A stretch of 64,000 bases of DNA, from NCBI RefSeq assembly GCF_000336955.1, contig NZ_AOLI01000019.1:227997-291996 (forward strand). Reading direction: 5' to 3'. This document shows, piece by piece, positions 1 to 64,000 of the stretch. Within the stretch, counting starts at the first letter, position 1. Each line of letters starts with the position of its first letter. Under the pieces are notes generated by a model. The model saw only the letters and a list, made by a program, of their open reading frames with translations, had not been told where the DNA came from and did no database searches. Both the position numbers and the translations under genes were made by a program. This DNA is from Haloferax larsenii JCM 13917 (GTDB taxonomy: Archaea > Halobacteriota > Halobacteria > Halobacteriales > Haloferacaceae).

Positions 1-1
1 G

Positions 2-1126
2 TGGAACACCTTCAGCGTCGAGCAGATGGCGTACTTCTGGCTCGCCATCGAGAACAACCGCTCTCTCATCTTCGCGGGCGGGACGGGGTCGGGCAAGACT
101 ACCTCGATGAACGCGGTGTCGTTCTTCGTCCCTGGCCACGCGAAGGTAGTCTCTATCGAGGACACCCGTGAAGTCACGCTCCCCCACGAAAACTGGATTC
201 AGTCGGTCACGCGCGACACCTTCACCGCCGACGGTCGCGGCGAAGTCTCGATGTACGCGCTCTTGCAGGCCGCCCTCCGGCAGCGTCCCGAATACCTCCT
301 CGTGGGAGAGATTCGGACCGAAGAGCGCGTCGCTCTGACCTTCTTCCACGCCATCGCCACGGGCCACACCGCGTACACGACGTTCCACGCTGACTCCGCG
401 GAGGGCGTGGTCCACCGGATGCAGAACGAACCGCTCGGGGTGCCCGAACAGATGCTGTCGGACCTCGACATCATCTCGGTCCAAAAACAAATCTACCTCG
501 ACGGGGACCGAACCCGCCGCAACGTCGGCGTCACGGAAATCGTCGACGCAGACGGCGAAGGGTCGGTAGACCTCCACGACGTGTTCCAGCGAAACCCGAC
601 GAACGACACCCACGAGAAAGTCGCCGACTCCGAGGTGCTCGCCGGTATCGCGGCCGAACGTGGCTGGACCAAGGCCGACCTCGAATACGAACTGGATATC
701 CGCGCCGACGTCCTCCGGTACCTGGCCGCAGAAGGTATCGACGACTACCGCGACGTGGCCGCGATGATTCGCCGGTTCGAACGCGACCGCGAGGGTGTTC
801 TCTCGCTCGTCTACGAAAACACGTCGCTCGCGACGGTCGAAGACGCAGACGGGGATTCGGCGGGCGAGTCGTACGACGAAGACGACGAACTCTCCGCCGA
901 GACGGAGGAACTCCTCGAAGACCTGTTCGACCTCCACATCGGCGACGCGGCCGACACCGGTGACGACGACTCTGGTACTGCGGACGACGACTCTGGTACT
1001 GCGGACGACTCGGACTCCGAGATGATATTCGGTGAGCCGGACCCCGAGGTTGCGAACGGCGACCCAGACCCCGCCGACGCTGGCACTGGGGACGCCGACG
1101 ACGAGGAGGATGCCGATGAGCTCTGA
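2..1126 (+). CDS. pilB: Type IV pilus assembly ATPase PilB (VirB11/TadA family), 5' truncated
   Basis: Only the C-terminal 374 residues lie in the window; the frame is open from base 2, so the ATG at 26 is internal. The Walker A motif GGTGSGKTT is at in-window residues 26-34, the Walker B-like LLVGEIRTEE at about 98-107, and the His box TGHTAYTTFHAD at about 119-130, the normal order for secretion ATPases. The enzyme should sit on the cytoplasmic face and power pilus polymerisation with the membrane platform encoded next. After about residue 270 there is a long acidic Asp/Ser/Gly-rich tail containing a duplicated DDDSGTA unit. The downstream pilC start overlaps this stop, so the pair is translationally coupled. 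Family assignment is secure; which haloarchaeal PilB paralogue it is cannot be told from the fragment. Confidence 0.95.
   Translation, partial: WNTFSVEQMAYFWLAIENNRSLIFAGGTGSGKTTSMNAVSFFVPGHAKVVSIEDTREVTLPHENWIQSVTRDTFTADGRGEVSMYALLQAALRQRPEYLLVGEIRTEERVALTFFHAIATGHTAYTTFHADSAEGVVHRMQNEPLGVPEQMLSDLDIISVQKQIYLDGDRTRRNVGVTEIVDADGEGSVDLHDVFQRNPTNDTHEKVADSEVLAGIAAERGWTKADLEYELDIRADVLRYLAAEGIDDYRDVAAMIRRFERDREGVLSLVYENTSLATVEDADGDSAGESYDEDDELSAETEELLEDLFDLHIGDAADTGDDDSGTADDDSGTADDSDSEMIFGEPDPEVANGDPDPADAGTGDADDEEDADEL
962..1003 (+). repeat. 21-bp in-frame tandem duplication in the PilB tail
   Basis: Two perfect 21-bp copies (962-982 and 983-1003) encode DDDSGTA twice inside the acidic C-terminal tail of PilB. 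The unit is a multiple of three, so the frame is kept. It looks like a recent slippage expansion in a disordered segment. Confidence 0.9.
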
Positions 1127-3248
1127 TACCGAGACTTCGGTCCCGCTGCCCGACTACGAGGTCGAGCAGTACTTCCCACGGGAACACCTCGACGAGTCGC
1201 CCGAGGAGGTCCGTCGGCTCCGCGACCGATACGGATACATCCGGGCGTACTTCAAGCGCCACCCGTCTGGACACCGCGACTTGCAGCGCTGGCTGAACCA
1301 GGCACGGGTGGGGACGACCTACGACATCTACCTCACGCAGTCTATCAAACTGGCCTTCATTACGACGCTCGTCGGGGCTGTTCTCGGAGGCGTCGCGGCT
1401 GTGGTACTGGCCCGGCTGGGCATCCTCGCGAACGTCTCCAGCCCCCTGCGGCTCGGTCTCTCGTCCGAACTCATCGCGCCGCTCCTCCAGTACAAAGTCG
1501 CCATCCTCGCGTGGGCGCTCGTGCTCCTCGCAGGGCTTATCTTCGGAGGCGGGACCTACTACGCCCGATACTACATCCCGAAGAGCCGAGCCGAGATGCG
1601 CGGCCGGAGCATCGACATCCTGCTCCCACACGCCATCGTCTACATGTACGCCCTGAGCCACGGCGGCATGAGCTTCCTCGAAGTCATTCGCTCTGTCGCC
1701 GAGGCAGACGACTACGGCGAGGTCTCCCGCGAGTTCGAGATGATTGCCCGCGACATGGAACTGTTTGGCAACGACCTGTTCACCGCGCTCCGAAACTCCC
1801 GGAACCTCACGCCCTCGATAAACTTCGAGCAGTTCCTCGACGACTTGCTGTCGGTGCTCGACTCCGGCGGCGACGTCACCGCGTTCTTAGACCGCGAATC
1901 GTCGACCTACCTCGAAGAGGCCCGCGACGAGCAAGAGGAGTTCATCGAGACGCTCTCGATGCTCTCGGAAGTGTTCGTCGCGGCGTTCGTCGCCGCGCCG
2001 CTGTTGCTCATCGTGACGCTGATGGTCATCAGCTTCCTCGGCGGCGACACGCTCGTCCAACTGTACGCGCTGAACTACCTCATCTTCCCACTCGGGATGG
2101 CGTTGTTCCTGCTGCTCGTGGACGTGCTGTCGGCTCCGTACACGCAGGACACGGTCGAAACCCAACACGACGTGACCGTCGTCGAAGAGCTTCGAGAGGC
2201 AATCAGCGACGCGGCCTCGGTTATCCGCCGCGAGATTGAACGCACCCGAGCGGAACGATGGGGTGACGGCAACGTCGTCGCCTCCGACGGGGGAATCGTC
2301 GACGTTCGATACGACACCTACCGCCGCTCGAACGTCCTGTACACGCTCCGTGACCTCGTCGGCAACCCCGTCGACCTGATGAAGCGGCAACCGTACCTCT
2401 CGGCTGTCGTCACGGTCCCACTCGCGCTCGCAGCGATGGTCGCGGTACTCGTGCTCGGATTGGCGACGCCGACCCTCGACGCGATGCTCGCGAACCCCTA
2501 CAACACCACCGTGTGGCTGGCTGTGGTGCCCTTCGGCATCGTCGCGGTTCCGCTGATGGTGTTCCACGAGATGCGCGTCCGCCGCGAGCGAAACCTCGAA
2601 CGGCGGTTCCCGGACACGCTCAACCTGCTTTCGAGTGCCAACCAGATGGGTATCCCACTCGTCGAATCGCTGGCACTCGTCGCACGCTGGTCGAACGGAG
2701 CCCTCGCGGACGAACTCCGCGCACTCCGCAACGACATCCGGTGGAACCACGACGCACACGCCGCCCTCATGTCCTTCGCCCGGCGACTCGGCGTCCCGCA
2801 ACTGTCGCGGGTCATCCGCCTCATCGCCAGTGGTGGCCGGACTAGCGGCGACCTCTCGCGCGTCCTCAGTGTCGCCGCCGAGGACACCCGCAACCGGTAC
2901 AAACTGGAGAAGTCCCGCCGTCGCGCCATGGGTTCGTACATCGCCATCGTGGTCATCGGGTACTTCGTGTACCTGTTTGTCATCCTGATGCTCGGCGCGA
3001 GCTACCTCGCGCCGCTCGCCGAGATGACTGCCCCCGAGACGTCCGCCGCCAACGGACAGAGCCTCCCCATCGGCATCTCGTCGATTCCAATCAGCAGTTA
3101 CCACATGGTGTTCCTCCACTCCGCGCTCATTCAGGCGATTGGCAGTGGGCTGCTCGCCGGAAAACTCGCCGACAACAGCGCCCTCAGCGGGCTGAAGTAC
3201 GCACTCGGTCTCGCTGCGCTGGCGCTCGTCGCGTTCGCACTGGTGTAA
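1116..3248 (+). CDS. pilC: Type IV pilus membrane platform protein PilC (TadC/GspF family)
   Basis: This 710-residue polytopic membrane protein is the assembly platform that partners PilB. Two T2SSF-like halves are visible: a cytoplasmic segment around residues 170-290 (RSIDILLPHAIVYM onward) and a second around 470-590 (RRFPDTLNLLSSANQMG onward), each flanked by strong transmembrane helices, the usual archaeal double-GspF layout. The ATG at 1116 is chosen because a GAGGAGG Shine-Dalgarno at 1103-1109 stands 6 nt before it; the ATG at 1110 overlaps the last base of that motif, and in-frame codons further upstream lie inside pilB. The start overlaps the pilB stop by 11 bp. Two pilin-headed surface proteins follow within a few bases, so the four genes probably form one operon. 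Confidence 0.93.
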   Translation: MSSDTETSVPLPDYEVEQYFPREHLDESPEEVRRLRDRYGYIRAYFKRHPSGHRDLQRWLNQARVGTTYDIYLTQSIKLAFITTLVGAVLGGVAAVVLARLGILANVSSPLRLGLSSELIAPLLQYKVAILAWALVLLAGLIFGGGTYYARYYIPKSRAEMRGRSIDILLPHAIVYMYALSHGGMSFLEVIRSVAEADDYGEVSREFEMIARDMELFGNDLFTALRNSRNLTPSINFEQFLDDLLSVLDSGGDVTAFLDRESSTYLEEARDEQEEFIETLSMLSEVFVAAFVAAPLLLIVTLMVISFLGGDTLVQLYALNYLIFPLGMALFLLLVDVLSAPYTQDTVETQHDVTVVEELREAISDAASVIRREIERTRAERWGDGNVVASDGGIVDVRYDTYRRSNVLYTLRDLVGNPVDLMKRQPYLSAVVTVPLALAAMVAVLVLGLATPTLDAMLANPYNTTVWLAVVPFGIVAVPLMVFHEMRVRRERNLERRFPDTLNLLSSANQMGIPLVESLALVARWSNGALADELRALRNDIRWNHDAHAALMSFARRLGVPQLSRVIRLIASGGRTSGDLSRVLSVAAEDTRNRYKLEKSRRRAMGSYIAIVVIGYFVYLFVILMLGASYLAPLAEMTAPETSAANGQSLPIGISSIPISSYHMVFLHSALIQAIGSGLLAGKLADNSALSGLKYALGLAALALVAFALV

Positions 3249-3252
3249 GACA

Positions 3253-5502
3253 ATGACTCGAAATACCCCCTCCAACAGACACGACCATTCGCCTCGCAGG
3301 CACGACCAATCATCACGTAGGAACAACGTCCGCGGATTCGTCGCGAACATCGTTCGCGGCTGCACTCACTTCCGAACCGACGGCCGAGCGACTTCAGCCG
3401 TCCTCGGGACGATGTTCGCCTTTGCGCTCGTCGTCTCGGTCGTCGCGATGGTCCAGGTCTCGGCGGTTCCCGCGTGGAACCAACAGACCGAGTTCCAGCA
3501 CCTCGAAACCGTCGAGCGAGAATTCCTCACGGTCGACGAACGCATCTCGGCCGCATCGAGCGGCACGCCCAGCAGGGCCACCCTCGAAGCGGGCGTCGAT
3601 TACCCGACTCGCGCGCTGTTCGTCTCTCCGGCCTCCGGGTCGGGGACGATTCAGACGACGAACGTCACGACGGCGACCATCTCCAACGCCGAGGCGGTCG
3701 GTTCTGCACGCGACTACTGGGACGGTTCTTCTCACGAGTTCGACTCGCAGATGCTCCTGTACCAGCCCGACTACCAGTACCTCCAAAGTGACCCTGTGCT
3801 CACCCACGAAGGTGTCGCTCGATACACGAAGTACGAGTCGAGCGAGTCCGGTGCGACGCAGTCCCTCGTGGACGGCACTCGAATCTCACTGGTCCTGCTA
3901 GAGGGAGACCTGAAACACGGCGCGAAAGACGCGACGACGTTCAGCGTCGTCCCCCTGAGTACCGGAACCGACTACATCACCGTCACCAACGACGCCGACC
4001 CGATACAGATTACGCTCGCAACCCGTCTCTCCAACGAGACGTGGACCGAACTCCTCTCGCGCGAACCGAACGCGTACGTCGCGTCCTACACGCCGGGTAC
4101 CGAATACAACACCGTCGTGGTGGAACTCGTGCCCGGGAAGACCTACGACCTCCACATCTCGCGTGTGGGCATCGACACCGACGGCTCGATGCAGGAGCCG
4201 AAGTACATCGTGGCCGCGTCCGGTAACGATGCGACGCTCCCGCCGGGTGCGAAGCACCTCGCCGTGGTCGAAGTTCGCGACGCACAGAACAACCCGGTCC
4301 CGTACGCGACCGTCGAGGCCTCGACCGGGGCCACCGCGGGCGGGGGACTTGTCGCCGCTCGTGACACCGGTACCCTATCGACCGTCACCGACGAAACCGG
4401 CCGCGCCACGTTCGTCTACACCGCACCGAGCACACCCGACGGAATCGTCTCCGACAGCTTCGACGTGCTCGTCAAGAATGCCAGCGGTGCCGAAGTCGAC
4501 CGCGTGACGTTTGACGTGCAAGCCAGACAGGGCGGTCCGATGCTGCCGACTCGCGGCTTCGTGGCCGCAATCGGTGACCCCGGACACGCCTACGCCGACA
4601 AGAACAGAAACGGCCAGTTCGACGGCTCCGATACCCGAGTGAACGCGACGATAAAGGGTAAGACACTCGTCTACGACGCGGGCAACGAGCGCCTCGTCGT
4701 TCCGCCGAGCGTTCGAACCATCGTCCACGACGATGATGTCGAACTGAAGGGTGACGGCGTCTCGCTCCACGTCGACATCGTCTCGACCAGTGGTGACATC
4801 CTCGTCGATGGTGACTCGCGGAGTGTGAAGGCAATCGGCGTGAGTCTGACGAGCCCCTCGGGCAGTGTCGAGGTCTCCGCCGACGAGGTCGTCGACCTCT
4901 CGGGTGCCTCACTCGGCGGCACTGGCGACATCACGGTTATCGGTGACGAGGGCATCACCCTCGACAACGCCGGTATCACTAACGAGAAGGGTGGTAACAA
5001 CGCCGAGGTCAGTGTCCAGTCCAGTTCTGGCAACATCTCCGCGCGGAGCGCTGACCTCTCTAGCAAGGCCGGAATCACGATAGACGGCGAGGGGAGCACC
5101 GACCTCACGGAAGCCGGGCTGTCCACCACGCAAGGTGGCGACGTGGTCATCACGTCGAAGAAGGCGGGGGCGAGCCTCGCCGGTATCGTCATCCTCGCCG
5201 ACGGTGGCGTCGACGTCGATACCGCCGGGAACATCGACTTACAGGGGTCGAGCATCACTACGGTCGGAACCGACAGCAAGCGTAACATCGTCGTCGAGTC
5301 CGACAGGGGAGGCATCGTCGGGGAGGAAGCGTCGCTGGTGACCGAGAACAATATCGACATCACCGCCCCGAGCGTCGAAATGCCGCGGTCGACTCTCGAC
5401 GCTGGCGACGGTGACACAATTACGATCACGTACAACACGAATATCGACCTGACTAACGCGAGTATCGACGGGAACCTCGTCATCAACCACGGTGGTGCAT
5501 AG
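3253..5502 (+). CDS. Pilin-headed surface protein with Ig-like and beta-repeat domains (DUF7289-like)
   Basis: A 749-residue protein starting 4 bp after pilC. A basic N-terminus leads to RATSAVLGTMFAFALV at about residues 44-59, a hydrophobic helix like that of archaeal type IV pilins, so it may be processed by PibD and join or cap a pilus. A conserved globular region follows (residues about 90-330), then an invasin-like Big_1 Ig domain near 335-425 (DAQNNPVPYATV...DETGRATF). The last 270 residues are repetitive beta-strand units (SGDILVDGD, SGSVEVSAD, GGDVVITS), suggesting a beta-solenoid adhesin. No Cys-rich or CTERM anchor is seen. The gene downstream and the protein at 36,024 are paralogues. 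The start could lie further in; no clear Shine-Dalgarno precedes 3253. The role in adhesion is inference. Confidence 0.85.
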   Translation: MTRNTPSNRHDHSPRRHDQSSRRNNVRGFVANIVRGCTHFRTDGRATSAVLGTMFAFALVVSVVAMVQVSAVPAWNQQTEFQHLETVEREFLTVDERISAASSGTPSRATLEAGVDYPTRALFVSPASGSGTIQTTNVTTATISNAEAVGSARDYWDGSSHEFDSQMLLYQPDYQYLQSDPVLTHEGVARYTKYESSESGATQSLVDGTRISLVLLEGDLKHGAKDATTFSVVPLSTGTDYITVTNDADPIQITLATRLSNETWTELLSREPNAYVASYTPGTEYNTVVVELVPGKTYDLHISRVGIDTDGSMQEPKYIVAASGNDATLPPGAKHLAVVEVRDAQNNPVPYATVEASTGATAGGGLVAARDTGTLSTVTDETGRATFVYTAPSTPDGIVSDSFDVLVKNASGAEVDRVTFDVQARQGGPMLPTRGFVAAIGDPGHAYADKNRNGQFDGSDTRVNATIKGKTLVYDAGNERLVVPPSVRTIVHDDDVELKGDGVSLHVDIVSTSGDILVDGDSRSVKAIGVSLTSPSGSVEVSADEVVDLSGASLGGTGDITVIGDEGITLDNAGITNEKGGNNAEVSVQSSSGNISARSADLSSKAGITIDGEGSTDLTEAGLSTTQGGDVVITSKKAGASLAGIVILADGGVDVDTAGNIDLQGSSITTVGTDSKRNIVVESDRGGIVGEEASLVTENNIDITAPSVEMPRSTLDAGDGDTITITYNTNIDLTNASIDGNLVINHGGA

Positions 5503-5504
5503 TC

Positions 5505-6743
5505 ATGAATCGCCCTGAACCCCGCCAGCGTGTTCGCTCAAGTAGTGTTCGAGATTCCCGCGCTGTATCGGAAATCCTGGGTCTCGTGTTCGCTTTCGCG
5601 CTCGTTATCTCACTGATTGCGACCGCCCAGTTGGCGCTGTCGCCCGTCTTGACAAGCGGCGACGAAGCGGACCACCACCACCGCGTCATCACCGACCTCG
5701 CGCAACTCGACTCGGCCGTGTTCGGGGCAGCCAGCACGGACGAATCCGGCCGGTTCGCAATCGAGACGGACGTGTCGTACCCCGAGCGGTATCTCGTCGT
5801 CTCGCCGCCGGACTCAACCGGAACGTTCGCAACCACCGGTACAGGTAACGCGTCGGTCGACGGTGCGGTCGCCGTCGGACAGGCGTCGGCCTACTGGAAC
5901 GGCGACGACAAGACGCTCGGAACCACGCGGGCGCTGGTCTACACGCCGAACTACAACGAGCGCGAAAGCGAACGCCTCTACATCGAATCGGGCGTCTCGT
6001 ACCTCGTTACCGCCGACGGGTCCGAAGTCGTCCACCGACAGTCGCTGGTCCGCGGGTCGGACATCTCGCTCGTCCTCTTCAGCGGCGAACTCGACGAGCG
6101 GTCGGGTGCAGGGAAGTCAGTCCGAATTACGCCGCTGACCGCGAACGACCGAGCGTTGACCGTCCGCTCGACGGCCGGTGACCCGCTCACCGTCGAAGTC
6201 CCGACTACGCTCTCCAACGAGACGTGGCACGAGCTGCTCGCCGACGAATCGGCCGTCAAGTCGCTCTCGTACGCCGCTGGTCCGGGTCCTGACGCCGGCG
6301 TCCTGACGGTCGAACTCGAACCCGGACTGTACAAACTACACCTCGCGCAGGTGACCGTCGGGTCTCCAAACCCCCACGTGGTCGACCCTGAGCCGAACGA
6401 CTCGGTCGCGTATCTCTCCCTCGAATCGGTCAACGGAACGTGGGTCCCAGCCGGAGGACGTGAGGCTGTCGTCGTCCGCGCGTACGACAGGTTCGGCTCG
6501 CCGGTCTCCGGTGCGACGATTGAATGGCAAGACGGAACGTATGGGTCGGTCTCTGCCCCGAATGGCGCGGTCACCGACGAGAACGGGCGGGTCGCGCTCC
6601 GATTCACGGCGGCTGACGTGGACCTCGACGAACCGAAACCCGATTCGATTGCGGTGCAGGTAGTCGGACGCGACGAGACGAAAATCGAAGTCGCCTTCGA
6701 GATACGCGCGTTCGACGACGGCGTCGACATCGGTCCCGTCTGA
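5505..6743 (+). CDS. Pilin-headed Ig-like surface protein, paralogue of the preceding gene
   Basis: A 412-residue protein beginning 2 bp after the previous stop. The N-terminus DSRAVSEILGLVFAFALV (about residues 12-29) is a pilin-type hydrophobic helix close to that of its neighbour. The middle region shares blocks with it: SYPERYLVVSPP, AYWNGD, LVYTPNY, ISLVLFSGEL, TLSNETWHELL and the GLYKLHLAQV strand. A single Big_1-like Ig domain ends the protein (residues about 320-400, DRFGSPVSGATI). The beta-repeat tail of the neighbour is missing, so this is the short form. Position in the pilB-pilC operon suggests a minor pilin or pilus-associated adhesin; no enzymatic motif is visible. Confidence 0.85.
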   Translation: MNRPEPRQRVRSSSVRDSRAVSEILGLVFAFALVISLIATAQLALSPVLTSGDEADHHHRVITDLAQLDSAVFGAASTDESGRFAIETDVSYPERYLVVSPPDSTGTFATTGTGNASVDGAVAVGQASAYWNGDDKTLGTTRALVYTPNYNERESERLYIESGVSYLVTADGSEVVHRQSLVRGSDISLVLFSGELDERSGAGKSVRITPLTANDRALTVRSTAGDPLTVEVPTTLSNETWHELLADESAVKSLSYAAGPGPDAGVLTVELEPGLYKLHLAQVTVGSPNPHVVDPEPNDSVAYLSLESVNGTWVPAGGREAVVVRAYDRFGSPVSGATIEWQDGTYGSVSAPNGAVTDENGRVALRFTAADVDLDEPKPDSIAVQVVGRDETKIEVAFEIRAFDDGVDIGPV

Positions 6744-6757
6744 GGCGTTTGCGCCTC
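6742..6757 (+). terminator. Hairpin at the end of the pilus operon
   Basis: A perfect 6-bp stem (GAGGCG/CGCCTC) with a TTTG loop starts within the stop codon of the preceding gene. A second, weaker dyad lies at 6767-6785. No long T-run follows, so termination is only inferred from position. Confidence 0.45.
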
Positions 6758-6892
6758 TGTTAGGGTGCCGACCTCGGTTGTCGGCCGCGCGGCACACCTT
6801 CATCGCGGATACCGAACCACGTCGAATTATATTTCGACTGGCGGTGTTACAGCTGGGGGAAGGTTATTTTCATTGGCAGACAATATCTAATA

Positions 6893-7270
6893 GTGAAGAC
6901 TCGACGAGCCAAGGGTGGACTTATCGCACTCATCGGCTTCGTTCTCTCGCCGCTTTCGTGGTGGAACGACCTCGTGGTCAACCTGCCGCTCGCGTACGGA
7001 TTCGGCCTCCTCGTCGCGCTCGTCGCCCGCGAGTGGTTTCTGCCGGGCGTCGTCGCAGGGTACTGGCTGACGAACATCGTCGGCTTCGTGCTCCTGCACA
7101 AGGGCGCGCTCGATGTCGTGTCCGACGAGCCTATACCGTATTCGACACACGCCCTCGCGAAGGACCTCGCGCTCTCTGTCGGGTACACGCTCGTCGTCGT
7201 CGCGCTCATCTGGTACGGCGTTTTGACCGTCCCAGACGGCCTCCTCAGCGCCGCGGGAAACGGTCCATAA
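6893..7270 (+). CDS. Small integral membrane protein, unknown function
   Basis: A 125-residue protein starting with GTG. Three to four hydrophobic helices fill it (GGLIALIGFVLSPLSWW, AYGFGLLVALVA, VVAGYWLTNIVGFVLL, LSVGYTLVVVALIWYGVL), with a basic N-terminus MKTRRAKGG that should stay in the cytoplasm. No catalytic motif or known domain is recognised. It lies alone between the pilus operon and a Tat-exported protein. The upstream 150 bp are AT-rich enough for a promoter. Confidence 0.75.
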   Translation: MKTRRAKGGLIALIGFVLSPLSWWNDLVVNLPLAYGFGLLVALVAREWFLPGVVAGYWLTNIVGFVLLHKGALDVVSDEPIPYSTHALAKDLALSVGYTLVVVALIWYGVLTVPDGLLSAAGNGP

Positions 7271-7353
7271 GCGTGACTGTTGTTTCGGTTTTCGCCGAGT
7301 AAACTCCACTCGTATCAGGTTATGTGAGGATAAATCGACAGGAAATCTTGGCA

Positions 7354-7369
7354 ATTGTTTTATAACAAT
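7354..7369. promoter_or_regulatory. TATA region inside an inverted repeat
   Basis: ATTGTT and AACAAT arms (perfect 6-bp dyad) flank TTAT, and the TATA-like TTTTATAA lies inside the dyad. It is 57 nt upstream of the ATG at 7426, so a protein bound here would cover the promoter of the Cys-rich exported protein. Confidence 0.45.
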
Positions 7370-7425
7370 GTCGGCTTGGGTCGTCTCTCGGGTATAGTGG
7401 CGAGTTGATTCTGGCCACTCGAACA

Positions 7426-8295
7426 ATGACTCACGACGAACAAACCGAATCATACGGACTAACGCGCCGGGTACTGTTGAAGGCAACCGGGGCGGCGACT
7501 GCACTCGGTGTGAGTGTGGGAGCGTTTTCCGGGACGGCGCTGGCGGGCGACCTCCCGGACGACATCTACTGGTGTAACTGCGAGTCGGTCAAAGCAACGG
7601 GATTCCGCAAAGACGCGTTCGACAAACTGGAAGTCGTCGTCTACGACGGCGGGTTCACGTACGTCGAAATCCCAAAGTCGGACTTCGAACCGATGAACGG
7701 GAAGTACTATTTCGAGTACGAGGTCTCGAATAGCCAGTCGCTCATCGCCTTCCGGGTGATGGTCGACAGTTCGTGGCGGTACTACCCCAACCCAAGCGAG
7801 TGCGCCGAGGAACCACTCGAAGCGTACGTCGAGGAACGTGGCCCAGTCACCCTCGGAGCCATCGAAGGCGAGAGCAAGAACGTCTGCGACAAGCTCTGCC
7901 CGCCACCGGACGACGTGTGGTTCTGTGGCTGCAGTCAGGTCAGCGCGTACTGCCCCGAAGACAACAACGGTGGACACGGCTACACCCTCGTGTTAAAGAA
8001 AGAGGGAAGCAGCGAACTCCACACCATGTTCGTCGCCGCCGACAGTGATGGCCTCGTCAACAAGGAGGTCTCCGAACCCTACGGCATCGTCGGTCTGAAG
8101 ACCTCCGACGGGGTTATCCTCAACCCGAACAACTGTGCGGTTCGGTGGCACAACGCGGTCGAAGGAGACTACAAAGTCCTCGAATTCGACCTCGAACACA
8201 TCTGGACAGCCGCCTGTGGCAGCCGTAAAAAGGTGAAGAACGCCGCAGACGGCCCAGAGCGCGGACGCCGTCGTGGTCGCAGACGCGGCAGATAA
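7426..8295 (+). CDS. Tat-exported Cys-rich protein with duplicated domain and Arg-rich tail
   Basis: 289 residues from the ATG at 7426; the TTG seven codons upstream is a less likely start. The N-terminus carries a twin-arginine signal (LTRRVLLKATG, predicted cleavage after A40). The mature protein contains two similar halves: DDIYWCNC...NPSEC (about 46-127) and DDVWFCGC...NPNNC (about 163-235), each opening with a CxC pair after an Asp-Asp and closing with a Cys. Nine or more cysteines suggest disulfides or metal binding outside the cell. The last residues are an Arg/Gly stretch of the RGRRRGRRRGR type. A T-rich run follows at about 8330. No family is recognised with confidence; function unknown. 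Confidence 0.85.
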   Translation: MTHDEQTESYGLTRRVLLKATGAATALGVSVGAFSGTALAGDLPDDIYWCNCESVKATGFRKDAFDKLEVVVYDGGFTYVEIPKSDFEPMNGKYYFEYEVSNSQSLIAFRVMVDSSWRYYPNPSECAEEPLEAYVEERGPVTLGAIEGESKNVCDKLCPPPDDVWFCGCSQVSAYCPEDNNGGHGYTLVLKKEGSSELHTMFVAADSDGLVNKEVSEPYGIVGLKTSDGVILNPNNCAVRWHNAVEGDYKVLEFDLEHIWTAACGSRKKVKNAADGPERGRRRGRRRGR

Positions 8296-8536
8296 ACTCT
8301 GGAAGACCGCAAACGCGGACCTTCGTTCTTTTTTCACGTCGATTACTGGTGAGCCACCGATTCGCTCGCGTTCGAGGCCACTGTGTTTCCGGCACCTCCC
8401 GGCCGCCACCGAGGCCAACGTCTATCGTGGGTCGAGCAACACCTGCTATCAGAATAAGGTCACACCGCTTTGGGGTCCGGTCGCACAAATGGTGAGTCTG
8501 TGCCCGTCACCCCACGCAGTCCGTTCGGACCCGTCG

Positions 8537-9460
8537 TCACACGACGAGGACGGACTGGACGGTTGTGGTTTCGTTCGGCGTGGCTGCCGTCTCGTTCGGT
8601 GTGGTTGTGGTTTCGTTTGGCGTGGTCGTCGTCTCATTCGGCGTCGTCGGCTCCGACACGACGGTTATGAACCCGTCATCGGTGACCGGCGTTCCGTCGT
8701 CCGTGTAGGGGCCGTCTTCGTCTCCGTTGGTCTGCACGAAGTCGAACGTCTCGTTACCGTTGGTGTCGAGGTGCGGCATCGCGGTTAGGGTGGTGTTTTC
8801 GACCACCGGCGTGTCGAGCATCACCGACACGTTCGTGTGGGTTCCGGGAGCGAGATACGTCGATGCACCGACGATTGCGCCACTCTCGTTGTGGATTGCG
8901 ACGAATCCTCCGTCAGAGAGCGTCGCGTTCGCGACGGTTACCGACGTCCCATCGCTAGTCTGGTTGTCGAACACGACGGTAGCCGTCGAGGGTGGCGTCT
9001 CCGACACCGTCAGGGTCGCCACCTCACCCGTGTCTCGCGCTTCGATACCGTGGATGTACGTTCCTTCGTCGAGACCTTCGGCGGTCAGCGTGAACGTAAT
9101 CGTCTCCGTCTCGTTCGGGTTTAACGCCCATCCTCGTCGCTCGACGACATCACCTTCGAACCGGAACTCGACGCACTGAATCAACGGGGCGTCGTTCGGA
9201 TTGGTGATGTCCGCCGAGACTACCACCTCGTCGCCCGGTTGGACGGTCGATGGTGCCGAGAGGTTCGACACGTCGAACGACTCGGACGACGCGTTCGCGG
9301 GGAACGGACACGTCTGTGTCTGTGCGTGCTGGGCTGTCTGTACTGCTCGGTCAGTGGCGTGTGTGCCGTCGTCGACGGCCCCGATACCGGGGGCTGCGGC
9401 CGCCACGGTGACGGCCACGACGACGACGAGCGTGCCTGTGAGGTACATTCTCAAACTCAT
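8537..9460 (-). CDS. Secreted DUF7282-like surface protein without a C-terminal anchor
   Basis: 307 residues from the ATG at 9460, with a Sec-type signal helix (YLTGTLVVVVAVTVAAAAPGIGA). A CARDB-like Ig segment follows (about 50-150, VQPGDEVVVSADITNPND), then a block around 160-260 with MPHLDTNGNETFDF and NGDEDGPYTDDG, the signature I associate with the haloarchaeal DUF7282 domain. The C-terminus has four PNET-type repeats, normally a linker to a PGF-CTERM anchor, but here the frame stops after VQSVLVV with no anchor. Many N-x-S/T sites could be glycosylated. The lost anchor may reflect frameshift decay or a secreted form. Confidence 0.8.
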   Translation of the reverse strand: MSLRMYLTGTLVVVVAVTVAAAAPGIGAVDDGTHATDRAVQTAQHAQTQTCPFPANASSESFDVSNLSAPSTVQPGDEVVVSADITNPNDAPLIQCVEFRFEGDVVERRGWALNPNETETITFTLTAEGLDEGTYIHGIEARDTGEVATLTVSETPPSTATVVFDNQTSDGTSVTVANATLSDGGFVAIHNESGAIVGASTYLAPGTHTNVSVMLDTPVVENTTLTAMPHLDTNGNETFDFVQTNGDEDGPYTDDGTPVTDDGFITVVSEPTTPNETTTTPNETTTTPNETAATPNETTTVQSVLVV

Positions 9461-9903
9461 GTTCCCGCGGAGACAGGCTACCGAGCGAACTGACAAATAC
9501 CAGTGCGACCGTTTCACTGATTTTTCGACTCACGTGTCGCGTTACGTGACGACATACGCGGTTAGACCGTGTTTGATGGCCGTTCGGGAGTGGGTCTGTT
9601 TCCGAACTGTGACCTGTCGAGGCCCACGATATTTCACGCACGACTGTGTCGGTTAATTGTCATTCCATCGAGTCTGTGTCGTTCGTGAGAGAGTCGTTCC
9701 GGCGAGACTGACTTCGGTTAGCAACGGTGACGTTCGACTGGGAGCTTCAGTCGGCTCCGATATGGGAGGAATCGCCGGTGACGGTGCTCGTCACTCCGAG
9801 TGGTCGAGTGGCGATTCGTCGGGTCCCGTTTCCGGAGGTGTGAGAGGCCGAGCATTTGGTCTCGCAGTACACCGGCTCACCGGCTCTCGGATGAGTACAC
9901 GGC
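9461..9903. other. Intergenic stretch, no gene recognised
   Basis: About 440 bp between two minus-strand genes. A short plus-strand frame (9657-9950) has biased Arg/Ser/Gly composition and no domain, so it is not called. The promoter of the DUF7282-like gene should lie just after 9460. Confidence 0.5.
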
Positions 9904-9927
9904 AAAAAACCCGCCTCGGAAGGCGGG
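9904..9927 (-). terminator. Hairpin plus T-run terminator of the SnoaL-like gene
   Basis: Read on the minus strand, a 7-bp stem (CCCGCCT/AGGCGGG, loop of 4) is followed at once by six T residues (9909-9904). It begins 9 nt after the stop of the gene at 9936-10370, an intrinsic-type terminator arrangement. Confidence 0.75.
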
Positions 9928-9935
9928 GGCGACTC

Positions 9936-10370
9936 TCAGTCGGCGGGTGACTCGACGACCCCGAGTTGTTGCATGACGCCCATCATATCGGCGAGGGGCC
10001 ACGATTCGACGAGTTGGTTGTCTACGATGCGATTGATGACGATGCCCTCGGATTCGACCTCGACGCCGGTCGGTTCGACGCCCATGAACTCACCTTCGTG
10101 GGTGCCTCGGAGCGTCACCCGACTGACGACCTTGTCCCCCTCGACAATCGTGTCCGCTTCGGTGAGCGTCAGGTCGGGAAACGCCGTTCGGAACATCTCG
10201 ACGCTCTCTTTGTAGTCGGCCGGCCCGCGAGCATCGTGCGGGACTGTCGGATTGTGCTCGACGTAGTCCGCAGCCACGATTTCGTCTACGAGGTCGAGGT
10301 TCCCCTCGCTCCAGATTTCACTATGCAGACGGTGGACTACGTCTTTCTTCTCGGCTTCGGTCGTTGCCAT
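9936..10370 (-). CDS. SnoaL-like ester cyclase family protein
   Basis: 144 residues from the ATG at 10370. The sequence fits the SnoaL/NTF2-like cone fold: VVHRLHSEIWSEGNLDLVDEIVAADYVEHNP, FRTAFPDLTLTEADTIVEGDKVVSRVTLRGTH and a final IVDNQLVESWPLAD strand are typical of the ester cyclase group. Members include polyketide cyclases, but most archaeal ones have no known substrate. The Asp/His pair found in true cyclases cannot be placed with certainty here. It is a single-gene unit with its own terminator. The frame extends 17 codons further upstream, but that segment lacks family similarity. Confidence 0.85.
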   Translation of the reverse strand: MATTEAEKKDVVHRLHSEIWSEGNLDLVDEIVAADYVEHNPTVPHDARGPADYKESVEMFRTAFPDLTLTEADTIVEGDKVVSRVTLRGTHEGEFMGVEPTGVEVESEGIVINRIVDNQLVESWPLADMMGVMQQLGVVESPAD

Positions 10371-10560
10371 CTTCTCCCCCTCCGGTGCTCGGTCGATTCG
10401 CTCGCCTCCTACCGGTCTCACTGCGACCCACGCTGTCCCCCGGTGAGCACCATTTGCACTTCGGCTTGTGCAATGTTAACTATTGTCAATTGTGTGGGTG
10501 AGGGGTTCCACTCCACTAACCGTGAGGTGGTGATTCGATAGCACCCGTTTCGGGCCGTAC

Positions 10561-10998
10561 TCACCTGACTGCCACGCGGACGAAGTACCACGTCCCGTCG
10601 TGGTTCACGAACTCGGGGCGGCTCTCGTCGTAGTAGTCGAACGGATTGGTCTCGTTGGGTCGGAAGGTGAGTTGGCCTCGACTCCGGACTCGCTGGAACG
10701 TCTGTTGCTGGTCGGCCGTGAGATTCTCGAAGGTGCGACAGTTGACGGCCTCCGACGAACAGTTGCCGGGGTCGTTCTGGCTTATCGAGACGAACTGCGT
10801 GCCATGGGCGTATCCCGACGTTCCCGAGGTCGGGGTGGGTGTCGCAGTCGTCGTGGTCGTTTCTGAAGTCGCAGTCGTCGTGGTCGTTCCTGAACTCGCG
10901 GTCGTCGCTGAGGGTGTTCCTGCCGGACTCGTCGTGGCACAGCCTGCGAGCAGCACCAAACTCACCACAAGGACAGCCTGGAGGGCAATTCGTGGCAT
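10561..10998 (-). CDS. Small lipoprotein (DUF7979-like)
   Basis: 145 residues. The signal peptide ends in a lipobox, LLAGC at about residues 16-20, so the protein is probably lipid-anchored to the outer face of the membrane. A Thr/Ser-rich linker (about 22-65) is followed by a compact domain with CSSEAVNC, LTADQQQTFQRV and DGTWYFVRVAV, resembling the DUF7979 domain found on haloarchaeal lipoproteins (from memory, not checked). Two Cys in this domain are spaced for a disulfide. No neighbours suggest a pathway. Confidence 0.75.
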   Translation of the reverse strand: MPRIALQAVLVVSLVLLAGCATTSPAGTPSATTASSGTTTTTATSETTTTTATPTPTSGTSGYAHGTQFVSISQNDPGNCSSEAVNCRTFENLTADQQQTFQRVRSRGQLTFRPNETNPFDYYDESRPEFVNHDGTWYFVRVAVR

Positions 10999-11115
10999 TC
11001 AATTTTCATTTCAGACGAGGCTGGTAAATGATTTCCTTCCGTCGGTTTTCTGTGGCTGCCGGTCGGTTTCCTCACTCCCAGAAAGCACATATCCGTCTTT
11101 GCAGACTGTACTGTC

Positions 11116-11517
11116 ATGGAGAACGCGCCCCGCCGGAGCATCGCCGGTCTCTCAGCCCTCGCCTTTGCCGTCTGCTTCGGGGGCCTGACTGCGCTGCGGG
11201 CGTTGCAGGCGGAGCCCCCGACGCCCGTCCAATCGCTCGTCGTCGACGTGGCACTCCTCTTGCTCGTCGCCGCCATCGCATACTTCGTCTACCGGGGCGG
11301 CGGTGCCATCGAGAGTTGGCTACTCGCGCTCGGCCCGAGTCTCGCGTTCACGCTGAATCTGTTCATCCCCGTCTCAGCGATGGAGTCGGTCGTGTGGGTT
11401 CTCTATCCCCTCGGGAGTGGCGTGCTTATCGCTGTCCTCCTCGGCGGGATGGGCTTTGGCGTGGGCTACGCCGGGCGGACGTTGCGGAAGGCGCAGGAAG
11501 TTGGTGAGTCGTCGTAG
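11116..11517 (+). CDS. Four-helix membrane protein, unknown function
   Basis: 133 residues with four hydrophobic helices (about 10-30, 40-60, 68-85, 98-118) and short loops. No conserved motif is recognised. Start at 11116 is the first ATG; the frame begins just after an AT-rich segment and a tract holding the divergent lipoprotein promoter. The 3' end converges on the tRNA-Val region. Confidence 0.7.
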   Translation: MENAPRRSIAGLSALAFAVCFGGLTALRALQAEPPTPVQSLVVDVALLLLVAAIAYFVYRGGGAIESWLLALGPSLAFTLNLFIPVSAMESVVWVLYPLGSGVLIAVLLGGMGFGVGYAGRTLRKAQEVGESS

Positions 11518-11529
11518 GTGTGGACTTGG

Positions 11530-11550
11530 TGGGTTGGGCAGATTCGAACT
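11530..11550 (-). repeat. Duplicate of the tRNA-Val 3' end
   Basis: This 21-bp segment matches the last 22 nt of the tRNA-Val gene (11717-11738) with one G missing, in the same orientation, 187 bp beyond the tRNA 3' end. It covers the acceptor 3' strand and most of the T arm. A shorter inverted copy of the T-arm part lies at 11624-11637. Such pairs are typical of attachment-site scars of tRNA-integrating elements, although only about 165 bp lie between the copies. Confidence 0.7.
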
Positions 11551-11716
11551 TCTTGAGACTGCTGTCTCACGTACTCACGCTCGCTTTGCTCGCGTGAACC
11601 CCACTCGCAACGAGTTGCTCGCTGGTTCGAATCTGCCGTCTCCATTTTCGATTCCACGGACTCCTCGCTCTGCTCACTCCGTTCGCTATCGCTCGTCGTT
11701 GCGAGGAATCAGAAAA

Positions 11717-11791
11717 TGGGTTGGGGCAGATTCGAACTGCCGACCTGCTCCGTGTGAAGGAGCCGTCATAACCTGGCTAGACCACCAACCC
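11717..11791 (-). tRNA. tRNA-Val (CAC)
   Basis: A 75-nt cloverleaf on the minus strand: acceptor stem GGGTTGG/CCAACCC with discriminator A, a D arm beginning GTCTAGC, anticodon stem GCTCC/GGAGC around loop TTCACAC (anticodon CAC), variable loop AGGTC, and T arm GGCAG-TTCGAAT-CTGCC. No intron is present and CCA is not encoded. The acceptor stem and D-arm start match haloarchaeal valine tRNAs. Confidence 0.96.
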
Positions 11792-11862
11792 GGCTACAAA
11801 GTCTGCTTCCCTTCGCCGTCAATTAAGACTTACGTTGTGGCCCGATTAGGGGGACCGAGCCA

Positions 11863-12111
11863 CTACTCAGTCCGCTCGACGCGACGGCGAACCTTTCTGG
11901 CGGCCCGCCGCCCGCGAGTGGCCGCCCGGCGCGCACCGTACTCCACGCGCTCGCGCCGCGACTGCGGCCCCATCTCCTCTTCGTCCATCTCTCGTCCCAT
12001 CGCTTCCATGATGCGCCGACGCAGTGGTTCGCTCTCCTCTTTCAATCCGGTGTAGAGGTGGTCGAACCCGCGTCGGAAGTAGTACCGTGCATCGCTGAAG
12101 TGTCGATTCAT
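11863..12111 (-). CDS. Small basic/acidic protein, DUF7553-like
   Basis: 82 residues opening MNRHFSDARYYFRRGFDHL, which resembles the start of the haloarchaeal DUF7553 family (MNKHFEDARYYLKRA from memory). A mixed-charge helix follows, then an Arg/Ala-rich C-terminus (RRAATRGRRAARKVRRR) that could bind nucleic acid. Function unknown. A perfect DtxR-like palindrome lies 93 bp upstream, and a six-codon frame with its own GGAG (12169-12149) sits between palindrome and start. Confidence 0.65.
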   Translation of the reverse strand: MNRHFSDARYYFRRGFDHLYTGLKEESEPLRRRIMEAMGREMDEEEMGPQSRRERVEYGARRAATRGRRAARKVRRRVERTE

Positions 12112-12203
12112 ACCTGAAGATAGTCTCGGAGAAAAGAAAACGATTATGCTATTCGGTACCGAGTGTCATATTCTCCTGAAAGAGCGATACACTTTAGTAA
12201 TTC

Positions 12204-12217
12204 TTAGGCATGCCTAA
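12204..12217. promoter_or_regulatory. Perfect palindrome of DtxR-family operator type
   Basis: A 14-bp perfect palindrome TTAGGCATGCCTAA. It has the TTAG-N6-CTAA frame seen in DtxR/IdeR operators and again before the metal ABC importer (13653-13668). It lies in an AT-rich promoter region upstream of the minus-strand gene starting at 12111; no plus-strand gene follows within 300 bp. Confidence 0.6.
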
Positions 12218-12375
12218 AACACGGGCAAGTCGGCCACCGACTTTGCCGACACCCCCGTCATGCGTCTGTCCCTCCGGGACGGTAGAACCGTGGGCACGAT
12301 TCATCCGTCCTGGACTCTCTTCTCTCGCCGAGCAGTGCGTCTAAACCCCTCGTACAGCGGTCTCGCCGCGTCGTC

Positions 12376-12567
12376 TCACTCCGGTTCGTCGTCCGGCACC
12401 CGGTCGTACACGCCGCAACTCGTCGTGGTTATCTCGCCCGCCGCGACTAGCCGCGCGCAACAGGCCTCGACGGTGAACAGGTGCGAGTCCAGCATGAGCG
12501 CGAGTTCGGCGGCGTGGAGCGGTCCGCGACGTTCGAGCACCTCGACCACTCTCGCGTCGAGGTCCAT
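12376..12567 (-). CDS. Small winged-helix DNA-binding protein
   Basis: 63 residues from the ATG at 12567 (68 if the GTG at 12582 is used). The sequence VVEVLERRGPLHAAELALMLDSHLFTVEACCARLVAAGEI reads as a winged-helix fold: helix, HTH and start of the wing, ending TTTSCGVYDRV. It follows a 34-residue zinc-ribbon gene whose stop is 4 bp before this ATG, so the two should be co-transcribed. Together they resemble a split zinc-ribbon/wHTH regulator. Partner and target are unknown. Confidence 0.7.
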   Translation of the reverse strand: MDLDARVVEVLERRGPLHAAELALMLDSHLFTVEACCARLVAAGEITTTSCGVYDRVPDDEPE

Positions 12568-12571
12568 CGCG

Positions 12572-12676
12572 TTAGTCTGCACCCTGTGGTTCCCACCACG
12601 AGCACTCGCTACAGCGGTCGATTCCGGTTACGAGTGTGGTGTCGCCGCCGCAGTTTGGGCACGGTTGTCGTGTCAT
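12572..12676 (-). CDS. 34-residue zinc-ribbon microprotein
   Basis: An ATG at 12676 opens a 34-codon frame ending at TAA (12574-12572). It contains CPNCGG (Cys 6 and 9) and CSEC (Cys 22 and 25), a complete four-Cys zinc knuckle with 12 residues between pairs, and ends SWWEPQGAD. This is the CPxCG type of small zinc-finger protein known to be abundant in haloarchaea. It is 4 bp upstream of the wHTH gene ATG. Too short for standard ORF calling, but the Cys pattern and tight spacing make it credible. Confidence 0.75.
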   Translation of the reverse strand: MTRQPCPNCGGDTTLVTGIDRCSECSWWEPQGAD

Positions 12677-12746
12677 CGTACGCAGTCGGTCACACCGCAT
12701 TCGATAGGAAAGGGTACCCAACCATAGACGGGTTCAGTTCGGAATC

Positions 12747-13280
12747 TCAGTATGTCGGCGATTCTTCGGGCACGCCATCGCGCGCGTTCACCAGTCGAGC
12801 GTAGACGAACAGCGCGTCCGAGAGGCGGTTGAGATACGCGACGACCGACTCGTTGACCGACTCCTCACCGGCGAGCGCGACGACACGGCGTTCCGCGCGG
12901 CGGCTCACCGCCCGTGCGTGGTGAAGCTTCGCTCCCGACTCGCTTCCGCCGGGGAGGATAAACGACGTGAGTGGGTCGAGTTCCTCGTCCGCGGTGTCGA
13001 TCCAGTCTTCGAGGTCGTCGACGTGTTCGTCTCGAATCTGCGGGTCGTCCTCGTCCGGGTCGGGGTTCGCGAGGTCGGCCTGCACGATGTGGAGGTGGTT
13101 CTGAACCAGTTCGAGTACTTCGTCCACGTCGTCGTAGCCCGTCGGTCGGACCGTCCCGAGCAGCGCATTAAGCTCGTCGACGGTGCCGTATGCCTCGATT
13201 CGGTGGCTCGTCTTCGACACCCGGGTCATGTCCCGGAGGTCGGTCATCCCCTCGTCGCCGCGGCCGGTGTAGACCTTCAT
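12747..13280 (-). CDS. pduO: ATP:cob(I)alamin adenosyltransferase, PduO type
   Basis: 177 residues. The N-terminal MKVYTGRGDEGMTDL is the ATP-binding signature of PduO-type enzymes, and the SESGAKLHHARAVSRRAERRV helix and NRLSDALFVYAR block are the C-terminal hallmarks. It transfers adenosyl from ATP to cob(I)alamin to give coenzyme B12 in the cytoplasm. Its ATG overlaps the TGA of the glutaredoxin-like gene (ATGA), so the two are coupled; a thiol-redox partner next to a corrinoid-reducing step makes sense but is inference. Full length for the family. Confidence 0.95.
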   Translation of the reverse strand: MKVYTGRGDEGMTDLRDMTRVSKTSHRIEAYGTVDELNALLGTVRPTGYDDVDEVLELVQNHLHIVQADLANPDPDEDDPQIRDEHVDDLEDWIDTADEELDPLTSFILPGGSESGAKLHHARAVSRRAERRVVALAGEESVNESVVAYLNRLSDALFVYARLVNARDGVPEESPTY

Positions 13281-13519
13281 TGTGCTAGTGTCTGGTCGAT
13301 GTACTGCAGGATGTTCTCGCTTTCTGCCATCGTCACGCCCCGTTCCTCGTCGACGAGGACGGGGACGGCGCGCTGGCCACTCACTCGCTTGACCTCGTCG
13401 CGGTCGGAGTGGAGTGGCTCGACCCAGTTCGTCTCGTAGTCGATGTCGGCGGTCTGGAGGGCGTCGTGGACTGCCTCACAGTACGGACACCCGTCGAGCG
13501 CGTACAGCACGGTTTCCAT
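13277..13519 (-). CDS. Glutaredoxin-like thiol oxidoreductase
   Basis: 80 residues from the ATG at 13519; the nine extra codons upstream are not conserved. It has the thioredoxin fold core VLYALDGCPYCEAVHDAL with active-site CPYC, the cis-Pro block QRAVPVLVDEE and the final ENILQYIDQTL helix. It should catalyse thiol-disulfide exchange; haloarchaea use gamma-glutamylcysteine rather than glutathione. The stop overlaps the pduO start. Transcription is divergent from the metal importer. Confidence 0.92.
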   Translation of the reverse strand: METVLYALDGCPYCEAVHDALQTADIDYETNWVEPLHSDRDEVKRVSGQRAVPVLVDEERGVTMAESENILQYIDQTLAQ

Positions 13520-13652
13520 AGCCCGGCGTTCGGTCCCCGCGGCCAAAGAGATACTGGAGGCTCCCGCTCTCGTTCACCCCGGCCAGGAAAAACCACGCGT
13601 TCAGATTCTCTTGGCATGGTTTTCAGGCTCCTTGGGCGGCGTTCTGGTGCTT

Positions 13653-13668
13653 TTTAGATTCGTCTAAA
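13653..13668. promoter_or_regulatory. Inverted repeat before the metal ABC operon
   Basis: TTTAGA and TCTAAA arms (perfect, 6 bp) around TTCG. It shares the TTAG-N6-CTAA frame with the palindrome at 12204-12217 and lies 51 bp before the solute-binding protein ATG, where a DtxR/MntR-type metal repressor would act. Confidence 0.6.
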
Positions 13669-13718
13669 CATCAGATTAGAACAGCAATCATAAATACTGT
13701 CACTGTACTACAACTGAG

Positions 13719-14810
13719 ATGATGGAAGACGAAACCCGCGCAGACGGAACGTATCTCTCTCGCAGACGTGTCCTCGCAGCAGGTTCGAGCCTCGCCGCAG
13801 CAGGGCTCGCCGGATGTACCGGTGGCGCTGTAAGCGGAGACAATGACGAGAACTCCGGGTCGGGCGAGAACGCCGACTCCGAAGATGGTCCCGTCGCTGT
13901 CGCGTCTTTCTTTAGTTTCTACGACTTCGCTCGCAAAATCGCAAAAGACACCCCGGTCACGGTGAAGAACCTGATTCCGACTGGGCTTCACGGCCACGGC
14001 TGGGAACCCGACGCAAGCGTCACGCGCGACATCATCGAAGCGGACGCGTTCATCCACGTCGGCAAAGACTTCCAACCGTGGGCCGACCGTGCGATTCAGA
14101 CGCTGAAAGACGACGACGTCGACACCCAACTCATCAACGTCCGCGAGGGCGTCGAACTCGTCGAACTCGCCGCCAGCCTCGACAGGGACGAAGAGGGTGT
14201 CGGCGAAGGACGCGGCAAGGACCCTCACTTCTGGCTTGACCCACAGCGCGCGAAAACCTCCGTGGACAACATCACGGAGGGGCTCGTCGAACTCGCCCCC
14301 GACCACGAAGAGACGTTCCGAGACAACGCATCGACCTACAAGACCGACGTTCTCGACCGAATCGACCAAGACTATCAGGACATCTTCGACCGTGCATCGC
14401 GGGACGTCGTCCAACTGGCCGCCCACAACGCGTTCCAGTACATCGGCGTCCGCTACGGTGTCGAGATGCGCCCACTCGTCGTCAACCTCGCGGCCAGCGG
14501 CGACGTGAAGCCCTCCGACATCACGGAGGCAAAGCAGGTCATCAGCGACAACGACATCAAGTACATCGGTGCCGGGGTCTTCGAGACCCGAAAGCCCGCG
14601 AAACAGCTCATCGCTGAGACTGCAGTCGAGGCGTACTACCCCGTGACCCCGTACGCGGGCGTCCGCAAGGATTGGGTCGAGAACAACTGGGGCTACGAAG
14701 AAATCGCGTACAAAATCAACATGCCCACCTTCGAAGTCGTCCTCGGCAACAAGTCCCCGGCCGAGGCGGGCTACGACGGATGGGACAGTGAGTGGAGGAA
14801 CTTCGAATGA
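13719..14810 (+). CDS. Zn/Mn ABC transporter solute-binding lipoprotein (ZnuA/TroA family)
   Basis: 363 residues. The signal has a twin Arg (SRRRVLAAG) and a lipobox, GLAGC, near residue 31, so a Tat-exported lipoprotein. Metal-ligand histidines appear in the family contexts GLHGHGWEPD, DPHFWLDP and AHNAFQY. The acidic linker SGDNDENSGSGENADSED after the Cys is a haloarchaeal adaptation. It delivers divalent metal to the permease encoded downstream. The stop overlaps the ATPase start (ATGA). Zn versus Mn cannot be settled; the DtxR-like operator upstream would favour Mn or Fe control. Start may be the second Met at 13722. Confidence 0.93.
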   Translation: MMEDETRADGTYLSRRRVLAAGSSLAAAGLAGCTGGAVSGDNDENSGSGENADSEDGPVAVASFFSFYDFARKIAKDTPVTVKNLIPTGLHGHGWEPDASVTRDIIEADAFIHVGKDFQPWADRAIQTLKDDDVDTQLINVREGVELVELAASLDRDEEGVGEGRGKDPHFWLDPQRAKTSVDNITEGLVELAPDHEETFRDNASTYKTDVLDRIDQDYQDIFDRASRDVVQLAAHNAFQYIGVRYGVEMRPLVVNLAASGDVKPSDITEAKQVISDNDIKYIGAGVFETRKPAKQLIAETAVEAYYPVTPYAGVRKDWVENNWGYEEIAYKINMPTFEVVLGNKSPAEAGYDGWDSEWRNFE

Positions 14811-15607
14811 GTATCTTAAACGGTGAAGAACAGTCAGAAGCGGAATCGACCGTCGAGTCACCGGCTGAACCAGCGGACCCGCTTATCGAACTGTCGGACG
14901 TCGAGTTCGGCTACACCGCGGCCCCCGTCGTGGAAAACATCTCGCTCAGTATCGCGCAGGGCGAGTACGTCGCCATCGTCGGCCCGAACGGGTCGGGCAA
15001 GTCGACGCTGATGAAGCTCATCCTCGGCTTGCTCCGCCCCGACGAGGGCTCTGCATCGCTCTTCGGCGAACCGTCGCACACGTTCGACGACGGTGCCCGA
15101 ATCGGGTACGTCGCCCAGCACGCGAGCGCCTCGAAGGAGATGCCCATCACGGTCCGCGAAGTCGTGAAGATGGGGCGGTTCCCCCACGTCGGCTTCGGGA
15201 TGCTCTCGGCCGACGACCACGAAATCGTCGACGAAGCACTCGCGACAGTCGGCATGTCGGACTTCGCCAACCGACGAGTGACCCAACTCTCTGGCGGCCA
15301 ACGACAGCGAGCATTCATCGCTCGCGCGCTCGCGGGCGAAGCCGACTTGCTCGTCCTCGACGAGCCGACCGTCGGTGTCGACGCCGAGTCGGTCGACGCG
15401 TTTTACGACCTGCTCGAATCGCTCAACGACGAGGGCATCACGATTCTCCTCATCGAGCACGACCTCGGCGCAGTCACTGACCACGCAAAGCGCATTATCT
15501 GTCTCAACCGCGAAGTATACTTCGACGGCTCGACCGACGACTTCGTCGAGAGCGACGCACTCGCGCGGGCGTTCGGGACGGCCGCGACGGTGATGGGTGA
15601 GACGTGA
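14807..15607 (+). CDS. Metal ABC transporter ATPase (ZnuC family)
   Basis: 266 residues from the ATG that overlaps the binding-protein stop. All ABC motifs are present: Walker A GPNGSGKST, signature LSGGQRQR, Walker B LLVLDEPT, and the H-loop in IEHDLG. Together with the binding protein and permease it forms a complete importer. The N-terminal 25 residues are a Glu-rich extension not seen in bacterial ZnuC. Five further in-frame codons precede the chosen ATG but would enlarge the overlap. Confidence 0.95.
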   Translation: MSILNGEEQSEAESTVESPAEPADPLIELSDVEFGYTAAPVVENISLSIAQGEYVAIVGPNGSGKSTLMKLILGLLRPDEGSASLFGEPSHTFDDGARIGYVAQHASASKEMPITVREVVKMGRFPHVGFGMLSADDHEIVDEALATVGMSDFANRRVTQLSGGQRQRAFIARALAGEADLLVLDEPTVGVDAESVDAFYDLLESLNDEGITILLIEHDLGAVTDHAKRIICLNREVYFDGSTDDFVESDALARAFGTAATVMGET

Positions 15608-16602
15608 TGCACGTCGAACTGTTCACCCTGTTGCAGGCCGGACCGTTAGACACGGCGCTCGCACCGCTCTACTGGTTCCTCTCGCTTTGGTCGGACCTGC
15701 TGTTCTTCGTCGAGGGCGTGACTGGACTGGAGTTCCTCCAGTACCGGTTCATGCACCGTGCCATCCTCGTCGGACTCTGTATCGGCGTGATGGCACCCCT
15801 CATCGGGACGTTCCTCGTCCACCGGCAACTCGCACTCATCGGCGACGCGTTGGCACACACCGCCTTCGCCGGTGTCGCAGTCGGGTTGTTCCTCAACGGC
15901 GTGTTCAGCCTCGGCGTCTCGCCGTACCTGACTGCCGTCATCGTGGCCGTCATCGCGGCGCTCCTCATCGAACTCATCTCCGAGGCGACCGACGCCTACA
16001 ACGACGTGTCGATGGCAATCGTGCTCTCGACCGGGTTCGCGCTGGGGACGGTGCTCATCAGCCTCAACGCGGGCGGTCTCGCGGTCGGCATCAATCAGTA
16101 CCTCTTCGGGAACCTCTCGACGGTCTCCGCCGAGAACGCGGCCATCCTGCTCGTTCTCTTCGGCATCATCGTCGCGACCGTCGGCCTCACCCGGAACCAA
16201 CTGCTCTACGTCACCTTCGACGAGACCGCGGCCGCGGTCTCCGGCATCTCGGTCACGTGGTACAACCGCGTGATGGTCATGCTGACCGCCTTGGTCGTCG
16301 TCGGTGCGATGCAGATTATGGGTGTCATCCTCGTCGCCGCGATGCTCGTCGTCCCCGTCGCGGGCGCGGCGCAGGTCTCGAAGAGCTTCACCCAGTCGCT
16401 TCTGGTCTCTGTGGTCCTCGCTGAACTCGCGGTCCTCCTCGGTATCGGTGTGTCCTACTACGGCGGTGCGACCGCCGGGGGCGTTATCGTCCTCGTCGCC
16501 GTCGCCATCTACGCCGTCTCTGTCATCGTCGGCAAACTGCAGGAACGGGCGAGCGACGATTCCGTCCCTGAATTGGGAAGCATCGACTCCACCGAAGCGT
16601 AG
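15607..16602 (+). CDS. Metal ABC transporter permease (ZnuB, ABC-3 family)
   Basis: 331 residues from the ATG overlapping the ATPase stop by one base (TGATG); a GTG at 15604 is also possible. About eight transmembrane helices carry the ABC-3 features GTFLVHRQLALIGDALAHTAFAGVAVG near the N-terminus and MQIMGVILVAAMLVVPVAGA later. It forms the membrane channel of the importer. The cytoplasmic C-terminus (KLQERASDDSVPELGS) is acidic. Confidence 0.95.
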   Translation: MHVELFTLLQAGPLDTALAPLYWFLSLWSDLLFFVEGVTGLEFLQYRFMHRAILVGLCIGVMAPLIGTFLVHRQLALIGDALAHTAFAGVAVGLFLNGVFSLGVSPYLTAVIVAVIAALLIELISEATDAYNDVSMAIVLSTGFALGTVLISLNAGGLAVGINQYLFGNLSTVSAENAAILLVLFGIIVATVGLTRNQLLYVTFDETAAAVSGISVTWYNRVMVMLTALVVVGAMQIMGVILVAAMLVVPVAGAAQVSKSFTQSLLVSVVLAELAVLLGIGVSYYGGATAGGVIVLVAVAIYAVSVIVGKLQERASDDSVPELGSIDSTEA

Positions 16603-16724
16603 CCAGACACTGAACGCCGCAGCGATTCGCTTCATGCTCGCATCTCGACACTGAGTGGGAGCGAACGCGATAGCCTCCGTCTCCGAAAAAGACATCATGA
16701 GTCCAACAGAATTGGGGATATACG

Positions 16725-16853
16725 ATGAGCACTCACTCACATGACGGTATCGGTGGCATCCTCGTGTACACGCTGTTCCTCCTCGGGACAGTGATTATCG
16801 GCCCTCTCGAAGCGGTAATGGGGCTCGCGCTCTACTGGCTGTTCAGTAACTAG
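16725..16853 (+). CDS. 42-residue membrane microprotein
   Basis: An ATG at 16725 opens a 42-codon frame ending in TAG at 16851. It encodes a polar start (MSTHSHDG) and two short hydrophobic stretches, GGILVYTLFLLGTVIIGPL and VMGLALYWLF, a hairpin-like membrane protein. It lies 122 bp after the metal permease on the same strand. No family is recognised. Support is the clean hydrophobic pattern and an isolated frame in an otherwise empty intergenic stretch. Confidence 0.55.
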   Translation: MSTHSHDGIGGILVYTLFLLGTVIIGPLEAVMGLALYWLFSN

Positions 16854-16970
16854 AACCACCCGTCGCACTCCGCACGCATTTCAGGGGAGCCCAATACCAC
16901 GGGCTGCCGGGGAACGTGGACAGCAGAGTGGCTCCGAAACTGTATTGTGTCGTGCTGTGTGATAGTTGCC

Positions 16971-18035
16971 ATGTCGACACCACCGTCGTCTCTCACGCGT
17001 GCCGACGTTTCTCAGGCGCTCCGTCGAGTGGACGCGCCGGAACTCGAAGCATATCTCCCGCTTTCGGAGGCGTCGATGATGCACGTAGGCGACGGTTTCA
17101 ACGACGTCTTCGTTCTCTCTCCGGTCCAGGACGACAGCCGAGGCAGCCGGGGCGAAGCCAAAGACGACCGAAACGCCGACCGACTCGTCGCAAAATTCGG
17201 TACGTACTCCGAACCGGGACACCTCCGCGCGGGCGTGACCGCCTACCACCTCCTCGCCGAATTCACCGACCTCCCGGTTCCCGGAGTCGTCGCGTTCGAC
17301 GAGGGAGACGACCAAACGCCTCCGTTCGTGGTGATGGAGTTCCGCCCCGGCGCGGCGCTGGCCGATGGCTTTCCCGACACCGAGCGAGCCACGAATCCCG
17401 ACGCGGTTCGACTCCTCGGCGCGGTCATGGCCGCGCTCGGGTCGATTCCCACGCGAGCCACCGACGGCTACGGGTACATCCAGCGGACTGAGCATCGAGA
17501 CGAAAACCTCGTCGCGGTCGGCGAGTACGACGACTGCGCGAGGTGGTTCGTCGAGTACGGAACCGAACTCTACGAGGCGGCGGCGCCACACGAGCGACTA
17601 GACGCAGTCGTCCCGGACGTGCTCGACTACCTCCAAGCGAGCCGCGACCGACTCCCAGAATCCCCCTCGCCGTCGATTCTCGTCACTGACTTCTCACCGG
17701 CGAACCTGATGAGTCGAGATGGGACCCCACCGGAGAGTGTCGAGGAGCTCACGGGCGTTATCGACCTCGAACGAGCGAAAATCGGCCCGCTGGCGTTCGC
17801 CGCCGTCAACGCCGAGTATCTGCTAACCCGCTACGTCGACGACCCGGAGCCTGTTCGCGAGGCACTCTACGACCTATTGCCGTTCGGACCAGATATTCCG
17901 CAACGTGACTTCTACCGCGTGCTCGCTATGGGACGGTCGGTGGCGGCGCTTCCGTTTTGGTACGACCCCGAAAGCGACCTGTACGAACAGCGGGCGAGAG
18001 CCATCGCCAGCGAACTCGACCAAATCGTTCGCTGA
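16971..18035 (+). CDS. Aminoglycoside phosphotransferase-family kinase
   Basis: 354 residues from the ATG at 16971. The APH/choline-kinase fold is visible: N-lobe VFVLSPV...RLVAKFG, the PFVVMEFRPGAAL hinge, the ILVTDFSPANLM catalytic loop (Asp and Asn present), and GVIDLERAKIGPLAFAAVNAEYLL, which includes the metal-binding Asp. The usual His/Asp pair of the Brenner motif is Thr-Asp here. Substrate is unknown; many archaeal members phosphorylate small metabolites rather than antibiotics. The gene stands alone, convergent with a membrane protein. Confidence 0.85.
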   Translation: MSTPPSSLTRADVSQALRRVDAPELEAYLPLSEASMMHVGDGFNDVFVLSPVQDDSRGSRGEAKDDRNADRLVAKFGTYSEPGHLRAGVTAYHLLAEFTDLPVPGVVAFDEGDDQTPPFVVMEFRPGAALADGFPDTERATNPDAVRLLGAVMAALGSIPTRATDGYGYIQRTEHRDENLVAVGEYDDCARWFVEYGTELYEAAAPHERLDAVVPDVLDYLQASRDRLPESPSPSILVTDFSPANLMSRDGTPPESVEELTGVIDLERAKIGPLAFAAVNAEYLLTRYVDDPEPVREALYDLLPFGPDIPQRDFYRVLAMGRSVAALPFWYDPESDLYEQRARAIASELDQIVR

Positions 18036-18045
18036 ATCCAGTCTC

Positions 18046-18534
18046 TCACTTCGAGTCGCTTCCGTAGACGTTGCCTGTTGGGTCCCAGATGAGGTCGACC
18101 ACACTGCCGACACCGAGCAGGATGAGCAAGATGGGCAGGTCTGTCGGTGCGCCAAGAATGTACGCACCCACGCCGATGACGCCGAGGGGGACTGCAGCGA
18201 TGCGACTGATGTGCGGTATCTGCTGCGAGAAGAGATTGCTTCCGGCGTACGCCGTCAGCGAGGCGAGAAGCACGACCCGAATCCCTGCTTGTCCACGGAG
18301 GAACGACCAGATAGTCATCGCGCCGAGGAGAACCGTGAGTAGGCCGAACACGAGTCTCCGAACAGTTCGCGCAGTTGGGTTCACGAGGGCGAGCACGGCC
18401 ACCGTTTCGTCTGGGAGGACGATAACCTTTTGACACGTGGGCGTAGGTCGCGCGCCGGTGTTCGTCGACCGACTGGCGTCTACGCCAGATAGTGGCCCGG
18501 ACGCGTCTTCTTTCGAGGCTAACCACCATTTCAT
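18046..18534 (-). CDS. Small membrane protein, unknown function
   Basis: 162 residues from the ATG at 18534. The first 45 residues are polar; four hydrophobic segments follow (LVFGLLTVLLGAMTIW, VVLLASLTAYAGSNLF, IAAVPLGVIGVGAYILG, LPILLILLGVGSVVDLIW). A TATA-like CTTATAAA (18549-18556) is only about 18 nt upstream of this ATG, closer than usual, so the true start may be further in, for instance at a GTG near residue 45. No domain recognised. Confidence 0.6.
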   Translation of the reverse strand: MKWWLASKEDASGPLSGVDASRSTNTGARPTPTCQKVIVLPDETVAVLALVNPTARTVRRLVFGLLTVLLGAMTIWSFLRGQAGIRVVLLASLTAYAGSNLFSQQIPHISRIAAVPLGVIGVGAYILGAPTDLPILLILLGVGSVVDLIWDPTGNVYGSDSK

Positions 18535-18615
18535 ATCGCGTTATTTGATTTATAAGAGCTGTCACAGCGCCCACGAACCAATATCTTCAACAACGACTAC
18601 AACGGATTCGACCCC

Positions 18616-18798
18616 ATGAGCGACCTCGAAATCGAACGCGAATGCCCCGAGTGCGGCAACGACACGTTCTACCTCGCCGCCAGCATGGAGATTCACCTCG
18701 GCAAGAAGACCAAGTGGAGTTGCACCGAGTGCGACTACGGGTACATCCACATCACGGACGATATCGAGACGTACGCGAAAGCGGAAGCGGAAGCGTAA
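18616..18798 (+). CDS. Small zinc-ribbon protein (DUF7838-like)
   Basis: 60 residues. CPECGNDTFYL and WSCTECDYGYIHI form a C-x2-C ... C-x2-C beta-ribbon for one zinc ion. The C-terminus is acidic. From memory it matches the haloarchaeal DUF7838 putative zinc beta-ribbon family. It may bind RNA, DNA or protein; no partner is encoded in tandem. Confidence 0.85.
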   Translation: MSDLEIERECPECGNDTFYLAASMEIHLGKKTKWSCTECDYGYIHITDDIETYAKAEAEA

Positions 18799-18820
18799 GG
18801 CCGCAAAAAGAGAGTTTTCG

Positions 18821-20242
18821 TTATTCGTCGTCGCCGAGCGCCTGCCACGAGAGCCGTGGGTTCCGCGCCGCAGAGACTTGGTCGATGCGGCGGGCGCTCG
18901 TCTTCGTCGGCGCGGTTTCGAGTGCTTCGTCGGAGTCCGCGTAGGCGGCGTTGAAGGCGTGCGCGAGGTCGTCCAAAGACGCCTTGTCTTCGACTTCCGT
19001 CGGCTCGGTGAGCATCGCCTGCGAGACGAGTTCGGGCCACTTCGTCGTCGGCGGGTGCACCCCGTAGTCGAGCATGCGCTTGGCAACGTCCGCAGCGTCG
19101 CGGTCGCCCGACGTCGCCGCGAACTCGTGGTGGAACGGTCCGTACGGGACTTCGAGGTCGAGTTGCGAGGCCAGATAGTTGGCGTTCAACACGGCCTTGG
19201 CGCTGGCGTCCGACAGGCCCGAATCGCCGAGGCGGGCGATGTAGGCGTAGGCCTTCACGAGGACGAGCCAGTTGCCACCGAAGCCGTGGACCTTGCCGAT
19301 AGACGACTCAGGCTCGAAGAGTTCGTAGCCCGCGGCCGTCTCTCGGACCATCGGACTCGGAAGGTAGTCGGCGAGTTCGTCGACGACACCGACCGGTCCA
19401 GCACCGGGTCCGCCGCCGCCGTGGGGCGTGGCGAACGTCTTGTGGACGTTGTAGTGCATGATGTCGAAGCCCATGTCGCCGGGGCGAGCGCGGCCCAGAA
19501 GGGCGTTGAAGTTCGCGCCGTCGTAGTAGAGCAGGCCACCGGCGTCGTGGACCATCTCCGAGATTTCGAGGATGTCGCGCTCGAACAACCCGAGCGTGTT
19601 CGGATTCGTGAGCATGAGCGCGGCCGTCTCCTCGGAGATAGCGGCGTCGAGCGCCTCGATATCGACGCGACCGTCCTCGTCAGACGGGAGTTCGACCACG
19701 TCGTAGCCCGCCAGCGCGGCGGACGCGAAGTTCGTCCCGTGAGCGGACGCCGGGATGATAATCTCCGAGCGGTCGTCGCCTCGGGCCTCGTGGTACGCTT
19801 TTGCGATGAGAATGCCGGTGAACTCGCCTGCGGCACCAGCGGGAGGCTGGAGCGTCACGGCGTCCATGCCGCCGATTTCGGCGAGTTGCTCCTGGAGGCC
19901 GTGGAGCAGGCCGAGGGTCCCCTGAATCGTCCGGTCCGAGCGGTCCGGGTGGACGGCGGCGTTCGGGTCGGCCGCGACGTCCTCGGTGAACGAGGGGTTG
20001 TACTTCATCGTACAGGAGCCGAGCGGGTACGGACCCAACTCGACGCTGTAGTTCATCTGCGAGAGGCGCGTGTAGTGGCGCGCGAGTTGCGGTTCGGACA
20101 GCCCCGGGAGCGTGAGTTCGTCACGCGTCAGGTCGTCCGGGAGGACGCCGTCGGCGTCCACTTCGACCGTCGTGCTGTCCTTCTCCGAGAGGAGCGGTTC
20201 GTAGTGGTCGTCGCGGCTGAAGCGTGCTTGGTCGAAGTTCAT
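18821..20242 (-). CDS. gcvPB: Glycine dehydrogenase (decarboxylating) subunit 2
   Basis: 473 residues, the C-terminal half of split P-protein. It carries the PLP site in MHYNVHKTFATPHGGGGPGAG (Lys in VHKT) and the family blocks LGSCTMKYNP and PPAGAAGEFTG. With gcvPA it decarboxylates glycine and passes the aminomethyl group to lipoylated GcvH. Its ATG overlaps the gcvPA TGA (TGATG), making it the last gene of gcvT-gcvH-gcvPA-gcvPB. Length is normal. Confidence 0.97.
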   Translation of the reverse strand: MNFDQARFSRDDHYEPLLSEKDSTTVEVDADGVLPDDLTRDELTLPGLSEPQLARHYTRLSQMNYSVELGPYPLGSCTMKYNPSFTEDVAADPNAAVHPDRSDRTIQGTLGLLHGLQEQLAEIGGMDAVTLQPPAGAAGEFTGILIAKAYHEARGDDRSEIIIPASAHGTNFASAALAGYDVVELPSDEDGRVDIEALDAAISEETAALMLTNPNTLGLFERDILEISEMVHDAGGLLYYDGANFNALLGRARPGDMGFDIMHYNVHKTFATPHGGGGPGAGPVGVVDELADYLPSPMVRETAAGYELFEPESSIGKVHGFGGNWLVLVKAYAYIARLGDSGLSDASAKAVLNANYLASQLDLEVPYGPFHHEFAATSGDRDAADVAKRMLDYGVHPPTTKWPELVSQAMLTEPTEVEDKASLDDLAHAFNAAYADSDEALETAPTKTSARRIDQVSAARNPRLSWQALGDDE

Positions 20243-21585
20243 CAGGCTACCTCCTCGAAGGCCGCGACCAGTCTGTCGGCGGCATCGGCGTTCACGTCGG
20301 TGATACAGACTTGCAGGTGGTGGTCGTCGAGCGTGTGGACCGCAAAGCCGCGCCCCGCGAGGTCGTTCGCGATGGCGGGCGCTGGCTGGTCCGTGTGGAC
20401 GACGAACTCCCGGAAGTGGTGCCGGTCGTAGACCGGTGCTCGCAGGCCGGAGATGTCGTCGAGTCGCGCTGCGAGGTCACGCGCGTCGGTGACTGCACGG
20501 GTTGCGAGGTCGACGAGGCGGTCCGGGCCGAGCCATGCCATGTGCATGGCGGTTCGGAGCGCCACCCACGCCTGATTCGTACAGATGTTGGACGTGGCGC
20601 GTTCCTTCCGAATGTGCTGTTCGCGCGTCTGGAGCGTCAGCGTGAACGCACGCATGTCTTCGGCGTCCTCGGAGGCACCGACGAGACGGCCCGGAACCTG
20701 CCGGAGGAACTTCTCGCGAGTCGCGAAGATTCCGAGGCCCATCCCGTAGGAGGTGCCAAGCCCGAGGGCGTCGGCCTCGCCGACGACGACGTCGGCACCG
20801 ACGCTCGCGGGTTCTTCGAGGAGCGCCAGCGCGACCACGTCGCTTCCGAGACAGAACAGCGCGTCGTTCTCGTGGGCGAGGTCGCCGATTTCAGACAGGT
20901 TCTCTTCGATAACGCCCCGGACGGTCGGGCTCTCGGCGTACACCATCACGGTCTCGTCGTCGACGAGGTCCGAGAGGGCGTCGAGGTCGACAGCGCCGTC
21001 GTCCATCGGGTAGTCGCCGATTTCCATGTCGGCACCGTCGAGGTAGTTTTCGAGGACGCCGAGGCGACCCTCTTGGAGGTGCTCGGGGACGAGCACGCGG
21101 TGTCCGCTCGCACCGCGCCGAAGGCGGTCTGCGAGCAGTGCGGCCTCTGCGAGGGCCGTCGCGGCGTCGTACATCGAGCAGTTCGCGACCGGGAGGCCGG
21201 TCAGTTCGACCAGCATCGACTGGTACTCGAACAGGGCTTGCAGGAAGCCCTGTGCGATTTCGGGTTGGTACTGCGTGTAGGAGGTGAGGAACTCCGAGCG
21301 ACGCGAGAGGTCGTCCACCAGCGCGGGCACGTAGTGGGCGTGGTGGCCGCGACCGAGGAACTCGGTCAGCTCTTCGTTGCGAGCGAAGAGGTTCGCGATA
21401 GACTCGCGAAGGTCGCGCTCGTCGGTGGCGTCGATGCCAAACTCGCCGTCGAATCGAACGTCTTCGGGGATGTCGAAGAGCGATTCGGCGCTCTCGACCC
21501 CGACGGCGTCGAGCATGGCGGCTTCGTCCGCGTCAGTGTGTGGCGCGTAGGGACTGCCGTCCCGGCGTCCGTTTCCAGCCGTCAT
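20242..21585 (-). CDS. gcvPA: Glycine dehydrogenase (decarboxylating) subunit 1
   Basis: 447 residues from the ATG at 21585; the longer frame upstream is shadow sequence inside gcvH. Family blocks include [50 protein letters not shown] and the SNICTNQA motif. It forms the heteromer with gcvPB. The start is 1 bp after the gcvH stop (TGAGATG). The His in RGHHAHYVP replaces the usual GxGxY context but is common in haloarchaea as I recall. Confidence 0.97.
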
Positions 21586-21586
21586 C

Positions 21587-21967
21587 TCACTCCGTCTGCT
21601 CGCGGTACTCCTCCGGCGAGAGGAGGTCGTCGAACTCGTCGGACGAAGACGGTTCGAGTTCGAGCATCCAGCCGTCGCCGTAGGGGTCCTCGTTGACGAG
21701 TTCCGGCGCGTCGAAGAGGTCCTCGTTGACGGCGACGACCGTCCCCGAGACGGGGGCGTAGAGGTCGGAGACGGCCTTGATACTCTCGACGACACCGAAT
21801 TCGTCGCCAGCGGTAATTTCGTCGCCCTCGTCGGGGAGTTCGACGAACACGACGTCGCCCAGTTCGTCCTGTGCGAAGTCGGAGATGCCGATTTTGACGG
21901 TGTCGCCGTCGGTGGTCGTCCATTCGTGCGATTCCAGGTACTTTCGGTCGTCGGGAATTTCGAACAT
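21587..21967 (-). CDS. gcvH: Glycine cleavage system H protein
   Basis: 126 residues with the lipoyl-lysine motif [14 protein letters not shown] (K64). It shuttles the aminomethyl intermediate between P and T proteins and electrons to dihydrolipoamide dehydrogenase. Its ATG shares one base with the gcvT TAA. C-terminus is acidic as expected for a halophile. Lipoylation depends on lipoate enzymes not encoded in this window. Confidence 0.98.
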
Positions 21968-23058
21968 TAGTTGTCGATGAAGGGTGGTGTAACGATTTCT
22001 GCGCGTTTCTCACGGCCGCGAGCGAGGACGGTGAGTTCCGTTCCGTCGTCGGCGTACTCGACGGGGACGTATCCGAGTCCAATCGGCTCAGAGAGCGTCG
22101 GACTCATCGTTCCGCTCGTCACGGTTCCGATGACGTCGCCGTCCTCGGTGGCGATGTCGTAACCGTGTCGGGGAACACCTCTGTCGAGGAGCGTGAGGCC
22201 GACGAACGTCTCGTCTACGCCCGCGTCGTGCTGCTGTTCGAGGGCGTCGCGGCCCACGAACTCGGTGTCTAACTTGACGACGAAGCTGATTCCGGCCTCG
22301 TACGGCGTTCGCGGTTCGTCCTCGGGGTCGAAGTCTTGCCCGGAGAGCAGGAATCCCATCTCCATGCGGAGGGTGTCGCGGGAGCCGAGTCCGCACGGGG
22401 TGGCGTCCAGTGCCGACCACACGGTCTCGGCGTCGTCCCACGGACAGAGGACTTCGAAGCCGTCCTCGCCGGTGTAGCCCGTTCGGGCGACCCAGCACTC
22501 GACGCCAGCCACGTCGGCGTACTGCGCTTCGAACTTCGAGAGGTCGCCGACCGACTCGTCGGTCGTCGCAGAGACGGTTTCGAGCGCGTCGGGGCCTTGT
22601 ACCGCGAACATGGCCCAGTCTTCGGTCACGTCCTCGACGGTCGCGTCGAGGTCCCACTCGTCGCGGAACGAGGTCCATCGGTCGTACATCTCCTCGTCGT
22701 GTCCGGCGTTCGGGATGAAGAGATACACCGGGTCGCCCCGGTCGGGAAGACGGTAGACGACGGTGTCGTCGATGATGATTCCATCGTCGTCCACGATGGC
22801 CGAGTACTGCGAGTCACCCGGTTCGAGGACCGTCACGTCGTTCGTCGTCAGGCGTTGCATCAGCGCGGTTCCGTCCGGCCCGGAGACCTCTATCTCACTC
22901 ATGTGTGAGACGTCGAAGATACCCACGGACTCGCGAACGGCCGCGTGTTCAGCCCTGATGGAGTCGTACTCCACGGGCATGTCCCATCCGCCGAACTCGG
23001 TGAACTGTGCCCCCGCGTCGGCGTGGACATCGTACAACGGCGGCTTGCGAAGGCCCAT
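21967..23058 (-). CDS. gcvT: Glycine cleavage system aminomethyltransferase (T protein)
   Basis: 363 residues from the ATG at 23058. The sequence follows the T-protein pattern: [50 protein letters not shown] and the LRMEMGF helix. It releases ammonia and forms 5,10-methylene-tetrahydrofolate (haloarchaea use a folate-type carrier). It is the first gene of the operon; an inverted repeat at 23113-23128 lies upstream. Start two codons earlier is possible with a non-ATG codon. Confidence 0.97.
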
Positions 23059-23112
23059 ACAGGCCACTGCGGACTACGGTAAGTAATGCTTTGGTATCTT
23101 CTCTCCCAGTGT

Positions 23113-23128
23113 ATACACGATAGTGTAT
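23113..23128. promoter_or_regulatory. Inverted repeat upstream of the gcv operon
   Basis: ATACAC and GTGTAT arms with a 4-bp spacer, overlapping a 10-bp perfect palindrome GTGTATACAC at 23109-23118. It is 55-70 bp upstream of the gcvT ATG, a plausible operator or activator site for glycine or nitrogen control. Regulator unknown. Confidence 0.5.
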
Positions 23129-23478
23129 CAAGTAGTACTTGTTAGTGGGTAAAAACACCACAATCCCGCAACTCCTGTGCGAAAAATTGCCCTCGAAGCG
23201 GCTCCCTCAGCAGGTGCTCAAAAGTAGAGATAAATCAAATATAGCGATACAAAATTCGGCATGACGACACACAAGTTCGGAGGGTGGACTGCTGTAAGTG
23301 CCTAGACAAGTGAACGCTTTGGGGTCAAGTGGTTCGAGAGACCGGAGGTCTCTCGTCACCGCGGACGAAAATTTCGTACGACCCCGAGACATTCGCCTTG
23401 TTTCTTCTGTAGATACGAACGGACGAGGACTACTACGCGGGTTGACACACTGTTTTCATCATTTGTACGATGACTCGC
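23129..23478. other. Intergenic region with possible small transcript
   Basis: 350 bp between gcv and the AlkA-like gene. A TATA-like ATAAAT (23231-23236) stands about 27 nt before an ATG at 23262 that opens a 14-codon frame ending at 23306, and a perfect 9-bp stem with a GGA loop follows at 23335-23355. This could be a small RNA or leader peptide unit on the plus strand. No larger gene is visible. Confidence 0.4.
23335..23355 (+). terminator. Strong 9-bp hairpin with GGA loop
   Basis: Perfect stem CGAGAGACC/GGTCTCTCG around GGA. No T-run follows, so it may be an RNA structural element rather than a terminator. The same GGA loop closes the hairpin at 60994-61010. Confidence 0.45.
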
Positions 23479-24381
23479 TTACTTGTTGTGAGCCCATACG
23501 CGGATGTAATGCGCCCAGTATCCAACGTACGGTTCGTACGACTTGCTCAACCGATGTAGGTCGCTCTCGCTCGCTGTGTCGGACGACAGATTGTAGAGGT
23601 CGGCCACCGCGTCTCGGAGCCGTCGTTCCGAGACCGGCATCCTGTTCATCCGCCCAAATCCACGAAGGAAAACGAACTCGCTCGACCACGGCCCAAACCC
23701 CCAGATCTCGCCCAATCGAGCGTGCAGTGCTTCATCGTCCAGTTCACTGAGCGATTCGTCCGAAAAAGCCTGTGCAGCGCTCAGAATGGTCTTTCGTTTT
23801 CGGTCGTTTTCAACGGCGTCTTCGAGGTCGTCCGCGACAGCGAGCACCCGGGTCGGCGTAGGGAAAAGTGCGATCTCTTCACCGTTCCGTTCGACTACTT
23901 TGCCTGCAACGGAGACTAACGCTCGCTTGAGGCGTTTCGAAACGTGCCAGGGTGTTCGTTGTGAGAGCGCTGCCCAGCACGCCGCCTCGAACGGTGTCGG
24001 AAACCGGACGTGGTGATATCCGTACAGGTCGTCGACGATGGATCGAAATGCTGGATCGGCTGTAGCGGCCTCGTAGAGTGCGGCCAGATCGTCGTCCAGG
24101 GACAGATACTTGCGAATCCACGTTGTCACCGAGTGTTCGTCTCCCGGTTCGGTTACCCAGTCGACGTGGATGGTTAGCGATGGCGGGGCCTCAGCGCTGA
24201 CGGAGGCGACGAATGGAATTTGATCGGCGTACCCACCGATTGTGAGTGACCCGTTCCGACAGGTGTTGTCGTCCGAACAGGGCCGGAATCCCGAGATAAG
24301 TTCGAGGGTCGGGGCGAAATCGAATGGCAGGGTTGGTGTGATCTGGACCTGTGTCGGGCTGAGCGTCTCAATCGTGGTCAT
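23479..24381 (-). CDS. AlkA-like HhH-GPD DNA glycosylase
   Basis: 300 residues. The N-terminal beta domain (FDFAPTLELISGFRPC) and the helical half with FEAACWAALSQRTPW and the helix-hairpin-helix LGEIWGFGPWSSEFVFL match DNA-3-methyladenine glycosylase II. These enzymes remove alkylated bases. The position aligned by eye with the catalytic Asp reads MPVSE, so a Glu (residue 252) may stand in for Asp. A TATA-like AAATTTATC about 27 nt upstream suggests a leaderless mRNA, and it lies inside a palindrome that matches a TetR operator. The TetR gene is immediately upstream on the same strand. Codon choice is less GC-biased than neighbours. Confidence 0.85.
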   Translation of the reverse strand: MTTIETLSPTQVQITPTLPFDFAPTLELISGFRPCSDDNTCRNGSLTIGGYADQIPFVASVSAEAPPSLTIHVDWVTEPGDEHSVTTWIRKYLSLDDDLAALYEAATADPAFRSIVDDLYGYHHVRFPTPFEAACWAALSQRTPWHVSKRLKRALVSVAGKVVERNGEEIALFPTPTRVLAVADDLEDAVENDRKRKTILSAAQAFSDESLSELDDEALHARLGEIWGFGPWSSEFVFLRGFGRMNRMPVSERRLRDAVADLYNLSSDTASESDLHRLSKSYEPYVGYWAHYIRVWAHNK

Positions 24382-24407
24382 CGGTGACGGTTGGTGCCCA
24401 CGTGTGA

Positions 24408-24433
24408 TAAATTTGGCCGAGCGGCCAAATTTA
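24408..24433. promoter_or_regulatory. TetR-type palindromic operator over the AlkA promoter
   Basis: Perfect 11-bp arms (TAAATTTGGCC / GGCCAAATTTA) around GAGC. It ends 2 bp from the TetR stop and covers the probable TATA box of the AlkA-like gene. Its core TTGGCCG-N2-CGGCCAA recurs at 25149-25164 before the rhodanese gene. Confidence 0.75.
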
Positions 24434-24434
24434 G

Positions 24435-25055
24435 TTATTTGTCTGACATAAGGAGCGTGCCGGTGATGAATTGGTCGATGAATTCGAGCATCGTTTCACA
24501 GGCCGTCTCGGATTCTGTCGTGAGGTCGGTGTTTCGAGCACCATCAACGGCAGACACCAGGACGTTTGCCGTCGTTTCTGAATCGACTTCGATGAACTCG
24601 CCCGCTTGGATCCCCTCCGCGATAATCGATGCACAGCGGTCAACGAACGCTTGATGGTTGTGTGTGAGTTGTTGACGAATATGTTCATCATACGGTGCCC
24701 GTGCACGTAGGGCTAAGATCGCTTTAAAATAGGTCTCGCTCTGTTCACGAGTCTCTGTCGGTCCCTTGGCGATCCGTTCGAGGACCGACCTGAGTTGTTC
24801 TTCTGCGCTCCCCTCTGTATTCGTTCGAAGTTCCGTCTCGATCTGATCTAACAGGTATGCGAGCAGGGAGTGGACGAGGTCGTCTTTAGAGTCGAAGTAA
24901 TAATGGAGTAATCCGCGGCTTTTTCCTGCTCGTTCGGCGACTGTCCGAAGCGATAGTCCATCGTACCCATCGGCTGCAATCGTCTCGAACGTCGCCTGCA
25001 TGAGAACCGACTCGGTCTCGGTTTGTAAGTCGTCCTGCGTGTCGGACTCTTCCAT
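24435..25055 (-). CDS. TetR/AcrR family transcriptional regulator
   Basis: 206 residues from the ATG at 25055. The HTH lies at about residues 20-65: ATFETIAADGYDGLSLRTVAERAGKSRGLLHYYFDSKDDLVHSLL, a classic TetR N-domain. The ligand domain is all-helical (LRSVLERIAKGPTETREQSETYFKAILALRA). A TATA-like TTTATC at about 25079-25085 fits a leaderless start at 25055. Two matching palindromes flank the gene, one over the AlkA promoter and one over the rhodanese transcription start, so it probably represses both. Inducer unknown. Confidence 0.93.
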   Translation of the reverse strand: MEESDTQDDLQTETESVLMQATFETIAADGYDGLSLRTVAERAGKSRGLLHYYFDSKDDLVHSLLAYLLDQIETELRTNTEGSAEEQLRSVLERIAKGPTETREQSETYFKAILALRARAPYDEHIRQQLTHNHQAFVDRCASIIAEGIQAGEFIEVDSETTANVLVSAVDGARNTDLTTESETACETMLEFIDQFITGTLLMSDK

Positions 25056-25148
25056 ATCATCACTTGTGCTGTTCCAAAGATAAATCACGGTCTCACGCAC
25101 TCCACCGTTCGAAACAACGAACTTATATACATTCCATTATCACTTGCA

Positions 25149-25164
25149 TTGGCCGGTCGGCTAA
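25149..25164. promoter_or_regulatory. TetR-type operator before the rhodanese gene
   Basis: TTGGCCG-GT-CGGCTAA: 7-bp arms with one mismatch, same core as 24408-24433. A TATA box (TATATA, about 25124-25129) places the transcription start inside this site, where a bound repressor would block initiation. Confidence 0.65.
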
Positions 25165-25187
25165 ATCGGCGACGTCGCTACTGTAAT

Positions 25188-25655
25188 ATGATACCTATGG
25201 AACCGAAGACAACACAAACAAAGACGCTCAAGGACCGCCTCGCACATTTCCGATCACGGCATGATGCGCAGGTGAGTCCAATGAATCTCCGAGCATTGCA
25301 AGATGAAGAGCAAGCGGACGTGACACTCGTCGACGTGCGAGTTGGACCGCCCAGTCTGCTCGAAGAGCACATCCCAGGATCGATTCACATTCCGCAGTCG
25401 GATATCGAAGCACGGGCTGACGAGTTGCCGGACGATTCGCTTATCGTTCTTTACTGCTGGGACACGTGGTGTAGTCTGGCAATTAAATCAGCGATCCCGC
25501 TTCTCGAACGGGGGTATGACGTTAAAGAGTTGTATGGCGGAATTGCAGCATGGAACACCCTTGAACTCCCGACGGAGCCGGTAGAGGATGCTGAACAGAA
25601 AACAGCGGAACAGAAGATCCAAGACGACGGTTGGGACAAATCGTGTGGCTGTTGA
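25188..25655 (+). CDS. Rhodanese-like sulfurtransferase domain protein
   Basis: 155 residues from the ATG at 25188 (an ATG at 25197 is also possible). The rhodanese fold shows as VTLVDVRVGPPSLLEEHIPGSIHIP, then the active-site loop LYCWDTWCSLAIKSA with the catalytic Cys and a second Cys five residues later, then the ERGYDVKELYGGIAAW C-terminal block. The tail ends in SCGC, a further Cys pair that could relay sulfane sulfur. Divergent from TetR and under its likely operator. Role in sulfur transfer or thiol stress is inferred. Confidence 0.88.
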   Translation: MIPMEPKTTQTKTLKDRLAHFRSRHDAQVSPMNLRALQDEEQADVTLVDVRVGPPSLLEEHIPGSIHIPQSDIEARADELPDDSLIVLYCWDTWCSLAIKSAIPLLERGYDVKELYGGIAAWNTLELPTEPVEDAEQKTAEQKIQDDGWDKSCGC

Positions 25656-25775
25656 GTACTGACTACCGATTCCGAGTTACACTCCGAAGTCAGGCTACAG
25701 TTCCGAGCGGCACCCATACGGGTGTTGGGAATTGACCACGATGTAGCCGCAGTCAACCGGTTCGGTGGAAATGCC

Positions 25776-25967
25776 TTACGGCAACTGTTCTTCGGTAACT
25801 GGAGCCAGGTGTAACAGCTCGCCGCCGTCAGTCTCCATCCACTCACCGCCCGTCTCGGAGTCCCAACAGCAGACGTGCCAGATATCGCGCTCTAAGTGCT
25901 CCCAAATCTGGACATCCGAGTAATACCGGCCGTCGGAACAGGCGTAGAACGACTTCATGTGCGCCAT
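25776..25967 (-). CDS. Small Trp/Cys-containing protein, unknown
   Basis: 63 residues from the ATG at 25967 (60 from 25958). The sequence, FYACSDGRYYSDVQIWEHLERDIWHVCCWDS onward, has a balanced composition with four Trp and three Cys, unlike the opposite-strand frames. No domain recognised. The frame extends upstream to 26042, but that part looks non-coding. Confidence 0.45.
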   Translation of the reverse strand: MAHMKSFYACSDGRYYSDVQIWEHLERDIWHVCCWDSETGGEWMETDGGELLHLAPVTEEQLP

Positions 25968-26307
25968 CCCACGGTGGGTGAGGGAGGTATCCACTGGTGT
26001 CGTGCTTGTGTGACCGCACACACTGTGGCCTCCGGACACCACGTCGTCTCACTCCCCCGGTCGAAACGCCTTGGTCCGAACTGCTCGTCTCTATCGTCAG
26101 TTTTCATAGTTCTCTCAGCGTGTTTGCCGTCCACTCACGTAGCCACTCTCACCAAGTGGGGGACGGTGTTGAAACGGCAGTCACTGAGATGTTCTTTGGT
26201 AACACGAACACCGACGCTAGTCATCTAGGTCGCGCAGACAGGAATACTGGCTAGCCAGCTAGTGCCGGTGAGTGAAATTCGTGACATCCCAGGAGCTCAT
26301 CTTGAAA

Positions 26308-26433
26308 ATGGGGTCTCAGTCCCCACTGGATACCGGGATGTGTACAAAATCTCAGACCGTCGTCACGATGATTCTCGGTGGAGCGACGGTCGCACTGGTC
26401 ATCTCGTACTCGCTCTTGAAAGCAGGCCTCTGA
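26308..26433 (+). CDS. 41-residue membrane microprotein (tentative)
   Basis: An ATG at 26308 opens a frame ending in TGA at 26431. After a polar start it contains TVVTMILGGATVALVISYSLL, a clean transmembrane helix, and stops four residues later. A longer form from the GTG at 26272 is possible. Supported only by hydrophobicity and position in an empty stretch. Confidence 0.35.
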   Translation: MGSQSPLDTGMCTKSQTVVTMILGGATVALVISYSLLKAGL

Positions 26434-26504
26434 TACCGACACCATCTACGGTAGTCATTCGAGGTGGTGGGTGCGGCTGACTGGGAGAGTTTCCCGGGGT
26501 ACGA

Positions 26505-27761
26505 CTACCCGGAGACGACGTCCGAAACCACCTCGGGTGCGACGAAGCGCGTCTCGCCGTCCCGCGTTTCGAGTTCGACATCGCCCGTCTCACGGAAGCT
26601 GTTTCCGAGGATGACCTTTCGGGGGATTCCGAGCAAGTCGCTCTCGGCGAATCGCTCGCCGATAGTCTGGTCCTCGTCGTCGAACAGGAGCACCTCGTCG
26701 CGGCCGCACGCGTCGTAGATGCGGTCGGCCGCGTCCGCGAGGTCGCCCTCGTATTCGAGGGGGATAATCGAAACCTCGTAGGGGGCCACGCTTCCGTTAT
26801 CGGTGACGGGCCACCGGAGGCCGCCGTCGTCGCCGTGTTGTTCGACGAGCGTGTGGAGGAGGCGCTCGACGCCGATGCCGTAGCTTCCCATTCGGACGAG
26901 TCGCTTCGAGCCGTCGGCCGTGTCGAGCGTGAGGTCGGCGGGCTCGGAGTATCGCGTCCCGAGTTTGAACACGTGGCCGACTTCGATTCCCTCGCCCGCG
27001 ACGAGCGCCGCACCGCAGTCGGGGCAGGTGTCTCCGTCGGTGAGAGAGGTGCCGGGTGATTCGTCCGTGACGCCGACACGACACCCGTCAGTCCGGCAGT
27101 AGACGAGTTCCTCGGATCCGGTTTCGACGGGGGCGACGAACTCCTCGGAGGTTGAGCCACCCATCACGCTGTTCGACGCGTCGACGACGACGAAGTCGAG
27201 CCCGACCGCGTCGAAGATGCGACAGTAGGCGTCCCGGACGCGAGCGTACCACTCGTCCAGCGACGCTTCGGTCGCGTGGAGGCTGTAGGCGTCTTTCATC
27301 GTGAACTCCTTCGTTCGGAGGAGCCCGTTTCGGGGGTGGTCGTCGCGGTGTTTCCGTTCGACCTGATACAGGAGGAGGGGAACGTCCTCGTAGGACCGAA
27401 CGGTGCCCTCGACGAGGTGGACGATTCCTTCCTCGTGCGAGGGCGCGAGGCACATCGCCTGCCCGTCGCGGTTTTCGAAGGTGAACATCTCACCTTCGAA
27501 ACTCCCCCAGCGACCGCTCTGTCTCCAGACATCGCTGTACTGGAGATTGGGGAGGCTGACGGCCTGTCCACCGATGGCGTCCATCTCAGTTCTGATTCGG
27601 GTGATGAGCTTCTGTCGGACACGCTCGCCCGTGGGTGTGAACCCGAACAGGCCGCTTCCGAACTGTCTGACGAGTCCGGCGCGTACCGCGAGTTCGACAG
27701 CGTCGTTCTCCCAGCCTTCGGTCTCGCGGCTGGTGAACAGGGTCGCGTCGCTACGCCGCAT
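26505..27761 (-). CDS. Bacterial-type prolyl-tRNA synthetase-like protein lacking the editing domain
   Basis: 418 residues; the ATG at 27761 has a GAGGTGA Shine-Dalgarno 5 nt upstream. The order and motifs are those of bacterial ProRS: RAGLVRQFGSGLFGFTPTGERV, motif 2 (YQVERKHRDD...LLRTKEFTMKDAYS, about 132-160), motif 3 MGSYGIGVERLL (about 291-302), and an anticodon-binding domain with FAESDLLGIPRKVILG. Where bacterial ProRS carries an editing insert of about 180 residues, there is a short module with Cys 222, 227, 246 and 249 (YCRTDGC...CPDCG), likely binding zinc. Haloarchaea normally use an archaeal-type ProRS, so this is probably a second or repurposed enzyme. Confidence 0.85.
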   Translation of the reverse strand: MRRSDATLFTSRETEGWENDAVELAVRAGLVRQFGSGLFGFTPTGERVRQKLITRIRTEMDAIGGQAVSLPNLQYSDVWRQSGRWGSFEGEMFTFENRDGQAMCLAPSHEEGIVHLVEGTVRSYEDVPLLLYQVERKHRDDHPRNGLLRTKEFTMKDAYSLHATEASLDEWYARVRDAYCRIFDAVGLDFVVVDASNSVMGGSTSEEFVAPVETGSEELVYCRTDGCRVGVTDESPGTSLTDGDTCPDCGAALVAGEGIEVGHVFKLGTRYSEPADLTLDTADGSKRLVRMGSYGIGVERLLHTLVEQHGDDGGLRWPVTDNGSVAPYEVSIIPLEYEGDLADAADRIYDACGRDEVLLFDDEDQTIGERFAESDLLGIPRKVILGNSFRETGDVELETRDGETRFVAPEVVSDVVSG

Positions 27762-28070
27762 TGCGCTCACCTCGGGCGTAGCGGGTGCTGTGGAACTTGA
27801 CGGATGACAGTGAACTGCTCGTCAGTACTCGGGGAGAAACAGCGTCGATACGACTATCGCGGAACCCAGCCGTGAGCCACGTCCGACTCACGGCTTCGAA
27901 TGCAGGTTCGGTTGCTTCGAGTCATGCGACCGGACCGACTCGGTTCCTGTTATTAAATCCCCGTGACACTACTGTCGAAGTCGGGTGTGGTGCTCCTGGT
28001 CATCTCGGGTTCTCGAACAGTTCCGCCAACCGCAGATAGATTTATCAACTCGGGACACGATTTGGTTACT

Positions 28071-28175
28071 ATGATAGTTGTAAAGAATTCCGAACTCGAC
28101 ACCACCGCTCGCCAGACAGCAGTCCGCCGCACGGCCACCTTCTCCGAGATGGCCGAAACGATGCGAAGCATCTGA
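28071..28175 (+). CDS. 34-residue leaderless microprotein
   Basis: An ATG at 28071 stands about 27 nt after a TATA box (TTTATCAA, 28041-28048), the geometry of a leaderless haloarchaeal mRNA. The product begins MIVVKNSELDTTARQTAV and is a basic, amphipathic helix ending in EMAETMRSI. No family recognised. The frame extends upstream without the start, but the promoter spacing fixes this ATG. Confidence 0.5.
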   Translation: MIVVKNSELDTTARQTAVRRTATFSEMAETMRSI

Positions 28176-28221
28176 TTGCGTGAATTTGCGCACTCGTTTT
28201 CGGTCCTTTGACCATTAGTCC

Positions 28222-28284
28222 CTGACAGTCACGCTCGGCAGTTTCACGTGAGGGCCACCCCTAACAGTCACTTCTGACAGTTAC
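28222..28284 (+). repeat. Three direct CTRACAGTYAC repeats upstream of EF-1alpha paralogue
   Basis: Copies at 28222-28232, 28261-28271 and 28274-28284 read CTGACAGTCAC, CTAACAGTCAC and CTGACAGTTAC. They lie 200-265 bp before the tuf-like ATG, in a gene-free stretch (28176-28487). They could be regulator sites; a different partial copy (GGCAGTTTCAC) is at 28237-28247. Confidence 0.5.
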
Positions 28285-28487
28285 ACCTCACTTGGTACTT
28301 GCTCCGACAATCGCACGTCGGAATTCTAACACATCGTGTCTAGTAACATATGTTCTGTAAGAAATATCAGTTCAATTGATATACCTAAACCGCCGAATTT
28401 CAGGTTCTCACAGCGTACATTTCGGGACAACGGATATACTCTTGGATGTCATATTCAACTAGAACGGGCGACAGCGCCCTGGATACT

Positions 28488-29750
28488 ATGGCAGACAAAC
28501 CACACCAAAACCTGGCCATCATCGGGCACGTCGACCACGGGAAATCGACCCTCGTCGGCCGACTCCTGTTCGAGACAGGCAGTATACCCGAGCACATCAT
28601 CGAGCAGCATCGAGAAGAGGCTGAAGAAAAGGGGAAGTCCGGATTCGAGTTCGCGTACGTGATGGACAACCTCGCCGAAGAGCGCGAGCGCGGCGTCACC
28701 ATCGACATCGCTCACCAGCGGTTCGACACGGACAAGTACTACTTCACCATCGTCGACACGCCCGGACACCGCGACTTCGTCAAGAACATGATTACGGGCG
28801 CGTCGCAGGCGGACCACGCGCTTCTCGTCGTCGCCGCCGACGACGGTGTCGCGCCGCAGACCCGCGAGCACGTCTTCCTCGCCCGGACGCTGGGCATCGA
28901 GACGCTCATCGTCGGGGTCAACAAGATGGACGTCGTCGACTACAGCGAAAACACCTACAAACAGGTCAAAGAGGAGGTTCAGCAACTCCTCCAGCAGGTC
29001 CGGTTCGACTCGGACGACGCCCACTTCATCCCCATCTCCGCGTTCGAGGGGGACAACATATCCGAGCACTCGGAGAACATGTCGTGGTTCGATGGACCGA
29101 CGGTGTTAGAGTCGCTAAACAACCTTCCGGAACCGTCGCCGCCGACCGACGCACCGCTTCGCGTCCCGATTCAGGACGTGTACACGATTTCCGGTATTGG
29201 GACAGTTCCCGTCGGCCGCGTCGAGACGGGAGTGCTCAAAACCGGTGACAACGTTCGGTTCATGCCCTCGGATGCGGGCGGCGAGGTCAAGACCATCGAG
29301 ATGCACCACGAGGAAGTCCCGGAGGCAGGCCCCGGTGACAACGTGGGGTTCAACGTTCGCGGTGTCGGCAAAGACGACATCCGCCGCGGGGACGTCTGTG
29401 GCCCGGCCGAGGACCCGCCGTCGGTCGCCAAGACCTTCCAAGCGCAAATCGTCGTCATGCAGCACCCCTCGGTCATCACCGCCGGGTACACGCCGGTCAT
29501 CCACGCCCACACGGCACAGGTCGCGTGTACGTTCGAATCAATCGACCAGAAGCTCGACCCGGCGTCCGGCGAAGTTGCAGAGGAGAATCCGGACTTCATC
29601 AAGGCTGGCGACGCCGCAATCGTGACGCTCCGGCCGCAGAAGCCACTCAGCATCGAACCGTCGTCAGAAATCGCCGAACTCGGAAGCTTCGCCATCCGCG
29701 ACATGGGCCAAACCATCGCGGCCGGCAAAGTCCTCGAAGTCAACGAGTGA
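28488..29750 (+). CDS. tuf: Translation elongation factor 1-alpha, stand-alone paralogue
   Basis: 420 residues from the ATG at 28488. All GTPase motifs are present: GHVDHGKST (G1), ERERGVTID (G2 region), DTPGH (G3) and NKMD (G4), followed by the beta-barrel domains. It should bind GTP and deliver aminoacyl-tRNA to the ribosome. Two points mark it as a second copy: it lies outside the usual rpsL-rpsG-fusA-tuf-rpsJ cluster, and it has DTPGH where I recall DCPGH in the main haloarchaeal protein. Three direct repeats lie upstream, so regulation may differ. Translational fidelity genes are not adjacent. Confidence 0.93.
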
Positions 29751-29802
29751 GCCTATCGCCGGCCTCGCTTCACTCAGCCATTTTCTCGCACTCACAGGAC
29801 AG

Positions 29803-30069
29803 TTAGCGATTGCTCTCGGCGACGTGCTCTCCCGAGTAGAGTGCCGACACCTTCCAGACGTTCGCTCTGACACCTGCTCTCACGAGGTCCATTCGAACCC
29901 TGTCACCGGGCCGGTGGTCTGCGAGGTACGAACGAAGCATCTCGTCGGCGTACGCCGCGACGTGATAGGTCGACCCGTTGTCCCCTCGGACTGTCGCTGC
30001 TCCGTGGTCGTTCACTTCTCGAACGACCGTGTACACTTCCGGCTCCCCCACCACCATTGTCTGGGACAT
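29803..30069 (-). CDS. Small conserved haloarchaeal protein (DUF7999-like)
   Basis: 88 residues. VYTVVREVNDHGAATVRGDNGSTYHVAAYADEMLRSYLADHRPGDRV reads as a small beta-barrel with one helix; similar proteins occur in haloarchaea (I recall DUF7999, unverified). A TATA-like ATTTATTG about 29 nt upstream fits a leaderless start at 30069. Function unknown. Confidence 0.7.
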   Translation of the reverse strand: MSQTMVVGEPEVYTVVREVNDHGAATVRGDNGSTYHVAAYADEMLRSYLADHRPGDRVRMDLVRAGVRANVWKVSALYSGEHVAESNR

Positions 30070-30428
30070 AGTCGTTAATCACGGGTACATTGCCAATAAA
30101 TCTGCCTCAAAAACCAATAAACGAGACGATTGTTGTCTTTCTGTGTGCTGAACACCCATATTTGTAATTACAGGGTGATGGTGGACGTGCGACGGCCGAC
30201 AGAAAGGGTCGAACCCGAAACCGCTCCGTGAACGAATACCGCTCTCCGACCGATTGTGGGATGGGTGGAGTGGGACATCTCGCGGGGTGGACACCATCCA
30301 GAAGAATGGTGGTGTCGTGGGAGTCGACACGCCACACGAGTACGGTCTGTCAGCAACGGAGGGCCGGGCTCGGAAGGATATATGAAGGAACGAAGGATAA
30401 CGAACAGGCTTGATATGGCAAGGTCAGT
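30070..30428. other. Intergenic stretch, no gene recognised
   Basis: 360 bp with the promoter of the preceding minus-strand gene at its left end. Short frames on both strands have skewed composition and no motif. A T-arm-like 11-mer (30206-30216) is not part of a tRNA. Confidence 0.5.
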
Positions 30429-31721
30429 TTACGTGTCCGAGTCGTCTTTGACGCGGCGACGAACGTCGACGTAGAAATTCCGCAGGACGTCGCGGCCGAT
30501 GTGGAGCGGGTCGTCTGGGTCTTCGACGAGGACAGCCGTCACGGTCTGGCGCTGGTCCGCGAGTTCGACGACGACGTCGACCTGCGGTTGGGCGTCCTCG
30601 TCGTCGAGGATTGACGGTGGTTCGGCGCCGACTTCGGTCGCGAGCGCCGCGTCGATACGCGTCTTGGCCGCGCCCGTGTCGATGCGGGCCAGCACTTCCT
30701 TCGAGCCACTGATTCCCGTGACGGTGACGCGCTCTGCGTAGCCGACGACTGGAACACGGTCGTCGTGGACTGACGACGGGGCGTCTTCCGGGGGCGACCC
30801 GTCGAGGACGTGGGACAGGCGCTCGACTGTCTCGTCATCGATGGTGTGGCCAACTCGTTCGAGCGCGAGGCGGGCGATGTACACCGCCGGAGAGCGCCCG
30901 GTCGCTCGGAAGAGCCCGCGGAACCCGGCCGTCGGATTGACCTCCAAGACCAGCCACCCGTTTGGTCCTTCGATGAGGTCGACGCCCGCGTAGTCGAGGC
31001 CGAGCGCTCGAACTGCACGGAGTGCGATTCCAGCAGCCTGTTGGGACAGGTCGTCGGTGGCGTCTTCGACTGTCCCGCCGAGGGCGACGTTCGTCCGCCA
31101 ATCGCCTGCCGGAGCGTACCGATACATAGCCCCGATGATTTCGTCGCCCACGATGTAGACGCGCAGGTCGCGGTGGTCGCCGTCTTCGGGGTCGAGATAC
31201 GTCTGGATGAACGCACGCCGACCATCCACCGTCGGCGAAATCGTCTTGTCGTGGTCGACTAACCAGGTTCCGCCGCCGTTGGTTCCGATGGCGGTCTTGT
31301 AGACGAACGGGAGTTCGAACGCCGAGCGCGCGTCGTTCAGATGTGCTTCGTCGGTCGCGAGGTAACTGTGCGGGACCGGGACGTCAGCCGCCGCGAGGCG
31401 TGTCGCGGTCGCGTGTTTGTGGATTGAAAAGAGGACGTTTCGCGGGTCGTTGAGAACGGGGCGCGCGGCGGCGTAACAACTGGCGATAGAGAGGTCTTCG
31501 AGCGGTGTCGACGACTTCGAAAGGAGGAGTCGATTGACGACGACGTCTACGTCCGGTTCGAATGCAACACCCGTCTCCGAGACGTCGATGCCGATTGCCT
31601 CCTCGTGGAGCCAGACGGCGTCGTGGCCGACTGCTGCAACCGCGTTGCTAATCGCCTTCGTCTCGCGGCTATTGTGAAACGACAGGATTCCAACCGTCAC
31701 TGTCGCCGAGTCCCCAGACAT
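30429..31721 (-). CDS. RimK-like ATP-grasp ligase fused to retropepsin-like (DUF785) domain
   Basis: 430 residues from the ATG at 31721. Residues about 1-300 form a RimK-type ATP-grasp ligase: HKHATATRLAAADVPVPHSYL, VYKTAIGTNGGGTWL, DLRVYIVGDEIIGAMYRYA and VDLIEGPNGWLVLEVNPTAGFRG, which contains the metal-binding Glu/Asn. Residues about 330-425 form an aspartic-protease-like domain with RIDTGAAKTRI (Asp 348) and a final HIGRDVL, typical of RimK-associated zinc/aspartic proteases (RimB/DUF785). The ligase half would add amino acids such as glutamate to a protein or small molecule; the protease half may trim them. The two are usually separate genes. Substrate unknown. Confidence 0.87.
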   Translation of the reverse strand: MSGDSATVTVGILSFHNSRETKAISNAVAAVGHDAVWLHEEAIGIDVSETGVAFEPDVDVVVNRLLLSKSSTPLEDLSIASCYAAARPVLNDPRNVLFSIHKHATATRLAAADVPVPHSYLATDEAHLNDARSAFELPFVYKTAIGTNGGGTWLVDHDKTISPTVDGRRAFIQTYLDPEDGDHRDLRVYIVGDEIIGAMYRYAPAGDWRTNVALGGTVEDATDDLSQQAAGIALRAVRALGLDYAGVDLIEGPNGWLVLEVNPTAGFRGLFRATGRSPAVYIARLALERVGHTIDDETVERLSHVLDGSPPEDAPSSVHDDRVPVVGYAERVTVTGISGSKEVLARIDTGAAKTRIDAALATEVGAEPPSILDDEDAQPQVDVVVELADQRQTVTAVLVEDPDDPLHIGRDVLRNFYVDVRRRVKDDSDT

Positions 31722-31976
31722 ACGAGACGTAGGCGACGAAGGTGTATCAGCACGTCGGGCCCTGTGATGGGAGACGTTCGTCCGCAAGAGGCGTCAGCCC
31801 GAGCGACGGGCTTTCGCCTGTGATGGCGCGCGGGAATTCGGGCCCACCGTGCTCATGAAGATGTCACAGTCATGGACACTAGCACCACGCTCCCACGTGG
31901 TGATTCTGGTACCTGCTCGCCGGGAATCGGAGACGGCGGGACTGACGTCAGCCTGCCGTCTCCGCTGGAGTGGTGC

Positions 31977-33545
31977 TTACTCCTTCTCGGTGATAGTCAC
32001 CGTGTAGCTGCCACTTCCCGAGTAGCTGTCGACCATCATGGCGAGGTCGGCCGACGTGTCGGGGTTGTCGATGGTAATCTGCTCGTTGCTGTCGGTGGTC
32101 CACGAGCGGTAGTCGTAGGTGCTCGTCGAGGGGCACGTGCCGGAGCCCTCGTTGACGTAGAGGTCGAAGTCGGCGTTGGTCGGGCCACTGAGTTCGACGA
32201 CGACCTGGGACGGGGAGCTGTACTCCCACGTGTAGGACCAGCAGTCGGAATCGGCGTTCGACGAGAGCGAGTCGTCGATGGTCGTGGTGGTCGACCCACC
32301 GCCGCCACCGCCACCACCGCCGCCGCCACTTCCTGGGTCAGTGGTGACAGCGTTGGCAGCGTCGACGCGGCCTGAACCCTGCTTCGCGGTGCTCAGTCCG
32401 ACGTCGACCGCCGTGTTCTTCAGGTGGTTCCGAAGGTCGGACGGCGAGAGGTCGTAGACGTCGAGTGCGAGTCCGGCCACGCCGGAGACGACGGGCGTCG
32501 CCATCGACGTGCCGGAGATTTCCTTGTACTCGGTGCTGGTCGTCCAGCAAGAGAGCACGTTGGTACCGGGTGCGGCGAGGTCGATTTCGTCGCCGTAGTT
32601 GGAGTACCGCGCGAGCGTCTCGTCGGGGTCGAGCGCCGAGACAGCGAGACACTCGCTGTAGGCGGCCGGGTAGGAGACGTTGCGGCGACCGTCGTTGCCG
32701 GCAGCGGCGACGACGAGCGACCCCTGCTGGGTCGCGTAGGTCACGGCGTTCTTCATCGTCGAGGAGTAGCCGCCACCGCCCAGCGAGAGGTTGATGACGT
32801 CTGCACCCTGGTCTGCGGCCCACTCGACGGCGTCCGCGATGTCACTCGTCGCACCAGAGCCGCCCTCGGAGAGTGCGCGCCCGGAGAGAAGCGTCGAGTT
32901 GCTGATGCCGCCGACGCCCTCGTTGTTGTCCGTCGTCCCGGCGGCGATGCCGGCGACGTGCGTCCCGTGGTACTCGTCGGAGAGCACGTCCGGGTACGGG
33001 TCGTTGTCGTTGTCGACGAAGTCTTGGCCTTTGTCCGACCCGAACCGCGCGGAGAGGTCGGGGTGGTCGTACATGACGCCCTGGTCGACGACGGCGACAG
33101 TCACGTTGGAGCTACCGAGCGTCGTGTCCCACGCGGTGTCTGCGTTGACCTGCTGTGGGGCATACTGGCTGCCATACTTGGGGTCGTTCGCCGTATAGAG
33201 AGCTTCGAGCGTCGCGTTCTCTTCGGCGTACTTCACTTCGTCTTTCTTCGTGATTGCCTCGATGAAGTTCTCCCGAGCGTGCGAGGGAGCCTTCGAGGGG
33301 AACTTGACTGCCGCGTAGCTGAGCGACTTGTTTTCGTGAACAACCTCGGCGTTACCCGGAACGTGTTGTTCGACGGCCGCTTGCGGGCTGTCGGCAGTCT
33401 TGGAGACACCAACGAGAATCTCGTCTTTCTTCGGCCCGGGCTCGCGTCCGGGCGTCGCGGAGGTCACGCCAGCCATTCCGGCGAGACCTGCAGCTGCGGA
33501 CAGTTTCAGGAACGTTCGTCTGTCGAAGTTCGGTGTGCCTGCCAT
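31977..33545 (-). CDS. hly: Halolysin, secreted subtilisin-like protease
   Basis: 522 residues from the ATG at 33545. A Tat signal (FDRRTFLKLSAAAGLAGMAG) leads a propeptide, then a peptidase S8 domain with the triad in VAVVDQGV (Asp), EYHGTHVAG (His) and GTSMATP (Ser). A linker of about eleven Gly separates it from a C-terminal PPC-like domain (about 430-522) that aids folding and substrate binding in high salt. The overall sequence is very close to halolysin R4 as remembered. It is exported folded and degrades extracellular protein. Upstream, an inverted repeat (33604-33626) and a TATA-like AACAAATATTG may give growth-phase control. Confidence 0.97.
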   Translation of the reverse strand: MAGTPNFDRRTFLKLSAAAGLAGMAGVTSATPGREPGPKKDEILVGVSKTADSPQAAVEQHVPGNAEVVHENKSLSYAAVKFPSKAPSHARENFIEAITKKDEVKYAEENATLEALYTANDPKYGSQYAPQQVNADTAWDTTLGSSNVTVAVVDQGVMYDHPDLSARFGSDKGQDFVDNDNDPYPDVLSDEYHGTHVAGIAAGTTDNNEGVGGISNSTLLSGRALSEGGSGATSDIADAVEWAADQGADVINLSLGGGGYSSTMKNAVTYATQQGSLVVAAAGNDGRRNVSYPAAYSECLAVSALDPDETLARYSNYGDEIDLAAPGTNVLSCWTTSTEYKEISGTSMATPVVSGVAGLALDVYDLSPSDLRNHLKNTAVDVGLSTAKQGSGRVDAANAVTTDPGSGGGGGGGGGGGSTTTTIDDSLSSNADSDCWSYTWEYSSPSQVVVELSGPTNADFDLYVNEGSGTCPSTSTYDYRSWTTDSNEQITIDNPDTSADLAMMVDSYSGSGSYTVTITEKE

Positions 33546-33603
33546 GGGCAAACAATGCTCAGTGGGGTAGGGCAATATTTGTTAGCTTGACTGAAATTCG
33601 GAT

Positions 33604-33626
33604 TTCACCATTGGCTTCAAGGTGAA
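33604..33626. promoter_or_regulatory. Inverted repeat upstream of halolysin
   Basis: TTCACC and GGTGAA arms (6 bp, 11-bp spacer), 59-81 bp before the halolysin ATG, just upstream of its TATA-like element. Possible regulator site; the gene at 33765 is divergent. Confidence 0.4.
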
Positions 33627-33764
33627 GTTGGAAGAACTCGATAAACCTAAATAAATTCTATAACGATTTTGGTCAGATTCGAACAATTGGGTTCGGCGTG
33701 TCGTGTTCCCGACTGCCGGAGACTCGCTCGAAATGTATAAACCGGAAACTGGGAGAGGTTGTGT

Positions 33765-34241
33765 ATGGACCTCCTGCGGCGATTGTTCGGTCCTGAGGGC
33801 CTTCCCTCGGGACGAGTCGCCCTCTTCGTGGACGGGCCGAACGTCCTCCGCGACGAGTTCGACGTCGACCTCGACGATATTCGGAACGCTGCGCGGTCGC
33901 TCGGCGACCAGACGAGCGCGATGCGCCTCTACCTCGACGAGCACGCCACGCCGGGACTCATTCAGGCGGCCGAGGCACGCGGTTTCGAAGTCGTCATCAC
34001 GAGCGGCGACGTGGACGTGAAACTCGCGGTCGACCTCACGCGCTTTGCGGCCGACGGGCGCGCAGACGTTATCGCCGTCGCCTCGCGAGACACCGATTTC
34101 AAGCCCGCACTGGAAGTCGCAAACGAGTACGGTCTCCGAACGGTCGCTATCGCCCCCGGAAGCTACGGCCGGTCGGACGCGCTCCAGAACGCGGCGAACC
34201 ACGCCGTGACGCTCGACGAACTCTCCGACAGCGACGACTGA
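33765..34241 (+). CDS. NYN/PIN-like ribonuclease domain protein
   Basis: 158 residues from the ATG at 33765, with GGGAGAGG at 33751-33758 as Shine-Dalgarno and a TATA-like TATAAACC near 33736. The NYN fold shows in RVALFVDGPNVLRDEF, SGDVDVKLAVDLTRFA and VIAVASRDTDFKPALEVA, which supply the acidic catalytic triad (Asp in VDGPN, VDVK and RDTDF). Such proteins cleave RNA; target unknown. The 3' end including the stop is tandemly repeated (34225-34305). Confidence 0.85.
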   Translation: MDLLRRLFGPEGLPSGRVALFVDGPNVLRDEFDVDLDDIRNAARSLGDQTSAMRLYLDEHATPGLIQAAEARGFEVVITSGDVDVKLAVDLTRFAADGRADVIAVASRDTDFKPALEVANEYGLRTVAIAPGSYGRSDALQNAANHAVTLDELSDSDD

Positions 34242-34305
34242 GCACTGCCGACCGCGACGACGACACACTACCGACCGCGACGACGACACACTACCGACCG
34301 CGACC
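34225..34305 (+). repeat. 23-bp tandem repeat starting in the NYN gene 3' end
   Basis: Unit 1 (34225-34247) holds the last codons and TGA of the NYN gene; units 2 (34248-34270) and 3 (34271-34293) are identical to each other and match unit 1 at most positions, and a partial unit 4 begins at 34294. The array therefore duplicates the gene end outside the coding region. Confidence 0.85.
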
Positions 34306-34362
34306 GCCGAGAAGTCGCACGCGAACGGTTCGTTTTTTCCTGCTCCACTCGACCACTCGACC

Positions 34363-35211
34363 ATGCAGACGTTCGATACGCCGGTCGTGGACAACCACCT
34401 CCACCTCGACCCGGACCACGGTCGCGGGTTAGAGGCGGTGAAAGACTTCGCTCGAAGCGGCGGCACGCACCTGTTGGTCGTGAACAAACCGTCGTGGCTG
34501 TTGGGCCACGATGTCGAGACGGGCGAGGACTTCCGGCCGGTCTTCGAGACGACTATCGACGTTGTTCGGGAAGCGTCCGAACTTCTCGACGGCACAGCGT
34601 GGCCCGTCCTCGGTGTCCACCCCGGACTCGTCTCGAAACTCGTCGACGACCGCGGCTACGACCCGGCCGACGCGCGCGACCTCATGTGCGCCGGTCTGGA
34701 TGTCGCCGCCGAATACGTGCGCGCGGGCGACGCGCTCGCACTCAAATCAGGTCGGCCGCACTACGACGTCACCGACGCCGTCTGGGACGCCTCGAACGCA
34801 GTTCTCAGACACGGACTCGACCTCGCCGCCGACTGCGACTGCGCGCTCCAACTCCATACGGAATCGACGACCGACCTCTCGGACGTTGCCGAGTGGGCCG
34901 ACGAGCGCGACGTCCCACGTGAGCGCGTCGTCAAGCACTACGCGCAGGGGCACCTCACCGGCGGCACGCCGAGCGTCATGAGCGACAAAGACCGTCTCGA
35001 AGAGGCGGCCGAGCGTGGCGTCCCGTTCCTCATGGAGACCGACTTCGTCGACGACCCGAACCGCCCCGGCGCGGTGATGGGACCGAAGACGGTGCCCCGG
35101 CGGGTCGATTGGCTCCTCGACGAGGGCCACGACACCGCGGTCCGAAACGCGCACGTCGAGACGCCGGCGCTCGTCTACGACATCGACACCGAATCGACGC
35201 TCGACAGATAA
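34363..35211 (+). CDS. TatD-family metal-dependent hydrolase
   Basis: 282 residues. The amidohydrolase signature is clear: HLHLD near residue 12, PVLGVHPGL (His), QLHTEST (His) and a final FLMETDFVDDP Asp. TatD proteins are Mg2+-dependent nucleases; archaeal members are little studied. The gene follows the NYN nuclease on the same strand 120 bp away, so a shared nucleic-acid role is possible but not shown. Confidence 0.85.
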   Translation: MQTFDTPVVDNHLHLDPDHGRGLEAVKDFARSGGTHLLVVNKPSWLLGHDVETGEDFRPVFETTIDVVREASELLDGTAWPVLGVHPGLVSKLVDDRGYDPADARDLMCAGLDVAAEYVRAGDALALKSGRPHYDVTDAVWDASNAVLRHGLDLAADCDCALQLHTESTTDLSDVAEWADERDVPRERVVKHYAQGHLTGGTPSVMSDKDRLEEAAERGVPFLMETDFVDDPNRPGAVMGPKTVPRRVDWLLDEGHDTAVRNAHVETPALVYDIDTESTLDR

Positions 35212-35348
35212 CCCGGACGCATAGAATCGGGGAAACGAGAGACACAGTCGGCTCAGGCCCCCTGTCGCGGAAACACACGCTTCCGAATCACACACAGTTG
35301 CCAAGAGGATAAGAAAGGCATTTGAGTCCGGCACGGGAGGGTGTAGGT

Positions 35349-35936
35349 ATGACCGAGGCCGAGGAACGATACTACTCCCCGGAACGCTGGCAGAACTGGT
35401 TGACGCGCGTCGAAGAAGAAGACCTGGACCTCGAAAGCGAGGAGACGGGTCGGCTTCTGATGAACATTCAGAACGACGCCGCCATCGCTATCGCCAAGAT
35501 TCTGACCGCGCACGACGACGACACGCTCGACGAAGACGAAGCGCTCGACGAACTCGCGACCGTCCACGACATCGTCATGGCGGAACCCGAGTTCGAATCC
35601 GAAAACGAAGAAGCGGAGATTCTCATCGGAAGCGTCCAGACGAGTCTCTCGTGTGCGTTCTTCGCGGCCGAAGAGTACCTCGTCGCAGGTCCGTCCGAGC
35701 TCGAAGACGAGATGTCGGCGTACATCGTTGCTGCCGCGGACGCCGAAGAAGCAGACGACCTCGACGCTGCACTCGGCTACATCGTGCAGGTCGGCACGAA
35801 CGTCATCGCCGGTGAGGAACTCGACCTCGACGTGCTCGAAGACATCGAGTTCGGTCTCGTGACCGAGTGGGTCGACGGCATCGAGAGCCTCCAGAGCGGA
35901 CTGGCGGAACCCGAAGTCGTCGAAGAGGAAGACTGA
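35349..35936 (+). CDS. DUF2150 family protein
   Basis: 195 residues from the ATG at 35349, strongly acidic and helical. The start YYSPERWQNWLTRVEEEDLDLESEETGRLLMNIQND and the YIVQVGTNVIAGEELDLD block match the archaeal DUF2150 family from memory. No catalytic residues are evident; it is likely a soluble all-alpha protein. Neighbouring genes give no clear link. Confidence 0.8.
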   Translation: MTEAEERYYSPERWQNWLTRVEEEDLDLESEETGRLLMNIQNDAAIAIAKILTAHDDDTLDEDEALDELATVHDIVMAEPEFESENEEAEILIGSVQTSLSCAFFAAEEYLVAGPSELEDEMSAYIVAAADAEEADDLDAALGYIVQVGTNVIAGEELDLDVLEDIEFGLVTEWVDGIESLQSGLAEPEVVEEED

Positions 35937-36023
35937 ACTCGGCCTCTCTCGTTCGTTTCTCCCTTTCAATCGGTGAGAACTGGAGGGGAGGCTTTTTACT
36001 TGTCTGTTACCCGTACACGGACG

Positions 36024-37598
36024 ATGAATTTCTGGGACGACCGGCGCGGGGTCGCAGCGCAGGTCGGCGCTGTCCTCTTGCTCGGGTTTATCGTCATCTC
36101 GATGTCCGTCTATCAGGCGACGGTCGTCCCACAAGAGAACCGAGCGACGGAGTTCGAACACAGTCGGGCGGTGCAAAGCGACATGCAAGAGCTCCGGGCG
36201 TCGATTCTGCGGACGGCGTCGTCGGGTACCCACACACCGACTGTCGTCTCGCTCGGGACACAGTACAAACCGCGGACGGTGTTCGTCAACCCACCACCTC
36301 CGACGGGGACGATACGGACCGAACAACTCGGAACCCTCACCGTCCGGAACGCGCTCGCGGACGTCGGGTCGACACCCGGTGACGACACTCCCGAGACTGA
36401 CGATTTCTGGGACGGCGAAACCGACCACGAGTACGAGACGTCAGCGCTCGTCTACGAACCCGGATACACCCGATACGAAGACGCACCGACGACAGTGTAC
36501 GAAAACACACTGGTCGTCAACCAATACGACAACGGAAACGTCTCGCTCGTCGATCAGGCGACGGTCGACCAGAAGAATATCTTCGTCGTCGTCGTCGATG
36601 GGGAACTGTCCCGAGCGGCGGCGAGCAACATGGTCATCACACCACAGGCACTCAGCACCGCCACCACGACGATTCGGGTGACGAACAACACGAGCGACGA
36701 GCCAATTCAAGTCGACATTCCGACGCGGCTCAGCGCCGCCGAGTGGCAATCGAATCTCGAAGCGACCGGCGACTACGACCCCTCGTGTGACACGGACACG
36801 AAAGCGACGGCGTACGTCTGCAACGTTCAATCGGGGCCAGACGGGACGGTCAGATTGACGTTCGAATCCGACACGACCTACCAACTTCGGATGGCGAAAG
36901 TCGGCCTCGGGAGTGGGGCCACTCGCCCAAGTACGGAGTATCTCACGGATGTCGAGCGACTCGAATACGTGACTGAAGAGCAGCGATACCAGTTCGTTGT
37001 CGAAGCCCGAGACAAGTTCAACAACCCGACGACGGCGTCGGTCAGAGCCGAGTCGCAACACAACGGCGTCGTCGATGGCATGGAGTACGTCGACGCCGAC
37101 GACCGATTCGTCTTCACCTACGAGGCACCGAACGCGACGACGAGCGGGGGCCAAGACCTCATTAACGTAACTTACGACGACTTGAACACCGGGTTCTCGC
37201 CGGAGAACGTCGAAGACGTGCAGTTCGACGTCACGGTTCGGTCGGCATCCGGTGGGTCGGGTGGAACCGGAGGCAACGACGCCCCGAGTGCGACCATCGA
37301 GAGCGTCACGGACAACAGCGAGTGTAGAGGGAACAACTGTAACGGGCAAGACTACGCCGAGTTCGACGTGACGTGGAGCGCGACGGACTCCGACGGCAGC
37401 GTTCAGAGCGTCGACATCGAGTTGATTCGAGACGGGTCTGTCGTGGACAGTACGACCGTGAATTCGTACACTGACGGACAGTCCCGGACGACGACGCTCC
37501 GGGAAAATGGCGGATACGGCGAAGACTATGTTATTCGCGTGACCGCAGACGATGGGACGGACACCGGGTCTGACCAAACGAGCGAGACCGCCAGTTAA
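36024..37598 (+). CDS. Pilin-headed Ig-like surface protein, third paralogue
   Basis: 524 residues from the ATG at 36024. The N-terminus DDRRGVAAQVGAVLLLGFIVI is a class III (PibD) signal with cleavage likely after RRG. The middle region is collinear with the proteins at 3253 and 5505: YKPRTVFVNPP, a WDG block, LVYEPGY, NIFVVVVDGEL, IPTRLSAAEW, TYQLRMAKVGLGSG, then an Ig-like DKFNNPTTASVRA domain. A final beta domain (about 430-524, SATIESVTDN...DEFDVTWSATDSDG type) resembles the tail of the next gene. Probably a pilus-linked adhesin. Confidence 0.83.
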   Translation: MNFWDDRRGVAAQVGAVLLLGFIVISMSVYQATVVPQENRATEFEHSRAVQSDMQELRASILRTASSGTHTPTVVSLGTQYKPRTVFVNPPPPTGTIRTEQLGTLTVRNALADVGSTPGDDTPETDDFWDGETDHEYETSALVYEPGYTRYEDAPTTVYENTLVVNQYDNGNVSLVDQATVDQKNIFVVVVDGELSRAAASNMVITPQALSTATTTIRVTNNTSDEPIQVDIPTRLSAAEWQSNLEATGDYDPSCDTDTKATAYVCNVQSGPDGTVRLTFESDTTYQLRMAKVGLGSGATRPSTEYLTDVERLEYVTEEQRYQFVVEARDKFNNPTTASVRAESQHNGVVDGMEYVDADDRFVFTYEAPNATTSGGQDLINVTYDDLNTGFSPENVEDVQFDVTVRSASGGSGGTGGNDAPSATIESVTDNSECRGNNCNGQDYAEFDVTWSATDSDGSVQSVDIELIRDGSVVDSTTVNSYTDGQSRTTTLRENGGYGEDYVIRVTADDGTDTGSDQTSETAS

Positions 37599-37715
37599 CC
37601 CGGTGAACTCGTGTTTTCAACTTTGGTAACGAAGGGGAGTGTTCATATCCTTGTCCCCACTACACACTGTAGCGACATTCTCTACTACGGGATAGTCACA
37701 GAGGACTGAAAAGAC

Positions 37716-40631
37716 ATGAGGGGACCCATGCGATTGCACGCCGACACGCGGGGACAAGTAGAACAGATAGGGACGATTCTACTCGTTGGCATCGTCATCC
37801 TCTCGGTCGGTACGTTTGGCGTGTTCTACATGGGGCAGACCCAGAGTGGAGGTGCGGGCGACGCGAACGCTGAGGCCGTCGCGACGGCGGACTTCCGGGC
37901 GACAGTGTCGCAATCGACGCTCAAGCTTCACCATCTCGGCGGTGACCCGTTCTCGACGGACGACCTCCGAGTTATCGCCAGAAACGAGAGCCGAGAACAG
38001 ACGTTCTCTCTCACTGCCGCCAACCTCACAGGAGACGACGCGGTGTTCCATTCGGGGGAGACAGCGGCCGTACAGTGGAATCAGCCCCCGGGAGAGGTAG
38101 TGACGGTCCTGCTAGTCGATGACGACGGAGACCGCGTCGTCTTCCGAACCGAGGTGGTCATCGACAACGAGAACGAAGACCTCGAATCCGAAATCGGCGT
38201 CGGGCAGGAAAGCGGGAGCAACCCCGGTGCGAAGACAGACCCGACTGCCGACGCCGGGAATCAGGTAACGATAGATGGGATAGAGGGTGAGACCGCTGAG
38301 TTCTCTGGCGACGGAACGGACCCCGACGGGGGGGACGTGACCTACCAGTGGCGTATCGTCGACTGGGACGGCCTCTCCGACTCACAACTCGACTTCACCA
38401 GCGGGACGGAGTCCAAGACGCCCGTGGTCGAGGTCAAACAGAACATCACCGATAGAGACCACGAACTCACTGTCGAACTCGAAGTCGAAGACGACGAGGG
38501 CAACACAACGACCGACCAGACGACGCTCGTCGTCGAACGTCTGAACCGCCCGCCCGAAGCGGACGCCGGAGAGGACCAGGGAGGTGCTGACGATGAGGGC
38601 GATGGTGACGATGGCGACGATAGCGGCGACGATAGTGACGAGGACGATGGCGACGAGGATAACGAAGACGACGATGGGGATGAAGACGATAGGGATGAAG
38701 ACGACGGAGACGAAGATGACGATACCGACCGAATCGAAGGCCCAGTCTTCGATACGACACGGGACGATGGCGTATTCGCTCGTATCGACGGACAGCGAGT
38801 GCAGGCGACGATTGGGAACGGCGGCATCCTCACGTTCTCTCTCGATGGGTCCGGAAGCTTCGACCCCGACGGCGACGAACTCTCCTACGAGTGGACAGTC
38901 GGCGAAAACGATAGCGCCCCGATTCTCGAACACATCTCGCTGACAAATTCGGGGAGCGTCACCCCCACGCTCACCGTCTCACCACTGTCTCTCGCCGAGA
39001 ACCGAACGATTACGGTGCAACTCACCGTCACCGAATCCTCGACCGAAGAGCGACTCAGCGACACGGACACGGTGAACATCACGCTGCTCGCGAACAACGA
39101 ACAGCCGACGGCGCGACTCGACGCCGATTGTACGGGACTCACCTGTGCGTTCGACGCGAGTGCGTCTTCAGACGGCGACCTCGGTCTCGGGGTCGGACAG
39201 TCCGATTCGCTCAGCTACGAGTGGGACTTCGGCGACGGAACGACACAGACGACGGACTCGCCGACTGTCACCCACACCTACGGTGAGAGCGACGAATACG
39301 ACGTGAGCGTCACCGTCTCTGACGGCAGTGCGTCGGACACAGTGACGAAAACGGTCCGAGCGGGGACGCTCCGATACGTCACGGGGACCGGCGTCGCGAC
39401 GTGCGGCCAGACGAACGACCGTAACAGGGGCCACGGGAACGACTGCGACGGGTACGACGAGGATAACCCAGGTGCAAGCAACGGTGCCCAAGGTCGACCC
39501 AACGAAGAGGCAGACCACATTCGGTTCGATATCCGAAACGACGCCGAAGACGAGGTTCGAATCACCGGCGTGAGTATCGTCGATACCAGTGCGGGCAACG
39601 TGTACGTCGAAGAGGACTGGTGGCCGTTCGACGACCAGTCGGGCGAAACCGTGGCAGCCCTCGCCGGGAGTCTCTCGGGAGACTGGACTCGCCTGACTGG
39701 TGTATTCGAGTTCCTCTACGACGCTGAGACGCGCGACCGACTCGACGCAGACTCACGGTTGGTTCCAACTGTGGACCCCGTCTCCTCGGCCGTCTCTGAC
39801 CGCACGCTCGACCCGGACGAGGAAGCCACGGTCACACTTGGCCCGCTATACAGAGACGCGAACGGGAACCGTGAAATCGACCTCTCCGACGAAGATGTGA
39901 CCGTCCGAGTCACGTACGAGTACGTCGAGGCTGACGGCACGACGAGCGACGAAACGCAGTTCACCTTCACCGACGGCGAAGACGATTCGGACAACGAACC
40001 AACCATCCGCGGACTCCGTCTCGAAGACCAGAGTCAGTATTCGAACGCCGAGTACGACATCTCCTACGACGTCTCGAACGCCGACCCCAACGGCTGGGTC
40101 GAGGTTGCTGTCGACAACCGAGACAACACGTGGTCTGATAGCCTCCTGTGGACTTCCGGTACCCGAGGAACGGCGTGGTATTTCCACGGCGGGACCATGG
40201 GCGACACGTACGAAATCACGGTGCGCGCGTACCGCGCCGACGGGACGCTTCTCACCGAAGAGTCCATCGTCGACGTTGCGGACGGCACCGACCCGTCGCA
40301 GAAGGGGACGCTCACCAAACCGACCAGTCCGACGATAGAGAGCGTCTCGGTCAAAGACAAGACCAAGCGAAACACCGGTGACTATCAGGTCAAGGTCAAA
40401 GTCGACGACGACCACGACGAGTTCTCTCGCACCGAAGTCGTCTTCCAGAACAACGACCACTCGTGGGCGACTCGAACCGAGTCGAGTACGCAGAAGAACG
40501 CCGTGTTACGATACCGACGGGGCGGCGTCGAGGACGATTCGTACGACATCGTCGTCCGCGTCGTCGATAACGACGGTATCGTCGTCGACGAGCAGGTCGT
40601 GGCCGACACGGCCGACGGGACCGACCCGTAA
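37716..40631 (+). CDS. Giant pilin-headed surface protein with PKD domain and acidic linker
   Basis: 971 residues. A class III signal TRGQVEQIGTILLVGIVILS opens it. Ig/PKD-like domains follow (about 170-285 and 360-465), with a canonical PKD domain near 480-560 containing YEWDFGDG. Between them residues about 288-345 are almost pure Asp/Glu/Gly. The C-terminus has two similar units (about 765-860 and 870-971), each ending in a VADGTDP or TADGTDP motif. Likely a large extracellular adhesin or S-layer/pilus-associated protein. It follows the paralogue at 36,024 with 117 bp between, so a two-gene unit is possible. ATG at 37728 is an alternative start. Confidence 0.83.
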   Translation: MRGPMRLHADTRGQVEQIGTILLVGIVILSVGTFGVFYMGQTQSGGAGDANAEAVATADFRATVSQSTLKLHHLGGDPFSTDDLRVIARNESREQTFSLTAANLTGDDAVFHSGETAAVQWNQPPGEVVTVLLVDDDGDRVVFRTEVVIDNENEDLESEIGVGQESGSNPGAKTDPTADAGNQVTIDGIEGETAEFSGDGTDPDGGDVTYQWRIVDWDGLSDSQLDFTSGTESKTPVVEVKQNITDRDHELTVELEVEDDEGNTTTDQTTLVVERLNRPPEADAGEDQGGADDEGDGDDGDDSGDDSDEDDGDEDNEDDDGDEDDRDEDDGDEDDDTDRIEGPVFDTTRDDGVFARIDGQRVQATIGNGGILTFSLDGSGSFDPDGDELSYEWTVGENDSAPILEHISLTNSGSVTPTLTVSPLSLAENRTITVQLTVTESSTEERLSDTDTVNITLLANNEQPTARLDADCTGLTCAFDASASSDGDLGLGVGQSDSLSYEWDFGDGTTQTTDSPTVTHTYGESDEYDVSVTVSDGSASDTVTKTVRAGTLRYVTGTGVATCGQTNDRNRGHGNDCDGYDEDNPGASNGAQGRPNEEADHIRFDIRNDAEDEVRITGVSIVDTSAGNVYVEEDWWPFDDQSGETVAALAGSLSGDWTRLTGVFEFLYDAETRDRLDADSRLVPTVDPVSSAVSDRTLDPDEEATVTLGPLYRDANGNREIDLSDEDVTVRVTYEYVEADGTTSDETQFTFTDGEDDSDNEPTIRGLRLEDQSQYSNAEYDISYDVSNADPNGWVEVAVDNRDNTWSDSLLWTSGTRGTAWYFHGGTMGDTYEITVRAYRADGTLLTEESIVDVADGTDPSQKGTLTKPTSPTIESVSVKDKTKRNTGDYQVKVKVDDDHDEFSRTEVVFQNNDHSWATRTESSTQKNAVLRYRRGGVEDDSYDIVVRVVDNDGIVVDEQVVADTADGTDP

Positions 40632-40694
40632 TTTCGACGTTCGACGTAACTCCTCATCGACAAAATCTTATCCCCCGGATTTGTATCACCGACC

Positions 40695-42032
40695 ATGACT
40701 TCCGTCGGCATCGACGCCATCGAGATTTGGACGGGGAAACTCGTTTTAGACCTTCCTAACACCTTCGCGCCGGTGAAGGGCGAAGACCCGGAAAAGTACA
40801 CGAAAGGCCTCGGACTGGAGACGTCGTCGTTCCCCGACGTCTACGAGGATATCGTGACCATGGGTGCGAACGCCGCGAAGAACCTGATGGTTCGAAAGGG
40901 CCTCTCCCCCGAAGACATCGGCCGCATCGACGTGGCCACCGAGTCGGCGTTCGACAACTCCAAGCCGGTGTCGACGTACATCGCCGGCTGTCTCGAACAG
41001 GTGTTCGAGGGCGACTTCCGCCACGCCAACAAAGGCGAGCGGAAGTTCGCTTGCATCGCCGGGACGCAGAGTCTCGACGACGCGTACAACTGGATTAAGG
41101 CCGGTCGCAACCGCGGGCGCGCGGCACTCGTCATCGCTACCGACACCGCCCTCTACGAGCGCGGTGACCCGGGTGAGGCGACGCAGGGTGCCGGTGCGGT
41201 CGCGATGCTCATCGACGAGGACCCGGACCTCGTCGAACTCTCGACCGAGCAGGGCTACGGCAGCATGGACGAGACGGACTTCCTGAAGCCCAACCAGCAG
41301 TTCCCCTCGGTCGACGGCAAGCGCTCCATGCAGGTGTACCTCGCACGCATGCGCGAGGCGCTCGAAGATTACGAGAGCGTCGCGGGCCGCACGCACCCCG
41401 ACCTCTTCGAGTACATTCCGTTCCACACGCCCTTCCCGGGCATGGTGCGCAAGGCCGCACTCCTCGGGTTCCGTCACATGACCCGCGACACCGACATCGA
41501 GGACGACCTCGAATCGGAAATCGGTCGCCAGCCGCGCGAGGCTGACTTCGAGACGTGGGACGACTACGAGGAGGCCATCCGCGCGTACATGGACAAGCTG
41601 AAAACGACCGAGGAGTACCGCGACTGGTACGGTCGCGTCATCGAGCCGACGCTCGACATCTCCAGTCGCGTCGGCAACTGGTACACTGGCTCGGTCCACA
41701 TCGCCCGCGCGTCGGCGCTGAAAGCCGCCGCCGAAGCGGGCAAGGACATGGTCGGCAAGAAGCTCCTCGTCGGCTCCTACGGCTCCGGCGCACAGGCCGA
41801 GATTCACGCCGAGACCGTCCAAGAGACGTGGCTCGACGAAATCGAAGCGCTCAACGTGGACGAGCAACTCGCCGCGCGCAAGGAGATTACCTTCGACGAG
41901 TACGAACTCATCCACGACGTACACAACCACGAAAAGGAAGTCGAAGTCGAGGAACTCACCCAGCCCGAAGACGAGTTCGTCTTCACCGGGTGGGGCCGGA
42001 TGAACGAGCGCCGCTACGAGTACGTCGAGTAG
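40695..42032 (+). CDS. hmgB: Hydroxymethylglutaryl-CoA synthase
   Basis: 445 residues. Catalytic residues can be placed: Glu 83 in VATESAFDNSKP, Cys 120 in KFACIAGT, and the His in EYIPFHTPF. It condenses acetyl-CoA and acetoacetyl-CoA, the first committed step of the mevalonate pathway to archaeal isoprenoid lipids. A TATA-like TCTTATCC lies about 27 nt before the ATG, consistent with a leaderless transcript. The gene end is duplicated downstream (42015-42085). Confidence 0.96.
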   Translation: MTSVGIDAIEIWTGKLVLDLPNTFAPVKGEDPEKYTKGLGLETSSFPDVYEDIVTMGANAAKNLMVRKGLSPEDIGRIDVATESAFDNSKPVSTYIAGCLEQVFEGDFRHANKGERKFACIAGTQSLDDAYNWIKAGRNRGRAALVIATDTALYERGDPGEATQGAGAVAMLIDEDPDLVELSTEQGYGSMDETDFLKPNQQFPSVDGKRSMQVYLARMREALEDYESVAGRTHPDLFEYIPFHTPFPGMVRKAALLGFRHMTRDTDIEDDLESEIGRQPREADFETWDDYEEAIRAYMDKLKTTEEYRDWYGRVIEPTLDISSRVGNWYTGSVHIARASALKAAAEAGKDMVGKKLLVGSYGSGAQAEIHAETVQETWLDEIEALNVDEQLAARKEITFDEYELIHDVHNHEKEVEVEELTQPEDEFVFTGWGRMNERRYEYVE

Positions 42033-42085
42033 CGGAGACGAAGCGCCCGCTGGCGCTTCGGAAGTACGAATACGTGGAGTAGCGG
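42015..42085 (+). repeat. Duplicated 3' end of HMG-CoA synthase
   Basis: The 21-bp gene end 42015-42035 (encoding YEYVE, the TAG stop and CGG) recurs at 42065-42085 with two mismatches. A perfect hairpin (42040-42059) lies between the copies. The second copy is not translated. Confidence 0.85.
42040..42059 (+). terminator. 8-bp hairpin between repeat copies
   Basis: Perfect stem GAAGCGCC/GGCGCTTC with loop CGCT, 8 nt after the hmgB stop. It lies in the convergent gap before the DUF5789 gene and may terminate both. Confidence 0.55.
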
Positions 42086-42091
42086 GGGCCG

Positions 42092-42394
42092 TCAGAACGA
42101 CCTGTTTTTCTCGCTTACGACACCCCACGACTCCGCCGGGTCGCCGCCGCGGTCGTCGTAGAACTTGCGACCGATGTAGTCGTCGGTCACGCTTCCGATA
42201 ATCGTCGTGAACAGTTCGTCGCCCGAGACGTAGGTCTCCGACCCCAGTCGAGCCAGAATCGACTCGATTGTCTCGGAGTCTTCGTGGTCCGGCGCGTCGA
42301 CGGCGACGTGGCCCGCCTGCTCGACGACGTGGTCGGTGGTGACTGGGTACGTGAACTCCCGTTCGACGAACGAAGCGAGTTCGTGAAGATTCAT
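42092..42394 (-). CDS. DUF5789 family protein
   Basis: 100 residues from the ATG at 42394. MNLHELASFVEREFTYPVTTDHVVEQAG, SILARLGSETYVSGDELFTTI and DDYIGRKFYDDRGG match the conserved haloarchaeal DUF5789 family, which has no known function. Convergent with hmgB, sharing the repeat/hairpin gap. Confidence 0.8.
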   Translation of the reverse strand: MNLHELASFVEREFTYPVTTDHVVEQAGHVAVDAPDHEDSETIESILARLGSETYVSGDELFTTIIGSVTDDYIGRKFYDDRGGDPAESWGVVSEKNRSF

Positions 42395-42532
42395 GAACAA
42401 CCGTTGTCGGTCGCGACGTTTCGGTGTTTTTTGCCTTCGCGGTGACAGTCAGGAAAGACAGAGAGAGTTGGACTATCCTAACGCGACGGGGAGAGGTCGG
42501 TCGAACGACCGAAGAACGCGCAATTCGAGCCG

Positions 42533-43240
42533 TTACGGGAGTTTCCGAAGCGCTTCGAGCATCTCGTCGAGGTCGCGGTTCGTCACGGCGAGACCGAAGC
42601 CGTCGATGGTCGCGAGCGACGGTGCGTGTTCCCAGAGGTCGTCTTCGGTGAGTCCGTGGAGGACGACCGCGTTCGGCGTGGGGGTGACGACTCGCATGGC
42701 GACGAGCGGCGACTCACCGCGGGTGACGTCGGTGAAGACGAGCGAGCGACTCGTCGATTGGCCGTAGAGGCGGTAGAACTCCTCGGAGGAGAGGCGCGTA
42801 ATCGCCTGGATGCTGTTGATGACGGTGTGGCCGCTGATTCGGTCTTCGTCGCCGCTGACGATTTCGGTCGCACCGATGGCGTCGTAGAAGCTGTCCAGCG
42901 GAATCGACGTCGGATACTCCCGCAGGTCTTGGACGATGTCGCTTTCGAAGCCGGCCGAGAGGACGCGCGCGTACTGTCGGATGCGACTGCCGCCGCGGGC
43001 TTCGTCGATGTCGAGGAGCGCTTCGACCATCCGGCGAATGACGCCGATTCCGGGGCTTTCGCGGCGGCCGCTTTCGTAGTCCGAGACGACCGACGAGGAG
43101 ACGTCGAGTTGCTCGGCGAGGGCAGTCTGTGAGATGTCGAAGTCCGTGCGCCACTTGCGGAGGGTCGCGCCGGGGTCGTTAGAGAGCGTAATCTCGCCCG
43201 CGATTCGGCGGGCGAGGTCGTCGCGAGGTGCTGCGGTCAC
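42533..43240 (-). CDS. XRE-family transcriptional regulator
   Basis: 235 residues from the GTG at 43240, chosen because GGAGGTG stands 6 nt upstream; the longer frame beyond is shadow sequence. The HTH is at about residues 33-70: RKWRTDFDISQTALAEQLDVSSSVVSDYESGRRESPG. The C-terminal domain (about 100-230) has SIPLDSFYDAIGATEIV and VVLHGLTEDDLWEHAPSLATIDGFGLAV, a ligand-like domain found in archaeal regulators. Target unknown; hmgB lies nearby. Confidence 0.87.
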   Translation of the reverse strand: MTAAPRDDLARRIAGEITLSNDPGATLRKWRTDFDISQTALAEQLDVSSSVVSDYESGRRESPGIGVIRRMVEALLDIDEARGGSRIRQYARVLSAGFESDIVQDLREYPTSIPLDSFYDAIGATEIVSGDEDRISGHTVINSIQAITRLSSEEFYRLYGQSTSRSLVFTDVTRGESPLVAMRVVTPTPNAVVLHGLTEDDLWEHAPSLATIDGFGLAVTNRDLDEMLEALRKLP

Positions 43241-43381
43241 CGGGCGCACCTCCGTACGACGGGGAGGTCGGACATGCGAGACAGTGCGAGAGTGTCCCGC
43301 AAAAGCGTGTCGAAAGGGGACATCGTCGCCTGACGAATCTCTCGGGGAACGCTTCAAGTCTATCGCGTCCCACGAGAGGGT

Positions 43382-44020
43382 ATGCCATCGACACTCGTCC
43401 ACGTCGCGGTGGGCGGACTCGTCGGGGCGGCGCTGCTCGGTCGCTGGTTCGACTCGCGGAGCATCGCCGTCGTCTTGGTCGCAGCTGCGGTTCCGGACCT
43501 CGACTCGTTTACCAGTACCCTTCTCCCCGGCAGTCATCGAGCCCTCCTGCACACACTGTTGCTCCCGCTCGTACTCGGCGCAGTCGTGCTGTACGACACC
43601 AGAATACGCGAGAAGTCACAGATTCGAGGTCGGTGGGGATTCCGCGGCGTCGTCGTCGCGTGGGTCGCCATCGCCGCACTCCTCGGTGGCGGCATCTTCC
43701 CCGACCTGTTTACCAACGGCGTCAACGCCTTTTACCCCGTCCACGACGCGTTTTACTCGGTGACTGGGAAAGCCGAGTTGTCGAGTACGCGGGGATTCGT
43801 CCAGACGTTCTTCGAACTCCAGACCGACTCGGCTCCGCCGACGACGGAGAACTTCCACTACAGCACCGCTGTCGACCCGACGCCGGGAGCCGACCCCGAG
43901 AACGTCGAGCGAATCGCCCCACTTGCCTCCTCGGGGCTCGAACTCATGCTGGTTTTACTCGGGGGCGGTGTCGTCGGGGGACGACTTCTCTCGGAGCGAT
44001 GGCGGCGGTCGTCGGAGTAA
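43382..44020 (+). CDS. YdjM/DUF457-like membrane metal-dependent hydrolase
   Basis: 212 residues. The N-terminus MPSTLVHVAVGGLVGAALLG carries the His of the family (STLVH), followed by AAAVPDLDSF and SHRALLHTLLLPLVLGA, matching the membrane-bound hydrolase family (LexA-regulated YdjM/DUF457). About five transmembrane helices. Function in archaea unknown. An insert of about 60 residues (VTGKAELSSTRGF...DPENVERIA) interrupts the C-terminal half. Confidence 0.8.
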   Translation: MPSTLVHVAVGGLVGAALLGRWFDSRSIAVVLVAAAVPDLDSFTSTLLPGSHRALLHTLLLPLVLGAVVLYDTRIREKSQIRGRWGFRGVVVAWVAIAALLGGGIFPDLFTNGVNAFYPVHDAFYSVTGKAELSSTRGFVQTFFELQTDSAPPTTENFHYSTAVDPTPGADPENVERIAPLASSGLELMLVLLGGGVVGGRLLSERWRRSSE

Positions 44021-44070
44021 GCGCGGCCGGTCTCCGAGAGTTCATAACGGATGCCGACCCACCGCTTTCT

Positions 44071-44598
44071 ATGAGCGACCTACCCGAGGGTGTCGCGGTA
44101 CGCCCGTACGAACCGACCGACGCCGACGCATTCTGGGAACTCAAACGCGGGTTCGAACTCGGAATCGGCGAGGGGACCGGCGGCGACGACAAACTCGACA
44201 CGTACGAGGCGAAACTCACCGACGACTACCGCGAGCGATACCTCTCGTGGGTGGCGCGCTGTACGACCGACGACCCTGGATGTGTCGTCGTCGCCGAGGC
44301 AGAGAAGGGTGAAGACGACACGGAGCCGTCTCTCGCTGGCTACGCCTTCGCACTCCCCGAGGAGATGACGTTCATCTGGGACGCGGCGGTGCTCAACGAG
44401 ATATTCCTCGCGCCCGAGTTCCGCGGGACGGGTGTCGCCGACGCGCTCATGCAGGCCGTCCTCGACCACGCGCGCTCGCAGGACCTCCCGTTAGACCGGA
44501 TGGTCCTCGACGTCGACGAGGCGAACGACCGGGCGCGGGCCTTCTACGACCGCTACGGGTTCGACCACTGGGGCGAACTCGTGGCACGCGACCTCTGA
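44071..44598 (+). CDS. GNAT family N-acetyltransferase
   Basis: 175 residues from the ATG at 44071; the long frame upstream is a shadow. The GNAT core appears as AVLNEIFLAPEFRGTGVADALMQAVLDHARSQ (acetyl-CoA loop) and VLDVDEANDRARAFYDRYGF. Residues 50-90 are acidic. Substrate not predictable. It starts 50 bp after the preceding gene on the same strand. Confidence 0.88.
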   Translation: MSDLPEGVAVRPYEPTDADAFWELKRGFELGIGEGTGGDDKLDTYEAKLTDDYRERYLSWVARCTTDDPGCVVVAEAEKGEDDTEPSLAGYAFALPEEMTFIWDAAVLNEIFLAPEFRGTGVADALMQAVLDHARSQDLPLDRMVLDVDEANDRARAFYDRYGFDHWGELVARDL

Positions 44599-44623
44599 GG
44601 CGGTCTGCAAACAGCAGGGAGAA

Positions 44624-45205
44624 TTACCGAATCGCGGAGGCTGCCACACCGCCCACGATGCCGAGGACGGCGGGATAGACGATACCGGCGAGGAGCACCG
44701 ACGTCACCGGGTCGGGTCGGGCGACAGCGTCGCCGATGGTGATAGCGAACAGCGCGAGTCCGGCGAGCGCGACAGGGAGATAGCCCAGCACGGTCGAGCC
44801 ACCAGCCATCGCACCCGACTTCGCCGACGATGCGCCGCAGGCGACGGCCGCGACGACGCCTGCCGCGAGGAGTGCCACCGCGGGGATGGCGTACAGCACG
44901 GCCGAGAACGCTTCGACGCCCTCGATGAGGTTTGTTGACGATGTCGTTCCGAACAGGCCGGGGAAATTCGTCGTCACACCGTGGGCGTTCATGAACACCC
45001 ACCCCACGACCTTCCACGTGGAGATGTCCGACCCGAGTGCTTCGAGTACTTGGCTCGCGGTCGAATTCTCGATGGTCGACGAGGTTGCGACGTAGGTGGC
45101 GAGGTACCCGAGGAGGGCCGCACCCAGCCCGGCCACCGCACCGATACCGACCGTTTTCGCCGTCGATTGCGCCGAATCGCTGGCTGACCCGGTTGTCACT
45201 GACAT
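44624..45205 (-). CDS. Polytopic membrane protein, unknown function
   Basis: 193 residues from the ATG at 45205, with about five hydrophobic helices rich in Ala, Gly and Val. A segment TWKVVGWVFMNAHGVTTNFPG lies between helices 1 and 2. No family is recognised. Convergent with the GNAT gene (26-bp gap). Confidence 0.7.
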   Translation of the reverse strand: MSVTTGSASDSAQSTAKTVGIGAVAGLGAALLGYLATYVATSSTIENSTASQVLEALGSDISTWKVVGWVFMNAHGVTTNFPGLFGTTSSTNLIEGVEAFSAVLYAIPAVALLAAGVVAAVACGASSAKSGAMAGGSTVLGYLPVALAGLALFAITIGDAVARPDPVTSVLLAGIVYPAVLGIVGGVAASAIR

Positions 45206-45307
45206 TGTGTCGGATTCGATTGTGCGTCTCCGGTATATGTCTCGTGGCCGTCGTGTGAGGCGTGTTCGTGAAGCGTGCGACACCGAATCACGCCGCAGCG
45301 AGACGGT

Positions 45308-46033
45308 TCAGTTGTCGGTGTTGGTGTCAGCGTTGGCGGTGGCGTCGTCGTCTGCGGCGGCATCGTCGTCTGCAGCGGTGCCGATTGCGACGCTGGCGTC
45401 GGCAGCGCCATCCCAAGCGAACTCGGCGTCGTAGTCGCCGCCGGTCGCATCCAGCCACTCGTCCTGTGAGACGCTGTAGACGAACTGGTCGGCGACGCCG
45501 TCTTCGACCGGCAGGCTGTTTCGGTCCCGTCCGTCGCGGCCACCGCCGAGTGCGCCCATGTACTTCTCGATGGCGCGTTGGGACTTTTCGTTCTCGACGG
45601 CGTGTTTGACCTCGACGACTTCGAGGTCGAGTACGTCGAACGCCAGTGCGGTGAGGGCGTCGGCGCGTTCGCCCGAGTAGCCCCGCCCCCAGAATTGCGG
45701 GCGGAGCCAGAAGCCGAGCGTGCCAACCCGACGGGGCCACTCGGTGTGGATGCCACCGAAGCCAGCGAGTTCGCCTGCCCCATCCTCTCCGTCCCGCGGG
45801 TAGACCGCGTACTGGGCGCTCTCGGCGTCGTCCCACTTCGACGCGCAGTCGTCGAGGAAGTCTTTCGAGACCTTCGGTGTCTCGTGGCGCGACCACGGCA
45901 TGTACGTCGTCACCTCGTCCATCTCCGGTTGCGAACAGGCTTCGTACACGTCGAGCGGGTGGACGTTCTCGGGGCGGGCGGCCACGAGTCGCAGGCGCTC
46001 GGTCTCGACGACATCGGGATAGAGGTGGCTCAT
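45308..46033 (-). CDS. RimJ/RimL-type acetyltransferase, downstream copy
   Basis: 241 residues from the ATG at 46033. The acetyltransferase fold shows in ERLRLVAARPENVHPLDVY, LAGFGGIHTEWPRRVGTLGFWLRPQFWGRGYSGE and EVKHAVENEKSQRAIEKYMG. The C-terminal 30 residues are low-complexity Ala/Asp/Thr/Asn. It is a tandem paralogue of the gene upstream, whose stop overlaps its start (ATGA). Confidence 0.88.
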   Translation of the reverse strand: MSHLYPDVVETERLRLVAARPENVHPLDVYEACSQPEMDEVTTYMPWSRHETPKVSKDFLDDCASKWDDAESAQYAVYPRDGEDGAGELAGFGGIHTEWPRRVGTLGFWLRPQFWGRGYSGERADALTALAFDVLDLEVVEVKHAVENEKSQRAIEKYMGALGGGRDGRDRNSLPVEDGVADQFVYSVSQDEWLDATGGDYDAEFAWDGAADASVAIGTAADDDAAADDDATANADTNTDN

Positions 46034-46668
46034 TGGCGGTCCTCCCAGTGGAACTCGGCATCGTAGTCGCCGCCTGTCGCGTCTTTCCACTGCTCGCGCG
46101 TCACCGAATAGGTGTGAACGTCGTGGGGAGTCCCGTCCATATCGACCGACACGTTGCGGAACAGACCGTCGTGCTGCCCGCCGAAGCGGTCGATGTACTT
46201 CTCGACGGCCCGAATCGACTGCTCGTTTTCCGGGACGACCTGTACGTAGGCGAGGTCGAGGTCGAGCACGTCGAAGACGGTGGCGAAGAGCGCGGCGGCG
46301 CGCTCGCCCGAGTAGCCCCGGCCCCAGAACTTCTTTCGAAGCCACATGCCGAAGACGGCGCGCTGAGTGTCCCACTCGGGGTTGAAGCCAGTCGTGCCAG
46401 CAAATTCGCCAGCGCCGTCTTCGCCCCCGCGGGGGAAGATGCCGTAGATAGCGTTTTCGGCCTCGCGGTGGCCCTTCTCGGCCTGCTTCAGGAAGTCGAG
46501 TCCCTCCTTGGGAGTCTGGTAAGGGTTCCACGTGACGTACTCGGTCTCTTCTTCGATGGTGTCCGACCGCGACGCCGCGAAGTAGTCGTATGCGTCTACG
46601 GGGTCGACAACCTCCCGTGACAAGGCGCGAAGCCTGAGTCGCGGGGTGACAATTTCGTCGGGAAACAT
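46030..46668 (-). CDS. RimJ/RimL-type acetyltransferase, upstream copy
   Basis: 212 residues from the ATG at 46668. It aligns with its neighbour throughout: TPRLRLRALSREVVDPVDAYDYF, FGMWLRKKFWGRGYSGERAAALF, VVPENEQSIRAVEKYI and the shared ending WKDATGGDYDAEFHWED. Likely a gene duplication forming a two-gene operon. Members acetylate protein N-termini or small molecules. Confidence 0.88.
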   Translation of the reverse strand: MFPDEIVTPRLRLRALSREVVDPVDAYDYFAASRSDTIEEETEYVTWNPYQTPKEGLDFLKQAEKGHREAENAIYGIFPRGGEDGAGEFAGTTGFNPEWDTQRAVFGMWLRKKFWGRGYSGERAAALFATVFDVLDLDLAYVQVVPENEQSIRAVEKYIDRFGGQHDGLFRNVSVDMDGTPHDVHTYSVTREQWKDATGGDYDAEFHWEDRQ

Positions 46669-46767
46669 GGACCAGAGCGCACTCGGAGGGGAGTAATAAA
46701 TTTTCTGTGTGTTGACATCCGTGAACACTGGACAGTGTACAGGTATCTACCTTGGGCCGTCGGTCGG

Positions 46768-48108
46768 TTACTCGTCTCCAACACCCTCGGTGGCCACCCC
46801 TGCCGACGTGTGATAATCGCCAAATTCGGGGTGTGTCTCGCGCATCCACACGAAGGCGATGCTACCGGAGAGAAACATCGCAGCGGCGGTCGCGTAGAAC
46901 GCCATCTGGACCGAGACGAGGTCGGCCGCGAGGCCGATGAGTATTGCACCGAAGCCATAGCCGGCGTCGCGCCACATTCGATACACGCCGAGGCCGGTCG
47001 CGCGCCACGTCGGATGGGCCGCGTCGCCGACGACAGTAATGAGATTTGGATACAAGAGTGCCATCCCGAAACCGGTGATGCCGGCGGTAATCGTCCACGG
47101 GACGAGTCCCGAGACGAACGTCGTCGCCAGAACGCCGCCGCCAGCGACGAACATCCCCGCGACGACAGGGGGCCGACGCCCGATGTCGTCTGCGAGCTTT
47201 CCGGTGTACAACTGGAGGAGGCCCCACACGCCGCCGTAGACGCCGACCACGACGCCGACATCGACGACGGACTGCCCTGCCGAGGTGAGATACAGCGGGT
47301 ACGCAATCCACACCAGCGCGTCGACGAATTTCTCGACGCTCCCAGCCTGTGCGGCGGCGAACAGCGTCTTGTCACCCCACGTCGCCCGCTTGAGAACCGT
47401 CGAAAAGGGGAGGTTTGCACCCGAGTCGGTACCGTCGCCTGGTGTCTCTGCTTCTGCCCCTGCCTCTGTCTCGGCTTCGGCCTTCGCGTACGGAAGTGTC
47501 TCCTCGACGAAGAACACCGCAACGAGAAGACCGAGGACGACGACGCCGGCGAGGAAGACGAACGGGGCGGGCCGGAGTCCATACTGTCCGGCGAGGACGC
47601 CCGTCACCCACGAGCCGACGGCGACGCCACCGTAGCCGAACGCTTCGTCCAAGCCGACCGCGAACCCGCGGCGTTCGCTCCCGGCGAGGTCGATTTTCGC
47701 GTTGACGCTCATACTCCACGCAAGCCCCTGATTGACGCCGAGGAGGACGTTTCCGACCGTGACCCACCACCAACTCGGTGCGAAGATGAGGATGGCGGGA
47801 ATCGGTAGGGCGACGACCCACCCCGCGACGAGAATCGGTTTTCGACCGTACGTTTCGGCCCACTTCCCGCCGTAGAGGTTGAGAAGCGCCTTGACGAACC
47901 CGAAGCTGACGACGAACGACCCGATGACGAGGACCGATTCGACGCCCAGCACGTCTCTTCCGAGGATGGGGACGACGTTCCGCTCCGACCCGATTGTCAA
48001 CCCCACCGCGAACACCGTCAGTAGTTGCAGTGCGAACTGCCGCCAGTTCTGACGAATCCCCTGCGTGTACCCTGTCATCTCCGTGTACGTCGTCGGGGAT
48101 GGCCCCAT
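46768..48108 (-). CDS. Major facilitator superfamily transporter
   Basis: 446 residues with twelve predicted transmembrane helices. The first cytoplasmic loop has GGKWAETYGRKP and the equivalent in the second half GKLADDIGRRP, the MFS motif A pair. An acidic linker (about 210-235) joins the halves. A TATA-like CATAATATAG is about 25 nt upstream of the ATG at 48108, so a leaderless start there is favoured over Met 11. Substrate unknown. Confidence 0.9.
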   Translation of the reverse strand: MGPSPTTYTEMTGYTQGIRQNWRQFALQLLTVFAVGLTIGSERNVVPILGRDVLGVESVLVIGSFVVSFGFVKALLNLYGGKWAETYGRKPILVAGWVVALPIPAILIFAPSWWWVTVGNVLLGVNQGLAWSMSVNAKIDLAGSERRGFAVGLDEAFGYGGVAVGSWVTGVLAGQYGLRPAPFVFLAGVVVLGLLVAVFFVEETLPYAKAEAETEAGAEAETPGDGTDSGANLPFSTVLKRATWGDKTLFAAAQAGSVEKFVDALVWIAYPLYLTSAGQSVVDVGVVVGVYGGVWGLLQLYTGKLADDIGRRPPVVAGMFVAGGGVLATTFVSGLVPWTITAGITGFGMALLYPNLITVVGDAAHPTWRATGLGVYRMWRDAGYGFGAILIGLAADLVSVQMAFYATAAAMFLSGSIAFVWMRETHPEFGDYHTSAGVATEGVGDE

Positions 48109-48251
48109 TAATAGTGTGCGGTTTTCACTATATTATGAATAGGAGAGGAGAAGATGAGAGGCACCCGGCTGGCAGTGGCGTCGCGTCCGCTGGTCTCTCA
48201 GTCTCGTGTTTCGTCGGCTGTTTACTGGGGTGACGTCTCGAAAGTGGGTTC

Positions 48252-48989
48252 TTAGAGGTCTTTCCCACCGTTGACGTCGATGACTTCGCCCGTGATGAAC
48301 GACGAGCGGTCGCTCGCGAGGAACGCGACGACCTCGGCGACTTCTTCGACGGTGCCAAGTCGGCCGAGTGGCGTGTCCTCCCGGATACGGTCTTTTATTT
48401 TCTCGGGAAGTTCCTCGACCATCTGCGTCGAGATGAACCCCGGTGCGACGCAGTTAGCAGTCGTGCCTTCACGAGCGAGTTCGAGCGCGAGCGTCCGGGT
48501 GAAGCCGAAGATTCCGGCCTTCGCAGTCGCGTAGTTCGCCTGCCCGAAGTTGCCTCCCTTGCCCACGATACTGGAGATGTTGATGAGGCGGCCCTCTTCG
48601 GCGGCGACCAAATCGTCGTAGAACGTCTGCGTGCAGTGGAACGTCCCGTCGAGGTGCACGTCGAGAACGACGTCCCAGTCTTCGTGGGACATCTCCTTGA
48701 ACAGGATGTCCTGATTGATACCCGCATTGTTCACCAGCACGTCGACCGGTCCAAAGGTCTCGTGGACCTCTGCGCGCATCTGCTCGACTTGGTCGACGTC
48801 GGTCACGTCAGCCTGCACCGCGATAGCCGACCCACCTGACGACTCGATTGCGTCGACGACCGCCTCGGCCTCTTCCGGAGAGGACCGGTAGTTGACTACG
48901 ACCTCACAGCCTTCGTTCCCGAACCGCTCTGCGATTCCGCGACCGATTCCACGCGACGACCCCGTGACCACGCACGTTTTCTTCCGCAT
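48252..48989 (-). CDS. fabG: SDR-family beta-ketoacyl/acetoacetyl-CoA reductase (FabG/PhaB-like)
   Basis: 245 residues from the ATG at 48989; a TATA-like ACTTTATGAC about 27 nt upstream supports it over the ATG at 49001. It has TGSSRGIGRG (NADP-binding), NNAG, the Ser in ISSIVG and YATAKAG catalytic Tyr/Lys, then the VAPGFISTQM loop. The closest bacterial relatives are FabG and the PHB reductase PhaB; since archaea lack FAS, a role in polyhydroxyalkanoate or other acyl-CoA reduction is plausible. Divergent from rfcL. Confidence 0.9.
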   Translation of the reverse strand: MRKKTCVVTGSSRGIGRGIAERFGNEGCEVVVNYRSSPEEAEAVVDAIESSGGSAIAVQADVTDVDQVEQMRAEVHETFGPVDVLVNNAGINQDILFKEMSHEDWDVVLDVHLDGTFHCTQTFYDDLVAAEEGRLINISSIVGKGGNFGQANYATAKAGIFGFTRTLALELAREGTTANCVAPGFISTQMVEELPEKIKDRIREDTPLGRLGTVEEVAEVVAFLASDRSSFITGEVIDVNGGKDL

Positions 48990-49130
48990 AGTACCGTACA
49001 TACAGTCCGAGTCATAAAGTAATCTAGCGGTGACACTATCGGCGACCGTTCTCGGCCGTTTACTCCGACGTCGGTGGCCGTCGAACAGCGCTCCGCAACC
49101 ACTAAACGCGCCTCGGTCCTTCCTCCGGTA

Positions 49131-50594
49131 ATGGTAGATTGGACGGAGAAGTACCGCCCATCGACGCTCTCGGAGGTGCGCGGGAACAACAAGGCCCGGG
49201 ACGCACTCGCCGAGTGGGGCAAATCGTGGGATGACCACCGAGAGGCGGCCATCGTCCACGGCAGTCCGGGTATCGGGAAGACCTCCGCCGCCCACGCGCT
49301 CGCGGCCGACCTGGGGTGGGAGACAGTCGAGTTGAACGCCTCGGACCAGCGGACCGCCGACGTCATCGAGCGCTTCGCCGGTCGCGCCGCGAAGAACGCC
49401 ACGCTCGCCGGGTCGTCGTCGGGCACGTCCACTCGGCAGTTAGTCATCCTCGACGAGGCGGACAACATCCACGGCAACTACGACCGCGGCGGTGCCAGCG
49501 CCATCACGAAACTCGTCAAGTCGTCGAGCCAGCCTATCGTTCTCATCGCCAACGAGTTCTACGACATGAGTCGCGGCCTGCGGAACGCCTGCCGCGAAAT
49601 CGAGTTCCGAGACGTGTCGGCGCGCTCTATCGTCCCCGTCCTCCGCGACATCTGTCGAAAAGAGGGCGTCGAGTTCGAGTCGGCGGCCCTCGAACGCATC
49701 GCGGACATGAACAGCGGCGACCTCCGCTCGGCGGTCAACGACCTCCAGGCAATCGCCGAAGGCCGCGACCAAATCACCGAAGAGAACGTCGTGATGGGCG
49801 ACCGGGACCGCTCGGTGGGGCTCTTCGAATTCCTCGACGCCGTCCTCAAAGAAAAGCCCGCACAGGAGGCGCTGTACACCGCCTACGACGTGGACGAGAC
49901 GCCGGACGACCTCACGAAGTGGATAGAGGACAAGGTGTCTCTCGTCTACGAACCGGACGAACTCGCGCGGGCGTACGAGTTCCTCGCCAACGCGGACCGC
50001 TGGCTGGGTCGCGTCCGCGCCACGCAGAACTACTCCTATTGGCGCTATGCGACCGACAACCTCGCCGCTGGCGTCGCCGCCTCCCGAGACCGCACCCGCG
50101 GTGGATGGACCCGATACGGTGGCGCACCGTATCGCTCGACGCGAGACAAGACGCGCGACACCGTCGTGCGGAAGATTGCCGAACACGGGGGGTTCAGCAT
50201 GGCCACCGCACGGCGTGAAGTGCTGCCGTTCCTCTCGGCTATCACGCACCACTGCAAACCGCGTGAGTTGACCGTGGCGATGACGGCGTACTACGACTTC
50301 GACACCTCGCACGTCTCGTTCGTCACCGGAAGCGGCGAGACGACGAACAAGGTCCAGTCCATCGTCGAAGACGCCGAGGAACTGCGCGAGGAATTAGTCG
50401 AAGAACACGCCGGCGGTGCCTTCGCCGGGATGGACGACCTCGAAACCGGCGGTCCGGGTGACGGCGAACGAGTCGATGGCGACACCGACACCGGCTCCGA
50501 CGACGTCCTCGATAGGGACGCCGACGAGACTGCCGAGACGGACGACGCGTCTGCGACGGACGACGGACAGGCCGGGCTGTCCGACTTCTTCTGA
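49131..50594 (+). CDS. rfcL: Replication factor C large subunit
   Basis: 487 residues from the ATG at 49131. The clamp-loader AAA+ motifs are Walker A GSPGIGKTS, Walker B LVILDEADN and the SRC-less large-subunit pattern starting WTEKYRP. It loads the PCNA clamp with RfcS during replication. The acidic C-terminal tail (about 440-480) ends in a PIP-box-like QAGLSDFF that contacts PCNA. The frame upstream of 49131 is a shadow. Confidence 0.97.
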   Translation: MVDWTEKYRPSTLSEVRGNNKARDALAEWGKSWDDHREAAIVHGSPGIGKTSAAHALAADLGWETVELNASDQRTADVIERFAGRAAKNATLAGSSSGTSTRQLVILDEADNIHGNYDRGGASAITKLVKSSSQPIVLIANEFYDMSRGLRNACREIEFRDVSARSIVPVLRDICRKEGVEFESAALERIADMNSGDLRSAVNDLQAIAEGRDQITEENVVMGDRDRSVGLFEFLDAVLKEKPAQEALYTAYDVDETPDDLTKWIEDKVSLVYEPDELARAYEFLANADRWLGRVRATQNYSYWRYATDNLAAGVAASRDRTRGGWTRYGGAPYRSTRDKTRDTVVRKIAEHGGFSMATARREVLPFLSAITHHCKPRELTVAMTAYYDFDTSHVSFVTGSGETTNKVQSIVEDAEELREELVEEHAGGAFAGMDDLETGGPGDGERVDGDTDTGSDDVLDRDADETAETDDASATDDGQAGLSDFF

Positions 50595-50607
50595 GTTCGA
50601 GCGGCGT

Positions 50608-50623
50608 CAGCTATCGATAGCTG
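50608..50623. terminator. Perfect 16-bp palindrome between convergent genes
   Basis: CAGCTATCGATAGCTG is a perfect palindrome in the 30-bp gap between rfcL and the UbiA-like gene stops. It probably acts as a bidirectional terminator; a recognition site is an alternative. Confidence 0.55.
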
Positions 50624-50624
50624 G

Positions 50625-51398
50625 TCACTCTCCGACGTGGGGCGTCTCCCACCGAGTCAACGCCCGAAAGAGCCGGAGGACGACGAGATAACAGAGTGCC
50701 AACCCGGCGACGACGCGGCCCGAAACGACCCAGAAGGTAATCACACCGAGCGATTTCACGACTCCGACCAGCGCGATGGTTGGCTTACGACCGAGATAGC
50801 CTGCTAGCGTGGTCTTGTTCGACTTCGAATCACCGTCGATATCTTGGATGTTCCGCGATTCGACGCCGGCGAACGCAATCAAAAACCAGCCGACGAAGAC
50901 GCCGCCGAGTTCCCATCCAATCGTGACGGTCGTCGAAACCAGCAGTGAGAAGACGACGACGAACGCCCACGTCGCCCCGACAGCCAGCGAGTCGAACGTC
51001 GGGTGTTGCTTGAGGTGACCGTAGACGAGCAAGACGAGCAGCGGAAGGTGCCCGAGAGCGAGGTACTCGACGCCGAGGTCCGGGCGTTCGAGAACGAGCA
51101 TCACCAAGAGGGCGACGTATCCGAGCAAAGCGAGCAGTTCCGTCACGAGGAGGGCAAACTGATGCCGTCGCACCAATTCGGTTCGGTACGGTTGGTTCAC
51201 CTCGTCTTCTGGAGCGACTCGCCGTCTGTCTTCGACGTAGATGAAATAGAACAACAACGGGGGAAGAACCAACCCGACGCCGACGGACGAAAGCGGAATC
51301 GAGAGTGCCGTCGCAGAGATTGCGACCATCAGCGACGACGCCAGACACAACCAGATATTCAGTTTTAAAAACAGAAACCGTATTTCGTGGAGGGACAT
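50625..51398 (-). CDS. UbiA-family prenyltransferase
   Basis: 257 residues, about eight transmembrane helices. The first acidic motif is read in YVEDRRRVAPEDEVNQPYR (N-x-P-x-R as in chlorophyll-synthase type enzymes) and the second in SRNIQDIDGDSKSNKTTLA. Such enzymes attach prenyl chains to aromatic or lipid acceptors in the membrane. Substrate cannot be told. Its start overlaps nothing; a kinase gene lies upstream on the same strand 90 bp away. Confidence 0.85.
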   Translation of the reverse strand: MSLHEIRFLFLKLNIWLCLASSLMVAISATALSIPLSSVGVGLVLPPLLFYFIYVEDRRRVAPEDEVNQPYRTELVRRHQFALLVTELLALLGYVALLVMLVLERPDLGVEYLALGHLPLLVLLVYGHLKQHPTFDSLAVGATWAFVVVFSLLVSTTVTIGWELGGVFVGWFLIAFAGVESRNIQDIDGDSKSNKTTLAGYLGRKPTIALVGVVKSLGVITFWVVSGRVVAGLALCYLVVLRLFRALTRWETPHVGE

Positions 51399-51491
51399 GT
51401 GAATTAGTCAGTAGTTGGTTGTTACGCTTGTTGCCAGTGCTGTCGGCCAAATCGGGTCAGTTCTTCGGTTACAGTCGTCATTCTGATGGTG

Positions 51492-53189
51492 TTACTGGGC
51501 TGCGACGCTTTCGGCCTCTGACGTCGTTTGGTTCTGTGGCAGGCGTGGAAGGGTGATTTCGATTTTGGTACCCGAATCGGTCACTTCCGTCGTCAGTTCT
51601 CCGTTCGACCGGGCGACGATCCAGTGGACTAACCACAGGCCGATTCCGGAGCCGTGTTGCAGGTCGGTCTCTTCTTGCGCCTTCAGCACGCTGACTTCGA
51701 CCGAGGGGAGTCCTGGGCCGTTGTCTTCGACGACGAGGGTCACACTCGTGTCGGTCAGCTCGGTGGAGACGACGATGTCAGCCGGTTCTGAGCCGTGGTG
51801 GTGTGTAAGGGCGTTGTCGATGAGTTCCAATACGGCGAGGTCGAATCGTGGGTGGACCTCGACTTCCACGTCGTCGATGTCGAACGAGACGGTTGCGGGG
51901 GGTGTGACCTGATATTCTTCTCGGGCTTTCTCGATGTCTTCTCTGAGTGACCGCTGGACCGTCTCGTCGTACGAAAACACCGACTCGATTTTCCCCGCCT
52001 TCTCGGCTTGCTTGACGATTTTCGTCGACCGGTCGTTGATTCTCTCCGCCCACTCGGCGACGTCTCCGCTGGACGCGTCTTCGATGATTTGTGCGTACCC
52101 AGAGATGACGTTGAGGTCGTTGCGGATGTTGTGCCGGAAGACGCGAGAGAGAATCTGTTTGAGGAGGTCCAACTCGTTTTCGCGTTTCTTGAGCGCAGTG
52201 ATGTCGCTCAATACCATTATTTCACCTTCGAGGCCCCTCCCGTACGCAATCGTAGAGGTCTGGACCGAGAAGAACCGTGTCTCGTCGTTACGCCGGAATT
52301 CGAGGGTCTCAGCCGCCCCTTCAGTCGAGGTCACGTGCTCAGAGAGGACGACGTCGATTTGTTGTCCGATGATTCCGGCCCCGAACAACTGTCCGGCCGC
52401 GTCGTTCACGTCGACGACATTCCCCTCGGGATTGATGACAAATATCGCATCAGAGACCTCCTGGAACGTCTGTTCTCGGGCCACGGGGACGAACTTCATG
52501 AATCCGTTTTTGCTGATGGAGAATGCGAAAAACACGCCGGAAAACGAGTAGACCACGGAAGTCAGGTCGAAGTACACCGGCACCAACTCCGCGACCTTGA
52601 CCACCGTCGAGAGAACGAGCATCGAGAAGATGACCAAGAGATAGAGCGTCTGCCGGCGATGGGTGCCATTCGTCCGGAGCGCCTCGCCGACGAACATCCC
52701 CGCGGCTAAGAACACCAGCAAGTATCCGTATATCTTCGTGACGAAGATTTTGAGCGGCCCGCCCAAATCAGGGGCATGTAAGTAGCCGTTTGGTCCGACG
52801 TGGTATTCGGGTGTGTACACTAAGTTGTCGGGGTTGAACCACGACAAGACGAACAACACGAGTATCGGGAGGAACGAAGCGACGGCGACCCGTCGTGAAA
52901 CGTTGTGCTTGAAGACGAATTCGTAGGCGAGCAAGAACATCGTGACCGCTGCGGTCGGTATCATCACCCAGAAGAAGTTCGCGAGGGCGAGCGTGAGACC
53001 GGGGTCGGAGACGAGCGTAAACGTCGCAAAGAGGAACGCCCACGCACCACCGGTCGCCATCGACAGGATGAACCATATCACACCGGGCTTGCGTCGGTCT
53101 CCCCAGAGGACGTAACTGTTAGCTATCGATGGAATCACTCCAAGATACATTAAAGCGATAGCAATTTCGGGAGTGAGCCAACTTTCCAT
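51492..53189 (-). CDS. Membrane sensor histidine kinase with PAS domain
   Basis: 565 residues from the ATG at 53189 (GTG at 53195 also possible). The N-terminal about 230 residues are seven transmembrane helices of the histidine-kinase N-terminal 7TM type. A PAS domain follows (about 245-345: EVSDAIFVINPEGNVVDVNDAAGQLF), then the H-box VFRHNIRNDLNVISGYAQ and an HATPase with LIDNALTHH, EDNGPGLP and GSGIGLWLV. It should sense a membrane or intracellular signal and phosphorylate a response regulator not encoded here. Confidence 0.93.
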   Translation of the reverse strand: MESWLTPEIAIALMYLGVIPSIANSYVLWGDRRKPGVIWFILSMATGGAWAFLFATFTLVSDPGLTLALANFFWVMIPTAAVTMFLLAYEFVFKHNVSRRVAVASFLPILVLFVLSWFNPDNLVYTPEYHVGPNGYLHAPDLGGPLKIFVTKIYGYLLVFLAAGMFVGEALRTNGTHRRQTLYLLVIFSMLVLSTVVKVAELVPVYFDLTSVVYSFSGVFFAFSISKNGFMKFVPVAREQTFQEVSDAIFVINPEGNVVDVNDAAGQLFGAGIIGQQIDVVLSEHVTSTEGAAETLEFRRNDETRFFSVQTSTIAYGRGLEGEIMVLSDITALKKRENELDLLKQILSRVFRHNIRNDLNVISGYAQIIEDASSGDVAEWAERINDRSTKIVKQAEKAGKIESVFSYDETVQRSLREDIEKAREEYQVTPPATVSFDIDDVEVEVHPRFDLAVLELIDNALTHHHGSEPADIVVSTELTDTSVTLVVEDNGPGLPSVEVSVLKAQEETDLQHGSGIGLWLVHWIVARSNGELTTEVTDSGTKIEITLPRLPQNQTTSEAESVAAQ

Positions 53190-53241
53190 TCGCACGTGTG
53201 CAATTCTGGAGGGTACTATTCAATTGTTCGCCTACCTGATG

Positions 53242-53263
53242 GTCAATTATTCTATCTATTGAC
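53242..53263. promoter_or_regulatory. Inverted repeat in AT-rich promoter region
   Basis: GTCAAT and ATTGAC arms with a 10-bp spacer, in the 365-bp AT-rich gap between the kinase and the zinc-ribbon gene. A strong TATA box (TATATAAAA, about 53281) follows, so the element probably regulates a plus-strand transcript or the divergent kinase. Confidence 0.45.
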
Positions 53264-53300
53264 AATAGACACGAGAGGGGTATATAAAAACCCGATAAAA

Positions 53301-53405
53301 ATGAGATATAAAGAAGGGAACACAGGAGACGGTATATGTCTATACGAGATACTACCGGTATGTCTGATTATTGGTGTATTAATCGGGTTCGTCGAAATCT
53401 GCTGA
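53301..53405 (+). CDS. 34-residue membrane microprotein (tentative)
   Basis: An ATG at 53301 opens a frame to TGA at 53403. It encodes MRYKEGNTGDG then ICLYEILPVCLIIGVLIGFVEIC, a hydrophobic helix with three Cys. The TATA box is only 17 nt upstream, too close for a leaderless start. A different frame from the ATG at 53336 has a Shine-Dalgarno (GGAG) but no hydrophobic core. Either may be real. Confidence 0.3.
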   Translation: MRYKEGNTGDGICLYEILPVCLIIGVLIGFVEIC

Positions 53406-53553
53406 CGAGTCGACGTTCACAGCTGTGATTGAAATTCGACTATTTTGGGACTGCCAGCGCGACAGGCTGGACAACCTCTGCTGTCGGTCTCGATAAAAAC
53501 AGTCTCGGTCAGTTCGGTTCCGAAACGGTGTGCCGGTGCGTGGCGTCTCGAGC

Positions 53554-53787
53554 TCAGGGAATCGGTGCCGACACGGTACGGCCCGACCTGTCGTCGTCAC
53601 CGGCAAACCCACGCCACACGGTCGCTCCGCAGTCTGGACAGTCGATACGCTGGAGTTGGCCGTCTACTTCGTGTGTGGGCCAGTCACCGAGCGCCGCTGC
53701 GCGGCCGCACGTTTGACAGAACAGTATCGCCTTGCGGCGGTCGAAATCGGGGGGGTCGGTACTGAATTCGCAGGGTGTGTCGCTCAT
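53554..53787 (-). CDS. Small zinc-ribbon protein, unknown
   Basis: 77 residues. FCQTCGRAAALGDWPTHEVDGQLQRIDCPDCGATV gives two C-x2-C pairs for one zinc. The polar C-terminus (DDDRSGRTVSAPIP) is probably disordered. Similar small zinc ribbons are common in haloarchaea; role unknown. Confidence 0.8.
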   Translation of the reverse strand: MSDTPCEFSTDPPDFDRRKAILFCQTCGRAAALGDWPTHEVDGQLQRIDCPDCGATVWRGFAGDDDRSGRTVSAPIP

Positions 53788-53845
53788 GCCGCCACAACCG
53801 TGATTTCCGGCAATAAGACTGTTGGGAGGTGTGTTCCCGAGTGGC

Positions 53846-54574
53846 TCAGAACAGCTTCGAGAGGAACTGCTTCCCGCGGTCGGTCTTGGGGTTCTCGAAG
53901 AACTGCTCCGGCGGTGAGTCCTCGACGACGCGACCGTCGGCCATGAGGACGATACGGTCGCCGACTTCCCGAGCGAAGCCCATCTCGTGGGTGACGACGA
54001 GCATCGTCATGCCCTCGTCGGCGAGGCCGTGCATGACGTCGAGCACTTCCCCGACGAGTTCGGGGTCGAGTGCGCTCGTGACCTCGTCGAAGAGCATGAC
54101 ACGTGGGTCCATCGCGAGTGCGCGGGCGATGGCGACGCGTTGTTGCTGGCCGCCGGAGAGTTGGTTCGGGTAGGAGTTATCCTGGTCGGCAAGACCGACC
54201 CGGTCGAGTAACTCTTCTGCCCGCCGGACGGCGACCTCTTCGTCGAGGTCCTTTACCTTCTTCGGGGCGAGCGTCACGTTCTCCAGCGCCGTCTTGTGCG
54301 GGAAGAGATTGAAGCTCTGGAACACCATCCCGATGCGCTGCCGAAGGTGGTTGATGTCCGCGTCAGGGTCGGATATCGAGGTACCGTCGAGTCGAATCTC
54401 TCCGTCCTGAATCTCTTCGAGACGGTTCGCACAGCGAAGGAGCGTCGATTTCCCCGAGCCAGATGGCCCGATGATGACGCACACTTCGCCCTCTTCGACT
54501 TCGAGGTCGACGTCTTTGAGGACGTGCGTCTCGCCGAAGTATTTGTCAACCTTGTCGAATTCGAGGAGACTCAT
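53846..54574 (-). CDS. Polar amino-acid ABC transporter ATPase (GlnQ-like)
   Basis: 242 residues with Walker A GPSGSGKST, signature LSGGQQQR, Walker B VMLFDEVTSALDP and H-loop VTHEMGF, typical of the HisP/GlnQ group. It energises uptake of polar amino acids with the permease and binding protein upstream. Its ATG overlaps the permease TGA (ATGA). Confidence 0.95.
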   Translation of the reverse strand: MSLLEFDKVDKYFGETHVLKDVDLEVEEGEVCVIIGPSGSGKSTLLRCANRLEEIQDGEIRLDGTSISDPDADINHLRQRIGMVFQSFNLFPHKTALENVTLAPKKVKDLDEEVAVRRAEELLDRVGLADQDNSYPNQLSGGQQQRVAIARALAMDPRVMLFDEVTSALDPELVGEVLDVMHGLADEGMTMLVVTHEMGFAREVGDRIVLMADGRVVEDSPPEQFFENPKTDRGKQFLSKLF

Positions 54575-55404
54575 CGGCGGTCACCTCCCCAGTCCGCGCG
54601 GTTTTCGAGGTGGCTGACGATTTTGCCAAGTGGAATCGTAATCATGAGGTACGCGATAGCGACGAGAATAATCGGTGTCCACGGGTCGAACGTGGCCGAG
54701 TTGACGTTGCGGAACGCACTGATGAGTTCGGGGACGGCGATGACTGTCAGGAGTGAGGTGTCCTTCACGAGGATGACTTGGTCGTTGCCGATTGCAGCAA
54801 GCGCGTTGCGCCACGCCTGCGGGAGGACGACCTCACGCATCGCCTGCACGTAGGACATCCCGAGCGAGCGTGCTGCTTCCATCTGCCCCTCGGGGACGGC
54901 ACTGATACCACCGCGGACTGCCTCACCGACGTACGCGGCGTGGTTGAGCGTCAGGCCGATGATGGCGGCCGGAATCGCCCAGTTTCGGAGAGGGAACTGA
55001 CCTGGTGGCCAGAATGCCGGAATCCCGTAGAATATAACGAGCAACTGGAACAAAAGCGGCGTACCCCGGAAGAACCCGACGTACCCAGTCGCGACGGTGT
55101 TTGTGATCTTAGTTTTTGAAACGCGACCCAGACCGACGATGACGCCTGCGGTGACGGACAACAGACTCCCGACGAGGACGATACCGAGCACCCGCAGGAA
55201 CGCATCGACGAATTGCGGGTAGATAATCTCCACGAAGAGTTCGGAATCGACCTGTGTGAAGATAATCGCCCCGATGAACAGACCGACAACCAGCGTGAAC
55301 ACTGACGCAACTGCTGCACCTACGAACTTGAGCGTCTTGTCGTTCAGAAACTGCTCTTGGAACTCGTCGTCCGTGCTCCGCCCCTCAGAGTATGATTCTG
55401 CCAT
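54571..55404 (-). CDS. Polar amino-acid ABC transporter permease (HisMQ/GlnP-like)
   Basis: 277 residues. The conserved permease loop appears as YVGEAVRGGISAVPEGQMEAARSLGMSYVQAMREVVLPQAWRNALAAIGN, the EAA motif. Five to six helices. The N-terminal 35 residues are polar and acidic. Second gene of a three-gene importer operon. Confidence 0.95.
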   Translation of the reverse strand: MAESYSEGRSTDDEFQEQFLNDKTLKFVGAAVASVFTLVVGLFIGAIIFTQVDSELFVEIIYPQFVDAFLRVLGIVLVGSLLSVTAGVIVGLGRVSKTKITNTVATGYVGFFRGTPLLFQLLVIFYGIPAFWPPGQFPLRNWAIPAAIIGLTLNHAAYVGEAVRGGISAVPEGQMEAARSLGMSYVQAMREVVLPQAWRNALAAIGNDQVILVKDTSLLTVIAVPELISAFRNVNSATFDPWTPIILVAIAYLMITIPLGKIVSHLENRADWGGDRR

Positions 55405-55449
55405 TGATAATGATTCTCACAGTGTTGGTATAAAAACGCGGTGCGCGAG

Positions 55450-56256
55450 TTAGCCCGAGAAGTACCTCGAGTAAATCTCGTCGTACGTCCCGTTTTCTTT
55501 GATGGTCGCGATAGCCCCGTTGACTTCCTCACGGAGTTCGTCGTCGTCCTTACGGAACCCGATACCGTACTCTTCGACGGTGAGCGTCAGGTACGGCGGT
55601 GCGTCTTTGCCCTGCTCTTCGGCAGCGCCGGTTCCTTCGAGGAATTTGGCGATATCACTCTGGTTGACGAACTCCGCGTTGACGGTGTTGTCGTTGACGA
55701 CTGCGTCGACCTGGTTGTTTCTGAGTGCGTCGAACGCACCGGTAATCTGGTCGTAGCGCTGAATGGTCAGGTCGCCGCCGAACTCTTCTTTGAGCCCGTC
55801 AGCGGCTGATGCACCGGTCGTCCCCTTCTGGACACCAACCGTTGTCCCTTTGAGGTCTTCTTTCGCTGCGATGTCGCTGTCGTTCAGGATGACGACCGTC
55901 TGGTAGGCCGTGAAGTACGGGTCGGAGAAGTCAATCTCCTCTGCGCGGTCTTCGGTGATGGTCATCGCGGACATGATGACGCGGAAGTTCCCGTTGTTCA
56001 GCCCTTGGATGATGCCGTCGAAACTCGTCTCTTGGAACTCGTGCTCATAACCGAGTTCATCAGTGAAGACGGCCTGTGCGATGTCAACGTCGAATCCGAC
56101 GAGTTCGTCCTCAGGCGTCCTGTACTCGAACGGGCGGTACGGGATGTCCGACCCGATAGTAATCGTATTACCGCCACCACCGCCGCCGAGACAGCCGGCC
56201 ATCGTGAACGTGGCTGCAGCCCCTGCGGCACCCTTCAGATAGGTACGACGTTGCAT
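55450..56256 (-). CDS. Polar amino-acid ABC transporter solute-binding lipoprotein
   Basis: 268 residues from the ATG at 56256. A lipobox AGC follows the signal (QRRTYLKGAAGAAATFTMAGC); a Gly tract follows the Cys. The family 3 periplasmic-binding fold shows in GSDIPYRPFEYRTPEDELVGFDVDIAQAV and IDFSDPYFTAYQTVV. Substrate is probably a polar or acidic amino acid. The AT-rich gap upstream (56257-56479) holds the operon promoter. Confidence 0.95.
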   Translation of the reverse strand: MQRRTYLKGAAGAAATFTMAGCLGGGGGGNTITIGSDIPYRPFEYRTPEDELVGFDVDIAQAVFTDELGYEHEFQETSFDGIIQGLNNGNFRVIMSAMTITEDRAEEIDFSDPYFTAYQTVVILNDSDIAAKEDLKGTTVGVQKGTTGASAADGLKEEFGGDLTIQRYDQITGAFDALRNNQVDAVVNDNTVNAEFVNQSDIAKFLEGTGAAEEQGKDAPPYLTLTVEEYGIGFRKDDDELREEVNGAIATIKENGTYDEIYSRYFSG

Positions 56257-56479
56257 AACAAGGCACAGGTAGCACATCCGCCTATAACACTTCTTCGGTC
56301 CGTCTCCCGATTCACGTTTGTTTTGGTGAAATTTGCCAGAAAAACGGTAGAATGAATAAGAAATCAGCATATCATAGGAAATCTAACAATCTAAGTTAAG
56401 AATGTTGGTCAATGATACAACATAGCAAGGATATTTCGATTCGCAAAACTATACTCGTCGTGAAAATCAGGGCGGGAAG

Positions 56480-57313
56480 CTAGTCTGCGTCGTTGGTGAC
56501 AGCGGCCCGAGGTGCGGGGAGGCCACCACGGACAACGGAGAACGCAGCTACGACGAGGACGAGCGCGACGACCGTTCCACCGAGGTGCGCGAGTTGGAGC
56601 GTCGGCCCGTACACCTGCCGACCGACGATGAGGAGCGCGACGACAATCACGCTCGCGGGCGCGACAAGTAGCCGTAGTTTGCCGTATGCATCCTTCTGCG
56701 CGCCGTGCGCTGCAGAGGCCCAGAGGGTTGCACAGATGAGTGCGGCGTAGGTGGCGAGGCCGACGACGTAGTAGGTTGCCTGCGTCGTCGGGCCGAAGGC
56801 GACGAAGCTGTGCGGTGTGAGGACGAGCATGATCGGCATCCCGAGGAGTGCCAGTCGGACTGCGTCAGCGGTGCGTCCGATACCGCGGTCGGCGAGCCCC
56901 CACGCAGCGGCGGCGACGACGGCAGTGAAGATGGACGTCGCGACGACGTAGTGGGCGGTCAGGATGACCCACTCGTACTCGGTGACGGTGAGCGCGCCGA
57001 GGACGATTTGGAACGGGAGGATGACCGTCGCGACGACGAGCGCGTAGCGAACGCGGGCGGCGACGCCCTCGCGCCACGCTTTCACCGTCGTGCCGAGGAT
57101 GACGAAGCCGGTGAGCATCGCGACGAGGCGGTGGAACCACTCGATGAAGCTGCCCCAGTTGGCCGGAAAGAGACCGAGAAAGCCGTCACAGAACGGCCAG
57201 CGGCCGGCACAGGTGAGTCCAGCGCCCGACGCGGCGGTGTAGACGCCGAGGACCATCAGAACGCCGGTCATCACGGCACCACCGGCGAGGAGGCGACGAA
57301 GCCGAGGTGTCAT
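56480..57313 (-). CDS. ctaA: Heme A synthase (CtaA/COX15 family)
   Basis: 277 residues, eight transmembrane helices in two similar halves. The four heme-ligand His contexts can be read as EWFHRLVAM, TAHYVVATS, LTPHSFVAF and QLAHLGGTV. It converts heme O to heme A for terminal oxidases. A Cys pair (LTCAGRWPFCDG) lies in the first extracellular loop as in many CtaA proteins. A TATA-like GATATAAG about 25 nt upstream suggests a leaderless mRNA, with an inverted repeat between TATA and ATG. Confidence 0.93.
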   Translation of the reverse strand: MTPRLRRLLAGGAVMTGVLMVLGVYTAASGAGLTCAGRWPFCDGFLGLFPANWGSFIEWFHRLVAMLTGFVILGTTVKAWREGVAARVRYALVVATVILPFQIVLGALTVTEYEWVILTAHYVVATSIFTAVVAAAAWGLADRGIGRTADAVRLALLGMPIMLVLTPHSFVAFGPTTQATYYVVGLATYAALICATLWASAAHGAQKDAYGKLRLLVAPASVIVVALLIVGRQVYGPTLQLAHLGGTVVALVLVVAAFSVVRGGLPAPRAAVTNDAD

Positions 57314-57334
57314 ACGCGGGGGTCAGGCCCGCGT
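57314..57334. promoter_or_regulatory. Inverted repeat between TATA and ctaA start
   Basis: ACGCGGG and CCCGCGT arms (7-bp perfect dyad, 7-bp spacer) fill the space from just upstream of the ATG to near the TATA box. A bound protein would block transcription initiation; an mRNA hairpin is less likely because the transcript is probably leaderless. Confidence 0.5.
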
Positions 57335-57448
57335 AAACTTATATCTCGCAGGTATGGTCGTCGAAGACCGCGTCTCCTGTAAGTCGTCTCGGTCCGACAC
57401 CGACCACGAGCCGTCCCATTCAAGTCGATTCGGTTGGACGCCCGAGAT

Positions 57449-58555
57449 ATGAACGAGCGACTCGCATCACGGGCCGAGCGTCTCGACGCGTACCTCGCCG
57501 AGCAGGACGCCGAGGCGGTCTGGTTCGCCCGCCCGAACTCCTTTGCGTGGCTCCTCGGTGGCGACAACGTCGTCGACCGCGACTCCGATATTGGGGTCGC
57601 GGCCGCCGGATACGACGGCGACGAGTTCCACGTCGTGACCGACAACATCGAAGCGACTCGGTTACTTCACGAAGAAGTTCCCCACGAAGACGTGCAAATC
57701 CATCAGTACCAATGGTACGAGGGTTCTCTCGCGTCCGCCGTCGCGACTGTGTCGCCGACGCCCGCAGCGGCTGACTTCGACGTCCCAGGCTTCAGTGAGG
57801 TCGATGCCGGAACCCTTCGACAGCCACTCAGCGAAGACGATATCGAGTCCTACCGCGCCCTCAGCCGCGACGTGGCCGACGCCGTCGAGCGCGTCTGTCG
57901 CGAACTCCATCCCGACGACACCGAACACGAAGTCGCGTCCGGCCTGCGTGTGACGCTCCACGCGATGGGTATCGAGACGCCAGTGGCCCTCGTGGGTGGC
58001 GCGCGCCGGGCGCAGAAATACCGGCACTACACGCCGACTAAAGAGCGACTCGGCGACTACGCGTTGGTGTCGGTGACGGCCCAGCGAGACGGGCTTTACG
58101 CGAGTTGCACGAGAACTGTCGCATTCGACGCCCCCGAGTGGCTCGAAGAACGCCACGAGAAGACGACGCGCGTCGAAGTGAACGCGCTCGGGGCGACACA
58201 GCGCGTCGCCGCCGAGGGAGGGACCGCTGCCGACGTGTTCGATACCATCCGCGACACCTACGACGAGGTCGGCGCGCCCGACGAGTGGCTGAACCACCAT
58301 CAGGGCGGCGCTGCCGGGTTCGCCGGACGTGAGTGGTTCGCGCGCCCCGACGCCGACGACGAGGTTCGCGTCCCGATGGGCTACGCGTACAACCCGACTA
58401 TCGAGGGCGCAAAGAGCGAAGACACGGTGCTCGTCACCGAGGACGACGCCGAAGTGCTGACGACGACCGATTCGTGGCCGACTCGAACCGTCACCGACGA
58501 GACTGGCACCTTCGAACTCGAACGCCACGAAATTCTTCACATCGATTCGGAGTAA
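57449..58555 (+). CDS. M24 (creatinase/aminopeptidase P-like) family protein, possibly inactive
   Basis: 368 residues from the ATG at 57449. The N-terminal creatinase domain (about 1-120) and the pita-bread C-domain are both present: [84 protein letters not shown]. Comparing with M24 enzymes by eye, the two metal-binding Asp are replaced (TAQRDG and SCTRT) and the His site reads HHQGG, so metal binding is doubtful. It may act as a non-catalytic binding protein. Divergent from ctaA. Confidence 0.8.
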
Positions 58556-58686
58556 TTTTTGTTCGCGCCCGGCGTCGAAGCGTCGCGTTCATCGAACTTC
58601 CGTCTGGCGACGATTCGACAGCCGTCGAACTCAATATTCGACGCCCTTGGATAGTTTTTTGCCTCCGGACTGAGGACCACTGAGTC

Positions 58687-60942
58687 ATGGGACTGGACGA
58701 CGACTCACGGGAATACCACCGACGGGACCCGCCCGGAAAGATAGAGATTGCGACGACAAAACCGACGAACACGCAGCGTGACCTCTCGCTCGCGTACTCG
58801 CCGGGTGTCGCGGCACCGTGTCGCGATATCGACGAAGACGAAGACGCCGCATACGAGTACACCGCGAAGGGGAACCTCGTGGGCGTCGTCTCCAACGGGA
58901 CGGCCGTCCTCGGCCTCGGTGACATCGGCGCGTCGGCGTCCAAGCCCGTCATGGAGGGCAAAGGCGTCCTGTTCAAACGCTTCGCCGACATCGACGTGTT
59001 CGACGTCGAACTCGACATCACCGACGTCGACGACTTCGTCGCGGCGACGAAGGCCATGGAACCGACGTTCGGCGGCATCAACCTCGAAGACATCAAAGCG
59101 CCGGAGTGCTTCGAAATCGAGCAACAACTCCGCGAGTCGATGGACATCCCGGTCTTCCACGACGACCAGCACGGGACGGCCATCATCTCCGGTGCGGCGC
59201 TGTTGAACGCTGCGGACGTCGTCGACAAGGAACTCGACGAACTCGATATCGTCTTCTCCGGTGCCGGTGCGTCGGCTCTCGCCACTGCTCGGTTCTACGT
59301 CTCTCTCGGCGCGAAGAAAGAGAACATCACGATGTGCGACTCCTCGGGTATCATCACGGAGGCGCGCGTCGAGGCGGGCGACGTCAACAAGTACAAAGCC
59401 GAGTTCGCTCAGCCAGTCGAAGAAGGCGACCTCGCGGACGCGATGCGGGGCGCAGACGTGTTCGCCGGTCTCTCGGTCGGCGGCATCGTCTCGCAGGAGA
59501 TGGTTCGGTCGATGGCGAACGACCCCATCATCTTCGCGATGGCGAATCCGGACCCCGAAATCACCTACGAGGACGCCAAGAACGCCCGCGACGACATGGT
59601 CATCATGGCGACGGGGCGCTCCGACTATCCGAATCAGGTGAACAACGTCCTCGGATTCCCCTTCATCTTCCGCGGCGCGCTCGACGTGCGCGCCACCGAA
59701 ATCAACGAGGAGATGAAGCGCGCGGCCGCCGAAGCGCTCGCCGAACTCGCTCGGCAGGACGTTCCCGACGCGGTCGTTAAGGCCTACGGCGACCACCCGC
59801 TTCAGTTCGGTCCCGACTACCTCATCCCGAAGCCACTCGACCCGCGCGTCCTGTTCGAAGTCGCGCCCGCGGTGGCACAGGCGGCGGTGAACTCCGGCGC
59901 GGCCCGCAAGCGCCTCGACCTCAACGAGTACCGCGAGCGCCTCGAAGCCCGCCTCGGGAAGTCCCGCGAGATGATGCGCGTCGTCCTCAACAAGGCGAAG
60001 TCCGACCCCAAGCGCGTCGCTCTCGCCGAGGGGACCAACGAGAAAATCATCCGCGCGGCCTACCAGATGCAGGAGGAAGGCATCGCACAGCCCATCCTCA
60101 TCGGGAACACCAAGCGAATTCTTCGGAAGGCGGAGGAACTCGGCCTCGACTTCGACCCCACAATCGCCAACCCACGTGACGGCGAGTGGGACCACTACGC
60201 CGACCGCCTCTACGAACTTCGCAAGCGCAAGGGACTCACGAAGTCCGAGGCGAGCGAACTCGTCCGCCGCGACTCCAACTACTTCGCCAGCGTGATGGTC
60301 GAGACGGGCGACGCCGACGCGATGCTGACGGGCCTCACCCACCACTACCCCGGTGGCCTTCGCCCGCCGCTGCAGGTTGTCGGCACGGCCGAAGACGCCG
60401 ACTACGCGGCCGGTGTCTACATGATGACGTTCAAGAACCGCGTCGTCTTCTGCGCCGACGCGACGGTCAACCTCGACCCCGACGAGGAAGTTCTCGCGGA
60501 GATTACGAAGCACACGGCGGAACTCGCCCGGCGGTTCAACGTCGAACCCCGAGCAGCCCTGCTGTCGTACTCGAACTTCGGCAGTGTCGACAACGAAGGC
60601 ACGGCCAAGCCACGGCACGCCGCCCAGATGCTGCAGGACGACCCGGACGTGGACTTCCCGGTCGACGGTGAGATGCAGGCCGACACGGCGCTCGTCGAGG
60701 ACATCCTCACGGGCACCTACGAGTTCGCAGACCTCGACGAACCCGCGAACCTGCTCATCTTCCCGAACCTCGAAGCAGGGAACATCGGCTACAAACTCCT
60801 CCAGCGCCTCGGTGGCGCGGAGGCTATCGGCCCGATGCTCGTCGGTATGGGCAAGCCCGTGCACGTCCTTCAGCGCGGCGACGAAGTGAAGGACATCGTC
60901 AATCTGGCTGCGACCGCTGTGGTCGACGCACAGAACGAGTAG
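58687..60942 (+). CDS. maeB: NADP-dependent malic enzyme (MaeB, fused PTA-like domain)
   Basis: 751 residues. The malic enzyme half (about 1-420) has [23 protein letters not shown] and the Rossmann site [16 protein letters not shown]. The C-terminal half (about 430-751) is a phosphotransacetylase-like domain, as in MaeB enzymes, usually regulatory. It decarboxylates malate to pyruvate with NADP. A short gap separates it from the previous gene. The 3' end is duplicated downstream. Confidence 0.95.
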
Positions 60943-61065
60943 TCGCCCCCGAGCGGAGCGAGGGGGATTTTTGGTCCAGATTTTTCAAGGAGTGGTCGCC
61001 GGAGGCGACCCGACGCAGAAAAAGGTGGTTGTCGACGCACAGAACGAGTAGTCGCCCCCGAGCGG
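60922..61065 (+). repeat. Duplicated maeB 3' end
   Basis: A 35-bp exact repeat: 60922-60956 (codons for VDAQNE, the TAG stop and the following bases) and 61031-61065. Between lie a CCCCC/GGGGG dyad (60946-60966), two T5 runs (60968-60972 and 60981-60985) and the hairpin at 60994-61010. Only the first copy is in the gene. Confidence 0.92.
60994..61010 (+). terminator. 7-bp hairpin with GGA loop
   Basis: Perfect stem GGTCGCC/GGCGACC around GGA, after two T-runs in the convergent gap between maeB and the TatC-like gene. Likely part of a terminator region serving both genes. Confidence 0.5.
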
Positions 61066-61084
61066 CGTACCCGTTTTCTAACTT

Positions 61085-61771
61085 CTATCGAAAATCGACC
61101 CACGCGACAGCGACGCCGACGCCAGCGAGCGGCGGGGCCGCATAGAGCGCGAACGTCGTCGGGTCCGGCGGCGAGAAGAACGCGGCGAAGGCGACGATGA
61201 AAAGCAGCGCCACGCCACTGGTTCGACCACCGAGTCGGGACCAGAGTGCATTCGCCCGGACTAACCCGACCAAAAGCGGCGGAGTGGCCGCACCGACTCC
61301 GACAGCGACGGGAAAGAAGAGTTCGAGTTCGAGCACCGCTTGTCGGGCCGAGAGCGTGAGCCGGTCCGCTCCGGCGAGGATATCGAGGAGCGTCGGCGTG
61401 GTGAGCCACGCGAGTCCGGTACTGACGACGAACAAGACCGCGGCGGCGACGAAATGGGGCACAGCAGTTCGAAGGGAGACGCTGGAGTCGCGGCCGGTCA
61501 GCGAGACGAGGTGTGCGCCGCCCACGAAGACGCCCACGAGGGCGGCCAGTTCTCCGCGGACGAGGAGGTCCGAAGACGTGCCCAGTACCTGGCGTCCGAG
61601 TTCTACAGTTGGCGAGAGGTATCCCGGGTCGGACACGAGCGCGAAGACGACTGCCGATGCGACGAGGCTACTGACGGCGACGTTCAGTGCTCGACATCTG
61701 AGCGTCGCGGCAAGCGGGGACAACCCGCGGCCGCGCGGGTCGAACGACTCACCGGTTTCCGTCGCGTCCAT
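61085..61771 (-). CDS. Six-helix membrane protein, TatC-like
   Basis: 228 residues with six hydrophobic helices. The C-terminal part, ELELFFPVAVGVGAATPPLLVGLVRA...RTSGVALLFIVAFAAFFSPPDPTTF, follows the order of TatC helices 4-6, including an FSPPDP motif (about 199-204) like the TPPD of TatC, and a Pro-rich helix start. The N-terminal conserved Glu of TatC is not found. It could be a diverged TatC paralogue or an unrelated membrane protein with chance similarity. Function unknown. Confidence 0.6.
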   Translation of the reverse strand: MDATETGESFDPRGRGLSPLAATLRCRALNVAVSSLVASAVVFALVSDPGYLSPTVELGRQVLGTSSDLLVRGELAALVGVFVGGAHLVSLTGRDSSVSLRTAVPHFVAAAVLFVVSTGLAWLTTPTLLDILAGADRLTLSARQAVLELELFFPVAVGVGAATPPLLVGLVRANALWSRLGGRTSGVALLFIVAFAAFFSPPDPTTFALYAAPPLAGVGVAVAWVDFR

Positions 61772-61926
61772 GAGCGCCCGTCGTCATACTTCGTTGTCAA
61801 CTTTGTGCCGAGGGCTTGCTGCCTGTTGCTTCTCTGCGGCCTCCCGTTCGCGGCGGGAGTATCGCCCCTGTACAGCGGGCGCACTCGGGACGCAGATTCA
61901 TACCCGTCTCTTCCGAGAGTCGTCCT

Positions 61927-62703
61927 ATGGAGGTCACACTGACCACCGCAGCGCTCGTCTTCGGCATCGTCGCGTTCGGTGGCTTCGTCACCGGTGTCAA
62001 CGGATTCGGATTCGCCGTCGTCGGCACGGCACTGCTCGCAGCGACGATTGGCCCGCAACTGGCGGTCGTCGTGATGATTCTCCCGATACTCGCCGGTAAC
62101 GTCTCGCTCGTGCGCGAACTCGACCGGTCGAGCCTGCGGTCGTGTGTGCGCCGCTTTTGGCCATACGTCGCTGCGGCGGCGGTCGGAACCGTCGTCGGGA
62201 TGGTGCTCCTGTCGGCGATTCCGACCGGACCGCTGACTCTCGCGCTCGGCGTGTTCGTCCTCGTCTACGTCGCTATCTCGCAACCGTGGATGTCGATTCC
62301 GGGTGAGGGCCGGTTCCGAGCGGTCTGCTTCACTGAGGGGCCAGGCATGAAAGCGGCGCTCGGTCTCGTCTCGGGGGTCGTCTTCGGCGCGAGCAACGTG
62401 GGCGTACAGGTCGTCGCGTACCTTCAGAGCCTCCGACTCGACCGCTCGACGTTCGTCGGCGTCGTCGCGCTGATATTCCTCGGTATCTCGACGGTTCGCG
62501 TGGCGTTGGCGGCGTGGCTCGGGTTGTTCGGCGGGACCGACCTGTTGGCACTGTCTGCGGTCGCTTCACTGCCAGGATTGGTCGGAGTGGAGGCGGGAAA
62601 ATGGGTGCGACCGAAGATTCCGCAGTCGTCCCAGCAGGCCGCGACGATGGGCCTGCTCGCGCTCATCGGACTCCGGTTGACGACTCGTGGGATTGGGCTC
62701 TGA
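61927..62703 (+). CDS. TauE/SafE-type sulfite exporter family protein
   Basis: 258 residues from the ATG at 61927. The repeated GFVTGVNGFGFAVVGTALLAA and ALGLVSGVVFGASNVGVQVVAYL helices are the two halves of TSUP (DUF81) proteins. These export sulfite, sulfonates or related anions. About eight transmembrane helices. Divergent from the TatC-like gene; a hairpin follows the stop. Confidence 0.88.
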   Translation: MEVTLTTAALVFGIVAFGGFVTGVNGFGFAVVGTALLAATIGPQLAVVVMILPILAGNVSLVRELDRSSLRSCVRRFWPYVAAAAVGTVVGMVLLSAIPTGPLTLALGVFVLVYVAISQPWMSIPGEGRFRAVCFTEGPGMKAALGLVSGVVFGASNVGVQVVAYLQSLRLDRSTFVGVVALIFLGISTVRVALAAWLGLFGGTDLLALSAVASLPGLVGVEAGKWVRPKIPQSSQQAATMGLLALIGLRLTTRGIGL

Positions 62704-62760
62704 GAGCGAGGGTGGGCCCTCAGTACGTCCCGCGAGCGCGAGACTGACCCATAGCGGGAG

Positions 62761-62781
62761 TGCGGGTGAGGGTCACCCGCA
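62761..62781 (+). terminator. 8-bp hairpin after the TauE-like gene
   Basis: Stem TGCGGGTG/CACCCGCA with a 5-nt loop, 57 bp after the stop and in the convergent gap before the RNase HI-like gene. No T-run; termination inferred from position. Confidence 0.45.
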
Positions 62782-62810
62782 CCGGGAGTCGAGGGGCGTT
62801 CGTTCGGGAC

Positions 62811-63443
62811 TTAGTCGCCTGCCTGCCCTTCGAATCGGGAGGGAGGGAGATAGCTCGCATCCTGCTCCGATTCGAAGCCGAGGGGGTCCGGGAGGACACA
62901 CCGGTCCGGTTGCTCGTTGACGTGTTTGTACTCGTTCGGTGAGTTTGCCAACGGATGGGCCGGGTTCTCTCTCCCGTCGATACTCGCCGCGCGAACCTCT
63001 TCGAAGCCCGCGATGCGGGCTCGAATCCCGCGCCAGTGGTATTCGCTTCCGGCGGGGACGCTGATTGGTTTCGGCGGTTTCCAGTCGGGGTGGTCCGACG
63101 CGAGTACGGCGTTGTTCACGTTTGCAGCCAGGTCGTCGAGGTCGACGAGGACGCCAACGCGGGCCCCGGGCGGCGCTCTATGGGCGAGCACGTCGAGTCC
63201 GAGGTGAAGTGCGCGATACTCCGAGACGTTGTTGTCCGGAGCCACGTCGGGAAGCGAGAGTCGGGTCACTCGTTCGCCATCGCGGGTTTCGATTACCACA
63301 CCGAGTCCACCGGAGTTCGGGCGGTACGACCCGTCCGTCGCGACGTAGAAGTGACGCCGATGCGTCCACGGCGGGTGCGCGATGTGAGGCGTGGGCGACT
63401 CGTCGAACAAGTCCCTGAGTGTGGGACGGCCGGTCACGGCCAT
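62811..63443 (-). CDS. RNase HI-like protein
   Basis: 210 residues. The RNase H core is at about residues 32-110: YVATDGSYRPNSGGLGVVIE (first Asp), NNVSEYRALHLGLDVLA (Glu) and VGVLVDLDDLAANV (Asp). The fourth position, usually Asp before LA, reads ENPAHPLAN, so His replaces it, as in some archaeal RNases HI. The C-terminal 45 residues are an extension of unknown role. It would cut RNA in RNA/DNA hybrids. Confidence 0.82.
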   Translation of the reverse strand: MAVTGRPTLRDLFDESPTPHIAHPPWTHRRHFYVATDGSYRPNSGGLGVVIETRDGERVTRLSLPDVAPDNNVSEYRALHLGLDVLAHRAPPGARVGVLVDLDDLAANVNNAVLASDHPDWKPPKPISVPAGSEYHWRGIRARIAGFEEVRAASIDGRENPAHPLANSPNEYKHVNEQPDRCVLPDPLGFESEQDASYLPPSRFEGQAGD

Positions 63444-63594
63444 ACCGAATCTTCTGCTATGGAGGATAATAAGCGTACCCCGGGTTTGTGTCGGTCTAAC
63501 TCTATGTTATAACGTGGCAATATATAGAGCAGCTGTACTGGATGGGGCCAAAACAGGCAATGGTTATAAGAACGACGGCGTCATTTTTCCTTCG

Positions 63595-64000
63595 ATGACT
63601 GATAACAACCCACACATTGGCAGACGCAAATACCTCACACTGGCTGGTGGCGCGGCAGCTTCTGCCGCAATCGCTGGGTGCGCCGGCGGTGGCGGCGAAG
63701 AAACGACGACCACCACGGAAGACGACGGGGAGACGACAACCACGGAAGGCGGCGACGAGACGACCGCCACGCCGCAGGAGTCGTTCGACGTGACGATTAC
63801 GCAGGGCCAGATGCCGTCGGGTCTCGACCCGCACGACCACCGTGAGACGCCGACGACTATCGTCATGCTACACGCCTACGAGGGCGTGCTCACCCGTGAT
63901 GCGGCCGGTGCGATGCAAGAAGCGCTCGCGACGAACTACGAGCGCATCGATGGCGAGAACGCGGTCCGGTTCGACCTCCGGGAGGGCGTTACGTTCCACA
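63595..64000 (+). CDS. Peptide-type ABC transporter solute-binding lipoprotein (3' truncated)
   Basis: The first 135 codons of a larger gene that runs past the window end. The signal has twin Arg (GRRKYLTLAGGAAASAAIAGC) with a lipobox, then a Glu/Thr linker (about 30-55). The mature start SFDVTITQGQMPSGLDPHDHRETPTTIVMLHAYEGVLTRD is the opening of family 5 (DppA/OppA) binding proteins. TATA-like GGTTATAAG (63562-63570) lies about 27 nt before the probable transcription start near 63592. The rest of the operon is outside. Confidence 0.92.
   Translation, partial: MTDNNPHIGRRKYLTLAGGAAASAAIAGCAGGGGEETTTTTEDDGETTTTEGGDETTATPQESFDVTITQGQMPSGLDPHDHRETPTTIVMLHAYEGVLTRDAAGAMQEALATNYERIDGENAVRFDLREGVTFH

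Follow-up and report, generated by a model that had tools for sequence, protein, structure and literature searches.

The tRNA-Pro of bacteria is characterised by a C1:G72 pair and A73. Bacterial prolyl-tRNA synthetase (ProRS) reads G72/A73 through Arg144 of its RPR motif, and P-type and E-type enzymes are described as not cross-charging, the one exception noted being in Toxoplasma (PMC12152171, PMC9976931); deprived of Arg144, E. coli ProRS retains intact activation and is crippled in tRNA charging (PMC12152171). About 22% of bacteria have an E-type ProRS, which charges P-type tRNA-Pro (PMC12152171).

The closest known counterparts of the haloarchaeal enzyme described here are P-type ProRSs that carry the editing insert, INS, such as those of Clostridioides difficile, Collinsella and Streptantibioticus, with which it shares the catalytic core, the anticodon domain and the Cys pairs at the INS borders, but from which it differs by the missing INS, the loss of RPR, a shorter motif 2 loop and a partner tRNA with G1:C72. 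The alphaproteobacterial mini-INS ProRSs (R. palustris 2i4l/2i4n, Sinorhizobium, Paracoccus) likewise have no functional INS and are of similar length, yet they have no Cys knuckles and keep RPR. E-type ProRSs, among them a 488-residue enzyme encoded in the same genome, also do without INS and serve the same tRNA-Pro, but are very distant in sequence and have a zinc-binding C-terminal extension instead. Bacterial E-type enzymes serve the tRNA-Pro of the other domain, and the haloarchaeal P-type, facing an archaeal tRNA-Pro, would be their mirror image. Second synthetases beside a housekeeping one are likewise on record, in haloarchaeal LeuRS2 (as cited in PMC9437257) and in Streptomyces ProRSx. 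We found no published description of a P-type ProRS in archaea in the searchable open-access literature; P-type ProRS, INS loss, second synthetases and E-type ProRS in bacteria are known already, and what is new is their combination together with the displacement of the archaeal enzyme.

Class and descent of the short ProRS

The window, a 64,000-nucleotide stretch of the Haloferax larsenii JCM 13917 genome, holds a real ORF at 26505-27761, where the first-pass annotation had reported a bacterial-type ProRS; the frame is open on the minus strand only, the plus strand of this interval being interrupted by stops. Its features are as follows.

26505..27761, minus: INS-less P-type ProRS coding sequence, 418 aa, stop counted in the coordinates, ATG at 27761 (ORF, Pfam, TIGR00409, homologues)
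27770, minus: in-frame GTG near the ATG at 27761
27429..27443, minus: TXE (proline-pocket) loop, residues 107-111, PSHEE, with Ser at the E. coli Thr109 position (alignment)
27315..27347, minus: motif 2 loop, RDDHPRNGLLR (residues 139-149), with one residue fewer than in bacterial ProRS (alignment)
27336..27338, minus: His142, at the position of E. coli Arg144, the first R of RPR, which reads G72/A73 (alignment)
27081..27098, minus: first Cys knuckle, Cys222 and Cys227, conserved, aligned with the pre-INS CxxC of bacterial ProRS
27027..27071, minus: junction, residues 231-245, the site of the missing INS (alignment with INS-bearing bacterial ProRS)
27015..27026, minus: second Cys knuckle, Cys246 and Cys249 (CPDC), conserved, aligned with the post-INS CPxC of bacterial ProRS
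26862..26891, minus: class II motif 3, residues 291-300, MGSYGIGVER (alignment)
26550..26777, minus: anticodon-binding domain PF03129, residues 329-404 (Pfam)

With 358.9 bits, the protein clears the cut-off of the curated P-type model TIGR00409 (306.7); it stays below the cut-offs of both the archaeal-type/E-type model TIGR00408 (101.6 bits, cut-off 437) and the model of the alphaproteobacterial short ProRS, NF008979 (328.2 bits, cut-off 550). Pfam recognises the class II core and the anticodon-binding domain (PF03129, E 2.1e-8), and the class II and ProRS residues that were checked are largely invariant over the 43 haloarchaeal rows of the alignment. With a structure predicted from 23 homologues (mean pLDDT 82.9, pTM 0.84, the motif 2 loop at 139-155 being of low confidence), a fold search returned bacterial ProRSs first, the short R. 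palustris enzyme 2i4n on top with a TM-score of 0.82, and archaeal ones further down the ranking. Since other short P-types without a full INS are known, the INS-less protein still counts as a P-type ProRS, as a variant.

Homologues of the short enzyme were found in 36 of 392 Halobacteria genomes, spread over 16 of 86 genera, and none outside Halobacteria among 393 genomes from the phylum (E 1e-30). In a tree whose bacterial-type sample comprised only 15 rows, a branch with 100/100 support parts the haloarchaeal short P-type and bacterial ProRSs from the archaeal-type enzymes, and all haloarchaeal members form one clade (99/100) within the bacterial type. This placement on the bacterial side, together with the model scores, bears out the bacterial character and the lateral origin that had been suspected from the sequence. 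By sequence identity, Nitriliruptoria and other actinobacteria come close to the haloarchaeal enzymes, but the tree singles out no bacterial donor at the base. Forcing the alphaproteobacterial short ProRSs and the haloarchaeal ones into one clade was rejected (p-AU 0.037), so the INS losses were probably independent. Within the haloarchaeal clade, the first split sets two genomes of a single genus, G001 and G007, together with a metagenome-assembled locus, L053, apart from the remaining members (98/89). In a quick tree the Haloferacaceae-family genome G042 nests inside the Halobacterium group, which points to exchange among haloarchaea. In Haloferax itself the gene is present in 5 of 15 genomes, and dN/dS values of 0.13-0.20 indicate that these copies are under purifying selection.

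The INS junction and its four cysteines

INS, about 180 residues in bacteria, is absent from the window protein and from the aligned haloarchaeal homologues, which have in its place a short junction with four Cys. Cys222 is kept in 42 of 43 homologues, and Cys227, Cys246 and Cys249 in 43 of 43 each; as the rest of this stretch varies, the conservation of the Cys residues is not due to chance. The first-pass annotation was thus right that the editing insert is gone and that four Cys mark the place. Its description of INS as replaced by a four-Cys module did not hold, as the same pairs already flank an intact INS in bacterial ProRSs: CSGC and CIVC in C. difficile, CDDC and CPHC in Collinsella, CTSC and CPSC in Streptantibioticus, CGAC and CPVC in Subdoligranulum. 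Of the 14 bacterial-type ProRSs sampled, 4 have INS-flanking Cys pairs, to which one divergent orphan can be added; the enzymes of E. coli, Pseudomonas, Bacillus, Nocardia and Nitriliruptoria are without them. The presence of the pairs around an intact INS in bacteria argues that they were inherited and that INS was lost from between them. By alignment, then, the two Cys pairs are an ancient feature of the INS borders in P-type ProRS, and conservation, spacing and homologous position suggest that the four Cys probably form a structural zinc site. The genome of the window also encodes a stand-alone INS-family protein (PF04073), and such a free-standing protein could edit in trans.

Two loci came to light beside these comparisons. 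In C. difficile (NZ_CP149712, L155), P-type and E-type ProRS genes lie side by side, both annotated as proline--tRNA ligase. On a linear plasmid of Streptomyces sp. NBC_00239 (L161), a gene surrounded by glycosyltransferase and MurG-like genes codes for a very divergent ProRS-like protein that has both Cys pairs and may be a synthetase homologue with a role outside translation.

Motif 2, the proline pocket and tRNA-Pro

The RPR motif with its Arg144, a hallmark of the P-type, is missing from the short ProRS of the window. At the Arg144 position, 40 of 43 haloarchaeal members have His and the other 3 have Arg, and Arg is found in 14 of 15 bacterial rows. The residue preceding position 144 is deleted in 43/43 haloarchaeal rows and in 0/15 bacterial ones, and Glu142 has become Asp in all 43 haloarchaeal members. 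The bacterial C1:G72, A73 tRNA-Pro expected as cognate of a P-type ProRS is likewise not what we found: the tRNA-Pro genes of five genomes (G000, G001, G007, G012, G052) have G1:C72 and A73 and are archaeal-type, tRNA-Pro(UGG) and tRNA-Pro(GGG) of G001 and G007 being in this respect like those of the other haloarchaea sampled. The motif 2 changes fit a switch in acceptor-stem reading from C1:G72 to G1:C72, as we infer from the alignment and the tRNA genes.

A second difference lies in the proline pocket. Outside the basal group of G001, G007 and L053, all 40 members have Ser at the Thr109 position, and Thr occupies it in 15/15 bacterial and 3/3 basal rows. As Thr109Ser is fixed in these 40 and found in neither the bacterial nor the basal enzymes, second-copy ProRSs may differ in substrate use from the group in which the enzyme is the sole ProRS; the basal member L053 has an archaeal-type ProRS too, so that Thr109 tracks sole use imperfectly. 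The contrast at this position could be read more strongly, in that the 40 second copies would have changed their amino-acid or tRNA use, for example as partners of an odd tRNA in the manner of Streptomyces ProRSx or as enzymes adapted to a shortage of proline or to its analogues, leaving only the basal group as plain ProRSs. The missing editing domain, the patchy distribution and the ProRSx precedent (PMC9437257) agree with this, but the change from Thr to Ser is conservative and the remaining pocket and motif residues that were checked are kept. Moreover, ProRSx pairs with a tRNA-Pro bearing an Ala anticodon, whereas the 51 tRNA matches of the window's genome, an incomplete list from which tRNA-Pro(GGG) and tRNA-Pro(CGG) were not recovered, include no tRNA-Pro body with a foreign anticodon. 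No tRNA gene lies at the ProRS locus, the only tRNA gene in the window being one for tRNA-Val. We regard a changed use of this kind as unlikely.

Relation to the archaeal-type ProRS

Haloarchaea had been expected to rely on an archaeal-type ProRS, and 388 of the 392 Halobacteria genomes do contain one. The genome of the window is among them: the search for a second proS that the first-pass annotation had suggested turned up the archaeal-type enzyme of 488 aa, so the short P-type is a second ProRS there, and both types occur together in 33 other carriers. The archaeal type is absent from four genomes, namely the P-type carriers G001 and G007 and two others that are just 82-88% complete. Among the 378 near-complete genomes, only G001 and G007 (99% complete each, G007 as a single 2.09 Mb contig) are without an archaeal ProRS, and both carry the short P-type. 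A TIGR00408 search gave nothing above the cut-off in 3/3 genomes of their genus, one of them only 72% complete. Cells need prolyl-tRNA to live, and given that no other ProRS is detectable, the short P-type must be the ProRS of G001 and G007; judged from this absence in one genus, it must serve all proline codons there. Because the two genomes belong to the same genus, they count as one displacement event. TnpB-like transposon genes adjoin the short ProRS gene in G001 (L063, L166) and in G007 (L062, L165).

The surroundings of the gene offer no constant partner. In Haloferax it is flanked by the gcv operon on one side and, on the other, by a second EF-1A gene that is present throughout the genus. 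The site is variable: in other Haloferax the interval from gcvT to EF-1A is either empty, at about 0.65-0.73 kb, or has other contents. The second EF-1A gene (window 28446-29750, plus strand) is 86% identical to the other copy and occurs in 15/15 Haloferax genomes, against 5/15 for this ProRS; we therefore rejected an operon or cassette of the two as a general link. An EF-1A gene also lies just downstream of the P-type ProRS in one metagenome-assembled genome (L044). A 34-codon ORF (MIVVKNSELDTTARQTAVRRTATFSEMAETMRSI; window 28072-28176, plus strand) between ProRS and EF-1A was seen only in the window and in Haloferax elongans. Across 26 loci no neighbour recurs between genera, and no Rfam match indicates an RNA element near the gene. 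Elsewhere in the window's genome there are two genes for bacterial-type threonyl-tRNA synthetases (L002, L004; contigs C6, C12), one of them at a distance of about 15 kb from the gene for the archaeal-type ProRS.

A patchily distributed second synthetase of differing type also resembles the known resistance synthetases, bacteria having a resistant second IleRS, TrpRS or SerRS (PMC9437257), and the short ProRS might by analogy be insensitive to a natural inhibitor of the archaeal/eukaryotic-type enzyme, under an attack of the halofuginone kind. Over 24 haloarchaeal loci, however, its neighbourhood shows no recurring genes for resistance or biosynthesis, and the complete displacement of the archaeal enzyme in one genus would be left unexplained. 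No ProRS inhibitor of this kind is known to us for haloarchaea, and we consider a resistance copy improbable. The suggestion in the first-pass annotation that the protein has ceased to be a tRNA synthetase and loads amino-acid carriers, or is some other aaRS-like enzyme, draws on the lost Arg144, whose loss in E. coli spares activation and cripples tRNA charging (PMC12152171), but it is very improbable, since the anticodon domain PF03129, which known amino acid:carrier ligases have lost (PMC9437257), is retained and conserved, the key class II and proline-pocket residues that were checked are kept, the surroundings show no recurring gene for a carrier protein, and the enzyme is the sole detectable ProRS in G001 and G007.

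The evidence is best explained by a laterally acquired, functional P-type ProRS that has been re-adapted to archaeal tRNA-Pro, an account that we consider likely. Haloarchaea would have gained a bacterial P-type ProRS once, before the sampled members diverged, and INS would have dropped out from between the two Cys knuckles, leaving these at the join as a probable structural zinc site. With the motif 2 loop altered by the change of Arg144 to His and the deletion of one residue, the enzyme would charge G1:C72, A73 tRNA-Pro and not the bacterial C1:G72, A73 form, its aminoacylation activity being predicted from the absence of any other detectable ProRS in G001 and G007. In Haloferax it would act as an accessory second ProRS alongside the archaeal type, and in one genus it would have displaced the latter. 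That the 40-member second-copy clade, with Thr109Ser and no editing in cis, consists of specialised ProRSs, whose charging of tRNA-Pro would be confined to certain conditions or show a changed choice of amino acid, is also rather unlikely; if true, such copies would provide a switchable route of proline decoding or of controlled mistranslation, and the basal group would represent full displacement.

Overall, the haloarchaeal ProRS illustrates how INS may be lost between its bordering Cys knuckles. Furthermore, as the literature describes P-type and E-type enzymes as strictly confined to the tRNA-Pro of their own type, the short P-type lineage would represent a natural solution to a switch of acceptor-stem identity, one that can be tested with a small set of mutants.
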